DNA of 64,000 nucleotides from Puniceicoccales bacterium Verruco_01 (GCA_001604565.1 LVBV01000016.1:62001-126000); one strand, 5' to 3'; shown: positions 1-64,000, numbered from the stretch's first letter. The notes: generated by a model from the letters alone, not told the origin. A program made the numbers and translations.

Positions 1-543
1 GCAATCGGTTTCCCGGGCCTTCGCAAGGGCGTTTCTGCCGGTCTTCGGCACGTCCTTGCTGCCCCGCTCGCAATAAAACGCCACGCCCACCGCCTTCGCG
101 AGGGTTTCCAATTGATCGACAGCGGCGGGGCGGTAAGGGTCGCACGCCACGAGCATCGGCTTGTAGCCCTTCTTCTTGAGGAGCGCCGCCATCTTGCCCG
201 CCGTGGTCGTCTTGCCGGAGCCCTGCAGGCCGATCAGCATCACCTTGAGGGGCCGCTTGATGGAGAGTTCCTGCGTGCCTTCGCCCAGGAGCTTCACGAG
301 CTCGTCGTGAATGATTTTCACGATCTGCTGGCCGGGCGTGACGCTCTTGAGGACCTCCTGACCCGCCGCCTCCTTCTGGACGCGTTCCACGAACTCGCGA
401 GCCACGCGGAAGTGCACGTCGGCGGAAAGGAGCGCCGTGCGCACCTCGCGCAGGGCCTCCGCCATGTTCTCCTCGCTTAGCTTGCCCTGTCCGCGCAGGT
501 TTTTGAGGGCGTTCCCGATGCGGTCTGTGAGGTTCTCGAACAT
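1..543 (-). CDS. ffh: Signal recognition particle protein Ffh (C-terminal part outside window)
   Basis: This is the N-terminal 181 residues of the SRP GTPase that binds signal peptides on ribosomes and delivers them to FtsY at the membrane. The sequence opens with the helical N domain ([18 protein letters not shown]). The G domain follows, with the P-loop [15 protein letters not shown] and the [12 protein letters not shown] motif typical of SRP GTPases. The reading frame is still open at position 1, so the rest of the G domain and the methionine-rich M domain lie to the left. The start is the ATG at 543, which matches the usual family start. It is divergent from the CcsA-like gene. Confidence 0.96.
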
Positions 544-684
544 GGTGGCGGCTGGCTAAGGAGTTAAAGATTGTGCGGAAAGGCCATTAAGGCGGAGGGC
601 GGCGGCGTTTTCCAGTTCAAACGTGGACTTGGGCGCGATGCGTGCGCCGTTGCCTTCCGGCGAATCGCCCCTAGGATGGCGCGG

Positions 685-2226
685 ATGGAACCAGCCCCCG
701 AACCCCGCAACGAGACGCCCCGGAGCGCCCTTGTCCGCTTTTTTTCGGGCACGGGTTGCACGCTTTTGATTCTTTCGGCGGGGATCCTGCTCCTCTTTCT
801 CGCGTCGATCGACAGTGCCCGCTACGGGACGGAGATCGCCGCGAGGTCTTATTTTGGCAGTGTGATCGCCCTCTGGCAGTACCCGGTGGAGTGGCCGCTC
901 GGGAGCTTTCTCTCCTACCTTTGGGTTCCGCTCCCCGGCGCGCCGGTTGTGGCGCTGGCGGCCCTGGCGAACCTCGCGCTCGCCGGATGGAGCCGCATCC
1001 GCAGGCGCGGCGGGCCGCTCGTTGGCCGGATCGGCCTCGCAATGGTTCACTTCGGTCTGATTGGAGCCCTCTGCGGGTATGCGCTCCTTCTCTTCGGCTC
1101 TCCTGCGGCGCTCGTTGCGACGGAAGTTTCCGCATCGGTTGTCGTGGCGGGGCTCGTCCTTTTCTTTTCCCCAAGCCTTGCCGCGTCTTCCCGCAGGGAA
1201 ACGGCGCAGGAAAGGATGGGGACGTCCGAGCGGCTCTCGCGGAGCTGGCTCTTCGCCCCGGTCCTCGGCGCGTCGGCGGGCGCGTTCCTTGCGGTCTCCA
1301 ACGGTCCGGCGGCGATGGCGGCGCTCTACGGCGAGCGGCACATGGACCTTCTGCCGGTTCTCCTCTACGGCCCGGCGCTCTGCCTCTTTGTCGCCAACCG
1401 AATGAAAGGGGAAGGCATCCCCGAATGGCGGGAAAAACTGCCTTTCTCGCTCCTTTCCGGCGGCATCGTACTGCACAGCGCGCTGCTGGCCGTCCTCTGC
1501 GTTCTGTGGGGGCTGCCCCCGGTGACGGACCTGCATTCCTCGGCGCTCTTCGCTGGATGGGTTGGCGCACTGATCGCCGCCGCCGTGGAGAAGAAGCGCG
1601 GCGACGGCCTCGCCGGAATGGCGGCATGTCTTGCGGGCGGCCTCTCCCTCGCGGCAGGGTTCTTCATCGGTGCGGACTTTTCGAGACCGCTCGCCCCGGT
1701 CATCGCCTCGCGGACGTGGCTTGTCCTGCACGTCTGCACGATTGCGGCGGGCTACGGCGCGGCGATCCTCGCCGTGATTCTTGCCGATGTGACGATCCTA
1801 GCGCGGATTTTCCGGAAGGACGACGATCTGGCGCGGAAACTCTCTGGCTTACTCCTTGGGACTGTTGCGGCGGCGCTTGTCCTGACGGCGGCGGGAGTGC
1901 TCCTTGGCGGCTTCTGGGCGGAGGGGGCGTGGGGCCGGTTCTGGGGCTGGGACCCCAAGGAGAATGCGGCGTTGATGCTCGTTCTGTGGCTTGCCCTCAC
2001 CCTGCACGCGCGGCGTGGCGGTCATGTGGCGCTTGCGGGCTTTATGAACCTTGCGGCGCTTGCCGGCCTCTTCCTCGCATGGAGCTGGGCGGGCGTGAAC
2101 CTCATGGGCGTGGGCCTGCACAGCTATGGCTTCACCGGAGCCGGTGCATGGGCGACCTTGATCTACACGATTTTGCAGGGAGCCCTCGTCATTGCGGGAC
2201 TACGCGCGGCTCGCCCACGGAACTGA
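685..2226 (+). CDS. CcsA/ResB-like cytochrome c biogenesis membrane protein
   Basis: This is a polytopic membrane protein of about 513 residues. The C-terminal half has the CcsA/CcmF-family haem-handling signature WGRFWGWDPKENAAL (the WWD-type motif), followed by LALTLHARRG. It therefore probably passes haem to apocytochromes on the outer face of the membrane. The N-terminal 150 residues resemble a shortened ResB (LASIDSARYG..ARSYFGS), suggesting a CcsBA-type fusion with a reduced ResB part. I chose the ATG at 685, which has AGGA eight bases upstream; an ATG at 676 is also possible. It converges on nuoE with only 21 bases between the stops. No cytochrome gene lies beside it. Confidence 0.82.
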   Translation: MEPAPEPRNETPRSALVRFFSGTGCTLLILSAGILLLFLASIDSARYGTEIAARSYFGSVIALWQYPVEWPLGSFLSYLWVPLPGAPVVALAALANLALAGWSRIRRRGGPLVGRIGLAMVHFGLIGALCGYALLLFGSPAALVATEVSASVVVAGLVLFFSPSLAASSRRETAQERMGTSERLSRSWLFAPVLGASAGAFLAVSNGPAAMAALYGERHMDLLPVLLYGPALCLFVANRMKGEGIPEWREKLPFSLLSGGIVLHSALLAVLCVLWGLPPVTDLHSSALFAGWVGALIAAAVEKKRGDGLAGMAACLAGGLSLAAGFFIGADFSRPLAPVIASRTWLVLHVCTIAAGYGAAILAVILADVTILARIFRKDDDLARKLSGLLLGTVAAALVLTAAGVLLGGFWAEGAWGRFWGWDPKENAALMLVLWLALTLHARRGGHVALAGFMNLAALAGLFLAWSWAGVNLMGVGLHSYGFTGAGAWATLIYTILQGALVIAGLRAARPRN

Positions 2227-2247
2227 ACGGGCCTGCGTCGGATAATT

Positions 2248-2727
2248 TTACTTCGCCTCGGCCTTGATCTTGCGGGCGATCTCGCGGGCCTTGTCGGCGT
2301 CCACGTGCTGGTAGAGCGTCTCATCCACGAGGACGTTCGGGCCGGTGTGGCACGAGGCCAGACACTCCGCGAATTCGATCGTCACGAGACCATCCTTCGA
2401 AACTTCGCCGGGAGCCACGCCGAATTCCTCCTTGAAAACGTCGAGTATCGAGTAGCTGCCGTTCATCGCGCAGGAAAGCGTGCGACAGACGCGGATGTGG
2501 TGCTTGCCGAAAGGTTTGCGGCGGAAGTAGGGGTAGAAGGTGGCCACCTCCAGCACGTTCACCGGGGCGATGCCGAGCTTCGCGGCCACCCATTCCATCG
2601 CCTCGTCGCTCAGATAGCCCTGATCGGCCTGCACGGCGTGAAGCACGGGCAAAAGCGCGCTGCGCTTCTGCGGGTACTGGGGAATCACCTTTTCGATTTC
2701 GGCAAGGGTCTCGCTCTTGAGATTCAT
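2248..2727 (-). CDS. nuoE: NADH-quinone oxidoreductase subunit E (24-kDa 2Fe-2S subunit)
   Basis: This thioredoxin-fold subunit of respiratory complex I carries the N1a-type 2Fe-2S cluster of the NADH-input module. The four ligands are visible as C81-x4-C86 (CRTLSC) and C122-x3-C126 (CLASC). The spacing of 35 residues between the pairs is the family norm. Length (159 aa) is normal and the N-terminal helical region (LPVLHAVQADQGYLS) is conserved. It stands alone here, with no nuoF or nuoD next to it, and nuoB lies 24 kb away. The nuo genes are thus scattered, or the partners lie elsewhere. Confidence 0.95.
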   Translation of the reverse strand: MNLKSETLAEIEKVIPQYPQKRSALLPVLHAVQADQGYLSDEAMEWVAAKLGIAPVNVLEVATFYPYFRRKPFGKHHIRVCRTLSCAMNGSYSILDVFKEEFGVAPGEVSKDGLVTIEFAECLASCHTGPNVLVDETLYQHVDADKAREIARKIKAEAK

Positions 2728-2847
2728 GAGTGTCGGCGTCCGTGTACGGATATCGGAAAAAAGAACAACTTGCGCGGGTCCGGGTCAAGCCCGCAGGACG
2801 CGCGGGAAGGGGAATTGCCGCCGTCACGTTGAGCGGGAAAAGCGGAA

Positions 2848-3513
2848 TTACGCCCCGCCGGTCGGACGCGCGGGTGCCTGGACGATGCCCTGCTCGATGG
2901 CGAAGCGCGTGATGCTGGCCACGTCGTGCAGGTCCAGTTTGCGCATGAGGTTCGTGCGGTGGTTTTCCGCCGTCTTCACGGAGATGCCGAGCTTGGTGGC
3001 GATCTCCTTGGTGGAGTAACTTTCGGCGATGAGTTGGAGGATTTCGCGCTCGCGGCTCGTGAGAAGGCCGATGGCGCTGCGCTGACCGACCATCGGGCCG
3101 GTCATCACCTCGCGCAGAATGCGGGCCACCTCCGGGCCGAAGTAGCTGCCCCCGCGCGAGACCACGCTGATCCCGCGGCGCAGTTCCGAAAGCGGCGCGC
3201 TCTTGCCCACAAAGCCGTGCGCTCCCGCCTCCAGCAGTTCGCGCAGCAGCATCGGGTCCTCATAGCCGGAAAAAACGAGAACGCGCGTATCGTGCAACTG
3301 GCGGGAGAAGCGGCGGAGAACCTCCGTCCCGTTCAGCCCCGGGAGCATCACGTCCAGAATCACAAAGTCGGGCTTCAGCCTCAGGCAGGTCTCGCACGCC
3401 TCGTGGCCGTCGCCCACCTCGGCGACGACCTCAAGCTGCGGGTCCAGCTTGACGACCTGGGCCACCATCTCGCGGACGGCGGTCTGGTCCTCTATGATGA
3501 CGGTTCGTATCAT
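2848..3513 (-). CDS. NarL/FixJ-family response regulator
   Basis: This is a two-domain transcription regulator of 221 aa. The receiver domain has the acidic pair E8/D9, the phosphoacceptor D54 (VILDVMLPG), a switch S82 and K104 (GFVGKSAP). The C-terminal LuxR-type helix-turn-helix reads [39 protein letters not shown]. It should be phosphorylated by a histidine kinase and bind DNA as a dimer. No kinase gene is adjacent, so it is an orphan and its target is unknown. It is transcribed in the same direction as nuoE, 120 bases upstream of that start. Confidence 0.94.
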
Positions 3514-3660
3514 GTTCCCGGGAGTGCCTGTAAAACCCCGCCACCCCGAATGAGGGCGGCATTTCCTTCATGCAGGTTACGCATCCCCTCCATTTCCGCA
3601 ACCAGAAACCACCTAGTCCCGATATTCAGGGTTTTTTGACAGTTGCGGCAGATGGACAAT

Positions 3661-5502
3661 TTATCCGGCGTCCTCGTTTTCCTCGCGCTCGTCACGCTGG
3701 CTGCGCTTGCGCTCGAACTCGTCGAGGATTCGTTTGCGCATGCGGATATAGTGTGGCGTGGCCTCCACGTATTCGTCGGGCTCGATGTATTCGATGGCCC
3801 GCTCCAGCGAGAATTCCACGGGCGGGGCGATGATGAGTTTTTCGTCGCTTCCTGCCGCGCGGACGTTCGTCAACTGCTTGGCCTTGGTGGGGTTCACCGG
3901 CATCTCCTTCTTGCGCGGGTTCTCGCCCACGATCATGCCGTTGTACACCGCGTCGCCGTGCTTGACGAAGAGCCGTCCGCGCTCCTGAAGGGTGAAGAGG
4001 GAGTAGGCGTTCGCGTCGCCGTTGGCCATCGAGACGAGGACGCCCGTCTGGCGCGTGACGACCTCGCCCGCGTGCGGCGCGTAGGAATCGAAGAGCCGGG
4101 TCATGACGCCGCGTCCGCTCGTCTGGTTGGAAAGGTCGGACTCAAAGCCGATGAGGCCGCGCGTGGGGGCCACGGCGACGAGGGTGACGCCGCCCGTTCT
4201 GTGCTGCATGTCCTCGACGCGCGCCTTGCGTTTGGCGAGGTTTTCGAGGATCGGGCCCATGTCGGCGGTGTCGATGTCCACCCAGATGCGCTCGAAGGGC
4301 TCTAGCTTCTGGCCGTTTTCGCCCTCGTGGAAGATAACGGTGGGGCGCGAGACGAGAACCTCGTAGCCCTCGCGGCGCATCTGCTCGACAAGAATCGCGA
4401 TCTGCATCGAGCCGCGCGCGGTGACGGTGAAGTGTGTGCTCTCGGTGCCGTCGCGCATCCGCAGGGAGATGTTGGTCTTCATCTCGCGCGTGAGACGCTC
4501 GCGAATCTGGCGGCTCGTCACATATTTGCCGTCGCGCCCTGCGAGCGGGCCGTCGTTCACGGCGAATTCCATCTCGATCGTCGGAGGGTCGATATCGACG
4601 AAGTGCATCGGTTTGGTCTCGGGGTCGGTGGCGAGGGTTTCGCCGATATCGGCGTCGTCAAAGCCCGCCGAGATGCCCACGATGTCGCCCGCGCCGCCCT
4701 TGCCGCTTTCGAGCGTCTGCATGCCCGTGTATTCAAAGACTTTGGTAACCTTCGACTTCTGCACCGTGCCGTCGCGCAGGATGCGGCAGATGGGGTCGCC
4801 GATGGCGATCTGTCCGCTTAAGATCTTGCCGACGGCGATGCGTCCCACGAAGTCGCTCCACTCGATGTTGGAAACGAGCATGCGGAAAGCGCCGTCCTCA
4901 ATTGTCGGGGCGGGGATGTATTGCATCACGGCCTCGAAGAGAGGCTCCATGTTGACGCGGGGATCGGTCAGCTTCTTCGCGGCCCAGCCGTCGCGGGCGC
5001 TCGCGTAAATGAAGGGGGCGTCGAACTGCTCGTCCGTGGCGCCCAGTTCCAGCAATAGTTCGAGAACCTGTTCGTGCACCCAGTCGGGCCGGGCGTTCTC
5101 GCGGTCCACCTTGTTGATGACGACGACAGGCTTCAAGTGATTGGCCATCGCCTTGGCCAGAACGAAGCGCGTCTGCGCCTGCGGGCCGTCGAGGGCATCC
5201 ACAAGAAGCAGGACGCCGTCCACCATCTTCATCACGCGCTCCACTTCCGCGCCGAAGTCCGCGTGTCCGGGGGTGTCCACGATGTTGATCGTGTTGCCCT
5301 TCCAGCGGACGGATGTGTTTTTCGCACGGATCGTGATGCCCTTTTCGCGCTCAAGGTCCATCGAGTCCATCACGCGTTCGTCCACCTGCTGATTCTCGCG
5401 AAAGGCTCCGCCCTGACGCAGCAGCTTGTCCACGAGCGTGGTCTTGCCGTGATCGACGTGCGCGATGATCGCGATGTTCCGGATATTTTCCGCCTTCTTC
5501 AT
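3661..5502 (-). CDS. typA: Ribosome-associated GTPase TypA/BipA
   Basis: This 613-aa translational GTPase is built like EF-G and acts on the ribosome in stress adaptation and large-subunit assembly. The G1 motif AHVDHGKTT is at residues 14-22. The switch region carries DTPGHADFG and G4 is NKVD. The BipA-specific C-terminus ([19 protein letters not shown], then [19 protein letters not shown]) follows the EF-G-like domains III and V. I place the start at the ATG at 5502, preceded by GGGGGAA, instead of an upstream in-frame start that would add a non-conserved 18-residue leader. Acidic, low-complexity residues end the protein. Confidence 0.97.
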
Positions 5503-5617
5503 GCCATGTTCCCCCGGACCGCGTTTCGCGATCCATAAAACCGTCCAGTGTGTCACGCCGGTCGGGGAAAAGCAAGGAGCGTCCGCGAGCCAGAAAAAAC
5601 GCTTCGCCCGTACATTC

Positions 5618-5650
5618 GGACGCCCGACGGATGGGGTCCGTCGGGCGTCC
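5618..5650 (-). terminator. Intrinsic terminator of the Ig-repeat gene operon
   Basis: A perfect 14-bp inverted repeat (GGACGCCCGACGGA with its complement, loop TGGGG) lies 50 bases past the stop of the leftward Ig-repeat gene. On the minus strand a run of six T follows after about 16 bases. That is somewhat far, but the stem is very stable and the position fits transcription termination. Confidence 0.7.
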
Positions 5651-5700
5651 CGGTGTCTTTCGTGTATGGGTAAACGCGCTTTCTCCGTGGAGGAAACGCG

Positions 5701-8481
5701 CTACGGACGCAGCGTCATGACGACCTGCGTCTGAAGATGGTTCGTGTCCCCCTTGAAGCAGAGACCGCTTGCAATCATCGTCTGGCCGATCTCGGCAACC
5801 GGCTTGTCGAGATGGACGCGCAATGTCGTCGACTGGTCGTTCGAGGCAACGATTGTCACGCTGTCGACCTTGGCGGGCCCCTGATAGTAATAATGGAAGG
5901 GCTGTTTGGCGGTGTCGGGATCGAGCGCGCCGTTGAAAATGAGTTCAACTGTGTCCTTCGTCCCGGCGACAAGACGGCAGGAAAGCGCCGAGAGGTCGCT
6001 CGACGGGGTAGGATTGCTCCTCAGCTGGAACTGCTGGCTCTTGGCGTAATCCGCCACGTTCCCCACCATGTCCGCCAGTTTGGAGGCCACGACGTAGATG
6101 CGCTCTCCGGGAACCGCCGTCGCGTTGAGGGTGAGGGTGATCTTGGAGGCGTCGCGCTCCGAAATCTCCACCGCCGAGACGGGGATCGCTCCCTCGCGCA
6201 GGTCCGAATAGACCGCGAAGGCGCTTGCCGTCACCGTCTTCTTGTCGAGCGGCTTGCTGAAGGAAAGCTCCACATGGACGCCGTCGGTGGAGCGTCCGGA
6301 ATTGATCGTCGGGGGATTTGTGTCCTCCACGCCGTCGAAGATGAATTCCCCCGTCGCGGGGGCGTCCGCCGGGATCTTATTGCCCACGAGGTCCGCGACG
6401 CCGGTCGCCGTTACCTTGTACTTGTTCCGGTGCATGGGGCTCGTGGAAAGGCGCACGGTGTACTTGTCGGAGGAAACCTCCGCGCGGGAGATCTCCACCT
6501 CGCCGTCCTCGCCGCCCGAGACGGCGGTCTTCATCACCACCATCCTGAAATTCGACGCGGAGACGCTGGCCGGATCGACGGGCTCGCCGAAGGTGACGCT
6601 CACCTGAATCTGCGAATCCCAGCGCGCTTTGGCGATCGTTGGCGGAACAACGTCCTCGTAGATGAAGGGAACCTCGTAACTGTCGCGGTGGAAGTTGCCG
6701 GAAACGGAGGCGTCGCGGATTCCGCGATCGACCGTGAGCGTGTAATTGCCCTTGTTGACGAAGCCCTTGTCGATGCCGGCGGCGTTCAGTTTCTCGAAGG
6801 TGACGGTGACGGAATTGTCGACCGCGTTGTAGGCGGCATTCTTGGCGAGATATCCCTCGATGCGGTAGTTGGAAGGGTTTTCCGCGCTGTCCTTGTTCAG
6901 GGGCTCGTCGAAGCGGATCTTGAGCTTGCGGGAGTCCGCGCCCTCGGCGCCCACGTCCCAGGCTCCGCCCTCGCGGCGGGCCACGGTCGGCGGGACGGTG
7001 TCCCTGTAGTCGAAGCTCTTCACAAGATCCGGGACGATGGCGTTGTGCCGCAGGCTCGTGTCCGCGACGTTCCGGATCGTGAGGCGGTAGGTGGCCCCGT
7101 CCTTCATCGGCGCGGCGAGAGCCAGGTCCAGCGTCCTGCCGTCCTCCGAGAGGGTCCAGCCAGTGATCTCCACTGGGATGTTGTCACCGGTGAGAACAAA
7201 GGAATTGGTCGCCTCCTGTCCCGCTGTGATGCGGATCGAGGCGGGGTCCAGCTTTTCCGTCCAGAGGATGCGGATGTTTCTCGGGGTGTCCTCGTGGGAG
7301 TCGGGGCCCGTCGCGCGGGTCGTGAAAATGGCGTCCGAGCGGCCTTCGGCGACGATCGCGGGCGGATCGGTGTCCAGAAGCGCGATGCCAAGGCCCGCCA
7401 GCGCGCCGACAATAAGAACTCCCGCCGCCGCAAGGGAGGCGTAGAGCTTCACCGGAGTTGCCCGCGCTTCGAGCTGTTCCGCCGCCGTGGGCTCGACGAT
7501 CGTGCGGCCCTCCGCGTCCGTCTGTGGCGCGGGCAGGCCTAGAATGCTGTCTGGGACGAGGGCGACGCAGCTCTCGTAGTCGTCCGATGCGGAATTGACG
7601 ATGAGGAGCTTTCCGGCGGAAAGATAGTAGCTCTTCGCGCTCTTCTGGAGGCTCGGCACACGCAGTGCCGTCCGCAACTCCTTTTCGTATGCGGAAAGTC
7701 CCACTGCGTCGGGGTACGCTTCCTCGCAGTATTTCCGCGCAGCGTCCGCAAAGGCCTTGATCTCGGCCTTGGAAAGGTGCTTGAGCTTCTTCGCGGGAGG
7801 CACGGGGATGCGGCGGCCCTTGGAGACGAGCTCGCGCAACCGACCGTCGCCCCCGCGCACCTCGGTTGCCATGAACCGGGCGAGGGGATGCTGCGAGCGG
7901 TCGAGGAGCTTGAGCGCCTCAAGCCGCCTAGCCTGCGCGCCCATGATGCGGCTCTTGAGTTTCTCGACGATCGTCGGGCCCTCGTAGCCGCGGAAGGGAG
8001 CCAAGGGAAGAGCGGAATTCTCCTTCTCCTCCACGCCCCAGAGGATGGCGAGCCTGCGGTCCTCCGGCGGGCCGTACACGACGTAGGCCTGCGGGTCCAG
8101 GTCCGGGTCCGGCAGGCGGAAACCCTGCCGCAGCTTGAGCTCGAAGTCCGTCGCGCGCGGGTTCGAGAGGAACTCGCCCGCCGCCGCCTCGAAGTCCGCC
8201 ACAAGGCTCGCCGGGAGGTATTCCAGCGGTGCGGCGTCGCGTTGGAAGGCGGAAAGGTCATAGACCACCTCCTGCAGGGCCTTGCCCCGGTTGTCGGTGC
8301 CGTTTTCCGCCAGCTTCGCAGGGGCCAGATACGCCGTCAGCCGTTCGCGGGGATTGGCCACGATGCGGAGCAGGTCCTTCTGGAAGTAGTTCCCGATGCG
8401 GTCGGGAGTGTGAATGAGGAAGAAGGGGCGGCGGATCGCTCGCGTGACGCTCGCCGGAATGGAAGGGGATGTGTCGTCCAT
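5701..8481 (-). CDS. Membrane-anchored protein with about five SbsA-type Ig-like domains
   Basis: This 926-aa protein has three parts. Residues 1-340 form a soluble domain I do not recognise (opening PFFLIHTPDRIGNYFQKDLL). One transmembrane helix spans about 347-370 (SLAAAGVLIVGALAGLGIALL). About five tandem Ig-like (Big_5/SbsA) repeats follow, each recognisable by an edge strand and loop such as RFDEPLNKDSAENPSNY, SVTFGEPVDPASVSASNF or SFSKPLDKKTVTASAF. With no N-terminal signal peptide, the likely topology is a cytoplasmic N-domain and periplasmic Ig repeats. It is the last gene of the leftward arm with the SrfB/SrfC-like genes, 33 bases after the preceding stop. The likely role is structural or adhesive; this is inference. 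Confidence 0.75.
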   Translation of the reverse strand: MDDTSPSIPASVTRAIRRPFFLIHTPDRIGNYFQKDLLRIVANPRERLTAYLAPAKLAENGTDNRGKALQEVVYDLSAFQRDAAPLEYLPASLVADFEAAAGEFLSNPRATDFELKLRQGFRLPDPDLDPQAYVVYGPPEDRRLAILWGVEEKENSALPLAPFRGYEGPTIVEKLKSRIMGAQARRLEALKLLDRSQHPLARFMATEVRGGDGRLRELVSKGRRIPVPPAKKLKHLSKAEIKAFADAARKYCEEAYPDAVGLSAYEKELRTALRVPSLQKSAKSYYLSAGKLLIVNSASDDYESCVALVPDSILGLPAPQTDAEGRTIVEPTAAEQLEARATPVKLYASLAAAGVLIVGALAGLGIALLDTDPPAIVAEGRSDAIFTTRATGPDSHEDTPRNIRILWTEKLDPASIRITAGQEATNSFVLTGDNIPVEITGWTLSEDGRTLDLALAAPMKDGATYRLTIRNVADTSLRHNAIVPDLVKSFDYRDTVPPTVARREGGAWDVGAEGADSRKLKIRFDEPLNKDSAENPSNYRIEGYLAKNAAYNAVDNSVTVTFEKLNAAGIDKGFVNKGNYTLTVDRGIRDASVSGNFHRDSYEVPFIYEDVVPPTIAKARWDSQIQVSVTFGEPVDPASVSASNFRMVVMKTAVSGGEDGEVEISRAEVSSDKYTVRLSTSPMHRNKYKVTATGVADLVGNKIPADAPATGEFIFDGVEDTNPPTINSGRSTDGVHVELSFSKPLDKKTVTASAFAVYSDLREGAIPVSAVEISERDASKITLTLNATAVPGERIYVVASKLADMVGNVADYAKSQQFQLRSNPTPSSDLSALSCRLVAGTKDTVELIFNGALDPDTAKQPFHYYYQGPAKVDSVTIVASNDQSTTLRVHLDKPVAEIGQTMIASGLCFKGDTNHLQTQVVMTLRP

Positions 8482-8514
8482 GATGAAAACAGGTGGAGAT
8501 GGGATAAAGGGAAG

Positions 8515-9621
8515 TTAGCCGGTTGTCACCTTCGCGCGGTAGAGGATGCGCTCCTTGCCGGAGCTCTTGTCTGCCACAAGCCACGAGAGGGGCCGCGCCA
8601 CGCTCATGCGGTTGCCGGAATCGACCTTCTCCATCGTATCGGTGTTGAGGCGCTCGTTCGGGAAGATGGCGCGGATTTCAAGGCCCGGGTAATGCGCCGA
8701 GGCATCGTCCTTTACGGCGCGCAGGATCGCCGAGACGGGGTCCAGCCGGTCCGCCTCGGGAACGTCGTCCTGTGCGTAGAGCCATGCGTAGAGGTTTGCG
8801 GAAAGTTCGTTCACAAACGCAGCATGACGCTCTACATCCCCCTCGCGACGCTGGGGCTGGCCGCAGAAGGCAAGGAGCGAGGAGGCCAGGCGCAGCGCCT
8901 CGGGCCTGCCTGCCGCGAGGGATTTGGAGAGGCTCGTTTTCCACGCGGGATAATTCTCGCTCGCACGGACGCTCGTGGGCCAGAAGGCGTCGTCGGCGGA
9001 GCCGGAGGCGGTGGGCGCGGCGCGCGTCGCGGCAAGATTCTGCACGGCGGCCTCGATCGCGGCGAGGCGTTCCAGAAGCTCTCTTGGCACGGCGGGAGAA
9101 GGCGCCTCGGTATTCTTTTGCGGGGCAGCGCGGGAAAGAACGTTCATGCGGTCCTCGATGCGGGCCAGCGCCGCGGACAGGCCGGGGTTGGACCCGTTGC
9201 CGGAAGACTGGGGCGAGGCCGGCGCGTTCGGGATCTGCCCGATCGCCCCGAGGATGTGCGGGATGCGCAGGAACACGAGCAGGGCCATCGCCGCCGCCAC
9301 GAGGCTTGCGACGACGCCGGCGACCGACGCGAGGCGAAGGGAGCGGTGCACCTCGCCCACGGAGCGCGCGAGGGTCGCGCCCTGACGGTCGATGCGTTCC
9401 TCAAGGTCCCTCTTTGTCGCGGCTAGGGCGGTGGAGGCGCTCTCCGTGCTCTGACGGATGGCGGTTGTGTTCGCATCGACGCGGGCGGCCAGCTCCTGCA
9501 CGGGCGTGGGATCGCCGGAGGATGCGTCCTGTGCGGGAACGGATTGCGCGAAGAACACCCCCGCCAGAAGGGCGGCAAGGGCGGCGGTCTGGCGGACGGG
9601 AAGAAGTGCGGGAACTTTCAC
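8515..9621 (-). CDS. Signal-peptide and single-TM protein of the SrfB/SrfC-like locus
   Basis: This 368-aa protein is not assignable to a family I know. It begins with a clear signal peptide (VRQTAALAALLAGVFFAQSVPAQ). A helical segment follows (QELAARVDANTTAIRQSTES..LEERIDRQGATLARSV), which looks like a short coiled coil. One transmembrane helix lies at about 100-120 (VAGVVASLVAAAMALLVFL). The C-terminal half is soluble and has a proline/serine-rich linker. It sits 21 bases after the SrfB-like stop and 33 bases before the Ig-repeat gene, so it is almost certainly co-transcribed. It may link the cytoplasmic ATPases to the envelope. Confidence 0.65.
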   Translation of the reverse strand: MKVPALLPVRQTAALAALLAGVFFAQSVPAQDASSGDPTPVQELAARVDANTTAIRQSTESASTALAATKRDLEERIDRQGATLARSVGEVHRSLRLASVAGVVASLVAAAMALLVFLRIPHILGAIGQIPNAPASPQSSGNGSNPGLSAALARIEDRMNVLSRAAPQKNTEAPSPAVPRELLERLAAIEAAVQNLAATRAAPTASGSADDAFWPTSVRASENYPAWKTSLSKSLAAGRPEALRLASSLLAFCGQPQRREGDVERHAAFVNELSANLYAWLYAQDDVPEADRLDPVSAILRAVKDDASAHYPGLEIRAIFPNERLNTDTMEKVDSGNRMSVARPLSWLVADKSSGKERILYRAKVTTG

Positions 9622-9642
9622 CGTGCCTTTCTCCTTTTGTGG

Positions 9643-12567
9643 TCAGTTTTCCTCGATGGTGAAACTCGGCTGGTCCAGCCAGTGGCTTTCCTCAAGCATG
9701 GTGTTGAGACGCATGGAAACGTCGGACGGGTCGATGTTGGAATAGTCGGGGTGGTTCTCCACCTTGATCAGTTCCAGTTTCTCGCCCTCGCCGCGCTTGG
9801 ACACCCAGCGAAGGGTGACGAAGACGTGCTCGCCGACGACCGGCGGCAGGTGTTCGGGATTGTAGCGGATCTCGTACACCGGGTCCGGCTGGACGCCCTG
9901 CACGGGCACCACTTGGCGACCGATGCGGCAGGGAAGGACGATATCGAACCGCTTCGGGGCGCTGGCGATCGTTTCGCCCTCGGCCTGCGGATAATCCGCC
10001 GGGGTGAAGACGAATTGCGCCGTCTCGGCACTGTAAACGCCATTGGAGGGGAAGAAGCTCCAGTAATAGCGGCGAGAGGGCTTGTTGTCGGACTCCTCCT
10101 GCAGCGTCATGCCCGGGAGGTTTCCGTTGCAGATGTCCTGATAGAGCGCGGCACCGACCACCGTGCAGGTCTTGGCGTCCTGAATGCAGCCTCCGAAGGT
10201 GCTGAAGGGATACCAGTCGCCTGCGTGGAAGTTCTTCATGTGGATGATGCGCTGCGGCAAAAGCGGGAAGGTCTTCGCGAAGCGTTCCTTGATGCGCGGC
10301 AGTTCCGAGGGCTTGCCCGAAATGATCGCCATCTGGCAGTCGAAGCGGCCCGCCACACGCGCAAGATGGTCGAAGAGATTGCCGAAAACCTCGTCCACGC
10401 AGCCCTCGATCGTCTCGCGGTCGCAGGAGACATAGGTGCCGCGGTCCGACGGGAAGACGGTGCCTTCCCACTTGATTCCGCGCGAACGCAGGGCCTTGGC
10501 GATCACCTTGCCCGTCATCTCGTTGAGCTCGATGAGGGCCTGGTTGTCGATGAGGTTGCTCGCGAGGGCGTCGCCGATCGAGAGCTTCTCCCAGCCGTTG
10601 TCCGGGTTTTCCGAGGAACTCACGAGCTGGCTCAGCCACTGGTTCACAAGGGGCACGAAAACCAGCCGCGCGATGCGGGCCAGTTTGATCGACGCCTTGG
10701 GATCGACGGAGGCGAACTCATGGTGCATCGGTTTCTGGAAGAAGTCGATCACCTTGCGTTTCGCCTCGGGAACGCCCGCGTACTGCGATTTGTCCGCCGC
10801 GTTCATCCACGCGGGCAGGAGTACCTTCTCGATGATGCGCTTCACCAGCATGTCGCCGGCGATGGCGCAGCCGTCGCGGAAGAGCAGTTTGGTCTGGATC
10901 GCGGCGGAGCCCGTCCGGCCCCGGCTGGCCGGGACCATCGAGTAGCGGATGATGGCCATGTCCGTCGTGCCGCCGCCGATATCGACGTTCATCACCGTCA
11001 CTCCCTCGCCGTCGCCGTACAGCTCCATCCAGATGGCTCCGTCGTCCATCAGGGTCTTGAGGTCCGAATAGATGATGGGGAGCTGGCTGCACACTGCCTC
11101 GTCGAGTGGGTTCTTGGCCAACACGGGACGCGAGCCCCCCACGCGGTCGGTCCCGTAGGTGACCGGCGCGAGGTTCTCGAAGCGCGTCATTGTGAAGAAG
11201 TTGAGGGCCCGCTGCCACTGTGCGAAGAAGCGGCTGCGCTCCTCGAAGGTCCAGCCCGCGGGGTAGGTGACGCGCACGTTGTGCAGGCGGCGCGGGAGGG
11301 ACTCGCGCCCCATGATGCGCAGGTACTGCTGCGAATTGATCTGCCGGTGCGCCGCTTCGAGGATCGAGAGCGCGAACCAGCACGTCGCGTCGCGGCGCGG
11401 GTAGGTCGGTGGTTCGGTCGGGATCGGTAAGCCGCCCCAGTCGTCCTCCGGCGGGGGATTGTCGATATCGCGGTCGCGTCCGCCGCAGTCCATCAGGTAG
11501 CGGAAGAGTCCGCCGAGGCGGTCGTAATAGTCCGGCGGTATGTTCTTGTCGGTGTCGTTGGGCACCTGACGCCAGAATTCGCCGCCGCCGCCGCCCTGCG
11601 GGGTGTCGTCCCACACGTAGCGCTTGGGGGAGCCGAGGTAGAAGTTCGAGGCCCCCGCCACGTCGAGGTTGCACATCGCGTAGATGCGCCGCGCTCCGCT
11701 CGGGGAACTGCGTCCGCCGCCGATGAGGGCGGGGGAGAGTTCCACGAAGGTGTGCGGGAGAATCTTCTTTTCCCGGTAGCCCTTGAGGGCGCCGTTCCCT
11801 TCGTAAACCGGCTCATAGACCGGGACGAGCTTGCCTTCCTCCGCAGGGGGTTCCAGATCGTGGAACTGCGTGCGGTGGAGGAGCATCCAAGAGTCGATGA
11901 TCGAAAATTCGCCCAGCGTGTTCTCGCTCGCGTCCCGTCCGTCCAAGCGGAAGGGAGTGCCCCTGGGGATGAAGCGCAGAATCTGCACGCGCCTGCCGAA
12001 GGACTTCGTCGCCGCGTCGGGCCCCGGGGTTTCGAGCAGAAGGGCCACGGTGCGCGTGTTGCCGAGATCGACGACAAGATCCACGTCCACGGGGTCCATG
12101 CCGCCGCGCTTGACCCAGTGGATCTCAAGGTTCACCTGAATGTCGCGGCCCTCGCGGTTGGGGAGCGAAGTCAGTGGCAGCAGGCGGTCGCGGTAGTCGG
12201 ACTCGATCTGTGCCTCGTCGTTACTTGCATAAGGGCTCACGGCGTCCGTCATGTCCGGCGCCTGCTTCACAAGGCCGGGAGTCACGTCGAAGGTCAGGCC
12301 GCGCAGCGGCGTGCCGAGATTCGTCTCCACACACAGACGCAGGATGGGCTCCCCGCCGTCCATCTCGTAGCGGTAGAGGATCCACGGGACGTAGTCGCTC
12401 CACTTCTGCCACGAGAGGCTGTTGTTGCCGAGCACCAGCTTTTCGAGAAACGCCGGGTCCTTCTGCGGGAGCAAATCCTTCAGGAGAACGTCGAAATACT
12501 GGTGGCCGGAATTCGGGAACACCCGGATCCGGCAGGGGGGAATGCTGGTCTTTCCAGTGTCGTTCAT
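9643..12567 (-). CDS. SrfB-like actin/Hsp70-fold ATPase
   Basis: This 974-aa protein resembles SrfB, the middle gene of the srfABC loci known from Salmonella and Xenorhabdus. The actin/Hsp70-fold phosphate loops are visible as DLVVDLGNTRT at 163-173 (phosphate 1) and VDIGGGTTD at 528-536 (phosphate 2), so it should bind and hydrolyse ATP. The wide spacing between the loops shows a large insertion relative to DnaK or MreB. There is no signal peptide or membrane segment, so it is cytoplasmic. It follows the SrfC-like gene, with 177 intergenic bases holding inverted repeats, and leads the two membrane-protein genes. Family assignment rests on remembered length, motifs and the partner gene. Confidence 0.72.
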   Translation of the reverse strand: MNDTGKTSIPPCRIRVFPNSGHQYFDVLLKDLLPQKDPAFLEKLVLGNNSLSWQKWSDYVPWILYRYEMDGGEPILRLCVETNLGTPLRGLTFDVTPGLVKQAPDMTDAVSPYASNDEAQIESDYRDRLLPLTSLPNREGRDIQVNLEIHWVKRGGMDPVDVDLVVDLGNTRTVALLLETPGPDAATKSFGRRVQILRFIPRGTPFRLDGRDASENTLGEFSIIDSWMLLHRTQFHDLEPPAEEGKLVPVYEPVYEGNGALKGYREKKILPHTFVELSPALIGGGRSSPSGARRIYAMCNLDVAGASNFYLGSPKRYVWDDTPQGGGGGEFWRQVPNDTDKNIPPDYYDRLGGLFRYLMDCGGRDRDIDNPPPEDDWGGLPIPTEPPTYPRRDATCWFALSILEAAHRQINSQQYLRIMGRESLPRRLHNVRVTYPAGWTFEERSRFFAQWQRALNFFTMTRFENLAPVTYGTDRVGGSRPVLAKNPLDEAVCSQLPIIYSDLKTLMDDGAIWMELYGDGEGVTVMNVDIGGGTTDMAIIRYSMVPASRGRTGSAAIQTKLLFRDGCAIAGDMLVKRIIEKVLLPAWMNAADKSQYAGVPEAKRKVIDFFQKPMHHEFASVDPKASIKLARIARLVFVPLVNQWLSQLVSSSENPDNGWEKLSIGDALASNLIDNQALIELNEMTGKVIAKALRSRGIKWEGTVFPSDRGTYVSCDRETIEGCVDEVFGNLFDHLARVAGRFDCQMAIISGKPSELPRIKERFAKTFPLLPQRIIHMKNFHAGDWYPFSTFGGCIQDAKTCTVVGAALYQDICNGNLPGMTLQEESDNKPSRRYYWSFFPSNGVYSAETAQFVFTPADYPQAEGETIASAPKRFDIVLPCRIGRQVVPVQGVQPDPVYEIRYNPEHLPPVVGEHVFVTLRWVSKRGEGEKLELIKVENHPDYSNIDPSDVSMRLNTMLEESHWLDQPSFTIEEN

Positions 12568-12580
12568 CGCTGAAATGGGT

Positions 12581-12747
12581 TAGGGAGCGTCTTGAAACAA
12601 GACTCCCGTCGGCTGAAGGGTGCCTTTTCGGCGCAAAATCATCCCATTCGCCTCAATGAATCTTGATTCGTTTCGTCTCATGTTACGATTTTTCGCTCGA
12701 AAATTCATTCCTCATCCTCGATCCGCTTTTTTTCAAAACGCTCCCTA
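12581..12747. promoter_or_regulatory. Intergenic region bracketed by a 17-bp inverted repeat, with an internal hairpin
   Basis: The gap between the SrfC-like stop and the SrfB-like start is framed by two inverted copies of TAGGGAGCGTYTTGAAA: 12581-12597 on plus and 12731-12747 on minus, one mismatch. The second copy includes the stop codon. The first copy also forms its own hairpin (12583-12607, GGGAG-cg-TCTTG pairing with CAAGA-CTCCC) just upstream of the SrfB-like ATG. A smaller dyad TTTTCG/CGAAAA lies at 12690-12703. The structure could tune expression between the two genes; no promoter is clear. Confidence 0.5.
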
Positions 12748-15558
12748 GGCGGCCTTGAGCGGGTTGATGCCGTAGGCGTCGCAGAGCTTCACGAGCTCGT
12801 TGTCGCCGGGCTGGTCCGGGCGCTTGATCGGCACGATCTCGCGCGCGGCAAGCGCCTTCATGCGCAGCAGGGCCGGTTCGAGGAAGTAGGTGTAGGCGGC
12901 CTTCTCGGGGTCCACCTTTCGCTCGTCGGGGGCCTCGTCCGGCTTGGCGACGATGTGGGCGCCCGCCCTGCCGTAGCAGACGAGGTTCGCCATCTTCATC
13001 GCGAGGGGGCGGCGCAGGTCCGTGTCCTCGCCGCGTCCGCCGTGGTATTCCGCCAGCGCCCCGAGCCACGTCACCGCTGCGTCGGTGTCCGGCGCGATGG
13101 ACTTCACAAGGGACGCGAGAATCTCGCGCATCGCCTCCGGGTTTTCGATCCCGAGGGCGCGCCAGTCCGGGTCTGACGCCTTTGCGCCGCGGCCTTCCGC
13201 CGTGCATCGGGCGCACTGGCTTGTCACCCACTGTTGGAATTGGCCCGCCAGATGGTCGCCGTTCGCCCGTGCGCGCGAGGGCGGCACCGGCATGAGGCTC
13301 TCGTAATCCACGTTCAAAAGATGCCGCACCGCGTGATTGATCGCGCGCATTTCCGCGGGCGAGGCGTCCGCCACCTTCGCGTCCAGTTTCGCGAGGAAGG
13401 CCTCCAGAACCTCGCGGCGCTTGTCACGGGGCTTGGGGTTCGGGAAAATCTCATACTGCTTGAAGAGCGCGGCGGCCCCGGCGGCGAGCTCCCTCTGGCG
13501 GGTCTTCAGGCGCACGATGCGATTGGTCGCATCCTTCCCGCGAACGGCGAGGATGCTCCGGCGCGCCTCCACGAAGAAGTATTCCGCGCCGCCCGTCGCC
13601 TTGTCCGTTACCATGCAGTCGAAGCTCTTCCGACTCACGGGACTGGCGAACTGCCGCGCGAAGGCGGTCTCCTTCATCAGGTTGTTGTAGCGGACGCTGC
13701 CGGGGGCGAAGTCCTGCTTCACCTCGGCGAAGTCGCGGTCCGGGCTCTTGTGGTTGTGGATCGCGAAGGTCGTGCAGGTCTCGGGATTGCGGATCTGGCC
13801 GAGGTTGCTCACCACGTCCTCGATGACACCGTAGATGTTGGAATCGTTCGGGTTCACCGCCTTGTTGAGCTGTGTGGCCCACCAGGTGAGGGTGAGGTTG
13901 AGGGGCAGGGGGCTGGGGCCCCGGGGATTGCGGAAATACTCGGGCGTGGCGTGCCTCCACCAGGCCTTGACGCCGTTGATGAGCTGGTCGGCATTCGGGC
14001 ACTTGTAGCCGCGCAGGCCCTGAAAGATGCTGAAGGCATCCATGTTCAGGCGTTTGGCATAGGTGGAGACGATGGAGGCGGTTTTGCCGCGCTTGAGAAT
14101 TTCCTTGAAGAAGAGCTGGGGGGTGAAGCAGCGCGTGGCCCTCTCCTTGTCCGCCCCCGTGGCGTCGGCCTTGTTCGCGCGGCTCTTGATCTCGCGCATC
14201 AGGTCCGCGTCCATGATGATGCGTGTTTCGAGCGACTTGGTCTCATTGCCGACGCCCGGGAAGTCCAGAATGTCGGCATCCATGAGGTAGTCCTTGAAGG
14301 CATTCGGCCTCTCGGGTGCTTCCGGGAAAGGATGGTCCGAAAGGTTCGCCACGTTGATCGGGATGACGAGTTCCCACACAAGGCCCTGAAAAATGGAGAA
14401 GTCCTCGGGCGTGGAGGCAAGGCGCGCCGGCATGGAATCCTCGCACGCGATGAAGACCGCGCCGTTTTCCTCGCGCCAGCCGAGTTTGCCGATGAGGGTC
14501 TTGAGGATCGCCTCCGGAGCCCTCGGATTGTCCGGCATCGGGGTGAAACTGATGTTGCAGGCGCCCATATTGAGGAAGAGCGCCGTGGCCTCCAGCGAGC
14601 AGTACACCTTCTTTCCGGTCCAGAGGCCGCCCTTGCCCAGAAGCCGCAGGTACGTGTCCGCCATCGTGCGGTAGAGGTTGGTAAGTGGCTCGTAGCCGTC
14701 CCACAGAATCTCCGCGGCAAAGGCGAGGGCGGCGTCGCGGCTGGCGAGGAATGCGCTCTCCTCCAGCAGGGCTCGCAGTTCGCTCTCCAGCGCCGAGGTG
14801 TCCAGCCCCAGTCCGCGGAACATCGGATCGTCCGACTCCGCCAGGTCCGAGATCACCTCGCAAAAGTCGTGCATCGTCTCGTATGCGTCGCGGTCGAGCG
14901 CGCCCTTCGGCGCGGGATGGGTCCGCGCAAAGGCCTTGTACTGGCGCCGGAAAAGATCGAGATCCCACTTGGTGGTGTCGCCCTTGCGGGGGCCGTAGCA
15001 TTCCGTGCTGTACCCCCGCGCCAGCGCATGCCAGAGGTCGCGCGGAGTCACCATCTTCATTTCCACCGGATACTGCGGGTGGAGCACCTTCATCGTTCCC
15101 TTCGCGCCGTCGAGGGTGCCGGGAACAAAGCGCGAGAGGCAGGACGAGCCGTCCATCCCCTTGTTGTAAGGATTGAGCACCTTGCGGGGCAGATACCACG
15201 GAAGCGTATTCACGTCGCTCACGAGCGGGGCCATGAAATAGAAGGGGTTGCCACCCTCCCAGTGCAGGCCCGTGCCGACACCCGCTTTTCCCTCGTCGTC
15301 CGTCAGGGCGGCGTGGCCGTCGATATAGGCGGAGATGAGCGTCGATTTCCCGGTCTGTGACGGGCCCCAGATGGCCATTGCGGGCCTTGGCTGGGACAGT
15401 GCCTCGTCCACGGCCTGCGATTCCTTCAGCAGGGTGTAGAGCTGGTTCACCCAGCCTGAGGCGGGCAGCTCGTACACACCCTCGCGTTTGCGGCCCAGTG
15501 CCCAGTACCAATCCGTGAGATCGCGGGCAAGACCTTGAATATCTTCGGCGTTATTCAT
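12745..15558 (-). CDS. SrfC-like P-loop NTPase
   Basis: This 937-aa cytoplasmic protein has a Walker A motif, GPSQTGKST, at 65-73. A DxxG-type element in DILDFPGVG at 429-437 fits a Ras/dynamin-like G3 motif separated from the P-loop by a long insertion. This layout, with an SrfB-like gene next in line, fits SrfC, the putative effector NTPase of srfABC loci. No NKxD motif was identified, so nucleotide choice is open. The start at 15558 is an ATG; a TTG five codons upstream is possible. It is the first gene of the leftward arm and is divergent from the secreted protein at 15706. Confidence 0.68.
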   Translation of the reverse strand: MNNAEDIQGLARDLTDWYWALGRKREGVYELPASGWVNQLYTLLKESQAVDEALSQPRPAMAIWGPSQTGKSTLISAYIDGHAALTDDEGKAGVGTGLHWEGGNPFYFMAPLVSDVNTLPWYLPRKVLNPYNKGMDGSSCLSRFVPGTLDGAKGTMKVLHPQYPVEMKMVTPRDLWHALARGYSTECYGPRKGDTTKWDLDLFRRQYKAFARTHPAPKGALDRDAYETMHDFCEVISDLAESDDPMFRGLGLDTSALESELRALLEESAFLASRDAALAFAAEILWDGYEPLTNLYRTMADTYLRLLGKGGLWTGKKVYCSLEATALFLNMGACNISFTPMPDNPRAPEAILKTLIGKLGWREENGAVFIACEDSMPARLASTPEDFSIFQGLVWELVIPINVANLSDHPFPEAPERPNAFKDYLMDADILDFPGVGNETKSLETRIIMDADLMREIKSRANKADATGADKERATRCFTPQLFFKEILKRGKTASIVSTYAKRLNMDAFSIFQGLRGYKCPNADQLINGVKAWWRHATPEYFRNPRGPSPLPLNLTLTWWATQLNKAVNPNDSNIYGVIEDVVSNLGQIRNPETCTTFAIHNHKSPDRDFAEVKQDFAPGSVRYNNLMKETAFARQFASPVSRKSFDCMVTDKATGGAEYFFVEARRSILAVRGKDATNRIVRLKTRQRELAAGAAALFKQYEIFPNPKPRDKRREVLEAFLAKLDAKVADASPAEMRAINHAVRHLLNVDYESLMPVPPSRARANGDHLAGQFQQWVTSQCARCTAEGRGAKASDPDWRALGIENPEAMREILASLVKSIAPDTDAAVTWLGALAEYHGGRGEDTDLRRPLAMKMANLVCYGRAGAHIVAKPDEAPDERKVDPEKAAYTYFLEPALLRMKALAAREIVPIKRPDQPGDNELVKLCDAYGINPLKAA

Positions 15559-15705
15559 CAAGATCGGTTTCAAGTCTGCATGCAGAGGACGGGAATCGGC
15601 AACATTAAAGATTGAAAACTATCAGGTTTGCTGTCATTTGGTTAAGTAGTGCCGATGTGCACTCGCGCGCAGTCGGTTTCATTAATTTTTCCAATCCACA
15701 CGAAT

Positions 15706-17082
15706 ATGCGTAACTCGATTCATGCGCTCTTCATCGCGGCCGCCTCGTTCGCTCTGGCGACCTGTCTTGCTGCGGCTCCCGCCAAACCGATCTACGAGTC
15801 CGACATCAAGGCGGAACAGCGGATCGCCACTGCGATGATCGGCGACGCCGTGAACGACCTGACCCATTCCTCCAACGCCTACGGCAACGGCACCTACAAA
15901 TACGCGTGGGTGTACCTGACCGACTGCGGCGTGAAGCTGGACCAGACCAAGTCCAAGCTCAAGGATCATCCGGCGCGCATCCAAGTGGCCCTCAACTTCT
16001 TCGGCTTCACCATCGGCAGCGACACCCGCGCCGACCTCACCAAGAAGTACTACAAGATCAAGGACGATCTGGAACGCGCCTATCAGAAGATGAGCGCTCT
16101 GGAGGTCGATCTCGGCAAGAAGCTGGGCGTCGATGTGGCGAGTGTTCGCAAGATCATGTCCACCTTCCAGATCCTTTGCGAGACGACCAAGGACCCGAAG
16201 TATTGCGAGGCGTATGCCCGCCTGAAGGGCCTTCTGGACAGCGGCGACATCGCGGGCCTCGCGCAAGCGATCGACAGCATGGGCGGCCTTCTGAACGATG
16301 CCCGCAGCGACGCGCAGAGAAACAACGTCGATGTCGAGATTCCGACGAACACCCACGTCACGACCTCTTCCACGGGCGGCTCGGTGACGCCGGCGATCGG
16401 TGGCCCCGCAGCGTCCATCCTCTCCTCCATTTCCCCGAACGATCCCAACCGTTCCGCCTACGAGAACGCCATCCACGCCCTTGAGCGCGCGGCGGCGGCG
16501 GGCGACACCTCCGCCCAGGCACGTCTTCAGGCCCTCCAGCAGGCTTCTGCCGATTGCGCTAACGGCGTTCCCGGAGGCTGCGAGCGTCTTCGCCAGCTTC
16601 TGAACTCGCTTGTAGCTCCGTCTGCTCCGGCTGCCTCCTCGGGCCCGGTGCGGATCAACGTCGGCGGCGAGGAGCTCACCTTTGTCGATGGCAAGGCCAT
16701 CAAGACCGTTTACATCGGCGGACGCGGCATGCGTCTCAAGAAGGAGGTCGTGATCAAGATCGTCGATCCGAACACGAATCCGCCCACCTGCCAGGAGGTT
16801 TCCTCCCGCGACTGGAACCTCGTGGTGCAGAACTCCACGGTCCAGAGCACGGCGACGGGCGCGGTGGTGCGCTTCTCCCTCATCGAAGAGGGTGGCCGGT
16901 CGGACTTTACGGTCAAGAGCTGGACGGTCACTTCGGCCAGCGGCGCGATCCTCCAGAGCGGCAGTACGCTTCCCGCGGACGTGACGGTCACTGAACAGGG
17001 CACCGTGACGGTCGAGGTCAAGGGCGTCACCGAACTCGGCAGTGATTTCTCCATCCGCTCCACCGTTGAGGTCTCCTTCTAG
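15706..17082 (+). CDS. Secreted or periplasmic protein, unknown family
   Basis: This 458-aa protein opens with a Sec signal peptide (MRNSIHALFIAAASFALATCLAAAPA). I chose the ATG at 15706 because a longer in-frame start would put 19 polar residues before it. The mature part has a helical region, a Ser/Ala/Gly-rich linker and a low-complexity helix (ENAIHALERAAAAGDTSAQARLQALQQ) that recalls Sel1/TPR-type helices. Its C-terminal 130 residues look beta-rich, with alternating Thr/Val (VTEQGTVTVEVKGVTELGS). I do not recognise it. It starts the rightward arm and is followed after 17 bases by the FHA protein. The divergent gap to the SrfC-like gene (15559-15705) must hold both promoters. Confidence 0.62.
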   Translation: MRNSIHALFIAAASFALATCLAAAPAKPIYESDIKAEQRIATAMIGDAVNDLTHSSNAYGNGTYKYAWVYLTDCGVKLDQTKSKLKDHPARIQVALNFFGFTIGSDTRADLTKKYYKIKDDLERAYQKMSALEVDLGKKLGVDVASVRKIMSTFQILCETTKDPKYCEAYARLKGLLDSGDIAGLAQAIDSMGGLLNDARSDAQRNNVDVEIPTNTHVTTSSTGGSVTPAIGGPAASILSSISPNDPNRSAYENAIHALERAAAAGDTSAQARLQALQQASADCANGVPGGCERLRQLLNSLVAPSAPAASSGPVRINVGGEELTFVDGKAIKTVYIGGRGMRLKKEVVIKIVDPNTNPPTCQEVSSRDWNLVVQNSTVQSTATGAVVRFSLIEEGGRSDFTVKSWTVTSASGAILQSGSTLPADVTVTEQGTVTVEVKGVTELGSDFSIRSTVEVSF

Positions 17083-17099
17083 ACGGTTGGTGTAACACA

Positions 17100-19130
17100 A
17101 TGACCGGCGAGGAGATACGCGACTTTCTCGATCTGGAGGAAACGTTCACTTCGGGAGACGTTCAGAAGGCGTATTCCCAGCGTCTGGAAAAGGAGAAGCA
17201 GGCCCTTGCCAACGGGGGCTCGCGCGCGGAGCGCATGATGGCCCGCGAGAAGCTCTCCCGGCTGGAACGTATCCAGGGGGATGTCACACTCCTTGTGACC
17301 CGCATGAGGGCCGCCGAGGAGGTGAATAAATACCTTCCCAAGGCCTCCGCGCATGTAAAGGCCGGCAATTTCAAGCTCGCCGACGTTTCCTTCAAATACG
17401 TCCGCAAAGTTCCGGCGGATCTGCTCCCCGAGGACCTGCAAATGGCCGTCGAGGAAATGGCTGCGCGGATCGAGGAGGGACTTGCCGGGTCCGCCGCCGC
17501 CGAGGCCGAAGCCGCAAGCAAGGCCGCCGAGGCGGAGAAGGCCCGCGCCGAGGAAGCGGCCCGCATCGAGGCGGAAAAGGCTTCCGCCGAAAGGGAGGAG
17601 AAGGCACGTCTCGCCCGCGAGGAGGAAGAGCGCCGTTCCCGCGAAGAACAGGCGCAAAGAAAGCTGGCCGCCGAGGAGGCGCGCAGACAGGCCGAGGCCG
17701 CAAGGGCCCGCGCCGCCGAGGAGGAGAAAGCCCGCGCCGAAGAAGCGAGGCTCGCCGCGAAGGCTGCCGAGGAGGCCGCGGCGAAAAAGGCCGCCGAGGA
17801 AGCCGCGAGGCTCCGCCAAGAGGCTGCCGCGAAGAAGCAGGCCGAAGAGGCCGCACGCCGAGCCGCGGAGGAGGCCGCCCTCGAAAAGACAAGGCGGGAA
17901 AAAGCCGCCGCCGAGGCGTCCGCGCGGCGCGATACCGAATCTCTTGCCACGCTCGCCCGTGCCGAAGCCGCCCTTGCCGCCTCCGACGAGGCGCTTGCCG
18001 CGAATCTGGCCGCCGAGGTGCGCTTTGCCTATTCCCCGGACCGTCCCGCCGGAGCCGTTGCCGCGCGGCTGGAGGCCCTTGCCGCCGCACTGGAAAGCCT
18101 CGCCGGACGCCGCCGCATGGTTGCCACATCGAAGGCGCGCCTCGCACGCGCGGACAGCCTTGTGGTGCGCGGCGATTACGAGGGCGCCTCCCAGCTCCTT
18201 TGCGAAGCGCTGACGGAGAAGGTTTCTGCCGGGAACGAAAAAGATTGGGAAATCCTCTGTCGCCCGGAATTGATCAGCGCGTGCGAGAAATTCGTCCGCG
18301 CCCGACTAGCAGAGGCGCAGCAGGCAAGCCTTTCGGGCCGTGCCGCTGCCGTGGCACAACTGGCCGGGGTGGCCGAAAGGTTGACCGGCCTCATCTCGGG
18401 CGGGGAGGCGATCCGGGCCGAGTTTGCCAAACTTTCCAGCACTGTCACCCTCCCGAATCTGCGTCCCTGCGCCCGCATGAGTCTTGAATATTCCCATGGC
18501 GGGTTCTCGCGCCGTTGCCTTCAGGTGATCGCGGCTCCGTCCGTTGTCTTCGGACGTTCCGTGTCGGCGGATGTGGTGGTGCGCGTGGCGACGCCGCCGG
18601 GCGATCCCCGCCGTTCCAATCAGGTGATCGGGCGGCGCCATCTGACGATCGAGATCACTCCCGCGGCGATCACGCTGATCGACGGAGTGCGCGGCGAAAG
18701 CGGCACGTTGGAAGCCTCCAAGAACGGCATCTTTCTCGACGGTCGCAAGGTCCTGTATCCGAAGAAGATCGACGGATCGGGAGAAGTGCTTTCCATCGCC
18801 TCGGCCCAGCTTGGCGCGGAGGTGGCCCGCTGGACGCTGCACCTCGTAAAGGTGGCGGAGGCGGGCGAGCTTCCCGGAGTGTTGGCTCCACAGGGAGGTT
18901 TTGCCGGAATCGCGGGCCTGTATATGGAGCGCCGGGACGAGATTGCCGAGGATCTCCTCCTTTTGTGCGGGCCGGTGCCGCTCGCTGCGGCGGATGCGTC
19001 GCTTGCCCCGCTAGTTCTTGTCCCGACGGGCGGCGGAATCGCCCTCTGGGATGGCTCGACGGCGAAGGATGCGACGGAGGGCGTTCCGGGTGCCAAGGTG
19101 CTTTCCGCCGGGCAGCTCAGTTTTGTGTAA
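17100..19130 (+). CDS. Long coiled-coil protein with a C-terminal FHA domain
   Basis: This 676-aa protein begins with a helical head of about 130 residues. An extended Ala/Glu/Lys/Arg heptad region (about 145-300) in the style of TolA follows, then a second helical part. Residues 475-580 form an FHA domain with its signature FGRSVSADVVVR..SNQVIGRRHLTIEI, which normally binds phosphothreonine peptides. No signal peptide or TM helix is seen, so it is probably cytoplasmic. It starts 17 bases after the secreted-protein stop. The coiled coil has extreme codon monotony (GCC GAG GAG), so homology there would be uninformative. It could be a phospho-dependent scaffold for the neighbouring ATPases. Confidence 0.75.
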   Translation: MTGEEIRDFLDLEETFTSGDVQKAYSQRLEKEKQALANGGSRAERMMAREKLSRLERIQGDVTLLVTRMRAAEEVNKYLPKASAHVKAGNFKLADVSFKYVRKVPADLLPEDLQMAVEEMAARIEEGLAGSAAAEAEAASKAAEAEKARAEEAARIEAEKASAEREEKARLAREEEERRSREEQAQRKLAAEEARRQAEAARARAAEEEKARAEEARLAAKAAEEAAAKKAAEEAARLRQEAAAKKQAEEAARRAAEEAALEKTRREKAAAEASARRDTESLATLARAEAALAASDEALAANLAAEVRFAYSPDRPAGAVAARLEALAAALESLAGRRRMVATSKARLARADSLVVRGDYEGASQLLCEALTEKVSAGNEKDWEILCRPELISACEKFVRARLAEAQQASLSGRAAAVAQLAGVAERLTGLISGGEAIRAEFAKLSSTVTLPNLRPCARMSLEYSHGGFSRRCLQVIAAPSVVFGRSVSADVVVRVATPPGDPRRSNQVIGRRHLTIEITPAAITLIDGVRGESGTLEASKNGIFLDGRKVLYPKKIDGSGEVLSIASAQLGAEVARWTLHLVKVAEAGELPGVLAPQGGFAGIAGLYMERRDEIAEDLLLLCGPVPLAAADASLAPLVLVPTGGGIALWDGSTAKDATEGVPGAKVLSAGQLSFV

Positions 19131-19181
19131 GGATTTCCGCGTTCTCTTGCCTGAACGTCTCGTTACCGTATCGTTTCCATC

Positions 19182-19841
19182 ATGCGCGTGGTTGCCGTAA
19201 TCTTCCTTCTTTTTGCCTGCCAGAATCTTGGCGCGGCGCTCTCGTGGGAAAGGCTTGCCGTACGCATCACGGCGGCTCCCACGGATACGCAGACGGTCGT
19301 CAGCTTCCCCTTTGTGAATGACGGGAGGGAGACTGTGACGATCGACTCGGTGCAGTCTTCCTGCGGTTGTACGACCGTTGAGCTGAAACGGACGAAATAC
19401 GCGCCCGGCGAGAAGGGGGAGATCAAGACCGTCTTCACCTTCGGCGACCGCACGGGCCCCCAGCACAAGACCGTGACCGTCATCGCGAGCGAGGGGGAGA
19501 AGCCCGTCACGATCCTCTTGGAAATGTTCGTGGACATCCCGGAGTCCGTCACACTGGAGCCACGCGTGGTGACGTGGAAGAAGGACGGAGCAACCGAGGC
19601 GAAATTCCTCACGCTGCGCATCGCGAAGGACTTTCCCGGCATTCCCTACAGCGCGCAGATGTATTCGCCGCGCAGCAACTTCCGCCCCGGGACGCTGGAA
19701 AAGGTTTCCGACGGGGTGTATCGTGTGAGCCTCGTGCCGCTTTCGACCGGGGACATTCTGAACGAGGCCGGGGAAATTTTTGTCGATGTAAAAGGTTCCG
19801 ATCCGCGCAAGATCCTGTTTTACGCGAGCATCAGACCCTGA
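19182..19841 (+). CDS. DUF1573 secreted protein
   Basis: This 219-aa exported protein has a short signal peptide (VVAVIFLLFACQNLGAA). It then has the DUF1573 hallmark: a beta-sandwich strand set with VSFPFVNDGRETVTIDSVQSSCGCTTVEL, including the paired cysteines of SCGC. A second similar module follows. The family has an ASPM-SPD-2-Hydin-like fold, is common in Bacteroidota and PVC bacteria, and has no firm function. It follows the FHA gene by 51 bases and converges on the helicase gene, with only 25 bases between the stops. Confidence 0.85.
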   Translation: MRVVAVIFLLFACQNLGAALSWERLAVRITAAPTDTQTVVSFPFVNDGRETVTIDSVQSSCGCTTVELKRTKYAPGEKGEIKTVFTFGDRTGPQHKTVTVIASEGEKPVTILLEMFVDIPESVTLEPRVVTWKKDGATEAKFLTLRIAKDFPGIPYSAQMYSPRSNFRPGTLEKVSDGVYRVSLVPLSTGDILNEAGEIFVDVKGSDPRKILFYASIRP

Positions 19842-19866
19842 CGCCGGGAGGGTGTCGACGACTCCC

Positions 19867-22335
19867 TTACTCGAAGCGGATGAAGCTTTTGTGCCGGGTC
19901 TTCTGCGAGGGCGTGAGCGGCGGAAAGTCGAGACTCACCTTCGGGGGCATCGCCTCGGCGAGCTGCCCGGCGCGCTTTTTGAGGTCCAGCCAGCGGTCCC
20001 AGTCAAGTTCCGGCGCCGCCGCCGCGTGCCGCAGGAGGCTCCGCCACTCCAGGTGCGCGCGCTCCACGTCGCCGCTGGATAGATCGTCCCCCGTCACTTC
20101 CGGCAGGCGGCCCGGGCATTCCTCAAGAAGCATGAGCACTTCCGAGGCTCCCTCGCCGTAGGCGGGCGGCAGGCCCTTTTCCAGATAGCCCTCGTAGGTT
20201 GCCTCGCCATAGGCGGCTCGGCAAACGGCGGCCATGCGGTCCGACCCTTTGCCGAGCGGCGCAAAACGGTGCCCGGCGCGCAGGTTCGCAAGGTCGTACA
20301 CCAGTTCCGCAACCGGATACGCCTCATCCTCCAGCGCGGCGGCGATGGCCAGACCCTCGCCGTGGTTGAAAAAGGAAAAGAGCCTTCCCCGGCGCGTGGG
20401 CACCGCGTTTTCGTCGATCAGACCCAGCCGGTACCAGAGGACGGCGGGCGTGCCGGAGGAGGCCGCCTCCTCGCAGAGGGAGCCGAGGTCGTAAAACACA
20501 TTGCGGACGCGCTTGTTGGGAGCAAGGAGTGCCGCGCCGAGGCTGTCCACGTACGCAGGGACTTTTTCGTCCGAGAAATCGACCTTCGCGTAAAAGTTCT
20601 CCCCGCGCGAGGCAAGGCCCGCGAAGCGCCCTGTGCTGAGAAGTTCCGGTGCGGAGGCGACGAGGCGTTCCACCTCCTCGATCGTCCAGCCCCGGCGTTC
20701 CCTTACGGGCGCCTTCGCCTTGGCGTAGTCCGCCATGTTCCGCGTGAGGACAAGATCGCCTTCGCCCTTGCGGCCCAGCCGCGCCACCGGGAACTCTTTG
20801 CCGAAGAGACGGGGATTTTCCGATAGACGGCAACTGCGCCCCGGCTTTTTGCCCGAAAGAGTGGAGGCGAGCGAGAGTGCCGGGACCCAGCCGCGCGGAG
20901 TGCGCGCAAGGCAGTCGGCAAGGCGCGTCAGACGCGGCGTGCGCGCGCGTTCCCATTCCCCGGCGCTGTTTTCGATTTCTTCCAGTTCCTGAAATCCCGC
21001 TCGGGAGGGACCGCGTTTTCCCGGCGTCTTCGGCTGGCGGACAAAATCGTCGAGGCCGAGCGGGACGGAGCGCTGGCTGAACATACGGTCCGCGAGCGAC
21101 CGGGCGGCCTCGCGCGGATCGTTCCCCGCGTCCGCAGCCGCCGCCATCACGCCGAGCAGGCTCGGCCAGTCTTCCCGCCCCGTGCGGCGGATGAGGAGGG
21201 GCTTTGCCTCCGAGAGCCGGGGCTTGCCGGGCGCCACGATCACGTAGCCGCGCTTGTCCAGGCCCCGTCGGCCCGCCCGCCCCATCATCTGCAAGAGCTC
21301 GTCGGGGCGCAGCAGATGCTCCGCGGCGCCGCTCCGGTAGGAACGGTCCGTCACTAGGACGCTGCGGAGCGAAAAATTGATCCCGGCGGAAAGGCCCATC
21401 GTCGCCACCACGACGCGCAGCTGCCCCGCCTTGGCGAGAGGTTCGATGAGCCCCGCGCGCTGCCGGTAGTCGAGACCCGAGTGGTGGTACGCGATCCGTG
21501 CGCGGAGAAGCCGCGACAACTCATCGCCCGCCAGCCGCTTCTGCTCCGGGGTGAGAAGGAGCGGCTCGTCCTCCGGCAGCATTCGCGCAAGTTGCCGCGC
21601 AAGCGTTTCCGCCGCCTTGCGCCTGGGCGCGAAGGCCAGGAGCGGGGCCATTCCCTGCGCGAGGGCCCTGCCCACAAGGCGCGGCCAAGTCCCGTGGATG
21701 GAGGAGGGAATCTTGTCCGGCAAGGCCTCCGCCATGATTTCCTCAAGCGGCACGGGCCTTTCCCGGCACTGGACGAGCCTCGCGCGGCGCCCGAGGCGGG
21801 CGAGCCACTCCACGGCCTTGCCCGGGTTCCCCACGCTGCCGGAAAAAAGCAGCAGGCGCGTGTGCTCCGGGGCGGTCGCAATGGCCAGCTCGTAATTGGC
21901 CCCGCGCGTTTCGTCCGAGACCATCTGGTACTCGTCGATGACGAGCAGGTCCGGCCCCTCGCCCTTGAGGAAGCGTCCCTTGCGCGCTTCGAGGGTGGCG
22001 ACGACGACAGGGGCGCCGGTGTTCTCGGCGATGTCGCCGGTCGCGATGCCCACATTCCAGCCACGCGCGCGCCATTCCAGGAGCTTGTCGTTCGCGAGGG
22101 CCCTCGTAGGGACAGTGTAGAGCGCGTTGCCCCTCCAGCCGCCTTCGATCAGCATCTCGAAGATGAAGGTCTTGCCCGCGCCGGTGGGGGCGTCCACCAC
22201 CACGTCGGCCCCGGAGCGGATCGCGCGGATGGCCTCCCGTTGCCAGAGGTCCGGGAGCTTCAGCGTTACCTCCAGTTCATCCACGTAAAAATCCTCCGCA
22301 ATCACAATCGGGAAGAACGAAGACTCTGACAACAC
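19867..22335 (-). CDS. Ski2-like DEAD/DEAH-box helicase
   Basis: This 822-aa superfamily 2 helicase has motif I (APTGAGKT at 49-56), motif II as DEYQ (134-137), a SAT-like FSGS, and motif VI MMGRAGRRGLDKRG. The QMMGRAGRRG form is typical of the Ski2/Mtr4/Hel308 group and not of UvrB or RecQ. The C-terminal 450 residues are helical and unassigned. The start is a GTG at 22335; no good ATG lies nearby, and a GTG ten codons further in is possible. It is 44 bases downstream of clpX on the same strand and may be its last operon partner. Substrate (RNA or DNA) is not evident. Confidence 0.82.
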   Translation of the reverse strand: MLSESSFFPIVIAEDFYVDELEVTLKLPDLWQREAIRAIRSGADVVVDAPTGAGKTFIFEMLIEGGWRGNALYTVPTRALANDKLLEWRARGWNVGIATGDIAENTGAPVVVATLEARKGRFLKGEGPDLLVIDEYQMVSDETRGANYELAIATAPEHTRLLLFSGSVGNPGKAVEWLARLGRRARLVQCRERPVPLEEIMAEALPDKIPSSIHGTWPRLVGRALAQGMAPLLAFAPRRKAAETLARQLARMLPEDEPLLLTPEQKRLAGDELSRLLRARIAYHHSGLDYRQRAGLIEPLAKAGQLRVVVATMGLSAGINFSLRSVLVTDRSYRSGAAEHLLRPDELLQMMGRAGRRGLDKRGYVIVAPGKPRLSEAKPLLIRRTGREDWPSLLGVMAAAADAGNDPREAARSLADRMFSQRSVPLGLDDFVRQPKTPGKRGPSRAGFQELEEIENSAGEWERARTPRLTRLADCLARTPRGWVPALSLASTLSGKKPGRSCRLSENPRLFGKEFPVARLGRKGEGDLVLTRNMADYAKAKAPVRERRGWTIEEVERLVASAPELLSTGRFAGLASRGENFYAKVDFSDEKVPAYVDSLGAALLAPNKRVRNVFYDLGSLCEEAASSGTPAVLWYRLGLIDENAVPTRRGRLFSFFNHGEGLAIAAALEDEAYPVAELVYDLANLRAGHRFAPLGKGSDRMAAVCRAAYGEATYEGYLEKGLPPAYGEGASEVLMLLEECPGRLPEVTGDDLSSGDVERAHLEWRSLLRHAAAAPELDWDRWLDLKKRAGQLAEAMPPKVSLDFPPLTPSQKTRHKSFIRFE

Positions 22336-22379
22336 GCTTCTGCGGTGTCGTCCTCTGCGCGATCATTTTTAACAGACTC

Positions 22380-23708
22380 TTACGCGGCCTCGTTCGGCTG
22401 GGAACGGCTCTGCTGCGGCTTTTCCGGGGCGATCTCCACCGTCGGTTGCGCCGCGTGCTTGATCAGGGGCTTTGCCTTGCCGGCGACGACGTCGGCGGTG
22501 ATGGTGACCTCCTCGATGTTCGCGGTGTCCGGCAGGTCGAACATCACGTCCAGCATCAGCTTTTCCACGATGGCGCGCAGGGCCCTTGCGCCGGTCTTGA
22601 GCTCCATCGCCTTCTCCGCGATGGCCTTTGCTGCGTCCGCCGTAAAGGTCAGGCGCACGCCCTCGATCGCGAGGAGCTTGGCGAACTGCTTCAGGATCGC
22701 GTTCTTCGTGCCGGAAAGGATGTTTTCGAGGTCCGCCACCGTCAGCTCGTCGAGCACCGAGACCACCGGCAGGCGTCCGATGAACTCGGGGATCATGCCG
22801 AACTTGATGAGGTCCTCGGGCGCGATGAGCTTCATCACGTTGTCGGCGGTCATCTCGCGCACGTTCTGCGTCGTGTCCCAGCCCACCGTGTTCGCGCCGA
22901 GGCGCCTGCGGATCATGCCCTCCAGCCCGACGAACGCGCCGCCGCAGATGAAGAGGATGTTCTCGGTGTTGACCTGGATGTACTCCTGATTGGGGTGCTT
23001 GCGGCCTCCCTGAGGGGGAACGTTGCAGGTGGTGCCCTCAAGGATCTTGAGGAGGGCCTGTTGCACGCCTTCACCGGAGACGTCACGCGTGATGGAGACG
23101 TTCTCGGTCTTGCGGGCGATCTTGTCGATCTCGTCCACGTAGATGATGCCGCACTCGGCCTTCTTCACGTCGTAATTGGCCGCCTGAAGCAGGCGCAGGA
23201 CGATGTTTTCCACGTCCTCGCCCACGTAGCCCGCCTCTGTGAGGGTGGTGGCGTCCGAAATGGCGAAGGGGACCTCCAGCAGCTTGGCGAGGGTGCGGGC
23301 AAGAAGCGTCTTGCCGGAGCCGGTGGGGCCCACGAGCAGGATGTTGCTCTTCTCGATCGTCACGTCGGCAAAGTCTCTCTCGTCCAGATGGCTCGTCACG
23401 CCGCCAAACTGGGCGGAAAGGCGCTTGTAGTGGTTGTACACCGCCACGGAAAGGACCTTCTTGGCGTGGTCCTGTCCGATGATGTGCTGGTCCAGCACCG
23501 CCTTGATCTCGGCGGGACGGGCCAGATTGAAGCGGCGCTGTTCCTGCGTCTCCTCCGGGCTTTGCAGCTCGCGGTCGATGATCGTCTTGCAGACGTTCAC
23601 GCACGAGTCGCAAATGTGTACTCCCGCCGGGCCCGCAATCATCTTGCGGACCTCCGCAGCCGACTTTCCGCAGAAGGAGCAGAAAGTCATCTTTGTCGAT
23701 TTCGCCAT
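22380..23708 (-). CDS. clpX: ATP-dependent Clp protease ATP-binding subunit ClpX
   Basis: This AAA+ unfoldase (442 aa) feeds substrates, including tmRNA-tagged proteins, to ClpP. The N-terminal zinc-binding domain has C10-x2-C13 and C33-x2-C36. Walker A GPTGSGKT is at 127-134 and Walker B is [13 protein letters not shown]. Further on are the ClpX-typical [12 protein letters not shown] and the sensor 2 region [11 protein letters not shown]. The ATG lies one base after the clpP stop, so the two are co-translated. The window also carries ssrA, the source of a main ClpXP substrate class. Confidence 0.98.
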
Positions 23709-23709
23709 C

Positions 23710-24330
23710 TTACTTTCCTGCCGGTGCGGGCTTTTCTTCCTTCTTGAATTTCAGGACCTGGTCGATGAAGCCGTATTCGAGGGCTTCCGCCGCCGTCATA
23801 TAATAGTCGCGGTCGGAATCCTTCTCGATCTTCTCGACAGATTTGCCGGTGTGCTCGGAGAGGATCTCGTTGATCACCTTGCGCCAGCGAAGGATCTCCT
23901 TCGCGGCGATGGAAATGTCCGCCGTCTGGCCGCTCGCGCCGCCGGAAGGCTGGTGGATCATCATGCGGGAGTGGGGCAGGGCGTAGCGTTTTCCCGGCGT
24001 GCCCGCCGCGAGGAGCACCGTGGCCATGCTGGCGGCCTGCCCCATGCAGTAGGTCTTGATATCGCAGGTGAGGAAGCGCATGGTGTCGTAGATCGCCATG
24101 CCGTCCGTCACGCTGCCGCCCGGGCTGTTGATGTAGAGCTGGATGTCCTTCTTGGGGTCCTCCATCTGCAAAAGCAGCATCTGGGCGATCACGGCGTTCG
24201 CCACATAGTCGTCGATCGGCGTGCCGATGAAGATGATGCGGTCCTTGAGCAGGCGGCTGTAGATGTCCCAGTGACGCTCGGTGCGCCCGTCGTTTTCCAC
24301 GACGCTCGGAAGAGGAAGGTAGTAGCTCAT
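23710..24330 (-). CDS. clpP: ATP-dependent Clp protease proteolytic subunit ClpP
   Basis: This serine protease (206 aa) forms the tetradecameric chamber used by ClpX. The catalytic triad is S101 (MGQAASM), H126 (MMIHQP) and D175 (DRDYYM). The GG motif ([12 protein letters not shown]) that forms the substrate groove is intact. Length and start fit the family. It is followed directly by clpX and preceded by tig after 204 bases, the classic tig-clpP-clpX order. Confidence 0.98.
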
Positions 24331-24497
24331 GGTGTCCTTGAATGATTCCTTCCGCCAGTGTGACGGAAGAGGGCGGAAGTTGCCAGCCTCAAGACCGCGC
24401 CGGTAACTCCGCCTGCCCCGGCACGCTGCCCGGCGCCCGCCGACAGAATATCCTTCGGCGTTATGCGCTGCTGCTAAAGAAAAATTGACTGCACCGT

Positions 24498-24516
24498 CCG
24501 TTCCCGGGAGGAACGG
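24498..24516 (-). terminator. Hairpin between tig and clpP
   Basis: The stem CCGTTCC/GGAACGG with loop CGGGA lies about 20 bases after the tig stop on the minus strand. Five T follow about 11 bases later. It may attenuate readthrough from tig into clpP. The distance to the T run weakens the call. Confidence 0.4.
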
Positions 24517-24534
24517 GCCGCCCGCGGCGATCCG

Positions 24535-25884
24535 CTAGGCGTGGTCGTGACCTTCGTGGGACTCTTCCGCGTCGTCGCTTTCGACAACCGAGGCCTTCTC
24601 CGCGAGGAGCTCCATCGTCTTGTCGAGGACGATGTCGCGCTGCATGCGGCGGAAGTTGGACTTGTCCTTGGTGAGTTCCTTGACAAGGTCGGCGGGCTTC
24701 ACACGCATCTGCATGGCCTGCAGGGTGATGGCGCGGTTGAAGTCGTCCGGGGTGGCCTCCACCTTCTCCTTGGTGGCAATCTCCATCAGGATGAAGTTGC
24801 GGCGGACCTGGATGAGGGCGATTTCCGCCGCACTCTTGTCCAGTTCCTCCTTGTGGTTCTCGAATTCCTCCCTCGGCACGCCGCGCTGCATGTTCTCCAT
24901 CATGATGCGCTCGATCACCTCGCGCTTTTCGCCCTCGTGGGCGCTCTGCGGAACCTCGAACTGGCAGGACTCCAGAAGGAAGCGCGTGATCTGCTCGCGC
25001 TGGGACATGTGGCGGTTGTAGGAAAGGCGGTTGGTCATCTCGGTGCGGATCTTCGACTTCAGATCTTCGAGATTCTCCGCCTTCACGCTCTTGAAAAATT
25101 CGTCATTCAGCTCCGGCAGGACGCGCTCGCGCACCTCGTGCACCGTGAGGTGGTAGGTGCCCTTCTTGCCGCGCAGGGCCTCGGCCTCGTGATTTTCCTC
25201 GAAAGCCTGCTCCACGTCCTTGGAATCGCCCGCGGCCATGCCGATGACGCCCTCCACCACGGCGGGAACGCCCAAGGTGTTCGGGCCGGCCTCGCCAGCC
25301 TCCTCCCAGGTGTTCTCCTGCGTGCCCCAGATCTTCTTGTCGGTCATGCCGGCAATGTCGGCGCCGTCGATCGTGCCCTTGTAGGAAACCTTGACATAGT
25401 CGCCCGCCTTCGCAGCACGTTCCACGGGGTTGTACGACGCGCGGCTCTTGCGCAGGTTCTCCACCTCGGCATCCACCTCCTCGTCCTTGATGACGATGGG
25501 CTTCACCTTGGTTTCCACACCGAAATACGTGGGCAGCTCGATCTTCGGCATGAGGTCGAAGGTGAAGCTCTGCACCGCCTCGACGCCGGGGGTGAAGGTG
25601 GTATCGGGAGCATCCACGAGAACATACACCTTCTGCGACGGCTTGTCCTTGGCATACTCGTATGCGGCGGAGACGCAGCGGCGCGTGGTTTCCTCGGAAA
25701 TGGCCTTGGCGAAGCGGCGGCGGATCATCTCCTCCGGCGCCTTGCCGGGGCGGAAGCCCGGAACGCGGGCCTGGGCGGAAACGTCGCGAAGGGCTTCGCG
25801 TTCGTGGCCGGTGACTTCGTCGGCGGAAATGGTGACGGTCACCTTCACGCGCGTGTCGGAAAGAGTCTCGATGGTGTGGTTCAT
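24535..25884 (-). CDS. tig: Trigger factor (ribosome-bound chaperone and prolyl isomerase)
   Basis: This 449-aa chaperone binds nascent chains at the ribosome exit tunnel. The ribosome-docking signature is present as GFRPGKAPEEMIRRRF near residue 45. The FKBP-type PPIase region follows (GDYVKVSYKGTIDGADIAGM), and the long helical C-terminal chaperone arms come after it. The protein ends in an acidic/His-rich tail (SDDAEESHEGHDHA). It heads the tig-clpP-clpX group. Confidence 0.97.
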   Translation of the reverse strand: MNHTIETLSDTRVKVTVTISADEVTGHEREALRDVSAQARVPGFRPGKAPEEMIRRRFAKAISEETTRRCVSAAYEYAKDKPSQKVYVLVDAPDTTFTPGVEAVQSFTFDLMPKIELPTYFGVETKVKPIVIKDEEVDAEVENLRKSRASYNPVERAAKAGDYVKVSYKGTIDGADIAGMTDKKIWGTQENTWEEAGEAGPNTLGVPAVVEGVIGMAAGDSKDVEQAFEENHEAEALRGKKGTYHLTVHEVRERVLPELNDEFFKSVKAENLEDLKSKIRTEMTNRLSYNRHMSQREQITRFLLESCQFEVPQSAHEGEKREVIERIMMENMQRGVPREEFENHKEELDKSAAEIALIQVRRNFILMEIATKEKVEATPDDFNRAITLQAMQMRVKPADLVKELTKDKSNFRRMQRDIVLDKTMELLAEKASVVESDDAEESHEGHDHA

Positions 25885-26012
25885 TGAAAAGAGGTCAATT
25901 TAGCCTTGGAAGGGCCTTGCGGTCAACGGTTTTGTGGCAAGGCGGGCGAAACCAGTACGGTCCCTCGCCTAGAAAATACTGCGGGAAAGGCGGAAGAATG
26001 CCACGTATTCTG

Positions 26013-26549
26013 CTAGACGCGGTAGCTCGGACGGCCGTCGCCGCGACCCTTGAAGATCTCCGGCACGGAACGCTCCTCTCCGATCTTCCCCTGAAGGCGG
26101 ATGAGCGCGTCCAGAAGCGCCTCGGGCCGGGGCGGGCAGCCGCTGATGTAGAGATCGACCGGCACGATACGGTCCACGCCCTGCAACACGGAATAGGTGC
26201 GGTACATGCCGCCCGTGGAGGCGCAGGCGCCCATCGCGATCACCCACTTGGGCTCGGCCATCATGTCGTACACGCGGCGGACAACCTCCGCCATCTTGTA
26301 GGTGACAGTTCCGGCGACGATCATGCAGTCCGACTGGCGCGGGGGAAAGCGCATGACCTCCATGCCGAAGCGCGAGATGTCGAAGCGCGAGCCGCCGGCG
26401 GCCATCAGCTCGATGGCGCAGCAAGCAAGGCCCATCGGCATCGGCCAGACGGAGTTTTTGCGGATCCAGTTCACCGCGGCGTCGAGTTTCGTGACGATCA
26501 TCTCGCCGTCCGCCCTGCCGTTGTAACCGTAGCTCTGAGTCGCGTTCAT
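26013..26549 (-). CDS. nuoB: NADH-quinone oxidoreductase subunit B
   Basis: This 178-aa complex I subunit carries the N2 4Fe-4S cluster next to the quinone site. All four ligands are visible: the tandem C43-C44 (GLACCAIE), C109 (MGACAS) and C138 (SGCPPRPE). It is again isolated from other nuo genes, as nuoE is. About 230 AT-rich bases separate its start from the divergent chemoreceptor gene. Confidence 0.96.
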
Positions 26550-26776
26550 CTGGGAAATTGTGGCGGCGAAAGGCCGCGGGGGGATACCTTGCCGCCTTGG
26601 GAGCGTCCGGGCAAGACGTTTCTACCTGTCACGCCCAGGGGTCGTGACGTGCCTGTGCCATGAATAATGTGTCAAAAATCATTCACCGGGGAATAAGAAA
26701 TTAAACATAAATTTAAAGTCTCAAAAATAGATGTCGATGCACAAGTCTCAAACGGAGCAAACACTCCTCACACAGA

Positions 26777-28903
26777 ATGAAGAACATGGCTCTCAAAAAG
26801 AAACTTCTCCTCCTCACGCTGCTGGCGACCACTCTCCCGCTGGCACTTCTCATCGGACTATTCACCATCGGCAGTTTGCGCATGGCGGACGATGCCGGTG
26901 CCGCCCTTGTGTCTTCGGCACAGGCGGACATGGAGCACATGGCCGTGAATCTGTATGCCGAAACACACACCGCATGGGCCCTCCTGAACGAGGATCTGAA
27001 GAAGAGCTCCGCCTATGCCGCCGACATGGCGGTGAAACTAGGAGGGATTCACGTCGACACCGCCGAAACGGCGGAATGGAACGCCGTGAGCCAGACGGGC
27101 GGGATTTCGCAAAATGTGAGCCTGCCACGCATGAAGCTGGGTGGCGAGTGGCTGGGGCAGGTGAGCGATCCCGCCACGGCGGTGCCCCTTGTGGATGAAG
27201 TGACACGCATTTCCGGTGACACGGCAACGGTTTTCCAGCGCATGAACGATTCCGGCGACATGCTCCGCGTGGCGACTTCCGTGATCGGCAAGGACGGTCG
27301 GCGCGCAGTGGGCACCTACATTCCCGCGCGGGGTCAGGACGGGTCGCAAAGCGAGGTGATTTCCACGGTTCTTTCCGGCAGAACCTATATCGGGCGCGCC
27401 TTTGTGGTGGACCGCTGGTACGAGACGGCATACTCGCCCCTCACTGGCAAGGACGGGCGGGTGATCGGCATGCTCTATGTGGGCATTCCCGAGGAGAAGG
27501 CCACTGCGCCGCTTCGTCAGAGACTCATGAACATGAAGGTCGGCAAGGACGGCTACGTTTTCATTTTCAACACTAGGGGGGCCGATAGGGGACGCTACTA
27601 CCTTTCCTCGGGCGGAAAACGCGACGGCGAGATGGTGATCGACCTCAAAGACAGTTCCGGTCGCGCGATGGTGCGCGAGATGGTGGACCTGGCATCCTCT
27701 TCCACGCAGGGGAAGGTTCAGAGCTACAAGTATTCATGGAAGAACGAGGGCGATGCGGATGCACGCGTGAAACTGGCACAGCTAATTTACTTCGAGCCCT
27801 GGGACTGGCAGATCGGCGTCAGCTCCTACGAGGACGATTACACCGGTCCGGCAAAGGCCATGCACGCCGAGGCGGTGCGGAACCTCTGGATCGGCATGGG
27901 TCTTGCCGGTGGCTTCGCGTTGATTGCCTGCCTCATCGTGGGGATCATCGTGACCCGCGTGGTGAAGCGCGTGGAGGTCATTTCCACGATGCTGCGCTCC
28001 GGCGCGGACGAGACGGGCAGTGCCGCCCGCAATGTTTCCACCGCCAGCGAGGAACTGGCTGCGGGGGCCAGCGAGCAGGCCTCCGGCATCGAGGAGACCG
28101 GCTCCACCATCACCGAACTCACGGCACAGACCAAGGTGAACGCCGAAAGCGCCGCGCGTGCCAGCACCCTCATGAGGGAGACCGGCGCCCTCGTCGATGA
28201 TGCCGATTCCCGCATGAACACCCTCACCGGCTCCATGAAGGAATTGGTGGAGGTCAGCGCAGAGACGCAGAAGATCGTCAAGACGATCGACGAAATCGCC
28301 TTCCAGACGAACATTCTCGCCCTGAACGCCGCCGTCGAGGCCGCTCGGGCGGGGGAGAGCGGCGCCGGGTTCGCCGTGGTGGCGAACGAGGTGCGCAGCC
28401 TCGCCCAGCGCGCCGCCGAGGCTGCGCGCACCACCGACGAACTGATCCAGAATTCCGCCACACGCATCTCCGCCGGACGCGAGACCGCCGAATCCGCCGC
28501 CGAGGCCTTCACCCGCGTGAAGGAGAAGGCCACCGAGGCCGGGCGTCTCGTGGACGGCATCGCCCGGGCCAGCGCCGACCAGCAGACCGGTCACGAGCAG
28601 ATCGACAAGGCTGTGAGCCAGATGAACACCATCGTGCAGCGCAACGCCGCCAGCGCTGAGGAATCCGCCGCAGCCGCCGAGGAACTGTTCTCGCAGTCCG
28701 AAATGCTGCTCGGCAGCGTTCGCGACCTAGACTTCATCATCAACGGGACGCAGGACGGGGAGGATTCCGTCACAAAGGTTGCTGCCCCGGAGGCAAGACG
28801 CAGCGCCGGCACCTTCCGCCCGGCTCAGCGTTCTGGCGCGCTTCTGGCAAAGAAGCCCGTTCCCGCCAGAAACTCCTTCCAGAGCCTGCCGCAGCGGGTG
28901 TAG
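26777..28903 (+). CDS. Methyl-accepting chemotaxis protein with periplasmic Cache domain
   Basis: This 708-aa chemoreceptor has TM1 at about 8-30 and a large periplasmic Cache_3-Cache_2-type sensor, with [20 protein letters not shown] and [14 protein letters not shown]2 lies at about 372-395. The cytoplasmic signalling domain has the conserved hairpin tip [20 protein letters not shown] near 505, which contacts CheA and CheW. No clear HAMP domain follows TM2. The tail ends in a basic linker without the NWETF-type CheR-docking pentapeptide. An ATG three codons in (26786) is an alternative start. No other chemotaxis genes are in the window, so it works with a remote array. Confidence 0.93.
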
Positions 28904-28909
28904 CTGCCA

Positions 28910-29788
28910 TCAACAGGTGCGCGAGGCCATGCTGCGCGTGAGCGCCGCGAGGAACCAGGCCCTTTCCCCCCAGCGGGAGAGGGCCTCTTCGCATTCGTCC
29001 GAGAGCTCCTTCACGCGGAGGACGGAGGCCTCGATGCCGTAGAATTTTACGTACGTGTTCTTGCCGAGGGAGGCGTCGCGCCCGGCGCTCTTGCCGAGGG
29101 CCTCCGCGTTGGAGGTGGCGTCCAACACGTCGTCGGCGATCTGGAAGGCAAGGCCCATCGCCCTCCCTGCGCGGCGGATGGCGGTCACGTCCTCCGGGCA
29201 GGGCGCGGCATGGGTGAGTCCCATTTCAAGAGAGGCGGTGATGAGCGCCGCCGTCTTGTTCAAATGGATGAAGTCGAGGTCCTCTGGGGAGATTTCGGAG
29301 CCTTCACCGAGGACATCCTCCACCTGTCCGCCGATGAGTTCCCGGCTGGAGGCCGCCTTCGAGAGCAGGTGCAGCAGCTTCTGCCCCACGGAGGGTTGAT
29401 AAAGATAGCCTTCGCCGAGGATGCGGAAGGCCTCCGTCAGCAGGGCGTCGCCCGCCAGTAGCGCCATCGCCTCGCCATACACCTTGTGATTGGTCGGCAA
29501 GCCCCGGCGCAGGTCGCTGTCGTCCACGCAGGGCATGTCGTCGTGAATCAGACTGTAGGTGTGCAGGCATTCCACCGCCACCGCCGCGGGCAGGGGGTCG
29601 AGCGAGGCTCCCGCCATCTCCGCCGCCGCGAGGGTCAGAATGGGGCGCAGGCGCTTGCCCCCGGCCTTCAGGCTGTAGCGCATCGCCTCGTGGAGGATCG
29701 CGGGTCTTGTCGTGACGGGAGTTGTCAGCCGCTCGATGCCCTCTTCGATGCGACTCAGGTAAATGCCGGACTGTGCTTTGAAGTCCAT
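28910..29788 (-). CDS. Short-chain polyprenyl diphosphate synthase (farnesyl/geranylgeranyl type)
   Basis: This 292-aa prenyltransferase condenses isopentenyl diphosphate with allylic diphosphates. The first Asp-rich motif is DDMPCVD at 83-89, preceded by the AxxxHTYSLIH run typical of IspA-like farnesyl synthases. The second is DDVLD at 219-223. GGKRLRP near 43 and GKNTYVKFYG near 250 complete the signature. The tyrosine a few residues before the first motif suggests a short C15-C20 product, but chain length cannot be settled by eye. It converges on the chemoreceptor gene with six bases between the stops. Confidence 0.92.
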   Translation of the reverse strand: MDFKAQSGIYLSRIEEGIERLTTPVTTRPAILHEAMRYSLKAGGKRLRPILTLAAAEMAGASLDPLPAAVAVECLHTYSLIHDDMPCVDDSDLRRGLPTNHKVYGEAMALLAGDALLTEAFRILGEGYLYQPSVGQKLLHLLSKAASSRELIGGQVEDVLGEGSEISPEDLDFIHLNKTAALITASLEMGLTHAAPCPEDVTAIRRAGRAMGLAFQIADDVLDATSNAEALGKSAGRDASLGKNTYVKFYGIEASVLRVKELSDECEEALSRWGERAWFLAALTRSMASRTC

Positions 29789-30199
29789 CGTGTCATCTTT
29801 GACGGGTTGCCCTGTTCGGCAAGCCGCAAGTCGGGAGGTTTTTCGCGACGGGTGAATCCTGAGGCTTGTCGGCGTTTTTCATCATCGGCAGGGTGTCGTC
29901 TTTGCATAGATCGGGGTGGGGTGGGTGTGCGCTATTTTGCAATTCTTTTGCGAAGGACCGGGGTCTTTTCGGATGGCTTTCCTGCCGCATTGTTCGCAGG
30001 AATCTGTCGGAGTCGGCGGCGTTACCTAGGGGAATGGAAGAAAAGGTTGCGCCGCGTCTCCCACTGGCGCAAAGTGACTTTCCGTTCCTTGAAATCGCAC
30101 CATTGCGGGATGTTTTCCACCCGGCACCATGCCGTGTGACGACTTCCCGCCTGTCCGGATTCATCCGGACCGACCGGCGATTTCAGCGGACGCCTATTG
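29789..30199. other. Non-coding stretch upstream of ssrA
   Basis: These 411 bases hold no convincing gene; short open frames lack start signals and family features. A 7-bp hairpin, GTCCGGA-ttca-TCCGGAC (30153-30170), sits 30 bases before the tmRNA 5' end. The region should contain the ssrA promoter, and GACTTTCCGTTCCTTGAAAT-like AT/GC-mixed sequence occurs near 30075, but I cannot assign boxes. Confidence 0.5.
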
Positions 30200-30551
30200 G
30201 GGGTGTTCCGGAATTCGACCGATGGTCGGCGCTCGTGGTTGCATGTCGGAGATGGTGGTTGGCTCCGTATAAAAACTTCCACCACGCCATTAAACGGCAC
30301 AGAAGAATACGCACTCGCGGCTTAATTAACGCCGCGACGCTCCGCCCCTGACGTCAGCTAAGGGGATGGAGCGACGCAAGCTGGCACTTTTCACGGACCG
30401 CTTTTCCGGGTCCGCGAATCGTACCGACAGGAAAATCGCCAAAGGGAAGCCCGCGAGGTGGCGTCCCAAGGTTAACTCAAACACCCCGACAAACATGTAG
30501 AAGCCGCCTGCCAAGGCCACCGGGACGCGGGTTCAACTCCCGCCACCTCCA
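30200..30551 (+). ncRNA. ssrA: Transfer-messenger RNA
   Basis: The ends form a 7-bp tRNA-like acceptor stem, GGGGGTG (30200-30206) with CACCTCC (30544-30550), one G-U pair. The T arm is GCGGG-TTCAACT-CCCGC just before the 3' end. The CCGGAATTCGACC block after the 5' end matches the conserved tmRNA 5' region. An internal frame ends NGTEEYALAA followed by TAA (30293-30325), a ClpXP-type degradation tag. In that frame the usual Ala or Gly resume codon is not obvious (upstream codons CCA, TTA, AAC), so the first tag residue is unassigned. CCA is not encoded. Length, 352 nt, is normal. Confidence 0.93.
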
Positions 30552-30743
30552 AGATTTTTCTGTTTTGAGCCGTTTTGTAAGCAGCTCATGTTTCGTGTCT
30601 TACGAATCTCGAACGCATTGCGTTCAACTGTGCTCAGGACAGTTTTTGCGCTCTCAGGACAACTCGACGCTACTGGGCGTGTGGATTTTGCCTTAACTGA
30701 TGCTTAACAGGCTGCTGAAGTTGTGTGAGGCCGGATTCCAGCA

Positions 30744-31787
30744 CTACGCTAGCCATCTGCGGAGCTGACGGTCCTCGATCTCTGGGAATGCTTGGCGGAC
30801 TGCGGTCAAGGCGCTGCGGCCTTCTCCTCGGGCAGTGGAAGCTAGTGCGCGCACTTGGTTGCGCATGATGCTCTGGCGTTGCACGCCGCGGGCCTTGTGT
30901 AGCCTGCTGATCGCACTGAGAGCAAGGTCACGCTTCAGATCCAGACTCATGTAGCCGGGGACAAAGATCTGCGTGCCGTATGGAGTCACGTTGACAGAAG
31001 GTTTCATGAGCAACGGTCGGTCGCCGTCCATAGCCCAGAGAAACCATTTCCAGCAAAAGATTGAGAATGCTACGCGGAACTGCTCGCGCTCGTCATCGAA
31101 AGCCCATGTAGCATGCTGTTCCCAGTTGCGTTCCGGGATGAGAGGACGACGCAGTTTGCGCTCTATCACGAGGTCCGGCCAGCGTTCCTGTGGGTTGCGG
31201 AAGAGTTGCTTGAGCAGTGCCCAGTCCGCAGCAAAGGCTCGGGATGTCTCCAGGTGTTTTTGGTAATCTTTGAATTTCTGCTCTCCTTCTTTCGTCAGGT
31301 AGTCTTCGAATCGTCCGATCTGCACAGCCGTTTCGTGAGCTGCGATTGCATGCGCGTCATCAAGAATCAGCCGGTTGAGTCCGCACTCGCCGTCAGCATA
31401 GTGGCTCTGGATCATGCCTGCGATGGCAAGTATGTCGGCGGGGATTGGGGTCAGGTTGCCTTTCAGAACTTCCATCAGGCGTTGCGCACACTGGGGCAAT
31501 GGGTGTGGAAACGGTGACGTGCCCTGCCATAGTGCCAGGCAGATCCAGCCGAATGCGTCCGCAATTCCCTGCTCGGCATTTTCATCACGGGCGTCCAACC
31601 GCTCTGGAAGCTCTTTGAACAAGAAGTCCAGCGCGTTCGGAAAGAATGCCAGATCCACAAGCGGCGATCGCCCGTTCGCTACTGTGGTAGGCCAATCGGG
31701 GATCTCGAATCGCTTTAACCACAACGCCTTGAATGGAACTCTCCTCTGGGTGTGGTCTATATTCCCGTTGGTCATCAATGTAGACAT
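30744..31787 (-). CDS. Hypothetical protein, unknown family
   Basis: This 347-aa soluble protein has no motif I recognise. It is rich in Trp and aromatic residues (WQGTSPFPHPLPQ, FCWKWFLWAMDGDRP) and ends in a basic segment that could bind nucleic acid (RDLALSAISRLHKARGVQRQSIMRNQVRA..DRQLRRWLA). AAGGA lies six bases before the ATG at 31787, supporting the start. It is the first gene after ssrA and is divergent from the MBL-fold gene with 43 bases between the starts. That spacing suggests shared control. Confidence 0.55.
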   Translation of the reverse strand: MSTLMTNGNIDHTQRRVPFKALWLKRFEIPDWPTTVANGRSPLVDLAFFPNALDFLFKELPERLDARDENAEQGIADAFGWICLALWQGTSPFPHPLPQCAQRLMEVLKGNLTPIPADILAIAGMIQSHYADGECGLNRLILDDAHAIAAHETAVQIGRFEDYLTKEGEQKFKDYQKHLETSRAFAADWALLKQLFRNPQERWPDLVIERKLRRPLIPERNWEQHATWAFDDEREQFRVAFSIFCWKWFLWAMDGDRPLLMKPSVNVTPYGTQIFVPGYMSLDLKRDLALSAISRLHKARGVQRQSIMRNQVRALASTARGEGRSALTAVRQAFPEIEDRQLRRWLA

Positions 31788-31830
31788 TTAGGTCCTTCTT
31801 TTATTAACTACAAGAGATTACAATTTGCTG

Positions 31831-33105
31831 ATGGAGCTGACAATCCACAGGGGGACTGAGCAGATAGGCGGGACGGTTATCACCGTGCGCACGCCGAACA
31901 CATGCATCGCCCTCGACGCCGGCACCGCGCTTGAGGGGGATGCTCTGGAAGAAAAGCAACGCTTGTCGGCGATACTGGGGGAGGCTGCGGACGGCATTTT
32001 TCTGACACATGCGCATCCGGATCATGCTGGGTTGCTCATGGAAAGGAATCTCCGATCTCCGGTATACATGACGGAAGACACTCAGAAGATCCTGCTCGCT
32101 GCGTCACTACTTGGTAATGGAATACCGGTCTCCAGGGATTTAGTTCGCAAGCTCCCATTAGGCAATCCCATCCGGATAGGGGATTTGTCTGTTACGGCGT
32201 TTGAGGTAGATCATTCGGTTGCGGGTGCCGTTGCCTTCCTTGTCGAGGGGGGCGGAACTCGCTTGCTTTATACTGGGGATATACGGATGCACGGCATCCA
32301 TCTGGCGCGTACGGAAGAACTCTGCAAGGCAGTGGCGGGCAGGGTGGACGTGTTACTCATGGAGGGCACAAACATGGACACACAGCGCCCTGATGTGGTG
32401 AAGTCCGAGGGGGATGTGCACCGCGAGATTGCAGCGTCTGTGACCGCCGCCCGTGGGTTGGTTCTCGCGCATTGCTCCCCGCAGAATGTCGATCGTATTC
32501 TTGGTTTCATCAATGCGGCAAGAGCGTCGGGCCGCATTTTCGTTGCGGATGTGTACACGGCGTTCGTCCTGTATCTATTGAAGCGGAGACTGCCCGATCA
32601 TCCAGCCCTTCACGACCCTCCGCCATACTACCGCACCTGGCTTAACAGGGCGTCTGCGGCCCGAGCCGGGCGGATCTGGAAGGGTGATGGTAACTTCATG
32701 CCTCTTGTGGAGCATGCTCAGGTGAACTTGCAGGACATGTTGGCCGATCCGGGGCGTTACGTGCTCCTGTTCCGCCCCAGCATGTTGCACACGGACTTTG
32801 GAGAGAAACTGCCGGAAGGCACAACTCTCATCTATTCGGCTTGGAGCGGCTACCTCAGGGAAGAACCGTGGAAGGCACCCTGGGCCCCCGTCCTTAGCCA
32901 GCTCGACGCCGCCCATATCCAACACATTCACACGAGCGGACATATCAGTCGTTCCGACTGGGTCTCATTTGTAGATCGTATTGGACCCCACATGGTCATC
33001 CCCGTTCACACCGAAAAGCCGGAGTCATATGCGGAGGCTTTCGCCCGGGTGCATAGATTGGCGGACGGGGAAACTTTTTCGATCCCGCAAAGAAACAAGG
33101 ACTAG
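31831..33105 (+). CDS. Metallo-beta-lactamase-fold hydrolase, RNase J/beta-CASP-like
   Basis: This 424-aa protein has the metal-binding motif H60-x-H62-x-D64-H65 (THAHPDHAG), a following YTGDIR, and late His motifs HTSGH and PVHTEKP. That order matches beta-CASP-type nucleases such as RNase J and KH-lacking CPSF-like proteins, so a nuclease role is more likely than lactamase activity. I use the ATG at 31831; a TTG two codons earlier is possible. It lies 12 bases upstream of the disrupted PD-(D/E)XK nuclease gene on the same strand, so the two formed one operon. Confidence 0.78.
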   Translation: MELTIHRGTEQIGGTVITVRTPNTCIALDAGTALEGDALEEKQRLSAILGEAADGIFLTHAHPDHAGLLMERNLRSPVYMTEDTQKILLAASLLGNGIPVSRDLVRKLPLGNPIRIGDLSVTAFEVDHSVAGAVAFLVEGGGTRLLYTGDIRMHGIHLARTEELCKAVAGRVDVLLMEGTNMDTQRPDVVKSEGDVHREIAASVTAARGLVLAHCSPQNVDRILGFINAARASGRIFVADVYTAFVLYLLKRRLPDHPALHDPPPYYRTWLNRASAARAGRIWKGDGNFMPLVEHAQVNLQDMLADPGRYVLLFRPSMLHTDFGEKLPEGTTLIYSAWSGYLREEPWKAPWAPVLSQLDAAHIQHIHTSGHISRSDWVSFVDRIGPHMVIPVHTEKPESYAEAFARVHRLADGETFSIPQRNKD

Positions 33106-33717
33106 CAAGCGATGGATAGCCATGATATCAACCCCCGTCTCAGTTTCCATGAGGTGAAGAATGAGGTAAGGAAAAGTTGCGAACAGAGACAGGCTTGTCA
33201 GATTACGGCGAATCTGGAGTCGCACATTGCCGCGACGCTGGAACAGGCGCCCGAACGCAAGCAGGCGTATCCCTTGAGCCGAAAACACCCCTCAGATCGA
33301 ACCACTGGACATCTGGTGGACACGTTTATTGACCTCAAAGAGGTCCATTGGGAAATTGCCTGTTGGAATCAGAAGGACATTTTCAAAAACGTTGGTCCCA
33401 TCAAACGCTTGCAAAGCTATCAGGTGATGACTCGTGGCTCGAACCATTGCAAAGGGTGGGGGGAGATTGATCTGCTTGCGGTTGGTCAGAATGGCATGCC
33501 GGTTGTCATCGAACTCAAGGCAAATCGACAGGAGCGGCCTCTTCGCGCCCTATGCGAGAGCGTGGCTTACGCAACCTCCCTCAAAAAGAACTGGGCTCGA
33601 TTTGCCGCTCAATGGGAGCCTTATGCCGAAGTGCGCGTTGGGAGCACCGAGCCTACCAGTCCGCTGAAAAAAGCCCATCCAGGCTTGGACGTGCTACCAG
33701 TTTCTCAGATTGGGGCT

Positions 33718-35007
33718 GTTTGACGACTCTTTTCGGTTGAAATCGTGCAGTTTGTTGCATATTCGCGCCCTTTTGCCTCGTTTTCGAGGCTTTGGGGCAT
33801 GGCGGGGCCTTTGCGGCTTACGCCGCCGTTGGGCGCAGTGGCAGGTTCGCCTCCGCGAGCGACAGTTTCGCCATTCGCATCAGGTTGCAGGCGCTGCCCA
33901 CAAACTGCGCCATGAAGTGCGTCTTCTCCGCCCCGATCCACCGGCTTTTCCGGAAGTTCCCGAACGCCTTCATCCACCCGAAGTTTTCCTCGATCCGCTT
34001 GCGCAGACGCTGGCTCACCCTGTACGCCGCGCTACGTGCCGTCCGCCCGTCAAGTCCCGGCGTCCTGCGACCTGTTACCCGCGCCACGTGTGGCGCGATT
34101 GACCGGTCCCGGCACTCCTGCACGAACGCCTTCGTATGATACCCTTTGTCCGCCCCCACGCTCTTCACGTTGAAGCCGCGATATGTCAGCTCGTCCAGCT
34201 GATCGCTCGCCGCCTCGTGCTCCGCGCAGCGCTCTCCCACGGCCTGTTTCACGTCCAAGAGCACCAGCAGGCCGTTGCGGTTTTCGCTCACCGCGTGCAT
34301 CGCGTACCGCAGCTTCGCCGCGTCGCCCTCGCTGTGCTTCACGAGCTTTGCCTCAGGGTCCGTCGTCGATGCGTGCGTCTCGTTGCTCCGCTTTTCCCCC
34401 TTGAAATCCACCCATCCGTTTCCGCCTCCGGGCGGCGGAGGAGGCTCGTCCTTCTTGCGGAAGCTCTTCGCGCTCGCCCACGCCTCGATCAGCGTCCCGT
34501 CCACGGAAAAGTGCTCGTTACTCACCCAGCCGCGGCTCTTCGCAAGCTCCACCACTTCCGCAAAGAACAGCTCGCTCACATGCCCCGTCCGCATCCGGCC
34601 CAAGTTCTTCGAGAAGCTCGTCGAATCGAAGCCCTCCTCGTCCGGATTCATGTCCAGAAACCACTTGTACAGCAGGTTGAACGGCAGCTCTTCCGTGAAT
34701 CTCCGGCACGAGCGCACCCCATACAGGCACATCAGGATCCACGCCATCAGCAGGCGCTCCGGCGGGATGCTCGGGCGTCCCTTCGCCGCATACATCCGCG
34801 CGAACTCCGGCTCCAGCGCATTCAGCACTTCCCGGCACATTCGCTTCACTTCCCGCAGCGGATGATCGGAGCGCAACTGCGACTCCACGTTGATCAGGCA
34901 GACCGTTTCCGTTTCCCTCGCCGCTTTTCCTCGCATGAGAATTTGTCTCACACCGCAGAACGGACATCAAGCAGGGAACACATCCCGACGGACTTTTTCA
35001 GCGGACT
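33718..35007 (-). mobile_element. IS5-family insertion sequence
   Basis: This element of about 1290 bp carries one full-length transposase gene. The right end reads, inward on the minus strand, AGTCCGCTGAAAAAGTCCG; the left end reads GTTTGACGACTCTTTTCGG. The two ends match only weakly, so terminal repeats are not firmly shown. The boundaries are set by a 3-bp duplication, GCT (33715-33717 and 35008-35010), that also restores the host gene frame. That is strong but indirect support. Confidence 0.7.
33818..34936 (-). CDS. IS5-family DDE transposase
   Basis: This 372-aa transposase appears intact. The N-terminal DUF772-type helical region (RSDHPLREVKRMCREVLNALEPEFARMY..GRPSIPPERLLMAWILMCLYG) is followed by the catalytic core. 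Candidate acidic residues are D in FSVDGTLIEAWAS, D in VGADKGYHTKAF and E in RKRIEENFGWMKAFG. A proline-rich loop (DEPPPPPGGGNGW) interrupts the core. The start is the ATG at 34936; the upstream GTG would add five residues. The element is probably still mobile or only recently fixed. Confidence 0.93.
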   Translation of the reverse strand: MRGKAARETETVCLINVESQLRSDHPLREVKRMCREVLNALEPEFARMYAAKGRPSIPPERLLMAWILMCLYGVRSCRRFTEELPFNLLYKWFLDMNPDEEGFDSTSFSKNLGRMRTGHVSELFFAEVVELAKSRGWVSNEHFSVDGTLIEAWASAKSFRKKDEPPPPPGGGNGWVDFKGEKRSNETHASTTDPEAKLVKHSEGDAAKLRYAMHAVSENRNGLLVLLDVKQAVGERCAEHEAASDQLDELTYRGFNVKSVGADKGYHTKAFVQECRDRSIAPHVARVTGRRTPGLDGRTARSAAYRVSQRLRKRIEENFGWMKAFGNFRKSRWIGAEKTHFMAQFVGSACNLMRMAKLSLAEANLPLRPTAA

Positions 35008-35210
35008 GCTACGTCGATGGACCTAGTGATTGCCGCGCCGAGTGAATGGTGGAGTGGCGTCCAGCCTCTTGGCGAAGCACACAAGAAACTGGTCCAATCC
35101 CTGAATGCTCACGGTTTCCGCATCCACTATCTTTCGATCCACCACTGTGGGCTGGAGAATGGACTACCGAAGTTGGAAAGACCCGAGATATTGACGCAGA
35201 ATTGATGTCT

Positions 35211-35759
35211 CTATGACTGGATTATCGGAAGATAATCTTCCACGCGATCGAATCCAAACGTCCACGCTACGGCCTGCTGTGCTGTCCGAATTTCGGGCGG
35301 CACGGTGAGAAAGTAGTGCTTGACGGAACCGTCGGCCTGGGGTGTTGCATCGACAACCTCCACCGCTCGCATGATTCCGGTGTAATCCGCATTGCCGTCC
35401 TCATCCCATGCGCCGATCTCCCACAGGGTGCCGAAGTCGTCCATCTGAACGATGACAGCACCTTCAGCCTTGAAAAACGCCTCCACGCCATACCACTCAA
35501 AGAACCATGCCATTACCTCCGGCGCATTTAGTTCCGTATTTTGTAAGGCGTATAGAGCGTGTTGAGGCAATTCCCAGGGCATCACCAACCGAAGATCTGT
35601 AATCTCCCAGTCCTGAATCCAGCCTCCTGTTCGGCAAACAAATACTGGAGGAGCGGACGGCTCCGTATACCCATCCAGCATCCCATAGTTGTATGAGCGC
35701 ATGCGGGCGATAACGCGGCGGATCAGGTCTGGATTAGTCGGCGACGCGGATGCTTCCAT
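35211..35759 (-). CDS. DUF6745-like protein
   Basis: This protein is about 182 aa. Its second half reads GTLWEIGAWDEDG..MRAVEVVDATPQADGSVKHYFLTVPPEIRTAQQAVAWTFGF. It matches my memory of DUF6745 C-termini, which end in a similar RTAREAVAWTFG block; this is recall, not a search. The start at 35759 overlaps the upstream gene's stop by 26 bases and excludes 46 residues shared with the other frame. It pairs with the RQGDVL-type gene on the same strand. No catalytic motif is evident. Confidence 0.55.
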   Translation of the reverse strand: MEASASPTNPDLIRRVIARMRSYNYGMLDGYTEPSAPPVFVCRTGGWIQDWEITDLRLVMPWELPQHALYALQNTELNAPEVMAWFFEWYGVEAFFKAEGAVIVQMDDFGTLWEIGAWDEDGNADYTGIMRAVEVVDATPQADGSVKHYFLTVPPEIRTAQQAVAWTFGFDRVEDYLPIIQS

Positions 35760-36039
35760 ATAGATAAACCCGCTGGTTGATAATCTTGTAATTGCCAGGT
35801 GGCAGGTCGATCGGTTTGTGTTCCTCATGATCAACTCTGAACGCACGGTCGCTCTTGAGGAATAGATGTGCTCCTCGCCTGAAGCCGCGTGTGCCATTTC
35901 TCAAGCGAACACGATGTGCATGCCCCGTGAGCTCGCCTTCCGCCAAGACGAGGACTTCGTCGTGGACTTCGGCAGCGTTTGGTGGCATTTGGGGAATCTC
36001 CATTATCAATACGTCTCCCTGCCGGAACATCTTTTGCAT
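35734..36039 (-). CDS. Small phage-associated 'RQGDVL' protein
   Basis: This 101-aa protein opens MQKMFRQGDVLIMEIPQMP and ends with VDHEEHKPIDLPPGNYKII. That pattern is common in small proteins of phages and plasmids with no assigned role. AAGGA lies ten bases before the ATG at 36039; the open frame continues upstream, but that extension looks unconserved. A segment TGHAHRVRLRNG could bind metal. It overlaps the DUF6745-like gene, and the two appear to form a unit. Confidence 0.6.
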   Translation of the reverse strand: MQKMFRQGDVLIMEIPQMPPNAAEVHDEVLVLAEGELTGHAHRVRLRNGTRGFRRGAHLFLKSDRAFRVDHEEHKPIDLPPGNYKIINQRVYLYGSIRVAD

Positions 36040-36250
36040 GCCGAGATTATCCTTGCTGTGAATACGATTGGGAAGGACGTGTTTGGGGACATTTATGACA
36101 TGGCGACCAGCCAAAAGACCATGAGCGCTGTACGGAATCACTTGCAGCCAATTGGCATGATTTGTTCCCGATGTGAACCCAGATGCTTGTGTTCCCCTTC
36201 TGTGATAAGTCTCATTGTAATGATAAGACACTTCACCCTATGATTACCTG

Positions 36251-36269
36251 CTCACTCTGGTAGAGTGAG
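36251..36269. promoter_or_regulatory. Perfect 8-bp hairpin at the integrase translation start
   Basis: CTCACTCT-ggt-AGAGTGAG lies immediately before the integrase ATG at 36274 and overlaps an in-frame GTG at 36265. It would sequester the ribosome-binding region in the mRNA, or act as an operator in DNA. No T run follows, so a terminator is unlikely. Confidence 0.55.
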
Positions 36270-36273
36270 TGCG

Positions 36274-37302
36274 ATGGGAACCCGCAATCACTGTTTGGGG
36301 CCGAGACAGATCGCACGATTTGAACAGGCAGCCTCGCTCCTGCCGGGCGTGGACCCGGTGGAGGTTTACCGCTTCTACATTCGCCATACGCAGAGCGGGC
36401 GGAAGTCGGTCGCGCTTGCTGACGCCTCGCGGAGTTACCTCCAGATGCTCGTCGAAACGGGCCGCGCCGTTGCCTACGTGAGCCATGCCCGCAAGGCGCT
36501 GGAGGACTTCGCTGACGAACTTGGGAGCCGCGATGTGGCGGACTATGACGCCGAGTCGATTCGTGGCCACCTCTACTGCCTCAATTACTCGCCGGTCACG
36601 ATCCGCCACCGGCGCGGGCACCTGCTTTGCGCCTTCGCCTGGTGGGTCGAGCAGGGCTGGATCGACGCGAACCCCGTGGAGAAGGTGAAGCGTCCGAACG
36701 TCGTGAGCGGCGAGCCGGGAATCCTGCCCGTCGCCGACATGGAACGCCTCTTCCGCGCCAACGAAAAGGTGGACCCCGGCATCTGCGGAATCCTCGCCCT
36801 CGGAGCGTTTGCCGGGATGCGCACCTCGGCCATCGGGCGGCTCGACTTCGAGGAGCTGGACTTCGGCCAGCGCGGCATCCTGACGCCCGCGTGCAAAACG
36901 AAGAAGCGGCGCCGCCAGTGGATCGAAGGCCTGCCGGAAAACCTCTGGAAGTGGCTTGAACGGACGCCGCCGGAGATCTTCGCCCTCGATGGCCGCCAGC
37001 TATTACACCGCCGCGCCGAGGCGTTCAAGCGGGCTGGGCTGCTCATCGAGGCCGACGACATCGCATACGAGAACCGCAAGCGCGAGGCGAGGGGAGAGCC
37101 GCTCGTCACCTGGCAGCCGACGCACCCGCCCAAGAACTGCCTGCGCCACAGCTTCGCCACCTACCACGTAGCCCTGCACCGCGACCCCGGCAAGACCGCG
37201 CTGATCCTCAGCCACCGCAATCAGCAGGTTCTCTACCAGCACTATCTAGGGATCGCGACAAGCGCCGAGGCGGAGAAATACTTCAGGATTCTGCCGAGGT
37301 GA
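36274..37302 (+). CDS. Tyrosine recombinase / site-specific integrase
   Basis: This 342-aa integrase has an N-terminal SAM-like core-binding domain (VAYVSHARKALEDFADELG..TIRHRRGHLLCAFAWWVEQGWI). The catalytic domain has R in AGMRTSAI, then NCLRHSFATY, LSHRN and the presumed nucleophile Y in VLYQHYLG. The common HxLR histidine is Asn here. The start is the ATG at 36274; a GTG three codons upstream lies inside a hairpin. It probably mobilised part or all of the island downstream of ssrA. It points away from ssrA and is 5.7 kb from it, so it may be a secondary element. Confidence 0.88.
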   Translation: MGTRNHCLGPRQIARFEQAASLLPGVDPVEVYRFYIRHTQSGRKSVALADASRSYLQMLVETGRAVAYVSHARKALEDFADELGSRDVADYDAESIRGHLYCLNYSPVTIRHRRGHLLCAFAWWVEQGWIDANPVEKVKRPNVVSGEPGILPVADMERLFRANEKVDPGICGILALGAFAGMRTSAIGRLDFEELDFGQRGILTPACKTKKRRRQWIEGLPENLWKWLERTPPEIFALDGRQLLHRRAEAFKRAGLLIEADDIAYENRKREARGEPLVTWQPTHPPKNCLRHSFATYHVALHRDPGKTALILSHRNQQVLYQHYLGIATSAEAEKYFRILPR

Positions 37303-37305
37303 GGG

Positions 37306-37623
37306 CTACTTCCCGGATGTTTCGGGATAAATCGTGATGCCCTCGCTCGCGATCTTTTCCAGCAGGCGGGCACTTGTCGTGACCTCGGGGCGTACGATGT
37401 CGAACTCGTGGATGATCGGGGTTTCCTCGATCGCCTCGCGGATGCTCGACCATTCGCTGATGCTGGCCTCCGGCGCATACACGGCAAGGTCGATGTCCGA
37501 GGCGCGTTTGGCCGTGCCGTTGGCGCGGGAACCGAACAGCTTCACTTCGCGCACGCTCGGGAACCGCCGGAATGTGCGGCGGAGCGTCTCCAAGTCTTTG
37601 TTGCGCAATGTGGGCGTGTTCAT
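37306..37623 (-). CDS. MNT-type nucleotidyltransferase (antitoxin of a HEPN/MNT pair)
   Basis: This 105-aa minimal nucleotidyltransferase has GSRANG at 31-36 and SDIDL at 42-46, with D43 and D45 as metal ligands. In type VII toxin-antitoxin pairs the MNT partner can AMPylate the HEPN toxin. It starts two bases after the HEPN stop, so the two are one transcript. Its stop is three bases from the integrase stop, in convergent orientation. The start is the ATG at 37623, not the ORF start 12 codons upstream. Confidence 0.88.
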   Translation of the reverse strand: MNTPTLRNKDLETLRRTFRRFPSVREVKLFGSRANGTAKRASDIDLAVYAPEASISEWSSIREAIEETPIIHEFDIVRPEVTTSARLLEKIASEGITIYPETSGK

Positions 37624-37625
37624 CG

Positions 37626-38030
37626 TTACTCCCATGTGAGAGCATGGAGCCTGCGGCACATTTCCGCAAGCGTCGCGGCGTAATCGCGCACGATGTTGGC
37701 GTAGATGCGCCGGGCGAGGCCCTCGTCGTAGGCGTGCGAACTGAGGTTCCGGTCCTCAAGCATGGCGAGCCAGATCGCGGACTCTTCTTCAGTCGGAATG
37801 AGGCTGGCGGCGAACGCCTTTTTGAGCGTCGGACGCGGGCCGGGGCATTCGTGCCCCTGATGCTCTAGGTAGAGCTTCAGTGCTTTCCAGACGACCTCGA
37901 AGGTGAACTCGAAACGCTGGATTGTGGCATCGCGCACAAGCTCGCTTTCCGGTTGGGAAACGGCGTCGGAAAGGCGCTGCGTGCTGCTCTTGACCTCAGC
38001 CAGTCTCTCGATGAATCGTTCCCTGCTCAT
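37626..38030 (-). CDS. HEPN-family protein (HepT/HI0074-like toxin)
   Basis: This 134-aa helical protein matches nucleotidyltransferase-substrate-binding (HI0074) proteins. The motif R94-x4-H99 in RNLSSHAYD fits the Rx4-6H RNase signature of HEPN toxins, and FEFTFEVVWKALKLYLE is characteristic of the family. It sits directly upstream of the MNT gene. The pair could stabilise the island. Confidence 0.87.
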   Translation of the reverse strand: MSRERFIERLAEVKSSTQRLSDAVSQPESELVRDATIQRFEFTFEVVWKALKLYLEHQGHECPGPRPTLKKAFAASLIPTEEESAIWLAMLEDRNLSSHAYDEGLARRIYANIVRDYAATLAEMCRRLHALTWE

Positions 38031-38162
38031 GGTGCGCCTGTGTTTCTGATCGGAAATGTAAAGAAATGCGCCCGCCTCTGCGAGAAAAAGGTTTCACTGT
38101 TCGTTCGACAGAATCCACCTGATGGGATTGCATCCACCTTAACCTTGCCTACACTGCCAGCC

Positions 38163-38363
38163 GTGAAAGTCACGGCACATTACCGCGAGGAACGGAAGGC
38201 ACCTTGGGAGGCTCGCTGGTGGGTGAACCGCCAGATGCGGACACGCTTCTTCGAGACGGAGGACGAGCGCAACCTATTCATCAAGAACTTCTCACGCGAA
38301 ATCGTTCAGCACGGCGAAGAGGTATACAAGTTTGACAAGAATCGGATGCGCCGCGCTCCTTAG
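38163..38363 (+). CDS. Small hypothetical protein
   Basis: This is a 66-aa protein from a GTG start. It reads VKVTAHYREERKAPWEARWWVN..TRFFETEDERNLFIKNFSREIV. The WWVNRQMRTRFF stretch resembles the three-stranded arm-type DNA-binding domains of integrases and AP2-like proteins, here without a catalytic part. The open frame extends further left but lacks similar character. It could be a recombination accessory protein or a remnant; the call is tentative. Confidence 0.5.
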   Translation: MKVTAHYREERKAPWEARWWVNRQMRTRFFETEDERNLFIKNFSREIVQHGEEVYKFDKNRMRRAP

Positions 38364-38435
38364 CTATCGTGCCGTCGGCATGAAGCTGGAACGTTCGCGA
38401 CGTATCGTGTCGCGCTATGGGTGTATGATCCGGGC

Positions 38436-39440
38436 ATGCAATTGGATCTGCGTCTATCTGATCTCAAAGAGATTCCGACGTCCGTATTCCGTGTGGAAGG
38501 GGTGACATCGCTCAATCTGGAGTTCAACGAGATATCGGAGATTCCTGACCGGATTTTTGAGATGCAGGATTTGGAAGAGTTGCTTCTTGGCTACAATAGG
38601 ATTAGCGAGATAAATCCGCTTGTCTTTCAGTTGCCAAAGCTGCGAAAGCTGCGCCTGTCCCGCAACCGAATTGAGGGCCCGATGCGGTGCGTCGAGTTTG
38701 GTTCCGGTCCAGACATCGAACTGAATGTTTCGCATAACCAACTTGATGGTTTTGAGGGCTTTGTCGGTTACCCTCGGCTTGCATCCATGAATGCCTGTTA
38801 TAACCGGCTGACGGATCTGTGCTCAGGTCTATTTGCCGAATCGCCTCGATTGGGGGTGCTTCACCTTGGAAACAACAATCTGTCCTTGATCCCCAAGGGT
38901 ATCTTTGGGGCCGGGGGTCTTCAGTATCTGTCGCTGCCCTACAATTCATTGCAGGCGATTCAATCGGAGGCTGCTGAATTATCGAACCTGCGAGTATTGC
39001 ACGCACAGGGAAATCGACTGCGGGCGCTTCCGGGCGGCATGGATATGTTGGAGGAGCTTATCGTCCACGAGAACTGTTTATCTCAATTTCCAGATTTTTC
39101 AGCCGGTGTTCGCTTGCGTTACATTGACCTCACGTGCAACCAGATCGAATGCATCCCTGACTGGCAACAACGCCATGCCACCCTGTGCTGGCTGATCTTG
39201 ACGCGTAACCGAATCGAGAGTCTTCCCGTTTCACAGCTTCAGGCTCCGCGTCTACAATACCTTTCGCTGGCTGACAATCCACTGAAGCAGATTCCGAGTG
39301 CTGTGGAACTGAGTTCCTTGCTGCAATTCCAGAAGGACAAACCAAGATCGAGCAAACTACGCATTGACTTGCAAGGTCACTGCTTGCCTGAAAAAAACGA
39401 TTTGGGGGCGTATTCCCCATATTTTGATGTGTACGTCTGA
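38436..39440 (+). CDS. Leucine-rich repeat protein
   Basis: This 334-aa protein consists almost entirely of LRRs of about 22-24 residues: LNLEFNEISEIPDRIF, LLLGYNRISEINPLVF, LHLGNNNLSLIPKGIF, LSLPYNSLQAI, LHAQGNRLRALPGG, LILTRNRIESLPVS, LSLADNPLKQIPSA. No signal peptide, TM helix or effector domain is attached, so it is probably a cytoplasmic binding scaffold. A GTG five codons upstream (38421) is an alternative start. LRR and DUF6745-like proteins can occur together, which is why the nearby pair may be related. Confidence 0.83.
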   Translation: MQLDLRLSDLKEIPTSVFRVEGVTSLNLEFNEISEIPDRIFEMQDLEELLLGYNRISEINPLVFQLPKLRKLRLSRNRIEGPMRCVEFGSGPDIELNVSHNQLDGFEGFVGYPRLASMNACYNRLTDLCSGLFAESPRLGVLHLGNNNLSLIPKGIFGAGGLQYLSLPYNSLQAIQSEAAELSNLRVLHAQGNRLRALPGGMDMLEELIVHENCLSQFPDFSAGVRLRYIDLTCNQIECIPDWQQRHATLCWLILTRNRIESLPVSQLQAPRLQYLSLADNPLKQIPSAVELSSLLQFQKDKPRSSKLRIDLQGHCLPEKNDLGAYSPYFDVYV

Positions 39441-39888
39441 TGGGTGAAGTTTGTCGCGCGTAGTTTAGTTGAGGCGAATCCCGTTGCTGGAGCGATTTCG
39501 AGCGCGAGGCGCGTGCCGAAGACGCCAGAAGCGATCAGGACTGCCTGCCCGAAACCGAGCGCCCGGCAGCGATGAAACGGATGCGTGCCACTGTGCTGGC
39601 TGGAGAGTTCACGCCGCTTTGCAAGGCCACCTGTTATGTGTACATGCATGAAACTCTGTTCGCCAGAGTGATACGATGCACGAGCACTGAGTCGTCATGA
39701 AAGCCTTGCAGGGCCTAGAATGCTGCGATGACGGCAGGATGGCAAAGTAGTGTGCTTTGGATAGATCACTGGCGGCATGAAGGCTTCATCCGCTGGAGAA
39801 GTCCGGGGATTGTGATCAGTGCCCGAGTCTGGCGAGAACGTGTATCTCCCTTCGCAGTGCTATCGGTATCAAGACGAGCCGAAAATAT

Positions 39889-40050
39889 CCAGTGTCAAAA
39901 CTCAGTGTCAAAACTCGATCTCTTCTCACCAGTGCCAGTGTCAAAACCCAATACTCCCCCTCTGCGAGGGGGGAGTATTGGGATGTTATGACACTGGGCA
40001 TACCCCTAACCCCAAAATGACACTGGCTGTCAATATTGACACTGACACTG
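39889..40050. repeat. Seven CAGTGTCA iterons, inverted about a central hairpin
   Basis: Forward copies of CAGTGTCA start at 39890, 39903 and 39936. Reverse copies (TGACACTG) start at 39989, 40018, 40037 and 40043, the last two overlapping. The three left copies are each followed by AAAAC or AAAACT. All left copies point one way and all right copies the other. This iteron-like layout is typical of initiator or repressor binding sites. The following gene (40076) encodes a helix-turn-helix protein. Confidence 0.75.
39947..39982. promoter_or_regulatory. Perfect 14-bp stem-loop at the centre of the iterons
   Basis: CCCAATACTCCCCC (39947-39960) pairs exactly with GGGGGAGTATTGGG (39969-39982) across an eight-base loop, TCTGCGAG. 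A T-G pair can extend the stem. No T run follows on either strand, so this is not a normal terminator. Single-strand origins, nicking sites and regulatory cruciforms have this look. Confidence 0.7.
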
Positions 40051-40075
40051 GCGATGACGAAAGCGAGGTGCGGCG

Positions 40076-40684
40076 ATGAGTGGTGGCGACTACTCCGAAC
40101 GCCAGCGCGCGCGCAACGCGGACTACAGCCGCGCCTACGCCGACTGGGTCGCCAAGCTCGGACCTCGCGAGCGTCGCAAGCTACGCAAGCAGGGCCTGCT
40201 CACCGCCGAGCCCGACCGCTACGAAACAGGCAAGCCCTGCGACGTGTCGGAGTTGCCTCTAGTCGGCGATGACGGCGTGGCGATCGAGGATGGCGACTGC
40301 GAAGCCGACGCTACGGACCCTGCGCTCACCATGGTGAACCCTACGCAGGCTGCGCCGGACTACGACCGCGTCTGGGAGGTGTTGCGTCGGCTCCTTGGCG
40401 AACTCCTCTCTACGCCCAATGCCCAGCTTTCGCTGGAATGCCTGGCGCTCGTTAGCGGCGTCGGTTTCATGGGCGACTCGATGACCGCGATCGCGAAGCG
40501 CCACGGCGTTACCCGCGCCGCCGTGTCGAAGCGCTGCATCCAACTGACCGAACAACTCGACATGCTGCCCAGTCGCGCCATGCGCTCGTTGACAGCGCGC
40601 GCCACGTATCGAACCGCACAAACCAAACACTATGAGCTTCGAGAACGCTTTGACCATCGACAGCGCGACCGTTCGCGCGACTGA
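40076..40684 (+). CDS. Helix-turn-helix protein of the mobile element
   Basis: This 202-aa protein has a charged N-terminus (RQRARNADYSRAYADWVAKLGPRERRKLRKQGL). A C-terminal helix-turn-helix follows: SMTAIAKRHGVTRAAVSKRCIQLTEQL, of the sigma-region-4/MarR-like type. It begins 26 bases after the last CAGTGTCA iteron and is the best candidate for the iteron-binding factor. It overlaps the next gene by 53 bases. The exact family is unknown to me. Confidence 0.65.
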   Translation: MSGGDYSERQRARNADYSRAYADWVAKLGPRERRKLRKQGLLTAEPDRYETGKPCDVSELPLVGDDGVAIEDGDCEADATDPALTMVNPTQAAPDYDRVWEVLRRLLGELLSTPNAQLSLECLALVSGVGFMGDSMTAIAKRHGVTRAAVSKRCIQLTEQLDMLPSRAMRSLTARATYRTAQTKHYELRERFDHRQRDRSRD

Positions 40685-41327
40685 AACCGGCCTCTGTTTC
40701 GACGGCGACCTCTCCTTTGAGGAATGGCGCGACGTGGGCCGCAAGGTGGGCCGCGTGGCACGCACCTCGCTCTTCCTCGTCGGCGACTGGCTCGTCTATG
40801 GCGAGTCCCGCTGGAACGGCGGCGAACGCTTCGAGAAGATGCCGGGCGAACAGGCTGAGCGCTACATCGAGGCCATGCAGGAGACCGGCCTTGAACTACG
40901 CACGCTGATGGACGCGGCCTACGTGGCGCGGAGCGTGCCCTACGCCGAGCGTCGCCCGCAGCTGACCTTCGAGCACCACAAGGCCGTGGCGAGCCTGAAG
41001 AGCGAGGACGAGCGCTGCGAGTGGCTGGAGAAGGCGGACAAGCAGGGCCTTTCGACGCGGCGCCTGCGTAAGTCGATCCAGCTCGGCCACGTGGCGACAA
41101 AGAGCGAGATGCAGACGCCGGAGGTGACGCGAGGAATCGACAACCACATCCCGTGGGTGAACGGGCTTTTGCGTTGGTGGAAGAAGTTCGAGGAGTCGGG
41201 CTGGGTCGAGAACGCCACGCGCGAGCAACTGGACGCCGTGCTCGCCGACCTGCGCGAAGTCGAGGCACTGCTGGAGAAGCTGAAAGAAGCCCGCGACGAC
41301 AAGGAGGCGGTGATCGATATCCAGTAG
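40632..41327 (+). CDS. Plasmid/phage-type hypothetical protein
   Basis: This 231-aa protein begins with a segment about binding or size control I cannot name (SFEEWRDVGRKVGRVARTSLFLVGDWLVYGE). A helical middle follows with LTFEHHKAVASLKSEDERCEWLEKADKQGLSTRRLRKSI, a pattern seen in phage and plasmid proteins with a ParB-type helix-turn-helix flavour. The C-terminus is a coiled coil (LDAVLADLREVEALLEKLKEARDDKE). It overlaps the preceding HTH gene by 53 bases, so the two are probably translated from one message. Confidence 0.6.
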   Translation: MSFENALTIDSATVRATETGLCFDGDLSFEEWRDVGRKVGRVARTSLFLVGDWLVYGESRWNGGERFEKMPGEQAERYIEAMQETGLELRTLMDAAYVARSVPYAERRPQLTFEHHKAVASLKSEDERCEWLEKADKQGLSTRRLRKSIQLGHVATKSEMQTPEVTRGIDNHIPWVNGLLRWWKKFEESGWVENATREQLDAVLADLREVEALLEKLKEARDDKEAVIDIQ

Positions 41328-41329
41328 CA

Positions 41330-41386
41330 CGCAGTTGAGTCCCATCGACTCGTGGCGCCACGAATCGAGCGGACGCTACTGGAGGC
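41330..41386. repeat. 57-bp dispersed repeat, copy 1, with 14-bp palindrome
   Basis: This copy begins CGCAGTTGAGTCC and ends near ACTGGAGGC. It differs from the copy at 41735 at about four positions. Its centre is the perfect palindrome TCGTGGCGCCACGA (41350-41363), extended by partly matching CGA/TCG arms. It lies just after the stop of the gene at 40632. Confidence 0.8.
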
Positions 41387-41486
41387 GACTCAATGTGCGA
41401 TACCCAAGAAACCCGCGAAGAAATGACAGCCGAAACAGAGGATGCACGCAGGGCAATGCAGGCCAGCTTACACCGCGACACGCCAG

Positions 41487-41618
41487 AGTTGACAGGGAGA
41501 TTATGGAGTAGACGAGCGCGGACGAACCCAACGCACGCCGCTCAAGTTGACACGGGGAATATGGGGTAGGCGAGCGCGGATGAGCCCGACGCACGCCGGG
41601 CAAGTTGACACGAGGATA
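41487..41618. repeat. 58-bp tandem repeat, about 2.2 copies
   Basis: Copies begin at AGTTGACA at 41487, 41545 and 41603 (the last partial). Within each unit the block GGAGTAGACGAGCGCGGA or its variant and CGCACGCCG recur in register. It lies between the two 57-bp repeats. Confidence 0.8.
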
Positions 41619-41734
41619 GAGGTATACGCCACGGAGCCAGCCACGATGAAGAACGCGACCAAGCATAACACCAACCTTTCCACCGCCGCCATCATGGTGG
41701 CCTCGCTCCTTGGCCGAGTTCATTTTGAGTTGCC

Positions 41735-41791
41735 CGCAGTTGAGTCCAATCGACTCGTGGCGCCACGAATCGAGCAGACGCTACTGGATGC
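41735..41791. repeat. 57-bp dispersed repeat, copy 2, with 14-bp palindrome
   Basis: This is a second copy of the 41330 repeat in the same orientation, 405 bases away. The palindrome TCGTGGCGCCACGA is exactly preserved (41755-41768). The palindrome is kept while flanking bases vary, which suggests it is the functional core. Confidence 0.8.
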
Positions 41792-41980
41792 TACCAGATG
41801 TGGAGGCCGACAATGAGGAGCAGCGCCAAGTCCAGTAGCACCGAGTAGACAAAGGAGGGGGGCGTTCAGGAGTCTTCTTGCCTCCTAATGACGATTTAGG
41901 GTCCCTCAGCAGACCGGCTTGTTTGAGAGACATTACGATTTTTCAATTTCCCACATAAATCAGCCCTTCAATCCCTCGGA

Positions 41981-42000
41981 AACCGCTTAACCAAGCGGTT
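41981..42000. terminator. Terminator-like hairpin
   Basis: AACCGCTT-aacc-AAGCGGTT is a perfect 8-bp stem with four-base loop, followed on plus by TTCCTGTTTT. It would end rightward transcripts from the 40076-41327 operon before the phage-like operon begins. Confidence 0.6.
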
Positions 42001-42017
42001 TTCCTGTTTTCTGGAGG

Positions 42018-42100
42018 TGGGAAATCGGGGTGGGAAATTGCCCGCCAACTTCCCACTTGGGCATGGGAAATTTCCCATCGGGCAAAACGGGAAATCGATG
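42018..42100. promoter_or_regulatory. Cluster of TGGGAAAT boxes with a 16-bp palindrome
   Basis: GTGGGAAAT occurs near 42018 and 42030, a degenerate inverted box near 42048, and GGGAAAT again near 42089. At 42063-42078 two boxes fuse into the perfect palindrome ATGGGAAATTTCCCAT. Another inverted box (AATTTCCCA) lies upstream at 41945. Repeated half-sites plus one full palindrome look like operators for a dimeric repressor. Confidence 0.6.
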
Positions 42101-42179
42101 CCTGTTTCCAACCAATTCCGCGACAGTTTTTCTTTCGTTCGTGAAAGATCACCCTAGACGTGATTTGTCGCCGTGTTAG

Positions 42180-42214
42180 ATTGTCTATAGAATCGGAAAC
42201 AACTGATAGACAAT
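42180..42214. promoter_or_regulatory. 9-bp inverted repeat overlapping the phage operon start codon
   Basis: ATTGTCTAT (42180-42188) and ATAGACAAT (42206-42214) are exact inverted copies separated by 17 bases. The second overlaps the first two bases of the ATG at 42213. A protein bound here would block the promoter or translation start of the operon. Confidence 0.65.
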
Positions 42215-42476
42215 GAATAACACATCTGAAACTGACGAAATGAAAGCGCGGATGCAGGCGGGATTCACGCTCCTGCACGCGATAGCGGAGACAATCCGCT
42301 TTCTGGGCGAAGTGCCCTCGGGGGAAATCTACTCGAGGCTCTCCGGACGGATCACGCTCGGCGACTACGAGCGGGCGATCTCGATCCTGAAACGCTCCGG
42401 CCTCGTGAGCGAGACGCGCAGCCACCTCCTCCGTTGGAACAAGTCGGCGGAAACGGGGAAGGAGACCGCGCGATGA
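42213..42476 (+). CDS. Small phage-type protein, possible winged helix
   Basis: This 87-aa protein starts the compact phage-like operon. It has a helical core, GFTLLHAIAETIRFLGEVPSGEIYSRLSGRITLGDYERAISILKRSGLV. That arrangement suits a small winged helix (helix, helix, GLV wing), so it could be the operon's own regulator. An inverted repeat overlaps its start codon. Its stop overlaps the next ATG (ATGA). Confidence 0.6.
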   Translation: MNNTSETDEMKARMQAGFTLLHAIAETIRFLGEVPSGEIYSRLSGRITLGDYERAISILKRSGLVSETRSHLLRWNKSAETGKETAR

Positions 42477-42988
42477 ACAAGCTCTACTGGATCATTTGCG
42501 AGGAGGGGGAGAAAACGCTCTACGAGGGGCGCTACCTTGGGCGCACGCGAGGCGCGGCGCTGAAATACATGAAGGAAGAGGTGGGCCGGTCGAATCTGAC
42601 CGGCCTTGTTTATACCATCACGGAGATCCCCGTGCCGCTGATACGCGAGATTGTGGCCGAGGTAATACGAGGCAACGTAAGCGCCTTCCCGCTCTCCGAA
42701 ACGCGCCCGCCCGCTCCGGCGCAGCACCCCGAAACGCCCGCACGCTACGGAGCCTTCAGAGCCGACACGGTGGTGTTGGAACCGGCGGACGAGGCCGACC
42801 CGCCTCCTCGCGGGGCGACGGTTCACCTGCGGACGGACTACGACTGGGCGAAAATCAAGGCGTGCTACATGGACGGGCGCGGCCCGAAGGACGTTGCGGC
42901 GATCATGGGCGTGCCGGTAAACACGCTCGCCAAGCGGATCACGCGCGAAGGCTGGGCACGCGAAAGGAGGCAGGCATGCGCACGATAG
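42473..42988 (+). CDS. Phage-type protein with C-terminal HTH
   Basis: This 171-aa protein starts at the ATG that overlaps the previous stop. The N-terminal 70 residues (MNKLYWIICEEGEKTLYEGRYLGRTRGAALKYM..) form a compact alpha/beta unit, and a proline-rich linker follows. The last 40 residues (YDWAKIKACYMDGRGPKDVAAIMGVPVNTLAKRITREGWARER) are an HTH of the kind found in terminase small subunits. Its stop lies 13 bases into the next gene. Confidence 0.6.
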   Translation: MNKLYWIICEEGEKTLYEGRYLGRTRGAALKYMKEEVGRSNLTGLVYTITEIPVPLIREIVAEVIRGNVSAFPLSETRPPAPAQHPETPARYGAFRADTVVLEPADEADPPPRGATVHLRTDYDWAKIKACYMDGRGPKDVAAIMGVPVNTLAKRITREGWARERRQACAR

Positions 42989-43626
42989 CCAAGCGAAAGG
43001 GCAGGGTGGAGCGACCGAGGCCGCTCGCATGGAAGCCCCGCCAGCCCTCTGATCTCGTCGGCCCGTCGCGGCTCATCGCAGAGAAGCTCATGGCCAAGGC
43101 GCGGCGCGGCGGAACGGAGCCGGTGAAGCTCCTCCTCTACGGCCCGCCGGGCGTCGGCAAGAGTTCGATCGCGGACATGCTCGCCCTCGAATTCACGCTC
43201 TCGCCATGGAGCATCGAGGAGGTGCCCGGCAAGGTCGTGACGGTCGAAACCGTGAAGGACTGGATGCGCGAATTGGCCTACGGGAGCCTCTACTCGGAGT
43301 GGTCGGTGAAGGTCGTGAACGAGCTCGATCGCTGCTCGCGGGACGCGCAGGACCTGCTCCTTGGCTACCTCGACAAGATGCCGCCGGGCCGGGGCTTCAT
43401 CGGGACGAGCAACCTCGACCTCGGCCAATTGACGGAGCGATTCCAGACCCGTTTCCAGTCGATCAAACTCGAAGCCCCGAACTCGGATGAGATACGGGGC
43501 TTTTTGATGGCGCACTGGAAGGTGCCGGAGGCGGTCGCCGCGATGATCGCCGTCGGTTGCGGCGGGAACGTCAGGGCGGCGCTGGCCGACCTCGAAACCC
43601 ACTTCGACGCCACCTGCCATGACTAG
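42976..43626 (+). CDS. AAA+ ATPase, clamp-loader/RuvB-like
   Basis: This 216-aa ATPase has a strong ribosome site, AAAGGAGG, five bases before the ATG. The core has Walker A GPPGVGKSS, Walker B VKVVNELDR, a sensor-1-like TSNLDLG and an arginine-finger-like ERFQTRFQS. NELDR and the SNL sensor are reminiscent of clamp-loader (DnaX/RFC) subunits, not MoxR or ClpX. It is small, with a short lid domain. The next gene encodes a product with a sliding-clamp motif, so an association with the host clamp is plausible. Confidence 0.78.
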   Translation: MRTIAKRKGRVERPRPLAWKPRQPSDLVGPSRLIAEKLMAKARRGGTEPVKLLLYGPPGVGKSSIADMLALEFTLSPWSIEEVPGKVVTVETVKDWMRELAYGSLYSEWSVKVVNELDRCSRDAQDLLLGYLDKMPPGRGFIGTSNLDLGQLTERFQTRFQSIKLEAPNSDEIRGFLMAHWKVPEAVAAMIAVGCGGNVRAALADLETHFDATCHD

Positions 43627-44527
43627 CCACGAAGAGTTCAGGGGCGTGCTTCGAAGCGTGATCTCCAAGGCCGACAACTGGCCGCGCAAGCCCGATCCGC
43701 GTCTCCAGATCAAGACAAAGCCGCACGGCTGGCTGTTGCCCGTCCTGCTTGAGTGCGAAAGCGCGTGTTGGGGCAGGTGGGACCACTGGTTCCGGACGAT
43801 GGAAGCGGGCCGCGTCCTCGACGAGCCTATCCCGCAGATCGACTTTCAGCCAGACGCGGCGGGGCTTGCCCGCAAGATGCACGAGAAGTCTTTGGATGCC
43901 ATCGCGCGCGGCAGCTGGCTCGGTTGGGATAGCTGGCGCATCTTCGACTACTACCTCGACTGGCTCCTTTACGCCTTCGGGAGTCCGCAGCAACCGGAGC
44001 CGCCGCGCGAGGTGGAGGAGGGCGCGTTCGCCCGGCTTTACCAGGTGTTCTGCCTCGAAGCGATGATCGCCTGGCCTGCGGACCTCTTCGGCGACATGCT
44101 GGCCGAGAACCGCCACGGGCGCGCCAACGGGTTCTTCCCGACGCCGCACAGCCTCGTCGAACTCATGACGAAGCTGACCTTCGGCGACGGCGACCATCGG
44201 CTCCAGACCGTGTATGATTCCTGCACGGGCACGGGCCGGATGCTGCTCCATGCGAGCAACCACAGTTACCGTCTCTTCGGGCAGGACATCAACACGACGG
44301 TGCTCAAAGCCTGCGCGGTGAACGCCTACTGCTTCGCGCCTTGGATGGTGCGGCCATTTCCATTCCTGAAGGACGATGCGCCGGAAGCCGTGGAGCCGGT
44401 GGCGCTGCCGGAGCCTCCGATGCCGCCTGCTCTTGAGCCGATTCAGCCCGTGAAACCGGTGGGGGTCCCGCAGTTCAGGCCCGGCAGGAAACCGGAACCG
44501 GCGCAGCTGACGCTCTTCGACTTTTGA
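43619..44527 (+). CDS. N6-adenine methylase-like protein ending in a sliding-clamp motif
   Basis: This 302-aa protein has a methylase core: GFFPTPHSLVELMTKL (a target-strand entry helix like that of HsdM), the SAM motif VYDSCTGTGRMLLHA near 198-212, and DINTTVLKACAVNAY. The catalytic NPPF/NPPY motif expected about 60 residues later is missing, where instead a proline-rich tail appears. The last residues are AQLTLFDF, a match to the QLxLF beta-clamp-binding consensus. It may bind DNA and clamp without methylating. It overlaps the AAA+ gene by eight bases. Confidence 0.75.
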   Translation: MTSHEEFRGVLRSVISKADNWPRKPDPRLQIKTKPHGWLLPVLLECESACWGRWDHWFRTMEAGRVLDEPIPQIDFQPDAAGLARKMHEKSLDAIARGSWLGWDSWRIFDYYLDWLLYAFGSPQQPEPPREVEEGAFARLYQVFCLEAMIAWPADLFGDMLAENRHGRANGFFPTPHSLVELMTKLTFGDGDHRLQTVYDSCTGTGRMLLHASNHSYRLFGQDINTTVLKACAVNAYCFAPWMVRPFPFLKDDAPEAVEPVALPEPPMPPALEPIQPVKPVGVPQFRPGRKPEPAQLTLFDF

Positions 44528-44543
44528 CACCTGAGCGCTGGTC

Positions 44544-45206
44544 ATGAAGAGCGAGACAGGCGCAAAGGCGAAGGCGTTGGCCGACGGGGTGGAGGTGTGG
44601 TGCAGCTTCGACAAGCTCGTGCCCGTGGGCGACCTCCAGCCCAATCCCCGGAACCCGAACACGCACCCGGCGAAACAGGTGGAACTGCTCGCGAAGAACA
44701 TCCGCTACTTCGGATGGCGGCACCCGATCACGGTTTCGCGCCTAAGCGGCTGCATTGTGGCCGGTCACGGAAGGCTGGAGGCGGCGAAGGCGCTCGGCAT
44801 GCAGATTGTGCCGGTGGATTATCAGGACTTCGCGAGCGAGAACGACGAAATGGCGGTGCTCGTTGCCGACAACCGTCTTGCGGAACTGGCGACGACCGAC
44901 CTCAACACGCTCGAATCGGTCATCAAGGACCTGAAAGTGGCCGACTTCGACACGCTCCTGACCGGCTTCGAGGACAGCGACCTTGAGAGCCTGCTCGGGC
45001 AGGTCGGGGAAGACTCGGTCGAAGACGGCGAGGCCGATCCCGCCGACGAGGACCTCGGCAAGGGCGACGTGACGATCGCGCTCGGCCTCTACCGCTTCAA
45101 GCTGACGCAGGAGGACTACCTCGCGTGGATTGACAGCGTGAAACAGGCCGTGGGCTTCGACAAGGAGTCCGTCACCAAGGAACTGCGCAGGAGGCTCTCC
45201 ATATGA
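44544..45206 (+). CDS. ParB/sulfiredoxin-fold protein
   Basis: This 220-aa protein has the ParB N-terminal fold: LQPNPRNPNTHPAKQVELLAKNIRYFGWRHPITV, then GCIVAGHGRLEAAKALGM, in which GHGR stands for the GERR/GxxR nucleotide motif. Such stand-alone ParB domains are frequent in phages next to DNA methylases. It may bind CTP or ATP. The C-terminal 90 residues are acidic and helical. Its stop overlaps the start of the double-ParB gene by four bases (ATGA). Confidence 0.88.
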   Translation: MKSETGAKAKALADGVEVWCSFDKLVPVGDLQPNPRNPNTHPAKQVELLAKNIRYFGWRHPITVSRLSGCIVAGHGRLEAAKALGMQIVPVDYQDFASENDEMAVLVADNRLAELATTDLNTLESVIKDLKVADFDTLLTGFEDSDLESLLGQVGEDSVEDGEADPADEDLGKGDVTIALGLYRFKLTQEDYLAWIDSVKQAVGFDKESVTKELRRRLSI

Positions 45207-46714
45207 TCACGCTCGAACCTATTTCAGCAGTCACGCCATCAACTTATAATCCTCGCAGCGCCGACGCCGCACGACTCGACCTGATCGAGCTGTCGCTGCG
45301 CAAGCTCGGCTTCCTCGCGCCGATCTACGCGGACAGCAACGGTGAAATCCTCTCCGGCCACCAGCGCCACCTCGTGGCCTCCCGCATGGGCGCGGCGGAG
45401 ATTCCGGTGTTTCGCACGAAGGCGATGGATCTCGCCCAGCGCAAGGCCCTGAACATCGTCTTCAACCGCGCGACGAACGACTTTGACTGGAACAGCACGC
45501 CGCAGAAGGCGACGCGGGAACTGGCCGCGCTCGACGTGCAAAAGCTCGCCGCCGCGATCCCCGACAAGGCCGTCGGCTCGCCAGATTTCTACCGCTGCGT
45601 GCGCCCGAACATGGTGCCCGTCCGCGACCTCTGCCGCACGAACGCGGGCCGCTGGCTCCAGTATGCCCGGAACCTCGCCCGCACGCTGCACCGTCACGGG
45701 ATTCTCATGCCGATCATCTGCCGCCGCGACGGCACGGTCGTGAACGGCATCGGTCGCCTCGAAATGCTGGCTGAAAAGAAGGCCGAGACCGCGCCCGTCG
45801 TCTATGTGACTGACGAGGAAGCCGCGTTCGCCGAGGCGATGATGAACCTCCTCTCGATGGATTTCGACGTGCATTCTCGCTACGCCGATCTCCTCCGCTA
45901 CAACTCCTTTCGCCGCGCCCGGCGCGTTCGTGAAGAGCTTGGCAACGGCTTCATTTTCGCCGTGCACGGGGCCAAGCCCTGCCATACCTTCGACATCTTC
46001 GACGCGAAACAAAAGGCTCTCTGGACCCGCGAGCACGGGACGACCATTCTCGACTTCGGGGCCGGGCATCTGACGGAAACCGCGATGCTCCGCCGCGCGG
46101 GTTTCACCGTCACGCCCTTTGAGCCGTATCACATCAGCCGCGCCGAAATCGACCGAGACAAGAGCCTCGAAATCTGCCGCGAGTTCCTGAAGGCCGTGGC
46201 CGACGGCACGCAGTGGACCTCGATCTTCCTCGCCAGCGTGCTGAACTCGGTGCCCTTCGCGAGCGACCGCGAGCACATTGCCGTGATCCTTGCCGCGCTC
46301 TGCCGTCCGGAAACCCGCGTCTATGCCTGCGCCTCCAGCGTCAGCGAAACCGGCTGGCGCCAGGTGAATGGCAAGGCGTTCCTCAACAAGTCGAACTCCG
46401 GCAACATCGCCTTCCGCCTCGACTACGAAACGGGCATCCGAATAGGCGATTTCCAAGAGAAGCCAAAAGTTCAGAAATACCACACGGAAAAAGAGTTCCG
46501 TCAGCTATGGACTCCCTTCTTCCGCTCGGTTAGTGTTGCGGAGTTGAGTAACAACGTCACCGCAATCTGCTCGCACGCCCTGCGCGTGGAACCGGAACGG
46601 CTCCGCGCCGCGCTGGAGTTCGAGTTCGACCTGCCGTATCCCGATGGCTCGCGCATGGGGCTCGTGGCTGAGGCGAAAGCGGCGTTCGGCAGGAGGCTGG
46701 GGGTGGCACTGTGA
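45203..46714 (+). CDS. Double-ParB and class I methyltransferase-like fusion
   Basis: This 503-aa protein has three parts. Residues 1-75 are a ParB-like domain (TYNPRSADAARLDLIELSLRKLGFL..GEILSGHQRHLVASRMG). Residues 140-200 are a second copy (RTLHRHGILMPIICRRDGTVVNGIGRLEMLAE). From about 275 a Rossmann methyltransferase-like domain follows, with ILDFGAGHLTET as SAM motif I and FEPYHISR after the next strand. No NPPY or PC motif for adenine or cytosine methylation is seen, so its substrate is open. It overlaps both neighbours (ATGA, GTGA). Confidence 0.78.
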   Translation: MITLEPISAVTPSTYNPRSADAARLDLIELSLRKLGFLAPIYADSNGEILSGHQRHLVASRMGAAEIPVFRTKAMDLAQRKALNIVFNRATNDFDWNSTPQKATRELAALDVQKLAAAIPDKAVGSPDFYRCVRPNMVPVRDLCRTNAGRWLQYARNLARTLHRHGILMPIICRRDGTVVNGIGRLEMLAEKKAETAPVVYVTDEEAAFAEAMMNLLSMDFDVHSRYADLLRYNSFRRARRVREELGNGFIFAVHGAKPCHTFDIFDAKQKALWTREHGTTILDFGAGHLTETAMLRRAGFTVTPFEPYHISRAEIDRDKSLEICREFLKAVADGTQWTSIFLASVLNSVPFASDREHIAVILAALCRPETRVYACASSVSETGWRQVNGKAFLNKSNSGNIAFRLDYETGIRIGDFQEKPKVQKYHTEKEFRQLWTPFFRSVSVAELSNNVTAICSHALRVEPERLRAALEFEFDLPYPDGSRMGLVAEAKAAFGRRLGVAL

Positions 46715-47136
46715 TCTACCTCTTGGACCTCAACTACACCCTCGTCGGGAACTCGCCAAAGCGCGGCGAGCCGCCGCTCCGGCCCTTCATTCGCCAACTG
46801 GAGCAGGAAACCTATCGCGGGTGGCTCGTGGACCTGCTCCGCCCGCATCAGGTGATCCTCATCACGGCCCGTCCCAAGCGTTACCGCGAGGCGACGCTGG
46901 AACGCATCAAGGCTCTGACCGACTGGCAGCCGATGGATGCCTATTTTGCGGAGATCGAAGCGAGACCGCCGCAGATCAAGGAGCACCTCTTGAACACCCA
47001 CATCTTCCCGAAATACGGCACAAGCGGCTACTTCGGGCTGGAGAGCAATCCGCTGACACGGGCGATGTATGCGCGGTATGGAATCAACGCCGTGCGCGTC
47101 TCCGATCAGGAGATGATGTGGCTACCGGGCGACTAA
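46711..47136 (+). CDS. Degenerate HAD-superfamily protein
   Basis: This 141-aa protein begins with a GTG that overlaps the previous stop. Motif I is YLLDLNYTL: the first Asp is kept, but the second is Asn. Motif II is LITARPKRYREATLERI, like polynucleotide-kinase phosphatases. The late acidic motif appears as FGLESNPLTRAMY instead of a DD or GDxxxD. The lost general acid suggests weakened or altered phosphotransfer, perhaps only binding. It closes the phage-type operon. Confidence 0.72.
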   Translation: MIYLLDLNYTLVGNSPKRGEPPLRPFIRQLEQETYRGWLVDLLRPHQVILITARPKRYREATLERIKALTDWQPMDAYFAEIEARPPQIKEHLLNTHIFPKYGTSGYFGLESNPLTRAMYARYGINAVRVSDQEMMWLPGD

Positions 47137-47513
47137 CCGATGTCGCGGAGCAGCTTCTTGTCGAAGGTCTTGAGTTCGCAACCTTCGCTTTTCGCCTTGG
47201 CCCAAATCATGTAGTCGCTGAAGTCCGCCTTGCCCTTGCGGAAATGTTGGAGAACGAGTCGCAAGCGGTCGGAATCCTCGAAAGAGAAGATGGGGTCGTT
47301 CAGGAGGTTTTCGACGATCTCGGCCCAGCCGTCGCGGGATACGCGGTAGGCACTTTCCAGCACCCAGTTGGTTTCGAGGAGCACGAAGTCGAGAAGCAGG
47401 ATGGGGGCATTCTTGCGTGACTCTTTTTCGATGATCGCCGCCACGACGGCGCACTGCGCTTCATCGTCCTGCACAAGAAAACGGACGAGGTGATTGGTAT
47501 CGAAAGCGAGCAT
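47133..47513 (-). CDS. PIN-domain toxin VapC
   Basis: This 126-aa PIN RNase has D5 (MLAFDTNHLVRFL), ETN near 53-55 and the late acidic pair DYMIWAKAK..CELKTFDKKL. It starts at the ATG that shares one base with the antitoxin stop (TAATG), not at the upstream ORF start. Its stop overlaps the HAD-gene stop by four bases, in convergent orientation. Confidence 0.9.
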   Translation of the reverse strand: MLAFDTNHLVRFLVQDDEAQCAVVAAIIEKESRKNAPILLLDFVLLETNWVLESAYRVSRDGWAEIVENLLNDPIFSFEDSDRLRLVLQHFRKGKADFSDYMIWAKAKSEGCELKTFDKKLLRDIG

Positions 47514-47791
47514 TATTCCGCTTCCTTCTTGATGCCGTATTTCTTCATCATGTGCTGCCGGATGCCCTCGTCCATGTCGCTGGCGGAGACCGGTTTCATG
47601 CCCAGCTTGATGAACTTCCTCGCGCAACCGGCTGATGAGCCCGCAGTCCGCTGCTTGCGGACGGAAATCGTGTTCGCATCGGAAACGGAGAACTCAAGCC
47701 GATCCCCGGTGTTGATCGAGAGAGTCCGCCGAAGTGCCTTGGGAAGCGTGATCTGTCCCTTGGAAGTAACCTTTGCCCGTAGCGTTGCCAT
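47513..47791 (-). CDS. AbrB-type antitoxin VapB
   Basis: This 92-aa antitoxin has an N-terminal swapped-hairpin AbrB domain: RAKVTSKGQITLPKALRRTLSINTGDRLEFSV. Its helical C-terminus (SASDMDEGIRQHMMKKYGIKKEAE) should wrap the toxin. It precedes and overlaps the vapC-type gene by one base. It probably represses its own promoter in the 110-base gap to the second toxin-antitoxin pair. Confidence 0.9.
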   Translation of the reverse strand: MATLRAKVTSKGQITLPKALRRTLSINTGDRLEFSVSDANTISVRKQRTAGSSAGCARKFIKLGMKPVSASDMDEGIRQHMMKKYGIKKEAE

Positions 47792-47901
47792 TTCTTACTA
47801 ATCGCACGTTCTGGTAAGAAATCAAGACCTGATTTTGTGACACAACGCCCAATATTGGACCACGGCTTGACTCTTCGGTCATGTCGTGACAGATTTCTGT
47901 C

Positions 47902-48153
47902 ATGCAGACGACGCTACGCATCAAAGATCATCTCTACCGCCGGGCGAAGGCTCGTTCCAGCGCACTTGGTCTGAGCCTCACGCGCTTCTTTGAGGAAGCC
48001 GTGGAGGAACGTCTGGAGCGGTTGGAACGCCGCAGCTCGCACAGGGTTGTCCTGCCAGTCTCCTCGGCGCGGGGTTCCGCGATGAGTCATGAGGAACTCA
48101 AGCGCAAGACTGCTGAAATCGACCTAGCGGACGATCTCGAAAGCCTGAAATAG
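47902..48153 (+). CDS. Antitoxin of a second VapBC-type pair
   Basis: This 83-aa protein has a ribbon-helix-helix-like N-terminus (MQTTLRIKDHLYRRAKARSSALGLSLTRFFEEAVEERLERL) and an acidic C-terminal helix ending DLADDLESLK, which suits toxin binding. It is two bases upstream of the PIN toxin start and divergent from the first pair. Confidence 0.82.
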   Translation: MQTTLRIKDHLYRRAKARSSALGLSLTRFFEEAVEERLERLERRSSHRVVLPVSSARGSAMSHEELKRKTAEIDLADDLESLK

Positions 48154-48155
48154 CC

Positions 48156-48581
48156 GTGTATCTTCCCGACAACAACATCCTCATTAGCGCCTTCAGGGCG
48201 GATACGCAGCACCATCAGGCGGCCAAGAGCTGGCTTGAAGAGACGCTGAACGGCGGGCAATCCATCCGCCTCTTCCCGACGGTCGAGACGGGCTTTTTGC
48301 GCATCGTGACGCATCCGAAGCTCTTCAGCCCGCCTTCCTCGATGGAGGAGGCCGCAGCGTTCCTTTCCGCGCTTTGCGATGCGACGAACGTAGATGTGTG
48401 CCCCTGGGGATCGGAGGATCGAGACCTATGGCTCAAGCTCTGCGCTGATATGCAGCTCGTCGGCAACGATTGCAACGACGCGATGCTGGTCGCGCTGGCG
48501 ATCGGTCGCGGCCTGCACCTTGTGACCTTCGACAAGGGCTTTTCCCGTTTCAAGGGGCTCGACTGCCTGATTCTGTCCTGA
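48156..48581 (+). CDS. PIN-domain toxin (VapC-type) of the second pair
   Basis: This 141-aa protein starts from GTG at 48156. PIN acidic residues are visible as D5 (YLPDNNILISAF), E in TVETGFLRI and D in GNDCNDAMLVALA and TFDKGFSRF. It is the last gene before the metal/sulfur cluster, so the junction between phage-type and ORP-type DNA lies in 48582-48629. Confidence 0.88.
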   Translation: MYLPDNNILISAFRADTQHHQAAKSWLEETLNGGQSIRLFPTVETGFLRIVTHPKLFSPPSSMEEAAAFLSALCDATNVDVCPWGSEDRDLWLKLCADMQLVGNDCNDAMLVALAIGRGLHLVTFDKGFSRFKGLDCLILS

Positions 48582-48629
48582 GTGTGGCAGTCTCTTGGAG
48601 CCAGGTGTCCATGCTCCCTTGCTGGGGCA

Positions 48630-48950
48630 TCAGACCGTCACGACGCGGTCCGAATCTCTTATGATCTCGTAATGGTCCTTCAGTGTGGAAAGTGGGCACA
48701 ACTGCGAGCCATCCGAATGGCGCAACTTCAGGCAGGTGCCGCAGGCCAGAAATTGTGCGCCCGCACTGAGCAATTCCTGCGCAATCTTCCGCACGTCGAA
48801 CTTCGGGTCGTCGATCTGGTCCATCTCGACGCCGCGACCGGAGAGAAAGATGCGCACTGAGTCGCCCTGCCGAAGGCTGTATTACGCGAGACGCAGTGCG
48901 TTGAAGACGGTTTCCGGTTTTGTTTGTGTGATGATGATGCCGAGCTTCAT
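48630..48950 (-). pseudogene. DsrE-like sulfur-relay protein with an in-frame stop
   Basis: Read through, this gene gives a 106-residue DsrE-type protein: MKLGIIITQTKPETVFNALRLA, stop, YSLRQGDSVRIFLSGRGVEMDQ, then LLSAGAQFLACGTCLKLR. The CGTC pair fits a persulfide carrier. A TAA at 48882-48884 replaces what should be a Tyr or similar codon after residue 22. Everything else is in one frame. It is transcribed with the MinD-type genes, starting 40 bases after that stop. It may be a recent loss or a sequencing error. Confidence 0.8.
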
Positions 48951-48990
48951 GTCGTTGGGTATCCGGTTGGTGTTCGCATGCGAAATTGTA

Positions 48991-49893
48991 TCAGGATCCA
49001 GAGGCAAAACGATCCCATAAGGCTGTGATGGCCTTTGCTGCAGGGGAGTCAGGCTGTGCGCTGACGATCGGCTTCCCCTTCCTTGTGGCTTTCGCGATTG
49101 CCTCGTCGTAGGGAATTTCTCCGGCAAAGGTTACGCAGGAGTTTTCCGCCAACTTGCGGATGCGCCCGGTTGCCTCCGGGTTGATGTCCGCCTTGTTGAC
49201 GCACACCTGCACCGGCAGATGGAACTGGCGGCAGAGTTCGAGAATGCGGGCGAGGTCGTGCTCGCCCGAGAGCGTTGGCTCGGTGACGGCGAGAACCTGC
49301 GATGCACCGGTGAGACTGGCGATCGTTGGGCAGCCGACGCCGGGCGGGCCGTCGATGATGATGAGGCTGCGCCCGCACTCGGCGGCGGTTTGCCGCGCGC
49401 GGCTCCGCACAAGCGTCGTCAGCTTGCCGGAGTTGCCGAGTCCCGGTTTGAGCCTCGCATGGACGAGCGGGCTGAATACGGTGTCTGAACGGAACAACTC
49501 GCCGCCGACAACCGGGTGCATCGAGACCGCCTTGCGCGGACAGACCGCAACGCATACTCCGCAGCCCTCGCACTCGGACGGCTCGATGGCGAACCTGCGC
49601 CTGCCAGCGTCCGCCGCGGGGTGGATCGCGCTGAAGCGGCACTGGCGCGCGCACCTGCCGCAGCCCGTGCAGAGCGCGGCGTCGATGACGGCCTGCTTGC
49701 CGCCTGTAAAGTCTTCCTTCGTGCGCAGGGTGGGGGAGAGGAGCAGCTCCATGTTGGAGGCATCCACGTCGCAGTCGGCAATGACGGCATTGCCTGCAAG
49801 TGCGGCGAAGGAGGCGGAGACGGTGGTCTTGCCCGTGCCGCCTTTGCCGCTCACGATGACAAGTTCAAAGGGTGCTTGTGGCGTCGGCTTCAT
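48991..49893 (-). CDS. MinD/Mrp-type ATPase with an inserted 2x4Fe-4S ferredoxin domain (first of pair)
   Basis: This 300-aa ATPase has a deviant Walker A, SGKGGTGKTT (15-24), CDVDASN and DGPPGVGCPT as switch II. A ferredoxin insert supplies eight cysteines at about 75-120: CTGCGRCARQC and CEGCGVCVAVC. Paired proteins of this kind occur in the orange-protein (ORP) clusters of Desulfovibrio and relatives, where they associate with a molybdenum-copper NifX-type protein. The start at 49893 overlaps the stop of the sister gene (ATGA), and 92 non-conserved residues upstream are excluded. Confidence 0.9.
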   Translation of the reverse strand: MKPTPQAPFELVIVSGKGGTGKTTVSASFAALAGNAVIADCDVDASNMELLLSPTLRTKEDFTGGKQAVIDAALCTGCGRCARQCRFSAIHPAADAGRRRFAIEPSECEGCGVCVAVCPRKAVSMHPVVGGELFRSDTVFSPLVHARLKPGLGNSGKLTTLVRSRARQTAAECGRSLIIIDGPPGVGCPTIASLTGASQVLAVTEPTLSGEHDLARILELCRQFHLPVQVCVNKADINPEATGRIRKLAENSCVTFAGEIPYDEAIAKATRKGKPIVSAQPDSPAAKAITALWDRFASGS

Positions 49894-50789
49894 GTGAGTT
49901 GGGTGTTGGCCGCCTCGAACAACTTCGGCGCCTGACGCGAACGGGTCCGGGCGGCGATTTGGAGCAGGATTTGCGCGAAGGCACGCTTCAGTTCCGGCAG
50001 GGCACGCACGGCTAGGATGCCGAGTGAATAGGCGCGGGCGATGTCGAGGTTTTGCGGAAGTTCCGCCAGAATAGGGGCCGAGGCCTCGACGCATGCGGCT
50101 TGTATCATGTCCTTGCCTTCGCCGCTGCGGTTGATGACGACGCCGAAGGGCAGCTTCATCTTCGCACACACCTCCATCGCGATCCGCAGATCGTGCAGGC
50201 CGAAGGGCGTCGGCTCTGTGACGAGGATGACGTAATCGCAGCCCTTCACCGTCTCCATCATGGCGCAGGAAGTGCCCGGCGGCGCGTCGAGCAAAACCCA
50301 GCCGTCCGCGTCGCTTTTCGCTGCCTCCTTTGCGGCGCGGATGACGGGCGTGCTGTTGGCAAGGCCCACGGTGAAGGTTCCCGAAACAAAGCTGATCCCG
50401 CCCGCGTGGCCACTACGGATGGTGCCGACGGAGACACGTTCCTCGCGGATGGCCCCCGACGGGCAGACGATCGCGCAGCCGCCGCAGCTGTGGCAGAGTT
50501 CCGGGTGCACTAGCGTCACGTTTGGCAGGCTGGTGAGGGCGCCAAACTGGCAGAACCGCGCGCATTTCCCGCAATGAGTGCAGCGGTCGTTGTCAATAAC
50601 GGGGATGCGGCGCGTCACCTCGGTTTCGCTCTTGATTTCGGGACGCAGGAACAGGTGGCCGTTCGGGGCCTCCACGTCGCAATCAACATAGGTCACTTTC
50701 TCGGCGCAGTCCGCGAGGACCGCGCCGAGATTCGTGGCCACGGTTGTTTTGCCCGTGCCGCCCTTGCCGCTGGCGATGGCGATTCGCAT
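49890..50789 (-). CDS. MinD/Mrp-type ATPase with an inserted 2x4Fe-4S ferredoxin domain (second of pair)
   Basis: This 299-aa paralogue has SGKGGTGKTT near 7-16, CDVEAPNGHLFL and DAPPGTSCAM. The ferredoxin insert has CTHCGKCARFC and CHSCGGCAIVC. The start is the ATG at 50789; the longer frame upstream is a shadow of the glycine-rich gene. It probably forms a heterodimer with the preceding protein and couples ATP hydrolysis to cluster or metal transfer. Confidence 0.9.
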   Translation of the reverse strand: MRIAIASGKGGTGKTTVATNLGAVLADCAEKVTYVDCDVEAPNGHLFLRPEIKSETEVTRRIPVIDNDRCTHCGKCARFCQFGALTSLPNVTLVHPELCHSCGGCAIVCPSGAIREERVSVGTIRSGHAGGISFVSGTFTVGLANSTPVIRAAKEAAKSDADGWVLLDAPPGTSCAMMETVKGCDYVILVTEPTPFGLHDLRIAMEVCAKMKLPFGVVINRSGEGKDMIQAACVEASAPILAELPQNLDIARAYSLGILAVRALPELKRAFAQILLQIAARTRSRQAPKLFEAANTQLT

Positions 50790-50805
50790 GTGCTGAGTGC
50801 GTCGC

Positions 50806-51057
50806 CTACTGGCCGGGATTGGGGGACGGTGGCTGCCCTGGGTTGACCAACGGCGTTTGCTGGGGATTGTTCTGCATGGGACCAAATCCCCTGCCCATCC
50901 CGCGACCGCCCCTGCGGCCCATTCCGCGGCCAAAGCCGTTGCCGTTACCCATGCCGCGACCCTGCCCGCGACGCATCCCGCCGCCACAGGGGCCCATGCC
51001 GCGTCCCGTGCGTTCGCCTGCTCCCTGCGGACCGGTTCCGTCTCTCATTGGTGCCAT
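50806..51057 (-). CDS. DUF5320-like Gly/Arg/Met-rich small protein
   Basis: This 83-aa protein starts MAPMRDGTGPQGAGERTGRG, continues with MGPCGGGMRRGQGRGMG repeats and ends PNPGQ. That composition is typical of DUF5320 proteins found beside NifX-type and Mrp-type genes in anaerobes. It has one Cys and many Met, so it could hold metal, but no function is known. It is 16 bases upstream of the second MinD-type gene. Confidence 0.78.
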   Translation of the reverse strand: MAPMRDGTGPQGAGERTGRGMGPCGGGMRRGQGRGMGNGNGFGRGMGRRGGRGMGRGFGPMQNNPQQTPLVNPGQPPSPNPGQ

Positions 51058-51151
51058 TGTGTGTCCTTATATATTATCCGAGCCGGGGAATGTGGGGGAA
51101 TCCCGCATGTCGCCGGTTCGGGTTATTGTGCAAAATGTGATTTCAATCCCA

Positions 51152-51487
51152 TCACCCGATGCGATTGAGCTGCTGTTTTTCCAGTAGCGCCAAAACCTCG
51201 TCCACGGTGCCGGATTCTGCGGAAAACGCCTGTATCCCCGCCGCCTTGAGCGCCCCGGCGGCCTTGGGGCCGAGTTGCCCCGTAATGACCGTTGTTACGC
51301 CGAGCGCGGCGATGGTTTCCACGGCCTTGAAGCCTGCTCCCTGCGCGGAATTGGCACCGGCGGAATTATCCACGACGCGGCGTGAGCCGTCGGCGGTATC
51401 GACGACGCAGAAGTGGCGGCAGCGTCCGAAGTGGGCGTCGATTGGGGCGTGCTCGTTGGCCTCCAGTATGCTGATGGCGATTTTCAT
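51152..51487 (-). CDS. NifX/NifB-domain (dinitrogenase Fe-Mo cofactor family) protein A
   Basis: This 111-aa protein begins MKIAISILEANEHAPIDAHFGRCRHFCVVD and has VITGQLGPKAAGALKAAGI. It is the RNase H-like fold used by NifX, NafY, NifB C-terminus and the Desulfovibrio orange protein, all of which bind metal clusters. Here no nitrogenase genes are present, so an ORP-like role is more likely. It overlaps the second NifX-type gene (ATGA). Confidence 0.88.
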   Translation of the reverse strand: MKIAISILEANEHAPIDAHFGRCRHFCVVDTADGSRRVVDNSAGANSAQGAGFKAVETIAALGVTTVITGQLGPKAAGALKAAGIQAFSAESGTVDEVLALLEKQQLNRIG

Positions 51488-51852
51488 CCGCAGTGGTGCT
51501 CGTGGCCGTGTTCGTGGTTGCAGGCCGGCTCGTCGTGATTCAGCGCGTCATCCTGAAACGCCTTGATGGCCAGCTCCGGAGAGGTGCCGGGAATTCCCGA
51601 GGCGACCTTGATCCCGTTTTGTGCGAAGAGATCCAGCGCTCTGCGGCCCATGCCGCCCGCGATGATAAGGGTTACCCCAAGGCCCTTGAGCCATGCGGGA
51701 AACACCCCCGGCTCGTGCGGCGGCGGCGTCAGCATCGTGACGTTCGCGATCGTGCGCGAGTCCTCGCTCATCTCGTACACGGCGAACTGCTCGCAGTGGC
51801 CGAAGTGTTCGCTCAACGTGTTGTCTGTCAGTGGAATGGCTATTTTGGTCAT
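51484..51852 (-). CDS. NifX/NifB-domain protein B with His-rich tail
   Basis: This 122-aa protein has MTKIAIPLTDNTLSEHFGHCEQFAVYEM and LIIAGGMGRRALDLFAQNGIKV, the same fold as its neighbour. Its C-terminal tail HDEPACNHEHGHEHHCG is rich in His and Cys and suits metal binding. It leads the leftward ORP-like operon. About 115 bases separate its start from the divergent MBL gene, where the operon promoter must lie. Confidence 0.88.
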   Translation of the reverse strand: MTKIAIPLTDNTLSEHFGHCEQFAVYEMSEDSRTIANVTMLTPPPHEPGVFPAWLKGLGVTLIIAGGMGRRALDLFAQNGIKVASGIPGTSPELAIKAFQDDALNHDEPACNHEHGHEHHCG

Positions 51853-51968
51853 GATTGGTTTTGTATTCTGTTAATGAGCATAAGCCCGAAATGAGCGCAT
51901 TGCAAGAATTTCGAGCATACGCTCATTAAATATTGACGATTGAATGAGAGCCGGTCTCAATAATCCGC

Positions 51969-52811
51969 ATGGAGACAGCGCGAATCACGATTCTGGTGGA
52001 TAACTACGTTTCACCGAAGGCTCCGCGCAAAATCATGGCGGAGCATGGGCTGTCTGTATGGATTGAGACTTTTGCGGGCGCGATCCTCTTTGATACAGGA
52101 AGCAGCGGCACGGTTCTGAAAAACAATGCGGACATTCTCGGCGTGGATCTTTCAGGATGTATCGCCATCTGCCTGAGCCATGGTCATTACGACCATGTTG
52201 GCGGGCTTGAGACGGCGCTCGGTCTGGCGCGCGGTTGTTCTCTTCACATGCACCCGCTTGCCACAAGGCCGAAATATTCCGGCACGACTGGCCGGATGCG
52301 CCACGCGGACAGCGTGTATTTTGTGAGCGGCGCCTTCAGGACTGTGGCTCGTGAAATCTGCGAAAGCGCGGGGCCGCAGGAAGTAATAAAAGGGCTTTGG
52401 ACAACGGGAGAAATTCCGCGTCGCAATGACATCGAAGACGTCGGCGGGCGATTTTTTCTCGATCCGGACCTGACGGTTCCGGATCCATTGCCGGACGATC
52501 AGGCGCTTTTTCTTCCCACGAGCGACGGCACGATTGTCGTTCTCGGCTGCGCGCACGCCGGAATCATCAACACGCTCGCGCGAGTCCGGGAACTGACGGA
52601 CAACGCCCCGATTTGCGCCGTTATCGGCGGCACGCACCTCGACGGAGCCTCGGGAACCAGAATGGCATGGACGCTGGCCGAACTAAAACGGCTGGGTGTA
52701 AGGGAAATCCATCCCTGCCACTGTACCGGCATCGAAAAGGCAGTGGCGCTCTGCAATAGCGTAGGCGGCGACAGTTCCCCGGCATACGCGTCTTTCAGAA
52801 TGAGCTATTGA
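51969..52811 (+). CDS. MBL-fold hydrolase, dihydropterin/ORP-cluster type
   Basis: This 280-aa protein has SHGHYDHVGG as its metal site near residue 71, a later CAHAGIIN and a final CHCTGIEK. It resembles the family annotated as 7,8-dihydropterin-6-methyl-4-(ribofuranosyl)-aminobenzene-5'-phosphate synthase, which is common in clusters with NifX-type and Mrp-type genes. The actual reaction is uncertain. It starts the rightward operon and is followed after 37 bases by the CobW-type GTPase. Confidence 0.85.
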   Translation: METARITILVDNYVSPKAPRKIMAEHGLSVWIETFAGAILFDTGSSGTVLKNNADILGVDLSGCIAICLSHGHYDHVGGLETALGLARGCSLHMHPLATRPKYSGTTGRMRHADSVYFVSGAFRTVAREICESAGPQEVIKGLWTTGEIPRRNDIEDVGGRFFLDPDLTVPDPLPDDQALFLPTSDGTIVVLGCAHAGIINTLARVRELTDNAPICAVIGGTHLDGASGTRMAWTLAELKRLGVREIHPCHCTGIEKAVALCNSVGGDSSPAYASFRMSY

Positions 52812-52848
52812 TCGGCAACCGACGAGTTAACCCCAACGAATCTTCATC

Positions 52849-53835
52849 ATGGACGAACAGATTATCAGACACCTCCCCGTCACCTTCATTTCCGGCTTTC
52901 TCGGATCGGGAAAGACCACGCTACTTCGGCGCATCCTGAGCGAATCGCCGGAGAAAGGCCGTATCGCCGTCATTGAAAATGAACTCGGCGAAGTGCCGAT
53001 TGACGACGCGCTACTGGCAGATGCGGCTCCGGCGCGGCTTGATACTGTGCTCGGGCGCACCTGTTGCGAGACGCGCAGCGCGTTTGTGGACATGCTCTAC
53101 AGCATGGCGGAAAAGGCCAGTTCGTATGACCGTCTCGTGATCGAATCGACCGGCGTCGCTCACCCGGGAATGATGGCGAATGCGATTCTGGAAGACGCCG
53201 AGCTGCGCAAGAAGCTTCGCGTGGATGGCATCGTAACGGTGGTGGACGCGGCCAACTTCCTTACGCACCTGGGCGGCGACGGGCACGCGCGTGAGCAGGT
53301 TGCCTATGCGGATGTCATCGTCGTCAACAAGTGCGATCTTTCGACGCCGGAGAAGGTGGACAAACTCATTGAAACGCTCCGATCCATCAACGGAGCGGCC
53401 CGTTACCTGACCGCGCAGAATGCGGATGTTGATTTGCGCGAGGTGATGCAGGTCGGTGGCTTCGATTTCGGGCGCATCGAAAACACCGTCGATGCGTGCC
53501 TCAACGAGGCCAAAGCCAGGAAGGGCCACAAGCACGGGATCCACGATATTCAAACCGTGGCGATCAAGAACCGCGACGAGTATGATTTCGACGCTCTCAA
53601 GGACTGGCTGGAGGAATACGTCCTCTGCAACGCGGACGACATCTACCGCGCCAAGGGGGTGGTGGCCTTGAAAGGCATGGACGAGCGCATGATCTTTCAG
53701 GGCGTCCACGAACGATTCTTTGCGACGCTGGGGGAGAAATGGGGCGATGCCGGGCGGGAAACAAAGATGATCTTCATCGGGCGCAACCTTGAAGCGGACG
53801 CAATCAAGACCGGTCTGGCCAAGTGCCGTGCCTAG
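52849..53835 (+). CDS. CobW/P47K-type metallochaperone GTPase
   Basis: This 328-aa G3E GTPase has Walker [12 protein letters not shown] (16-26), [20 protein letters not shown] and the NKCD guanine motif. The usual metal motif CxCC is reduced to TCC ([10 protein letters not shown]), so metal affinity may differ. A CobW C-terminal domain follows with His-containing GHKHGIHD. The neighbours suggest delivery of metal to the ORP-like or Fe-S system. Confidence 0.9.
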
Positions 53836-53837
53836 GC

Positions 53838-55217
53838 ATGGAGAGCTTCGGGAAAATGGCTGAATCTGCTGATACCGTGGGCACACTGGAGCTTCCCGCA
53901 CTCAACGATGCAGGAACGGGGCTTTCTGAGCGAACGGTCGAATACCTCTCCGGCTGCAAGCGCGAACCGTTATGGCTACGCAATTCGCGCATGACGGCGC
54001 TCCGGCGCTACCTCGACACCCCGCGCACGCTGGATTGGGCGCCGCGTGAGTTGAACGAGCTGCCGCTGGAGGAGCTGCGCTACTATAGCGAGCCGGACAT
54101 GCGCGGCGATTCGGGCGAGGCGTTACTCCAGAGCCTCGGTGCGAACGAGGAGCGCGGCGATTATCTTGGCGGAGCCATGGTGCAGGTTGACGGTGGGGTT
54201 GTCTATACCGACATCATGGATTCGTGGACGGACAAAGGGGCGGTGTTCGTCGATTCCACGACGGGGCTGCGCGACTATCCCGACCTTTTTCGGCCTCACT
54301 TCGGCAGCATTGTCGGAATGGACGAAAATCCCTACACACGGCTTAACGGCGCCGTGTTTTCAGGCGGCTCCTTCATCTTCGTGCCGCCGGGGGTGAAGCT
54401 CACAGCGCCTATGAAGTGCTTCATGCACCTTCAGGCGGAGGGCGGCAGCCAGTTTGGCAGAACCCTTGTGGTGCTTGGCGCTGGTGCGGAGGTGACCTTC
54501 TTTGAAAGCTGCACTTCCAGCGGCGGGACAAAGGCGGCACTGCACTGCTCGGTCGGCGAATTCGTCGTCGGAGAAGGCGCACGGCTCAATTACGTGGCGT
54601 TCCAGAGCTGGCAGGACAACGTGGTGAATCTGTCGATTCTGCGGGCGAAACTGGCGCGCAATGCCTCCGTCCAATGGCTCGACTGCACGGTGGGCGGGCG
54701 ACTCGTCATGAAGTATCCGTGCTCGATTCTGGAAGGCGAGGGCGCGTCGGCGGAAGCGGTGACGATCTCCCTTGCGCGGGGCTCTCAGCATCACGATACC
54801 GGCGCAAAGATGTTGCACTACGCAAGCCGGACAAGGAGCAACATCCAGTCCAAAAGCATCTGCATGGATCGCAGCTTAGCGGGCTACCGGGGTCTAGTGG
54901 ACATCCCGAAAACCGTTTCCGGCTGCCGCAACAACACGGTGTGCGATTCGATGCTGATGGATCCGCACAGTAGAACGCAGTCCTTCCCCGCCATCAGCGC
55001 GCGCGGGTTGGGGAACAGCGTCCAGCACGAGGCGAGTGTGTCCAAAGTGGACGCCGAGCAGGTCTTTTACATGGCGCAGCGCGGAATCCCGGAGAAAGCG
55101 GTCCGCAGCCTCATCGTGAACGGCTTCGCGGACGAGGTCGTCAAGCGCTTTCCCCTTCGTTACTCCATGGAAATCAGGCGTCTTCTCGATCTGGAGCTGT
55201 CCGGCAAAGTGGGGTGA
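53838..55217 (+). CDS. SufB/SufD-family Fe-S scaffold protein
   Basis: This 459-aa SUF core protein has the right-handed beta-helix region AVFSGGSFIFVPPGVKLTAPMKCFMHLQ and the end block SVQHEASVSKVDAEQVFYMAQRGIPEKAVRSLIVNGF, both hallmarks of SufB/SufD. Cys and Glu residues usable for a cluster are present, as C in KMKYPC- and CRNNTVCDSM-like positions. No sufC or sufS is in the window, so it must borrow partners from elsewhere or act alone. The start is the ATG at 53838, two bases after the CobW stop; its 3' end overlaps the DUF89 gene by 44 bases. Confidence 0.9.
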   Translation: MESFGKMAESADTVGTLELPALNDAGTGLSERTVEYLSGCKREPLWLRNSRMTALRRYLDTPRTLDWAPRELNELPLEELRYYSEPDMRGDSGEALLQSLGANEERGDYLGGAMVQVDGGVVYTDIMDSWTDKGAVFVDSTTGLRDYPDLFRPHFGSIVGMDENPYTRLNGAVFSGGSFIFVPPGVKLTAPMKCFMHLQAEGGSQFGRTLVVLGAGAEVTFFESCTSSGGTKAALHCSVGEFVVGEGARLNYVAFQSWQDNVVNLSILRAKLARNASVQWLDCTVGGRLVMKYPCSILEGEGASAEAVTISLARGSQHHDTGAKMLHYASRTRSNIQSKSICMDRSLAGYRGLVDIPKTVSGCRNNTVCDSMLMDPHSRTQSFPAISARGLGNSVQHEASVSKVDAEQVFYMAQRGIPEKAVRSLIVNGFADEVVKRFPLRYSMEIRRLLDLELSGKVG

Positions 55218-56070
55218 AGCAGGGGCTTTTCAGCGCGAGGTTGCCGTTTAGTGGATGTCCGGTCATGTCGGCGACGATCTGGCATTTCACGCGGAAAAGG
55301 AAGAAAATCGGGGCCTTTTCACCAAGGAGTGTTTCGTAATTGCCCTGCCCTTTGGAGATGATGAGATCTGTGCGGCGGAAGAGTCTGACGAATGCGGGAT
55401 CGCAGCTTTGTAGATGCGTTCCAGGCACATCCGAACCGTTGGATACGAGTGTGCCGAACTGGTCCATGCTGGCGTCGCGGGCGTCGCTCTCGGTCACGTC
55501 GTTCAAAATGGGGCGTCCGCGAACTGCAATTGTCACGAGCCCCTTCGGCAGGCGCGAAAGGAGCAGCGTGTCGAGGACGCTTTCCCCCGCATTGTCGGCC
55601 AGATACAGGATGGACCTGGCCTTTGCCGCCAGTTGTTCCAGCTCATCCGGCTCGCCGTGCAGGGGCGCGTTCGTGGCGGCGTGGACGGCGGCCAGCACCT
55701 CGCCCTCGGTCAGACTGCTCTTTGCGCCAAAGTCAATGACGTTGCCCGCTATCGCCAGCCTGACGGCTGCAATGAAGGGATTTGGAGCGGCGGCCACTTC
55801 TTCTTCGAGTTTCGGCAGGAGCTTGAGGGCGAGTTGGGTGTAGCGGCGCTTTTCACCCAGATAGGGATCGTCCACCTTCGTAATGCCGCGCAATACAGCC
55901 TGAAGTCTGCCGGTCAGAACGGGGGGCGGCAGGTCGTAGTCAAGCGCCGTTGATTCAAGGAGGATGTTGCGGATGGCAAGGAAGCGCTCTGGGCCTTCCG
56001 GCATGGTGCGGGCCAGTGTGCTCATGGCCTGCCGCACGAGGCAACCGACACAGTCGGGTGTCGTTTTCAT
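55174..56070 (-). CDS. DUF89 / ARMT1-like protein
   Basis: This 298-aa protein begins MKTTPDCVGCLVRQAM, contains DPYLGEKRRYTQLAL and AIAGNVIDFG, and later LADNAGESVLDTLLLSRLP and ISKGQGNYETLL. This is the archaeal/bacterial DUF89 pattern. The fold binds divalent metal and family members act as damage-control phosphatases. It overlaps the SufB/D 3' end, convergently, by 44 bases, and its start overlaps the thioesterase stop (ATGA). Confidence 0.87.
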   Translation of the reverse strand: MKTTPDCVGCLVRQAMSTLARTMPEGPERFLAIRNILLESTALDYDLPPPVLTGRLQAVLRGITKVDDPYLGEKRRYTQLALKLLPKLEEEVAAAPNPFIAAVRLAIAGNVIDFGAKSSLTEGEVLAAVHAATNAPLHGEPDELEQLAAKARSILYLADNAGESVLDTLLLSRLPKGLVTIAVRGRPILNDVTESDARDASMDQFGTLVSNGSDVPGTHLQSCDPAFVRLFRRTDLIISKGQGNYETLLGEKAPIFFLFRVKCQIVADMTGHPLNGNLALKSPCFTPLCRTAPDREDA

Positions 56071-56549
56071 GCCTCGCCTTCCGCAGCAGGAGTATCCATC
56101 GCCATGAACTTTGCCTTTGCGCTGACGCAGAGCGTTCCGGCCTGATGAATCGCAGCCTCCATCACGTAGAGCGGATGGCGGTGTTCGCGGACGGAGGCGG
56201 TGATCTCCATTTCCACGTCGGAGTGCACGCTGTTACGATATCTTAGCTCAAACTGGCCCGTCCTTGCGACGATCCCGTGGGAAAAGAGCGCATGGACCAT
56301 GGAGCTGTCGAGCGCGGTGGCGAGGATGCCGCCGTGCACGATGCCTGCGTAGCTCTCTTTGTCCGCCGGACAGGTCCAGAGCGATTTCACGCCCTGCCCG
56401 TCGAGGCGGAAGAGAAGGCCGAGGCCACCGTTATCGATACTGCGGCAGGCAAAGCAGTTGGCGTGTTCGCGTGCGCAGAGTCGATCGATCATCTCTTGCG
56501 ATGGGTTTGTTGCGAATGGTGATGTGCTGATTTCCTTTTGCAATATCAT
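56067..56549 (-). CDS. PaaI-type hotdog-fold thioesterase
   Basis: This 160-aa protein has the hotdog motif YAGIVHGGILATALDSSMVHALF, followed by ELRYRNSVHSD, as in PaaI/YbgC-type acyl-CoA thioesterases. CFACRSIDNGGLGL near the N-terminus adds a Cys pair. The start at 56549 is an ATG with a plausible helical lead; 11 further residues in frame are possible. It is co-transcribed with DUF89. The substrate is unknown, but a CoA-disulfide reductase nearby hints at CoA thiol chemistry. Confidence 0.8.
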   Translation of the reverse strand: MILQKEISTSPFATNPSQEMIDRLCAREHANCFACRSIDNGGLGLLFRLDGQGVKSLWTCPADKESYAGIVHGGILATALDSSMVHALFSHGIVARTGQFELRYRNSVHSDVEMEITASVREHRHPLYVMEAAIHQAGTLCVSAKAKFMAMDTPAAEGEA

Positions 56550-56671
56550 GAAATGGATTCGTGCAATTGTACGATTTGGCAAAGCGTGAGCCTTCTTGCA
56601 AAAGAGGGCCGCCTCCTGTATTTTGTTATGAGCCTAAGCCCATAATCATCTCTTCACAAGCCCTTTTGCCA

Positions 56672-56974
56672 ATGCCAAGACCCCCATGTCGCAGACGGAT
56701 TTCTCACGAGGCACCGGCGGACTACTTCAAGCCTGCCGGTGTACCGCTCTGCGACCTTGAGGAGGTGTTGCTTGGCGCCGACGAGCTGGAAGCCGTCCGA
56801 CTGGCCGATCTGGAGGGCCTGTACCACACGGAGGCAGCGAAACAGATGGAAATATCCCGCCAGACCTTCGACCGTATCCTGATCAGCGCCCACGGAAAAA
56901 TCGCTCGCGCTCTCGTGAAGGGCGCGGCCCTGCGCATCGCCCGCAATGCCGACGGGAACACGGAGCCGAAGTAA
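56672..56974 (+). CDS. DUF134 DNA-binding protein
   Basis: This 100-aa protein has CRRRISHEAPADYFKPAGVPLCDLEEVLLGADELEAVRLADLEGL, then an HTH (HTEAAKQMEISRQTFDRILISAHGKIARALV). DUF134 proteins sit in ORP-type clusters and beside NifX-type genes, probably as local regulators. I start at the ATG at 56672, since 37 residues upstream lack the conserved pattern. It faces away from the thioesterase gene. Confidence 0.9.
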   Translation: MPRPPCRRRISHEAPADYFKPAGVPLCDLEEVLLGADELEAVRLADLEGLYHTEAAKQMEISRQTFDRILISAHGKIARALVKGAALRIARNADGNTEPK

Positions 56975-57009
56975 GCTCCCGTTCCCGCTGGCGTTGTGGA
57001 AAGTCCATC

Positions 57010-58632
57010 TCAGGCCTGTGCCGAAAGCGATTTTGCGCTGAAGCCGTTCTGCTTCAGAATTCGTGCGGCGAAGTAACTTGTCTTGCCCATCGCGCAGACC
57101 GTCACGATCGGGCGGGATTTGTCGAGTTCGCCCAAGCGTCCCCGTAATGTCGCCAGAGGAATATTGACGGCATGAGGCGTCGGGTTCGCGGCAAAGGCGG
57201 CGGGCGGACGCACGTCCACGATCTGCGTCGCATCCCCTGTCGGCAGTTCGGGCACCTGTTCCAGCAGACCGTCGGCAAGATTCTCCGCCGCCATGCCCGC
57301 GAGGTTCACGACATCCTTGGCGCTGCCGAAGGGCGGAGCGTAGCTCAGTTCCAGATTCGCAAGATCGCCCACCGTCATTCCCGCCGCAATTGCTGTCGCG
57401 AGAACGTCGATGCGCTTGTCCACGCCCTCCTCGCCGCTCGCCTGCGCCCCGAGAATTTTCCCCGTTTTCTCCTCCCACAGGACACGCAGCGTCAGCGGCT
57501 TCGCGCCGGGATAGTAACCCGCGTGGTGATTGTCCTTCACCGTGACCGACTGGAAGGCGATGCCCTCCGCCTGCAAACGCTTTGCGCTCCAGCCCGTCAT
57601 GCCGCAGGCAACCTTGAAGGCCCGCACGATGGCCGTGCCGATGGAGCCGGGGTAGGGCCGTGCCGTTTCCGGAGAAAGCATGTGGCTGGCCGCCGCGCGA
57701 CCCTGCCGGTTTGCCGGTCCGCCGAGGGGAACGGCGCTGGGCTTTCCCGTGACGCGATCCACGCTCTCCACGGCGTCGCCCGCCGCGTAAATATCGGGAT
57801 CGCTCGTCTGCAGGAAGCCGTTGACGAGGATGTGGCCTCGTTTGCCGAGGGTGAGACCCGCCTTTGCCGCGAGGGCGCTGTCCGGTTTGACGCCGATGGA
57901 GAGAACCACAAGGTCCGCCGTGACCGATTCGCCGCCCGCCAGACGGCATTCCACCGCGCCGTCCTTTTCCGCAAAGCCCTCGATGCCTTTGCCAAGGCAG
58001 AGCCGGACGCCGTTCTTTGTCAGCTCGCGGGCGAGCTGCGCGGTCATCTCGGCATCCATCTGCGGCAGAAGTTGCATTTGAAGTTCGACAAGCGTCACCT
58101 CAAGGCCCATGTGGCGGAACTGCTCCGCCATTTCAAGACCGATGAAGCCCGCGCCAATGACGGCGACGCGCCTGGCCGACGCGGCAGCCGCCTTGATGGC
58201 GTCCATGTCCCCAAGATTGCGGAGCGTCCGGATGCGCGGGTTGTCGATGCCCGGCAGCGGCGGGCGCAGCGGCGAGGCTCCGGGCGCCAGTAGCAGCTTG
58301 TCGTAATCCAGCCATTCGAGCGTTTCCTCCCCGAGGCGACGCACTGCCACGCGCTTTGCGGTGTGGTCGATTTCCACGGCTTCCGTCCCGGTCCGCACAT
58401 TGACGCCCAGCATCGCGGAAAGGCTCTGCGGGGTGTGGAGCTTGAGAGCATTGCGCGACTCGATCTCCCCACCGATGTGGTAGGGCAGGCCACAGTTGGC
58501 GAACGACACGTCCGGTCCGCGCTCGATGAGCGTGATGGACGCATCTTCGGAAAGCCGACGTGCGCGTGCGGCGCAGGAAGCTCCGGCGGCCACGCCACCG
58601 ATGACAACGATTTTCAGTCTGGGATGATTCAT
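57010..58632 (-). CDS. CoA-disulfide reductase with C-terminal rhodanese domain
   Basis: This 540-aa flavoprotein has FAD motif GGVAAGASCAARARR, the active-site Cys of FANCGLPYHIGG (near 47), NAD motif VIGAGFIGLEMAEQFRHMG and FAD motif IYAAGDAVE. The last 90 residues form a rhodanese domain with catalytic Cys in VTVCAMGKTS. This layout is that of CoA-disulfide/CoA-persulfide reductases, which reduce CoA disulfide or handle sulfane sulfur. It is next to an ArsR-type gene and links the cluster to sulfur metabolism. Confidence 0.92.
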   Translation of the reverse strand: MNHPRLKIVVIGGVAAGASCAARARRLSEDASITLIERGPDVSFANCGLPYHIGGEIESRNALKLHTPQSLSAMLGVNVRTGTEAVEIDHTAKRVAVRRLGEETLEWLDYDKLLLAPGASPLRPPLPGIDNPRIRTLRNLGDMDAIKAAAASARRVAVIGAGFIGLEMAEQFRHMGLEVTLVELQMQLLPQMDAEMTAQLARELTKNGVRLCLGKGIEGFAEKDGAVECRLAGGESVTADLVVLSIGVKPDSALAAKAGLTLGKRGHILVNGFLQTSDPDIYAAGDAVESVDRVTGKPSAVPLGGPANRQGRAAASHMLSPETARPYPGSIGTAIVRAFKVACGMTGWSAKRLQAEGIAFQSVTVKDNHHAGYYPGAKPLTLRVLWEEKTGKILGAQASGEEGVDKRIDVLATAIAAGMTVGDLANLELSYAPPFGSAKDVVNLAGMAAENLADGLLEQVPELPTGDATQIVDVRPPAAFAANPTPHAVNIPLATLRGRLGELDKSRPIVTVCAMGKTSYFAARILKQNGFSAKSLSAQA

Positions 58633-58665
58633 GATGGGTTTCGGTTGGGAAAGGGGATGGGGCGG

Positions 58666-59013
58666 CTATTCCGATTGATTCATGGCCTCGGCACTCTGGC
58701 GCATGAGTTCGCACAGGCCCTCGCGCACCAGTGCTGCCGCCTGGCGGAATTTGGGATTTGCGACACGGTACAGGGCAGATCGCCCGTCGCGGCGGACGAA
58801 GAGGCAGCCCTTGTCCCTCATGACGCGCAGGTGCTGCGAAACGTGCGGCATCGTCAGGCCCAGTTCGGCGGCCATTTCGCTTACACAGCGTTCCCCGTCG
58901 CCGATGAAGAACAGGATGCGCAGCCGGTTCGGGTCCGAAAACACGGAGCAGAACTGCGCGTGCCGGACAAACAGGCACTGCTCGGGACTGAGGTCATTGT
59001 TGCACGGTTGCAT
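58666..59013 (-). CDS. ArsR-family transcriptional repressor
   Basis: This 115-aa winged-helix repressor has DPNRLRILFFIGDGERCVSEMAAELGLTMPHVSQHLRVMRDKG and a wing with RRDGRSALYRV. The DNA helix VSQHLRVM is typical. The cysteines (C4, C13, C22 and C43, C71) differ from the ELCVCDL arsenic/cadmium site, so it may sense thiol or persulfide. It is 33 bases upstream of the CoA-disulfide-reductase gene and probably controls it. It is the last gene of the cluster before phage-type sequence. Confidence 0.9.
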   Translation of the reverse strand: MQPCNNDLSPEQCLFVRHAQFCSVFSDPNRLRILFFIGDGERCVSEMAAELGLTMPHVSQHLRVMRDKGCLFVRRDGRSALYRVANPKFRQAAALVREGLCELMRQSAEAMNQSE

Positions 59014-59068
59014 ATGTACGCAAGTATCTCGTGTGAGCCGTCAGCTTATAAGCTATTCCCGCATGTAG

Positions 59069-60127
59069 TCTGGTACGACGAACGTCGGCGGCTATGTCGC
59101 GTGGTATTCGGCAAGCCCGGCAAGTGGCGAGTCACGCACGTTCGACCAGATCGGCTCGTCCGAGTTCTGGGCAGCGAACGGCAGCGTGGCGACAGCGGCT
59201 GGCCCTGACGCGGGCGAGGTGCGGATTGCGTTCCCAGGCGACATGGGTGACTTCGATGTGGAAAGCTCGCAAGGGCAGGCGAACGACGCGTTGCTGCTTC
59301 TTGTCGGCGACGAGCTGATGAGCGTTGGCCAGTGGGAGGCCGTGCCGGACGAGCCGGGCGTTTACCGGCTGGAGGTGTTGCGCGGGCGTCGCGGCACGAC
59401 GCGGGCCGCGCACGGGGTGGGGGAATCTGCATGGCTCTTCTACCGCGAACAGCTCCTGAAGGTGACGCACGGCAGTTTTTCGAGCGATGCCGCGCCGCAG
59501 TGGAAGCTCCAGTCGGTCAGCGTTGGGCAGGTCCAGCCCTTGGCGGACGCGTTGCTTGTCGAGGGCTTTCGCTTTCGCGATCGGAGCAGTGACGCGGCCT
59601 CGGCGTGGATCACGGCGAGCGACTTCAGCTTCCTCACGACCTACGATGCAAACGGCACGGCGACGACCTCGCCGGAGTCGGTCGAGATGCTCTGCCACGT
59701 CGAGGCGATGCCGAACGCGGTCTACCAGTGGCAGCGGTACGTCTCCGGCGCCTGGGTGAACGTCGCGGGCGCCACGGCCTCGGCGCTCGCGGTTTACCCC
59801 GGTGGCGAGGGCCGCTACCGCTGCGTCGTGACGGCGGGGACGCTCCACATCGAGACCGATTCTGCCGACATCACGCGAACGACCGAGGCTCCCGGCGGCG
59901 AGACGCCCTTTGCCTGCGGCGGCCTCGTGATCAACGGCCAGCAGGTAGTGGGGCCACGCCAGCCTGCGGTGGCGCTCGACATAGAAGTGGCTGTGCCTGG
60001 CGTTGATGGCACGGATGGCAACGCCGCCTCAAGAGACGCCACCGAGGCCGCGCTGACGGGCCTGCGTGACGCCATCCGGTCGATCCTCGATCGTCTCGGC
60101 CCGAACGGCCACGGGCTGATTGAGTAG
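59069..60127 (+). pseudogene. 5'-truncated phage tail protein
   Basis: An open frame of 352 codons begins directly after a TAG at 59066-59068 and has no ATG near its left end. It reads SGTTNVGGYVAWYSASPASG, then NDALLLLVGDELMSVGQWEAV..YRLEVLRGRRGTTRAAH, which matches the C-terminal region of long GTA/phage tail-tip-type proteins. An Ig-like piece follows (NAVYQWQRYVSGAWVNVAGATAS..GRYRCVV). Such proteins are usually far longer, so the 5' part is missing. The cut lies next to the ORP-like cluster. Confidence 0.78.
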
Positions 60128-60197
60128 GGCGATCGAGCAGAGCTGCACAGGAAGGGCGAGAAGGTGGGAGGTTGCGCGTTGACAGACCGACGCCTGC

Positions 60198-60944
60198 ATG
60201 AAACTCCGCATCCGATTACGCATTGCCGTCCCGCTCGCCGCCGTCCTTACCCTCACCGGATGCAACATCGTCCCGAAGCCGGTCGAATACTTTCAAGACC
60301 GCGTCCAGCCTATGCCCGAGCGCACGCCGATGGCCGACGAGTCCCTGCGTCAGGCCGCGAGGCTCGCCGCCGACCGCGCTGCCGCAACGGAACGCGCCGC
60401 GCTCTCGACTGACGCCGCTCCTGAGGTCATCCAGCCTGCAAGCGACACCGCCAGCCTGACGAGCGCCGTCTCCGACCAAGTCGGCCCGCCCGCGAAGTCG
60501 TGGCAGGGTGACGTGCCCGCGCTAATCGCCCGCATGGACGCGCAGGAATCCAGCTACCGTCGTGAACTGGAAACCTACCGCGCCGAGGTCCGCGAACTGA
60601 CGGGCAAGAAGATCGAAGGCACCGGCGCGATCCAAGTCGGCTACTTCACGCACCTCATCATCCTAGCCGCCATCATGGCCGTCGCGTGGCTCATCTTGAA
60701 GATCGTAGCCATCACGAACGCCCCTGTCTCAGTTGGCCTAAAGACGATCGAGGGCGGCAGCAAGTTCCTTGGCCGCGCCTTCGGGGAACTCGTTGAAGCC
60801 GGGCAGGACTTCAAGACCCGCCTAAAGCAGCGCCTAGCCGACAAACCCGAAATTCTGGAATCCATCCTGACAGACTTCAAAACCGCCCATCAGTCCAGCC
60901 AGAGCCGCGATACGCAGAAGGCGGTAACTGTTTTCAAATCCTAG
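60198..60944 (+). CDS. Phage-associated lipoprotein with a TM helix
   Basis: This 248-aa protein has a lipoprotein signal, RIAVPLAAVLTLTGCN, with lipid-modified Cys near 22. A helical middle is followed by one transmembrane segment (YFTHLIILAAIMAVAWLILKIVAI), then a helical basic C-terminus. It begins 70 bases after the tail protein. The double anchoring suits a spanin-like or tail-assembly role, but this is a guess; no lysozyme or holin is next to it. Confidence 0.65.
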   Translation: MKLRIRLRIAVPLAAVLTLTGCNIVPKPVEYFQDRVQPMPERTPMADESLRQAARLAADRAAATERAALSTDAAPEVIQPASDTASLTSAVSDQVGPPAKSWQGDVPALIARMDAQESSYRRELETYRAEVRELTGKKIEGTGAIQVGYFTHLIILAAIMAVAWLILKIVAITNAPVSVGLKTIEGGSKFLGRAFGELVEAGQDFKTRLKQRLADKPEILESILTDFKTAHQSSQSRDTQKAVTVFKS

Positions 60945-61053
60945 TCTTCGGTAGTGTCCAGATTTTTGATGCGGTTGGGTGTAATCGCTTACGGTACAGG
61001 AGTCTTTTTCCATGGGCATGGTGAAACATGGGAGCGCAAATCGCTATCTGGGG

Positions 61054-64000: not shown

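Follow-up and report, generated by a model that had tools for sequence, protein, structure and literature searches.

What does a run of overlapping genes that joins a clamp-loader-like ATPase, a truncated methylase-like protein and two ParB-type proteins, one of them fused to a methyltransferase, do for the DNA that carries it? The run lies in a 64,000-nucleotide stretch of Puniceicoccales bacterium Verruco_01 (hereafter the window), where an earlier note had described five genes that overlap or nearly touch, an arrangement confirmed by the ORF coordinates. All five are on the plus strand and encode an AAA+ ATPase that is clamp-loader-like by Pfam, PHROG and profile matches and lacks a collar domain (42976..43626), an N6-methyltransferase (N6-MTase)-like protein that ends after the SAM-binding motifs, without motif IV (43619..44527), a ParB-like protein (44544..45206; phrog_620, 2e-40), a ParB–ParB–class I methyltransferase fusion (ParB-ParB-MTase; 45203..46714; phrog_5475, 6e-107) and a HAD-like protein with DLN in motif I (46711..47136; phrog_32036, 1e-31). 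The AAA+ gene overlaps the gene of an upstream HTH DNA-binding protein (42473..42988, plus strand; phrog_4151, 4e-4) by 13 bp and the N6-like gene by 8 bp; the N6-like and ParB genes are 16 bp apart, and the ParB-ParB-MTase gene overlaps its ParB and HAD neighbors by 4 bp each. Further upstream on the same strand, an HTH protein termed Sig (40076..40684), with no Pfam match above the cut-off, occupies the same position in related phages and lies close to where the phage-homologous block begins; it is followed by a weakly ParB-HTH-like protein conserved in phages (40632..41327; Pfam HTH_ParB E 0.005, below the cut-off). This block runs from ~39.9 kb to 47.1 kb, possibly to 47.8 kb. The interval 42976–47136 given earlier does contain the five genes, but the functional block reaches further, and its key gene, encoding a CmoA homologue, is missing from the window. 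PADLOC returned only generic AAA and MTase matches on the locus, and therefore no known defence system; an Rfam search gave no match.

The full extent of the block is apparent in related phages. In a first scan of IMG/VR, 86 distinct contigs carried the ParB-ParB-MTase, and the gene order HTH, AAA+, (N6-like), ParB, ParB-ParB-MTase, HAD, CmoA-like, TerS, TerL was kept in 85 of them; the CmoA homologue, TerS and TerL, part of the block in these relatives, are missing from the window. Counted only over contigs with enough sequence for the gene concerned, the HTH gene preceding the AAA+ was present in 45/47, AAA+ in 61/64, the N6-like gene in 7/64, ParB in 74/75, HAD in 85/85, CmoA-like in 76/76, TerS in 51/51 and TerL in 45/45, the block lying just upstream of the terminase genes. 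A second, more distant scan with proteins of Pseudomonas SM1, Aeromonas HJ05 and Gordonia Evaa as queries yielded 76 further loci (33–100% identity, a few on contigs already found), and a CmoA homologue accompanied the ParB-ParB-MTase in all 69 with enough downstream sequence, one branch scoring weakly. The pair is present in the isolates Evaa, SM1 and HJ05 and spans phages of Verrucomicrobiota, Gordonia, Pseudomonas and Aeromonas. Co-occurrence of these genes elsewhere, which the earlier note had singled out as a check, was thus found across IMG/VR contigs; it is above chance, and the cluster is not accidental. Bacteroides phage BS-TP3 was left out as support: its ParB-ParB-MTase-like protein is 24% identical and comes without CmoA, and the N6 protein beside it has an intact NPPF. 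One 82.8-kb IMG/VR contig (3300037781_000208; L018, L092) carries the block twice, together with a C5-MTase at 79382–80578.

The gene 3' of HAD in the relatives encodes a homologue of CmoA, the carboxy-SAM (Cx-SAM) synthase, with TIGR00740 E-values of 6e-26 to 5e-51 for the main branches, as well as profile matches to the CmoA structures 1im8 (9e-60) and 4gek (2e-58). TIGR00740 scores are ~90–174 bits in the main branches and about 51–64 bits in one branch (KELSLSGVQ), none of the phage CmoAs reaching the curated equivalog cut-off (193.3). The CmoA of Synechococcus phage S-B43, which makes Cx-SAM (PMC12783734, Nature Communications, December 2025), reaches 115.6 bits, within the range of the phage CmoAs here. 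In E. coli CmoA, Arg199 binds the carboxylate (PMC3663124). This residue is kept in one large branch (a 72%-identity clade) and is Ala in the window's clade and Thr or Glu in others; in our alignment the window's clade shares Arg203 with S-B43 CmoA, and the KELSLSGVQ branch has neither arginine. Loss of Arg199 may be compatible with activity: in the same alignment the verified S-B43 enzyme lacks it as well. By homology, the phage CmoA of intact relatives is predicted to make Cx-SAM from SAM and prephenate.

The enzyme beside CmoA is unlike the one known to use Cx-SAM. The double-ParB fusion described previously proved correct: the protein matches phrog_5475, a family with no assigned function, over its full length, and comprises a clear first ParB domain, a second that is weak by sequence and supported by the AlphaFold model, and a class I MTase. 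The model, of high confidence (pLDDT 92.6), matches small-molecule class I (N-/O-/C-) MTases and ParB/Noc structures, so the protein is no typical base-methylating NPPY enzyme. Profile and fold matches of the ParB part to Noc and ParB-CDP point to a ParB CTPase fold, whose SGHQR segment (the ParB GxxR-type nucleotide motif) is invariant over 50 ParB-ParB-MTase sequences. Also invariant in these sequences are D284 and G288 of motif I, NSxPFxxDR (348–356), E409 and PKxQK (421–425); the residues of PKxQK, located between the final Rossmann strands, are candidates for carboxylate recognition. No recognised Cx-SAM pocket is held in common with CmoB or CmoX.

In S-B43, CmoX, a C5-MTase homologue, uses Cx-SAM to form 5-carboxymethylcytosine, and ParB-domain genes near CmoA/CmoX were noted with no role given (PMC12783734). 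The loci described here resemble this CmoA-CmoX-CmoY system in placing a phage CmoA homologue beside a SAM-fold enzyme, in the ParB-domain genes nearby in PaBG and TurkishDelight, and in the Asn-synthase-type (CmoY-like) ligase gene of the relative HJ05, ~7 kb away. They differ from it in that CmoX (C5-MTase, SPPC motif, Arg350) is replaced by the small-molecule-type ParB-ParB-MTase, a HAD protein is added in most loci, and the ligase is absent from 17 of the 18 records searched. A C5-MTase lies close to CmoA in S-B43, in Staphylococcus F1 and SPbeta-like phages, and in PaBG and TurkishDelight, where ParB genes adjoin it. No match to the CmoX family (PF00145) occurs anywhere in the Evaa, SM1 or HJ05 genomes, and 14/15 IMG/VR contigs lack one too; PF01555 (N6_N4 MTase) is likewise absent from the three isolates, and the complete Evaa annotation lists gp2 (ParB-ParB-MTase) and gp5 (CmoA) as its sole methyltransferases. 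Given that a C5-MTase, where present, sits close to CmoA and is absent from the isolates with the pair, the fusion appears to occupy the CmoX slot. A literature search on a CmoA–ParB pair or a clamp-motif half-methylase found only PMC12783734 relevant, and the association of phrog_5475 with CmoA is reported here.

Because the ParB-ParB-MTase almost always adjoins the CmoA gene, these phages probably carboxymethylate their own DNA, by an enzyme unlike the known CmoX. We infer both the carboxymethyl transfer and DNA as its substrate, and favor, at a probability of roughly 0.55, a reading in which the ParB-ParB-MTase stands in for CmoX, transferring carboxymethyl groups from Cx-SAM to DNA before packaging, the window copy being incomplete. 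The fusion, aided by the separate ParB protein, would carboxymethylate a base (or another group) in phage DNA and so take the place held by CmoX in the one characterised system; the modified DNA would then be hidden from restriction. Points against this reading are that the fusion shares no recognised Cx-SAM pocket with CmoB or CmoX, that Arg199 is kept in some CmoA branches only, and that the window genome has no recognisable CmoA.

The same fold, closest to small-molecule N-/O-/C-methyltransferases, would also suit an ordinary SAM-dependent MTase that acts after carboxymethylation, for example by esterifying the carboxylate as in the CmoM-type esterification known on tRNA (PMC12783734), with another enzyme transferring the carboxymethyl group. 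In the isolates with the pair, however, searches with PF00145 and PF01555 found no other DNA methyltransferase family member, the two annotated in Evaa being the pair itself, and we consider this order of events unlikely. Still less likely is that CmoA serves host tRNA modification, or depletes SAM against SAM-dependent defences, while packaging or partition is the task of the ParB-type proteins and the adjacency reflects a terminase-side cluster. The position of the block directly before TerS/TerL is compatible with such a cluster, and SAM depletion by phage CmoA has been raised as a possibility (PMC12783734); yet one specific fusion is paired with CmoA across phages of four host groups, and CmoA is tied to a DNA MTase in the CmoX phages.

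A separate question is whether the modification is coupled to replication, as the clamp-related features of the N6-like and AAA+ proteins had suggested. The N6-like protein matches Pfam N6_Mtase (PF02384; 1e-6) over the first third of the profile only, resembling the SAM-binding half of an N6-adenine MTase: it has motifs X, I and II, stops before motif IV and continues through a proline-rich linker into AQLTLFDF, a beta-clamp-type motif at the C-terminus (44501..44524, plus strand). This agrees with the earlier description of a methylase without NPPY that ends in a clamp motif; motif IV, (D/N/S)PP(Y/F/W), is absent from the window protein and its near homologues. Its AlphaFold model was poor (pLDDT 42), and the fold was not used. 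Among homologues, a clamp tail recurs after hypervariable linkers, as QLTLFDF in the window, L007, L008 and L010, QMLLFDEI in L015 and L016, QGLLF in L099 and L100, QLSLSFSA in L112 and QMILLDGI in L111; L101 and L102 have only an internal QALFEP, and in L094 (7200–7325) the gene ends early and a clamp-type tail, QAMLFDEN, lies in another frame. The same trait marks phrog_5696, to which the window protein is only distantly related (3.5e-6). Across 53 non-redundant closed proteins of this family, 34 end in a QLxLF-type tail, versus ~2 expected from shuffled tails, and NPP[YFW] occurs in none; such a tail was found in 13 of 546 other ORFs. Members (L119, L124, L128–L207) end in QLTLF, QLSFF or QLMFF, mostly with TP[MF][YF] downstream, whereas the window protein stops even before the point at which most of them carry this motif. 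The conservation of the clamp motif, posed earlier as a check, is therefore evident in homologues. Judged from these sequences, clamp tethering of a half-methyltransferase looks real and widespread, and the N6-like protein may dock on the host sliding clamp via its C-terminal tail, as a separate, optional SAM-binding half-methyltransferase.

Relatives of the N6-like gene also lie outside the block, both in phages of the Firmicutes type and in Cerasicoccus/Limisphaerales loci, and L094 carries the gene with AAA+ absent. Being optional and found without the block, the N6-like gene can be set apart from the modification core. The AAA+ protein (Pfam AAA, 3e-6; phrog_5846 clamp loader, 1e-12) gives profile matches to RFC and delta-prime, with RFC 1iqp aligned over positions 18–182, and has Walker A, arginine-finger-like and sensor-2-like motifs and a lid. 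Unlike the RFC small subunit and delta-prime, it has Asn for the Walker B Asp (NELD), throughout the family, and no C-terminal collar domain, the 216-aa protein ending after the lid at the same place as all its relatives. The clamp-loader resemblance proposed at the outset thus holds for the core, lid and RFC/DnaX-type motifs, but not for the collar; the protein may be a loader-type ATPase of the block. A replication-coupled module, in which the clamp is loaded by the AAA+ and the N6-like protein, bound to it, delivers the modification enzymes to the fork, is improbable despite the conserved clamp tail, the RFC and delta-prime matches and gene overlaps suggestive of one transcript, given that the N6-like gene is missing from 57/64 block contigs, occurs without AAA+ in L094 and has relatives outside the block, and that the collar domain, which a clamp-loader ring requires, is missing from the AAA+. 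Of the DNA modification or protection module that had been proposed, a phage DNA-modification function is most likely right, on the conserved block and the CmoA neighbor; clamp coupling as its core is not supported, and any link to replication would be accessory at most.

The HAD-like protein had been noted for the loss of one Asp, and a DxN motif is indeed seen and kept across homologues: in place of the DxD of HAD phosphatases, motif I reads DLNYT in at least 85/93 ORFs and DLH in Evaa. Since DLNYT is nearly uniform, the missing Asp is a family trait and not the mark of a decayed copy. A profile search of the HAD protein against the PDB gave chance-level matches only, two of them to polynucleotide kinase-phosphatase.

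The first account of natural DNA carboxymethylation dates from late 2025 and covers a single enzyme type. Were the preferred reading true, carboxy-SAM DNA chemistry would extend beyond C5-cytosine MTases, the phage family phrog_5475, listed as of unknown function, would acquire a role open to testing, and there would be a context for the ParB domains that lie, so far without explanation, near genes of DNA modification. More tentatively, phrog_5475 could constitute a second, unrelated class of Cx-SAM-dependent DNA carboxymethyltransferases, widespread in tailed phages of several bacterial phyla, with ParB-type domains placing the enzyme on DNA; independently, phrog_5696 could comprise widespread phage half-methyltransferases that lack a canonical catalytic motif and are held at the replication clamp. 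The clamp-tail result offers a simple binding test for the latter, another phage family listed as of unknown function.

The block in the window is a phage remnant or an assembly-cut copy in a Verrucomicrobiota genome. The closest genome with the same locus belongs to the same genus (contig LVBW01000018.1 of a Puniceicoccales assembly). A terminase of the same phage type lies in the window's own genome on another contig, C26 (L296, C26:95000–110440, late genes), whose end begins right after the place of cmoA in the relative L098, with an HNH gene between there and TerS. No CmoA homologue was found in the window or its assembled genome (best score 33 bits); the block is either broken at cmoA or cut there by the assembly, and with no recognisable CmoA in the genome the window copy may be dead, unless the assembly missed cmoA. 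Elsewhere in the window, a tmRNA gene (30199–30551) is followed by an ORF (together 30199–31787), and a tyrosine integrase lies 6 kb away (36265–37302); an att repeat matching the tmRNA was looked for and not found.

Directly 3' of the block are two toxin–antitoxin pairs (47133–48581), a PIN toxin with a MazE-type antitoxin (47133..47791, minus strand) and a PIN with a PSK-type partner. A stretch like 47133..47791 sits between HAD and CmoA in phage L094 (66% DNA identity), and the PIN/MazE-type pair is on this ground probably still phage cargo. Beyond them, two adjoining MinD/Mrp-type ATPases with ferredoxin-like inserts (48991–50987, minus strand) are apparently host genes. Upstream of the operon, a 75-nt repeat with the perfect palindrome core TCGTGGCGCCACGA occurs in two copies (41323..41397 and 41728..41802) and was seen nowhere but in this intergenic region, both here and in the close relatives L008, L098 and L015; these palindromic repeats are possible ParB or operator sites. 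Several palindromic iterons of the GGGAAATT type lie at 42020–42100, 5' of the operon, and are also present in L098 and L008.
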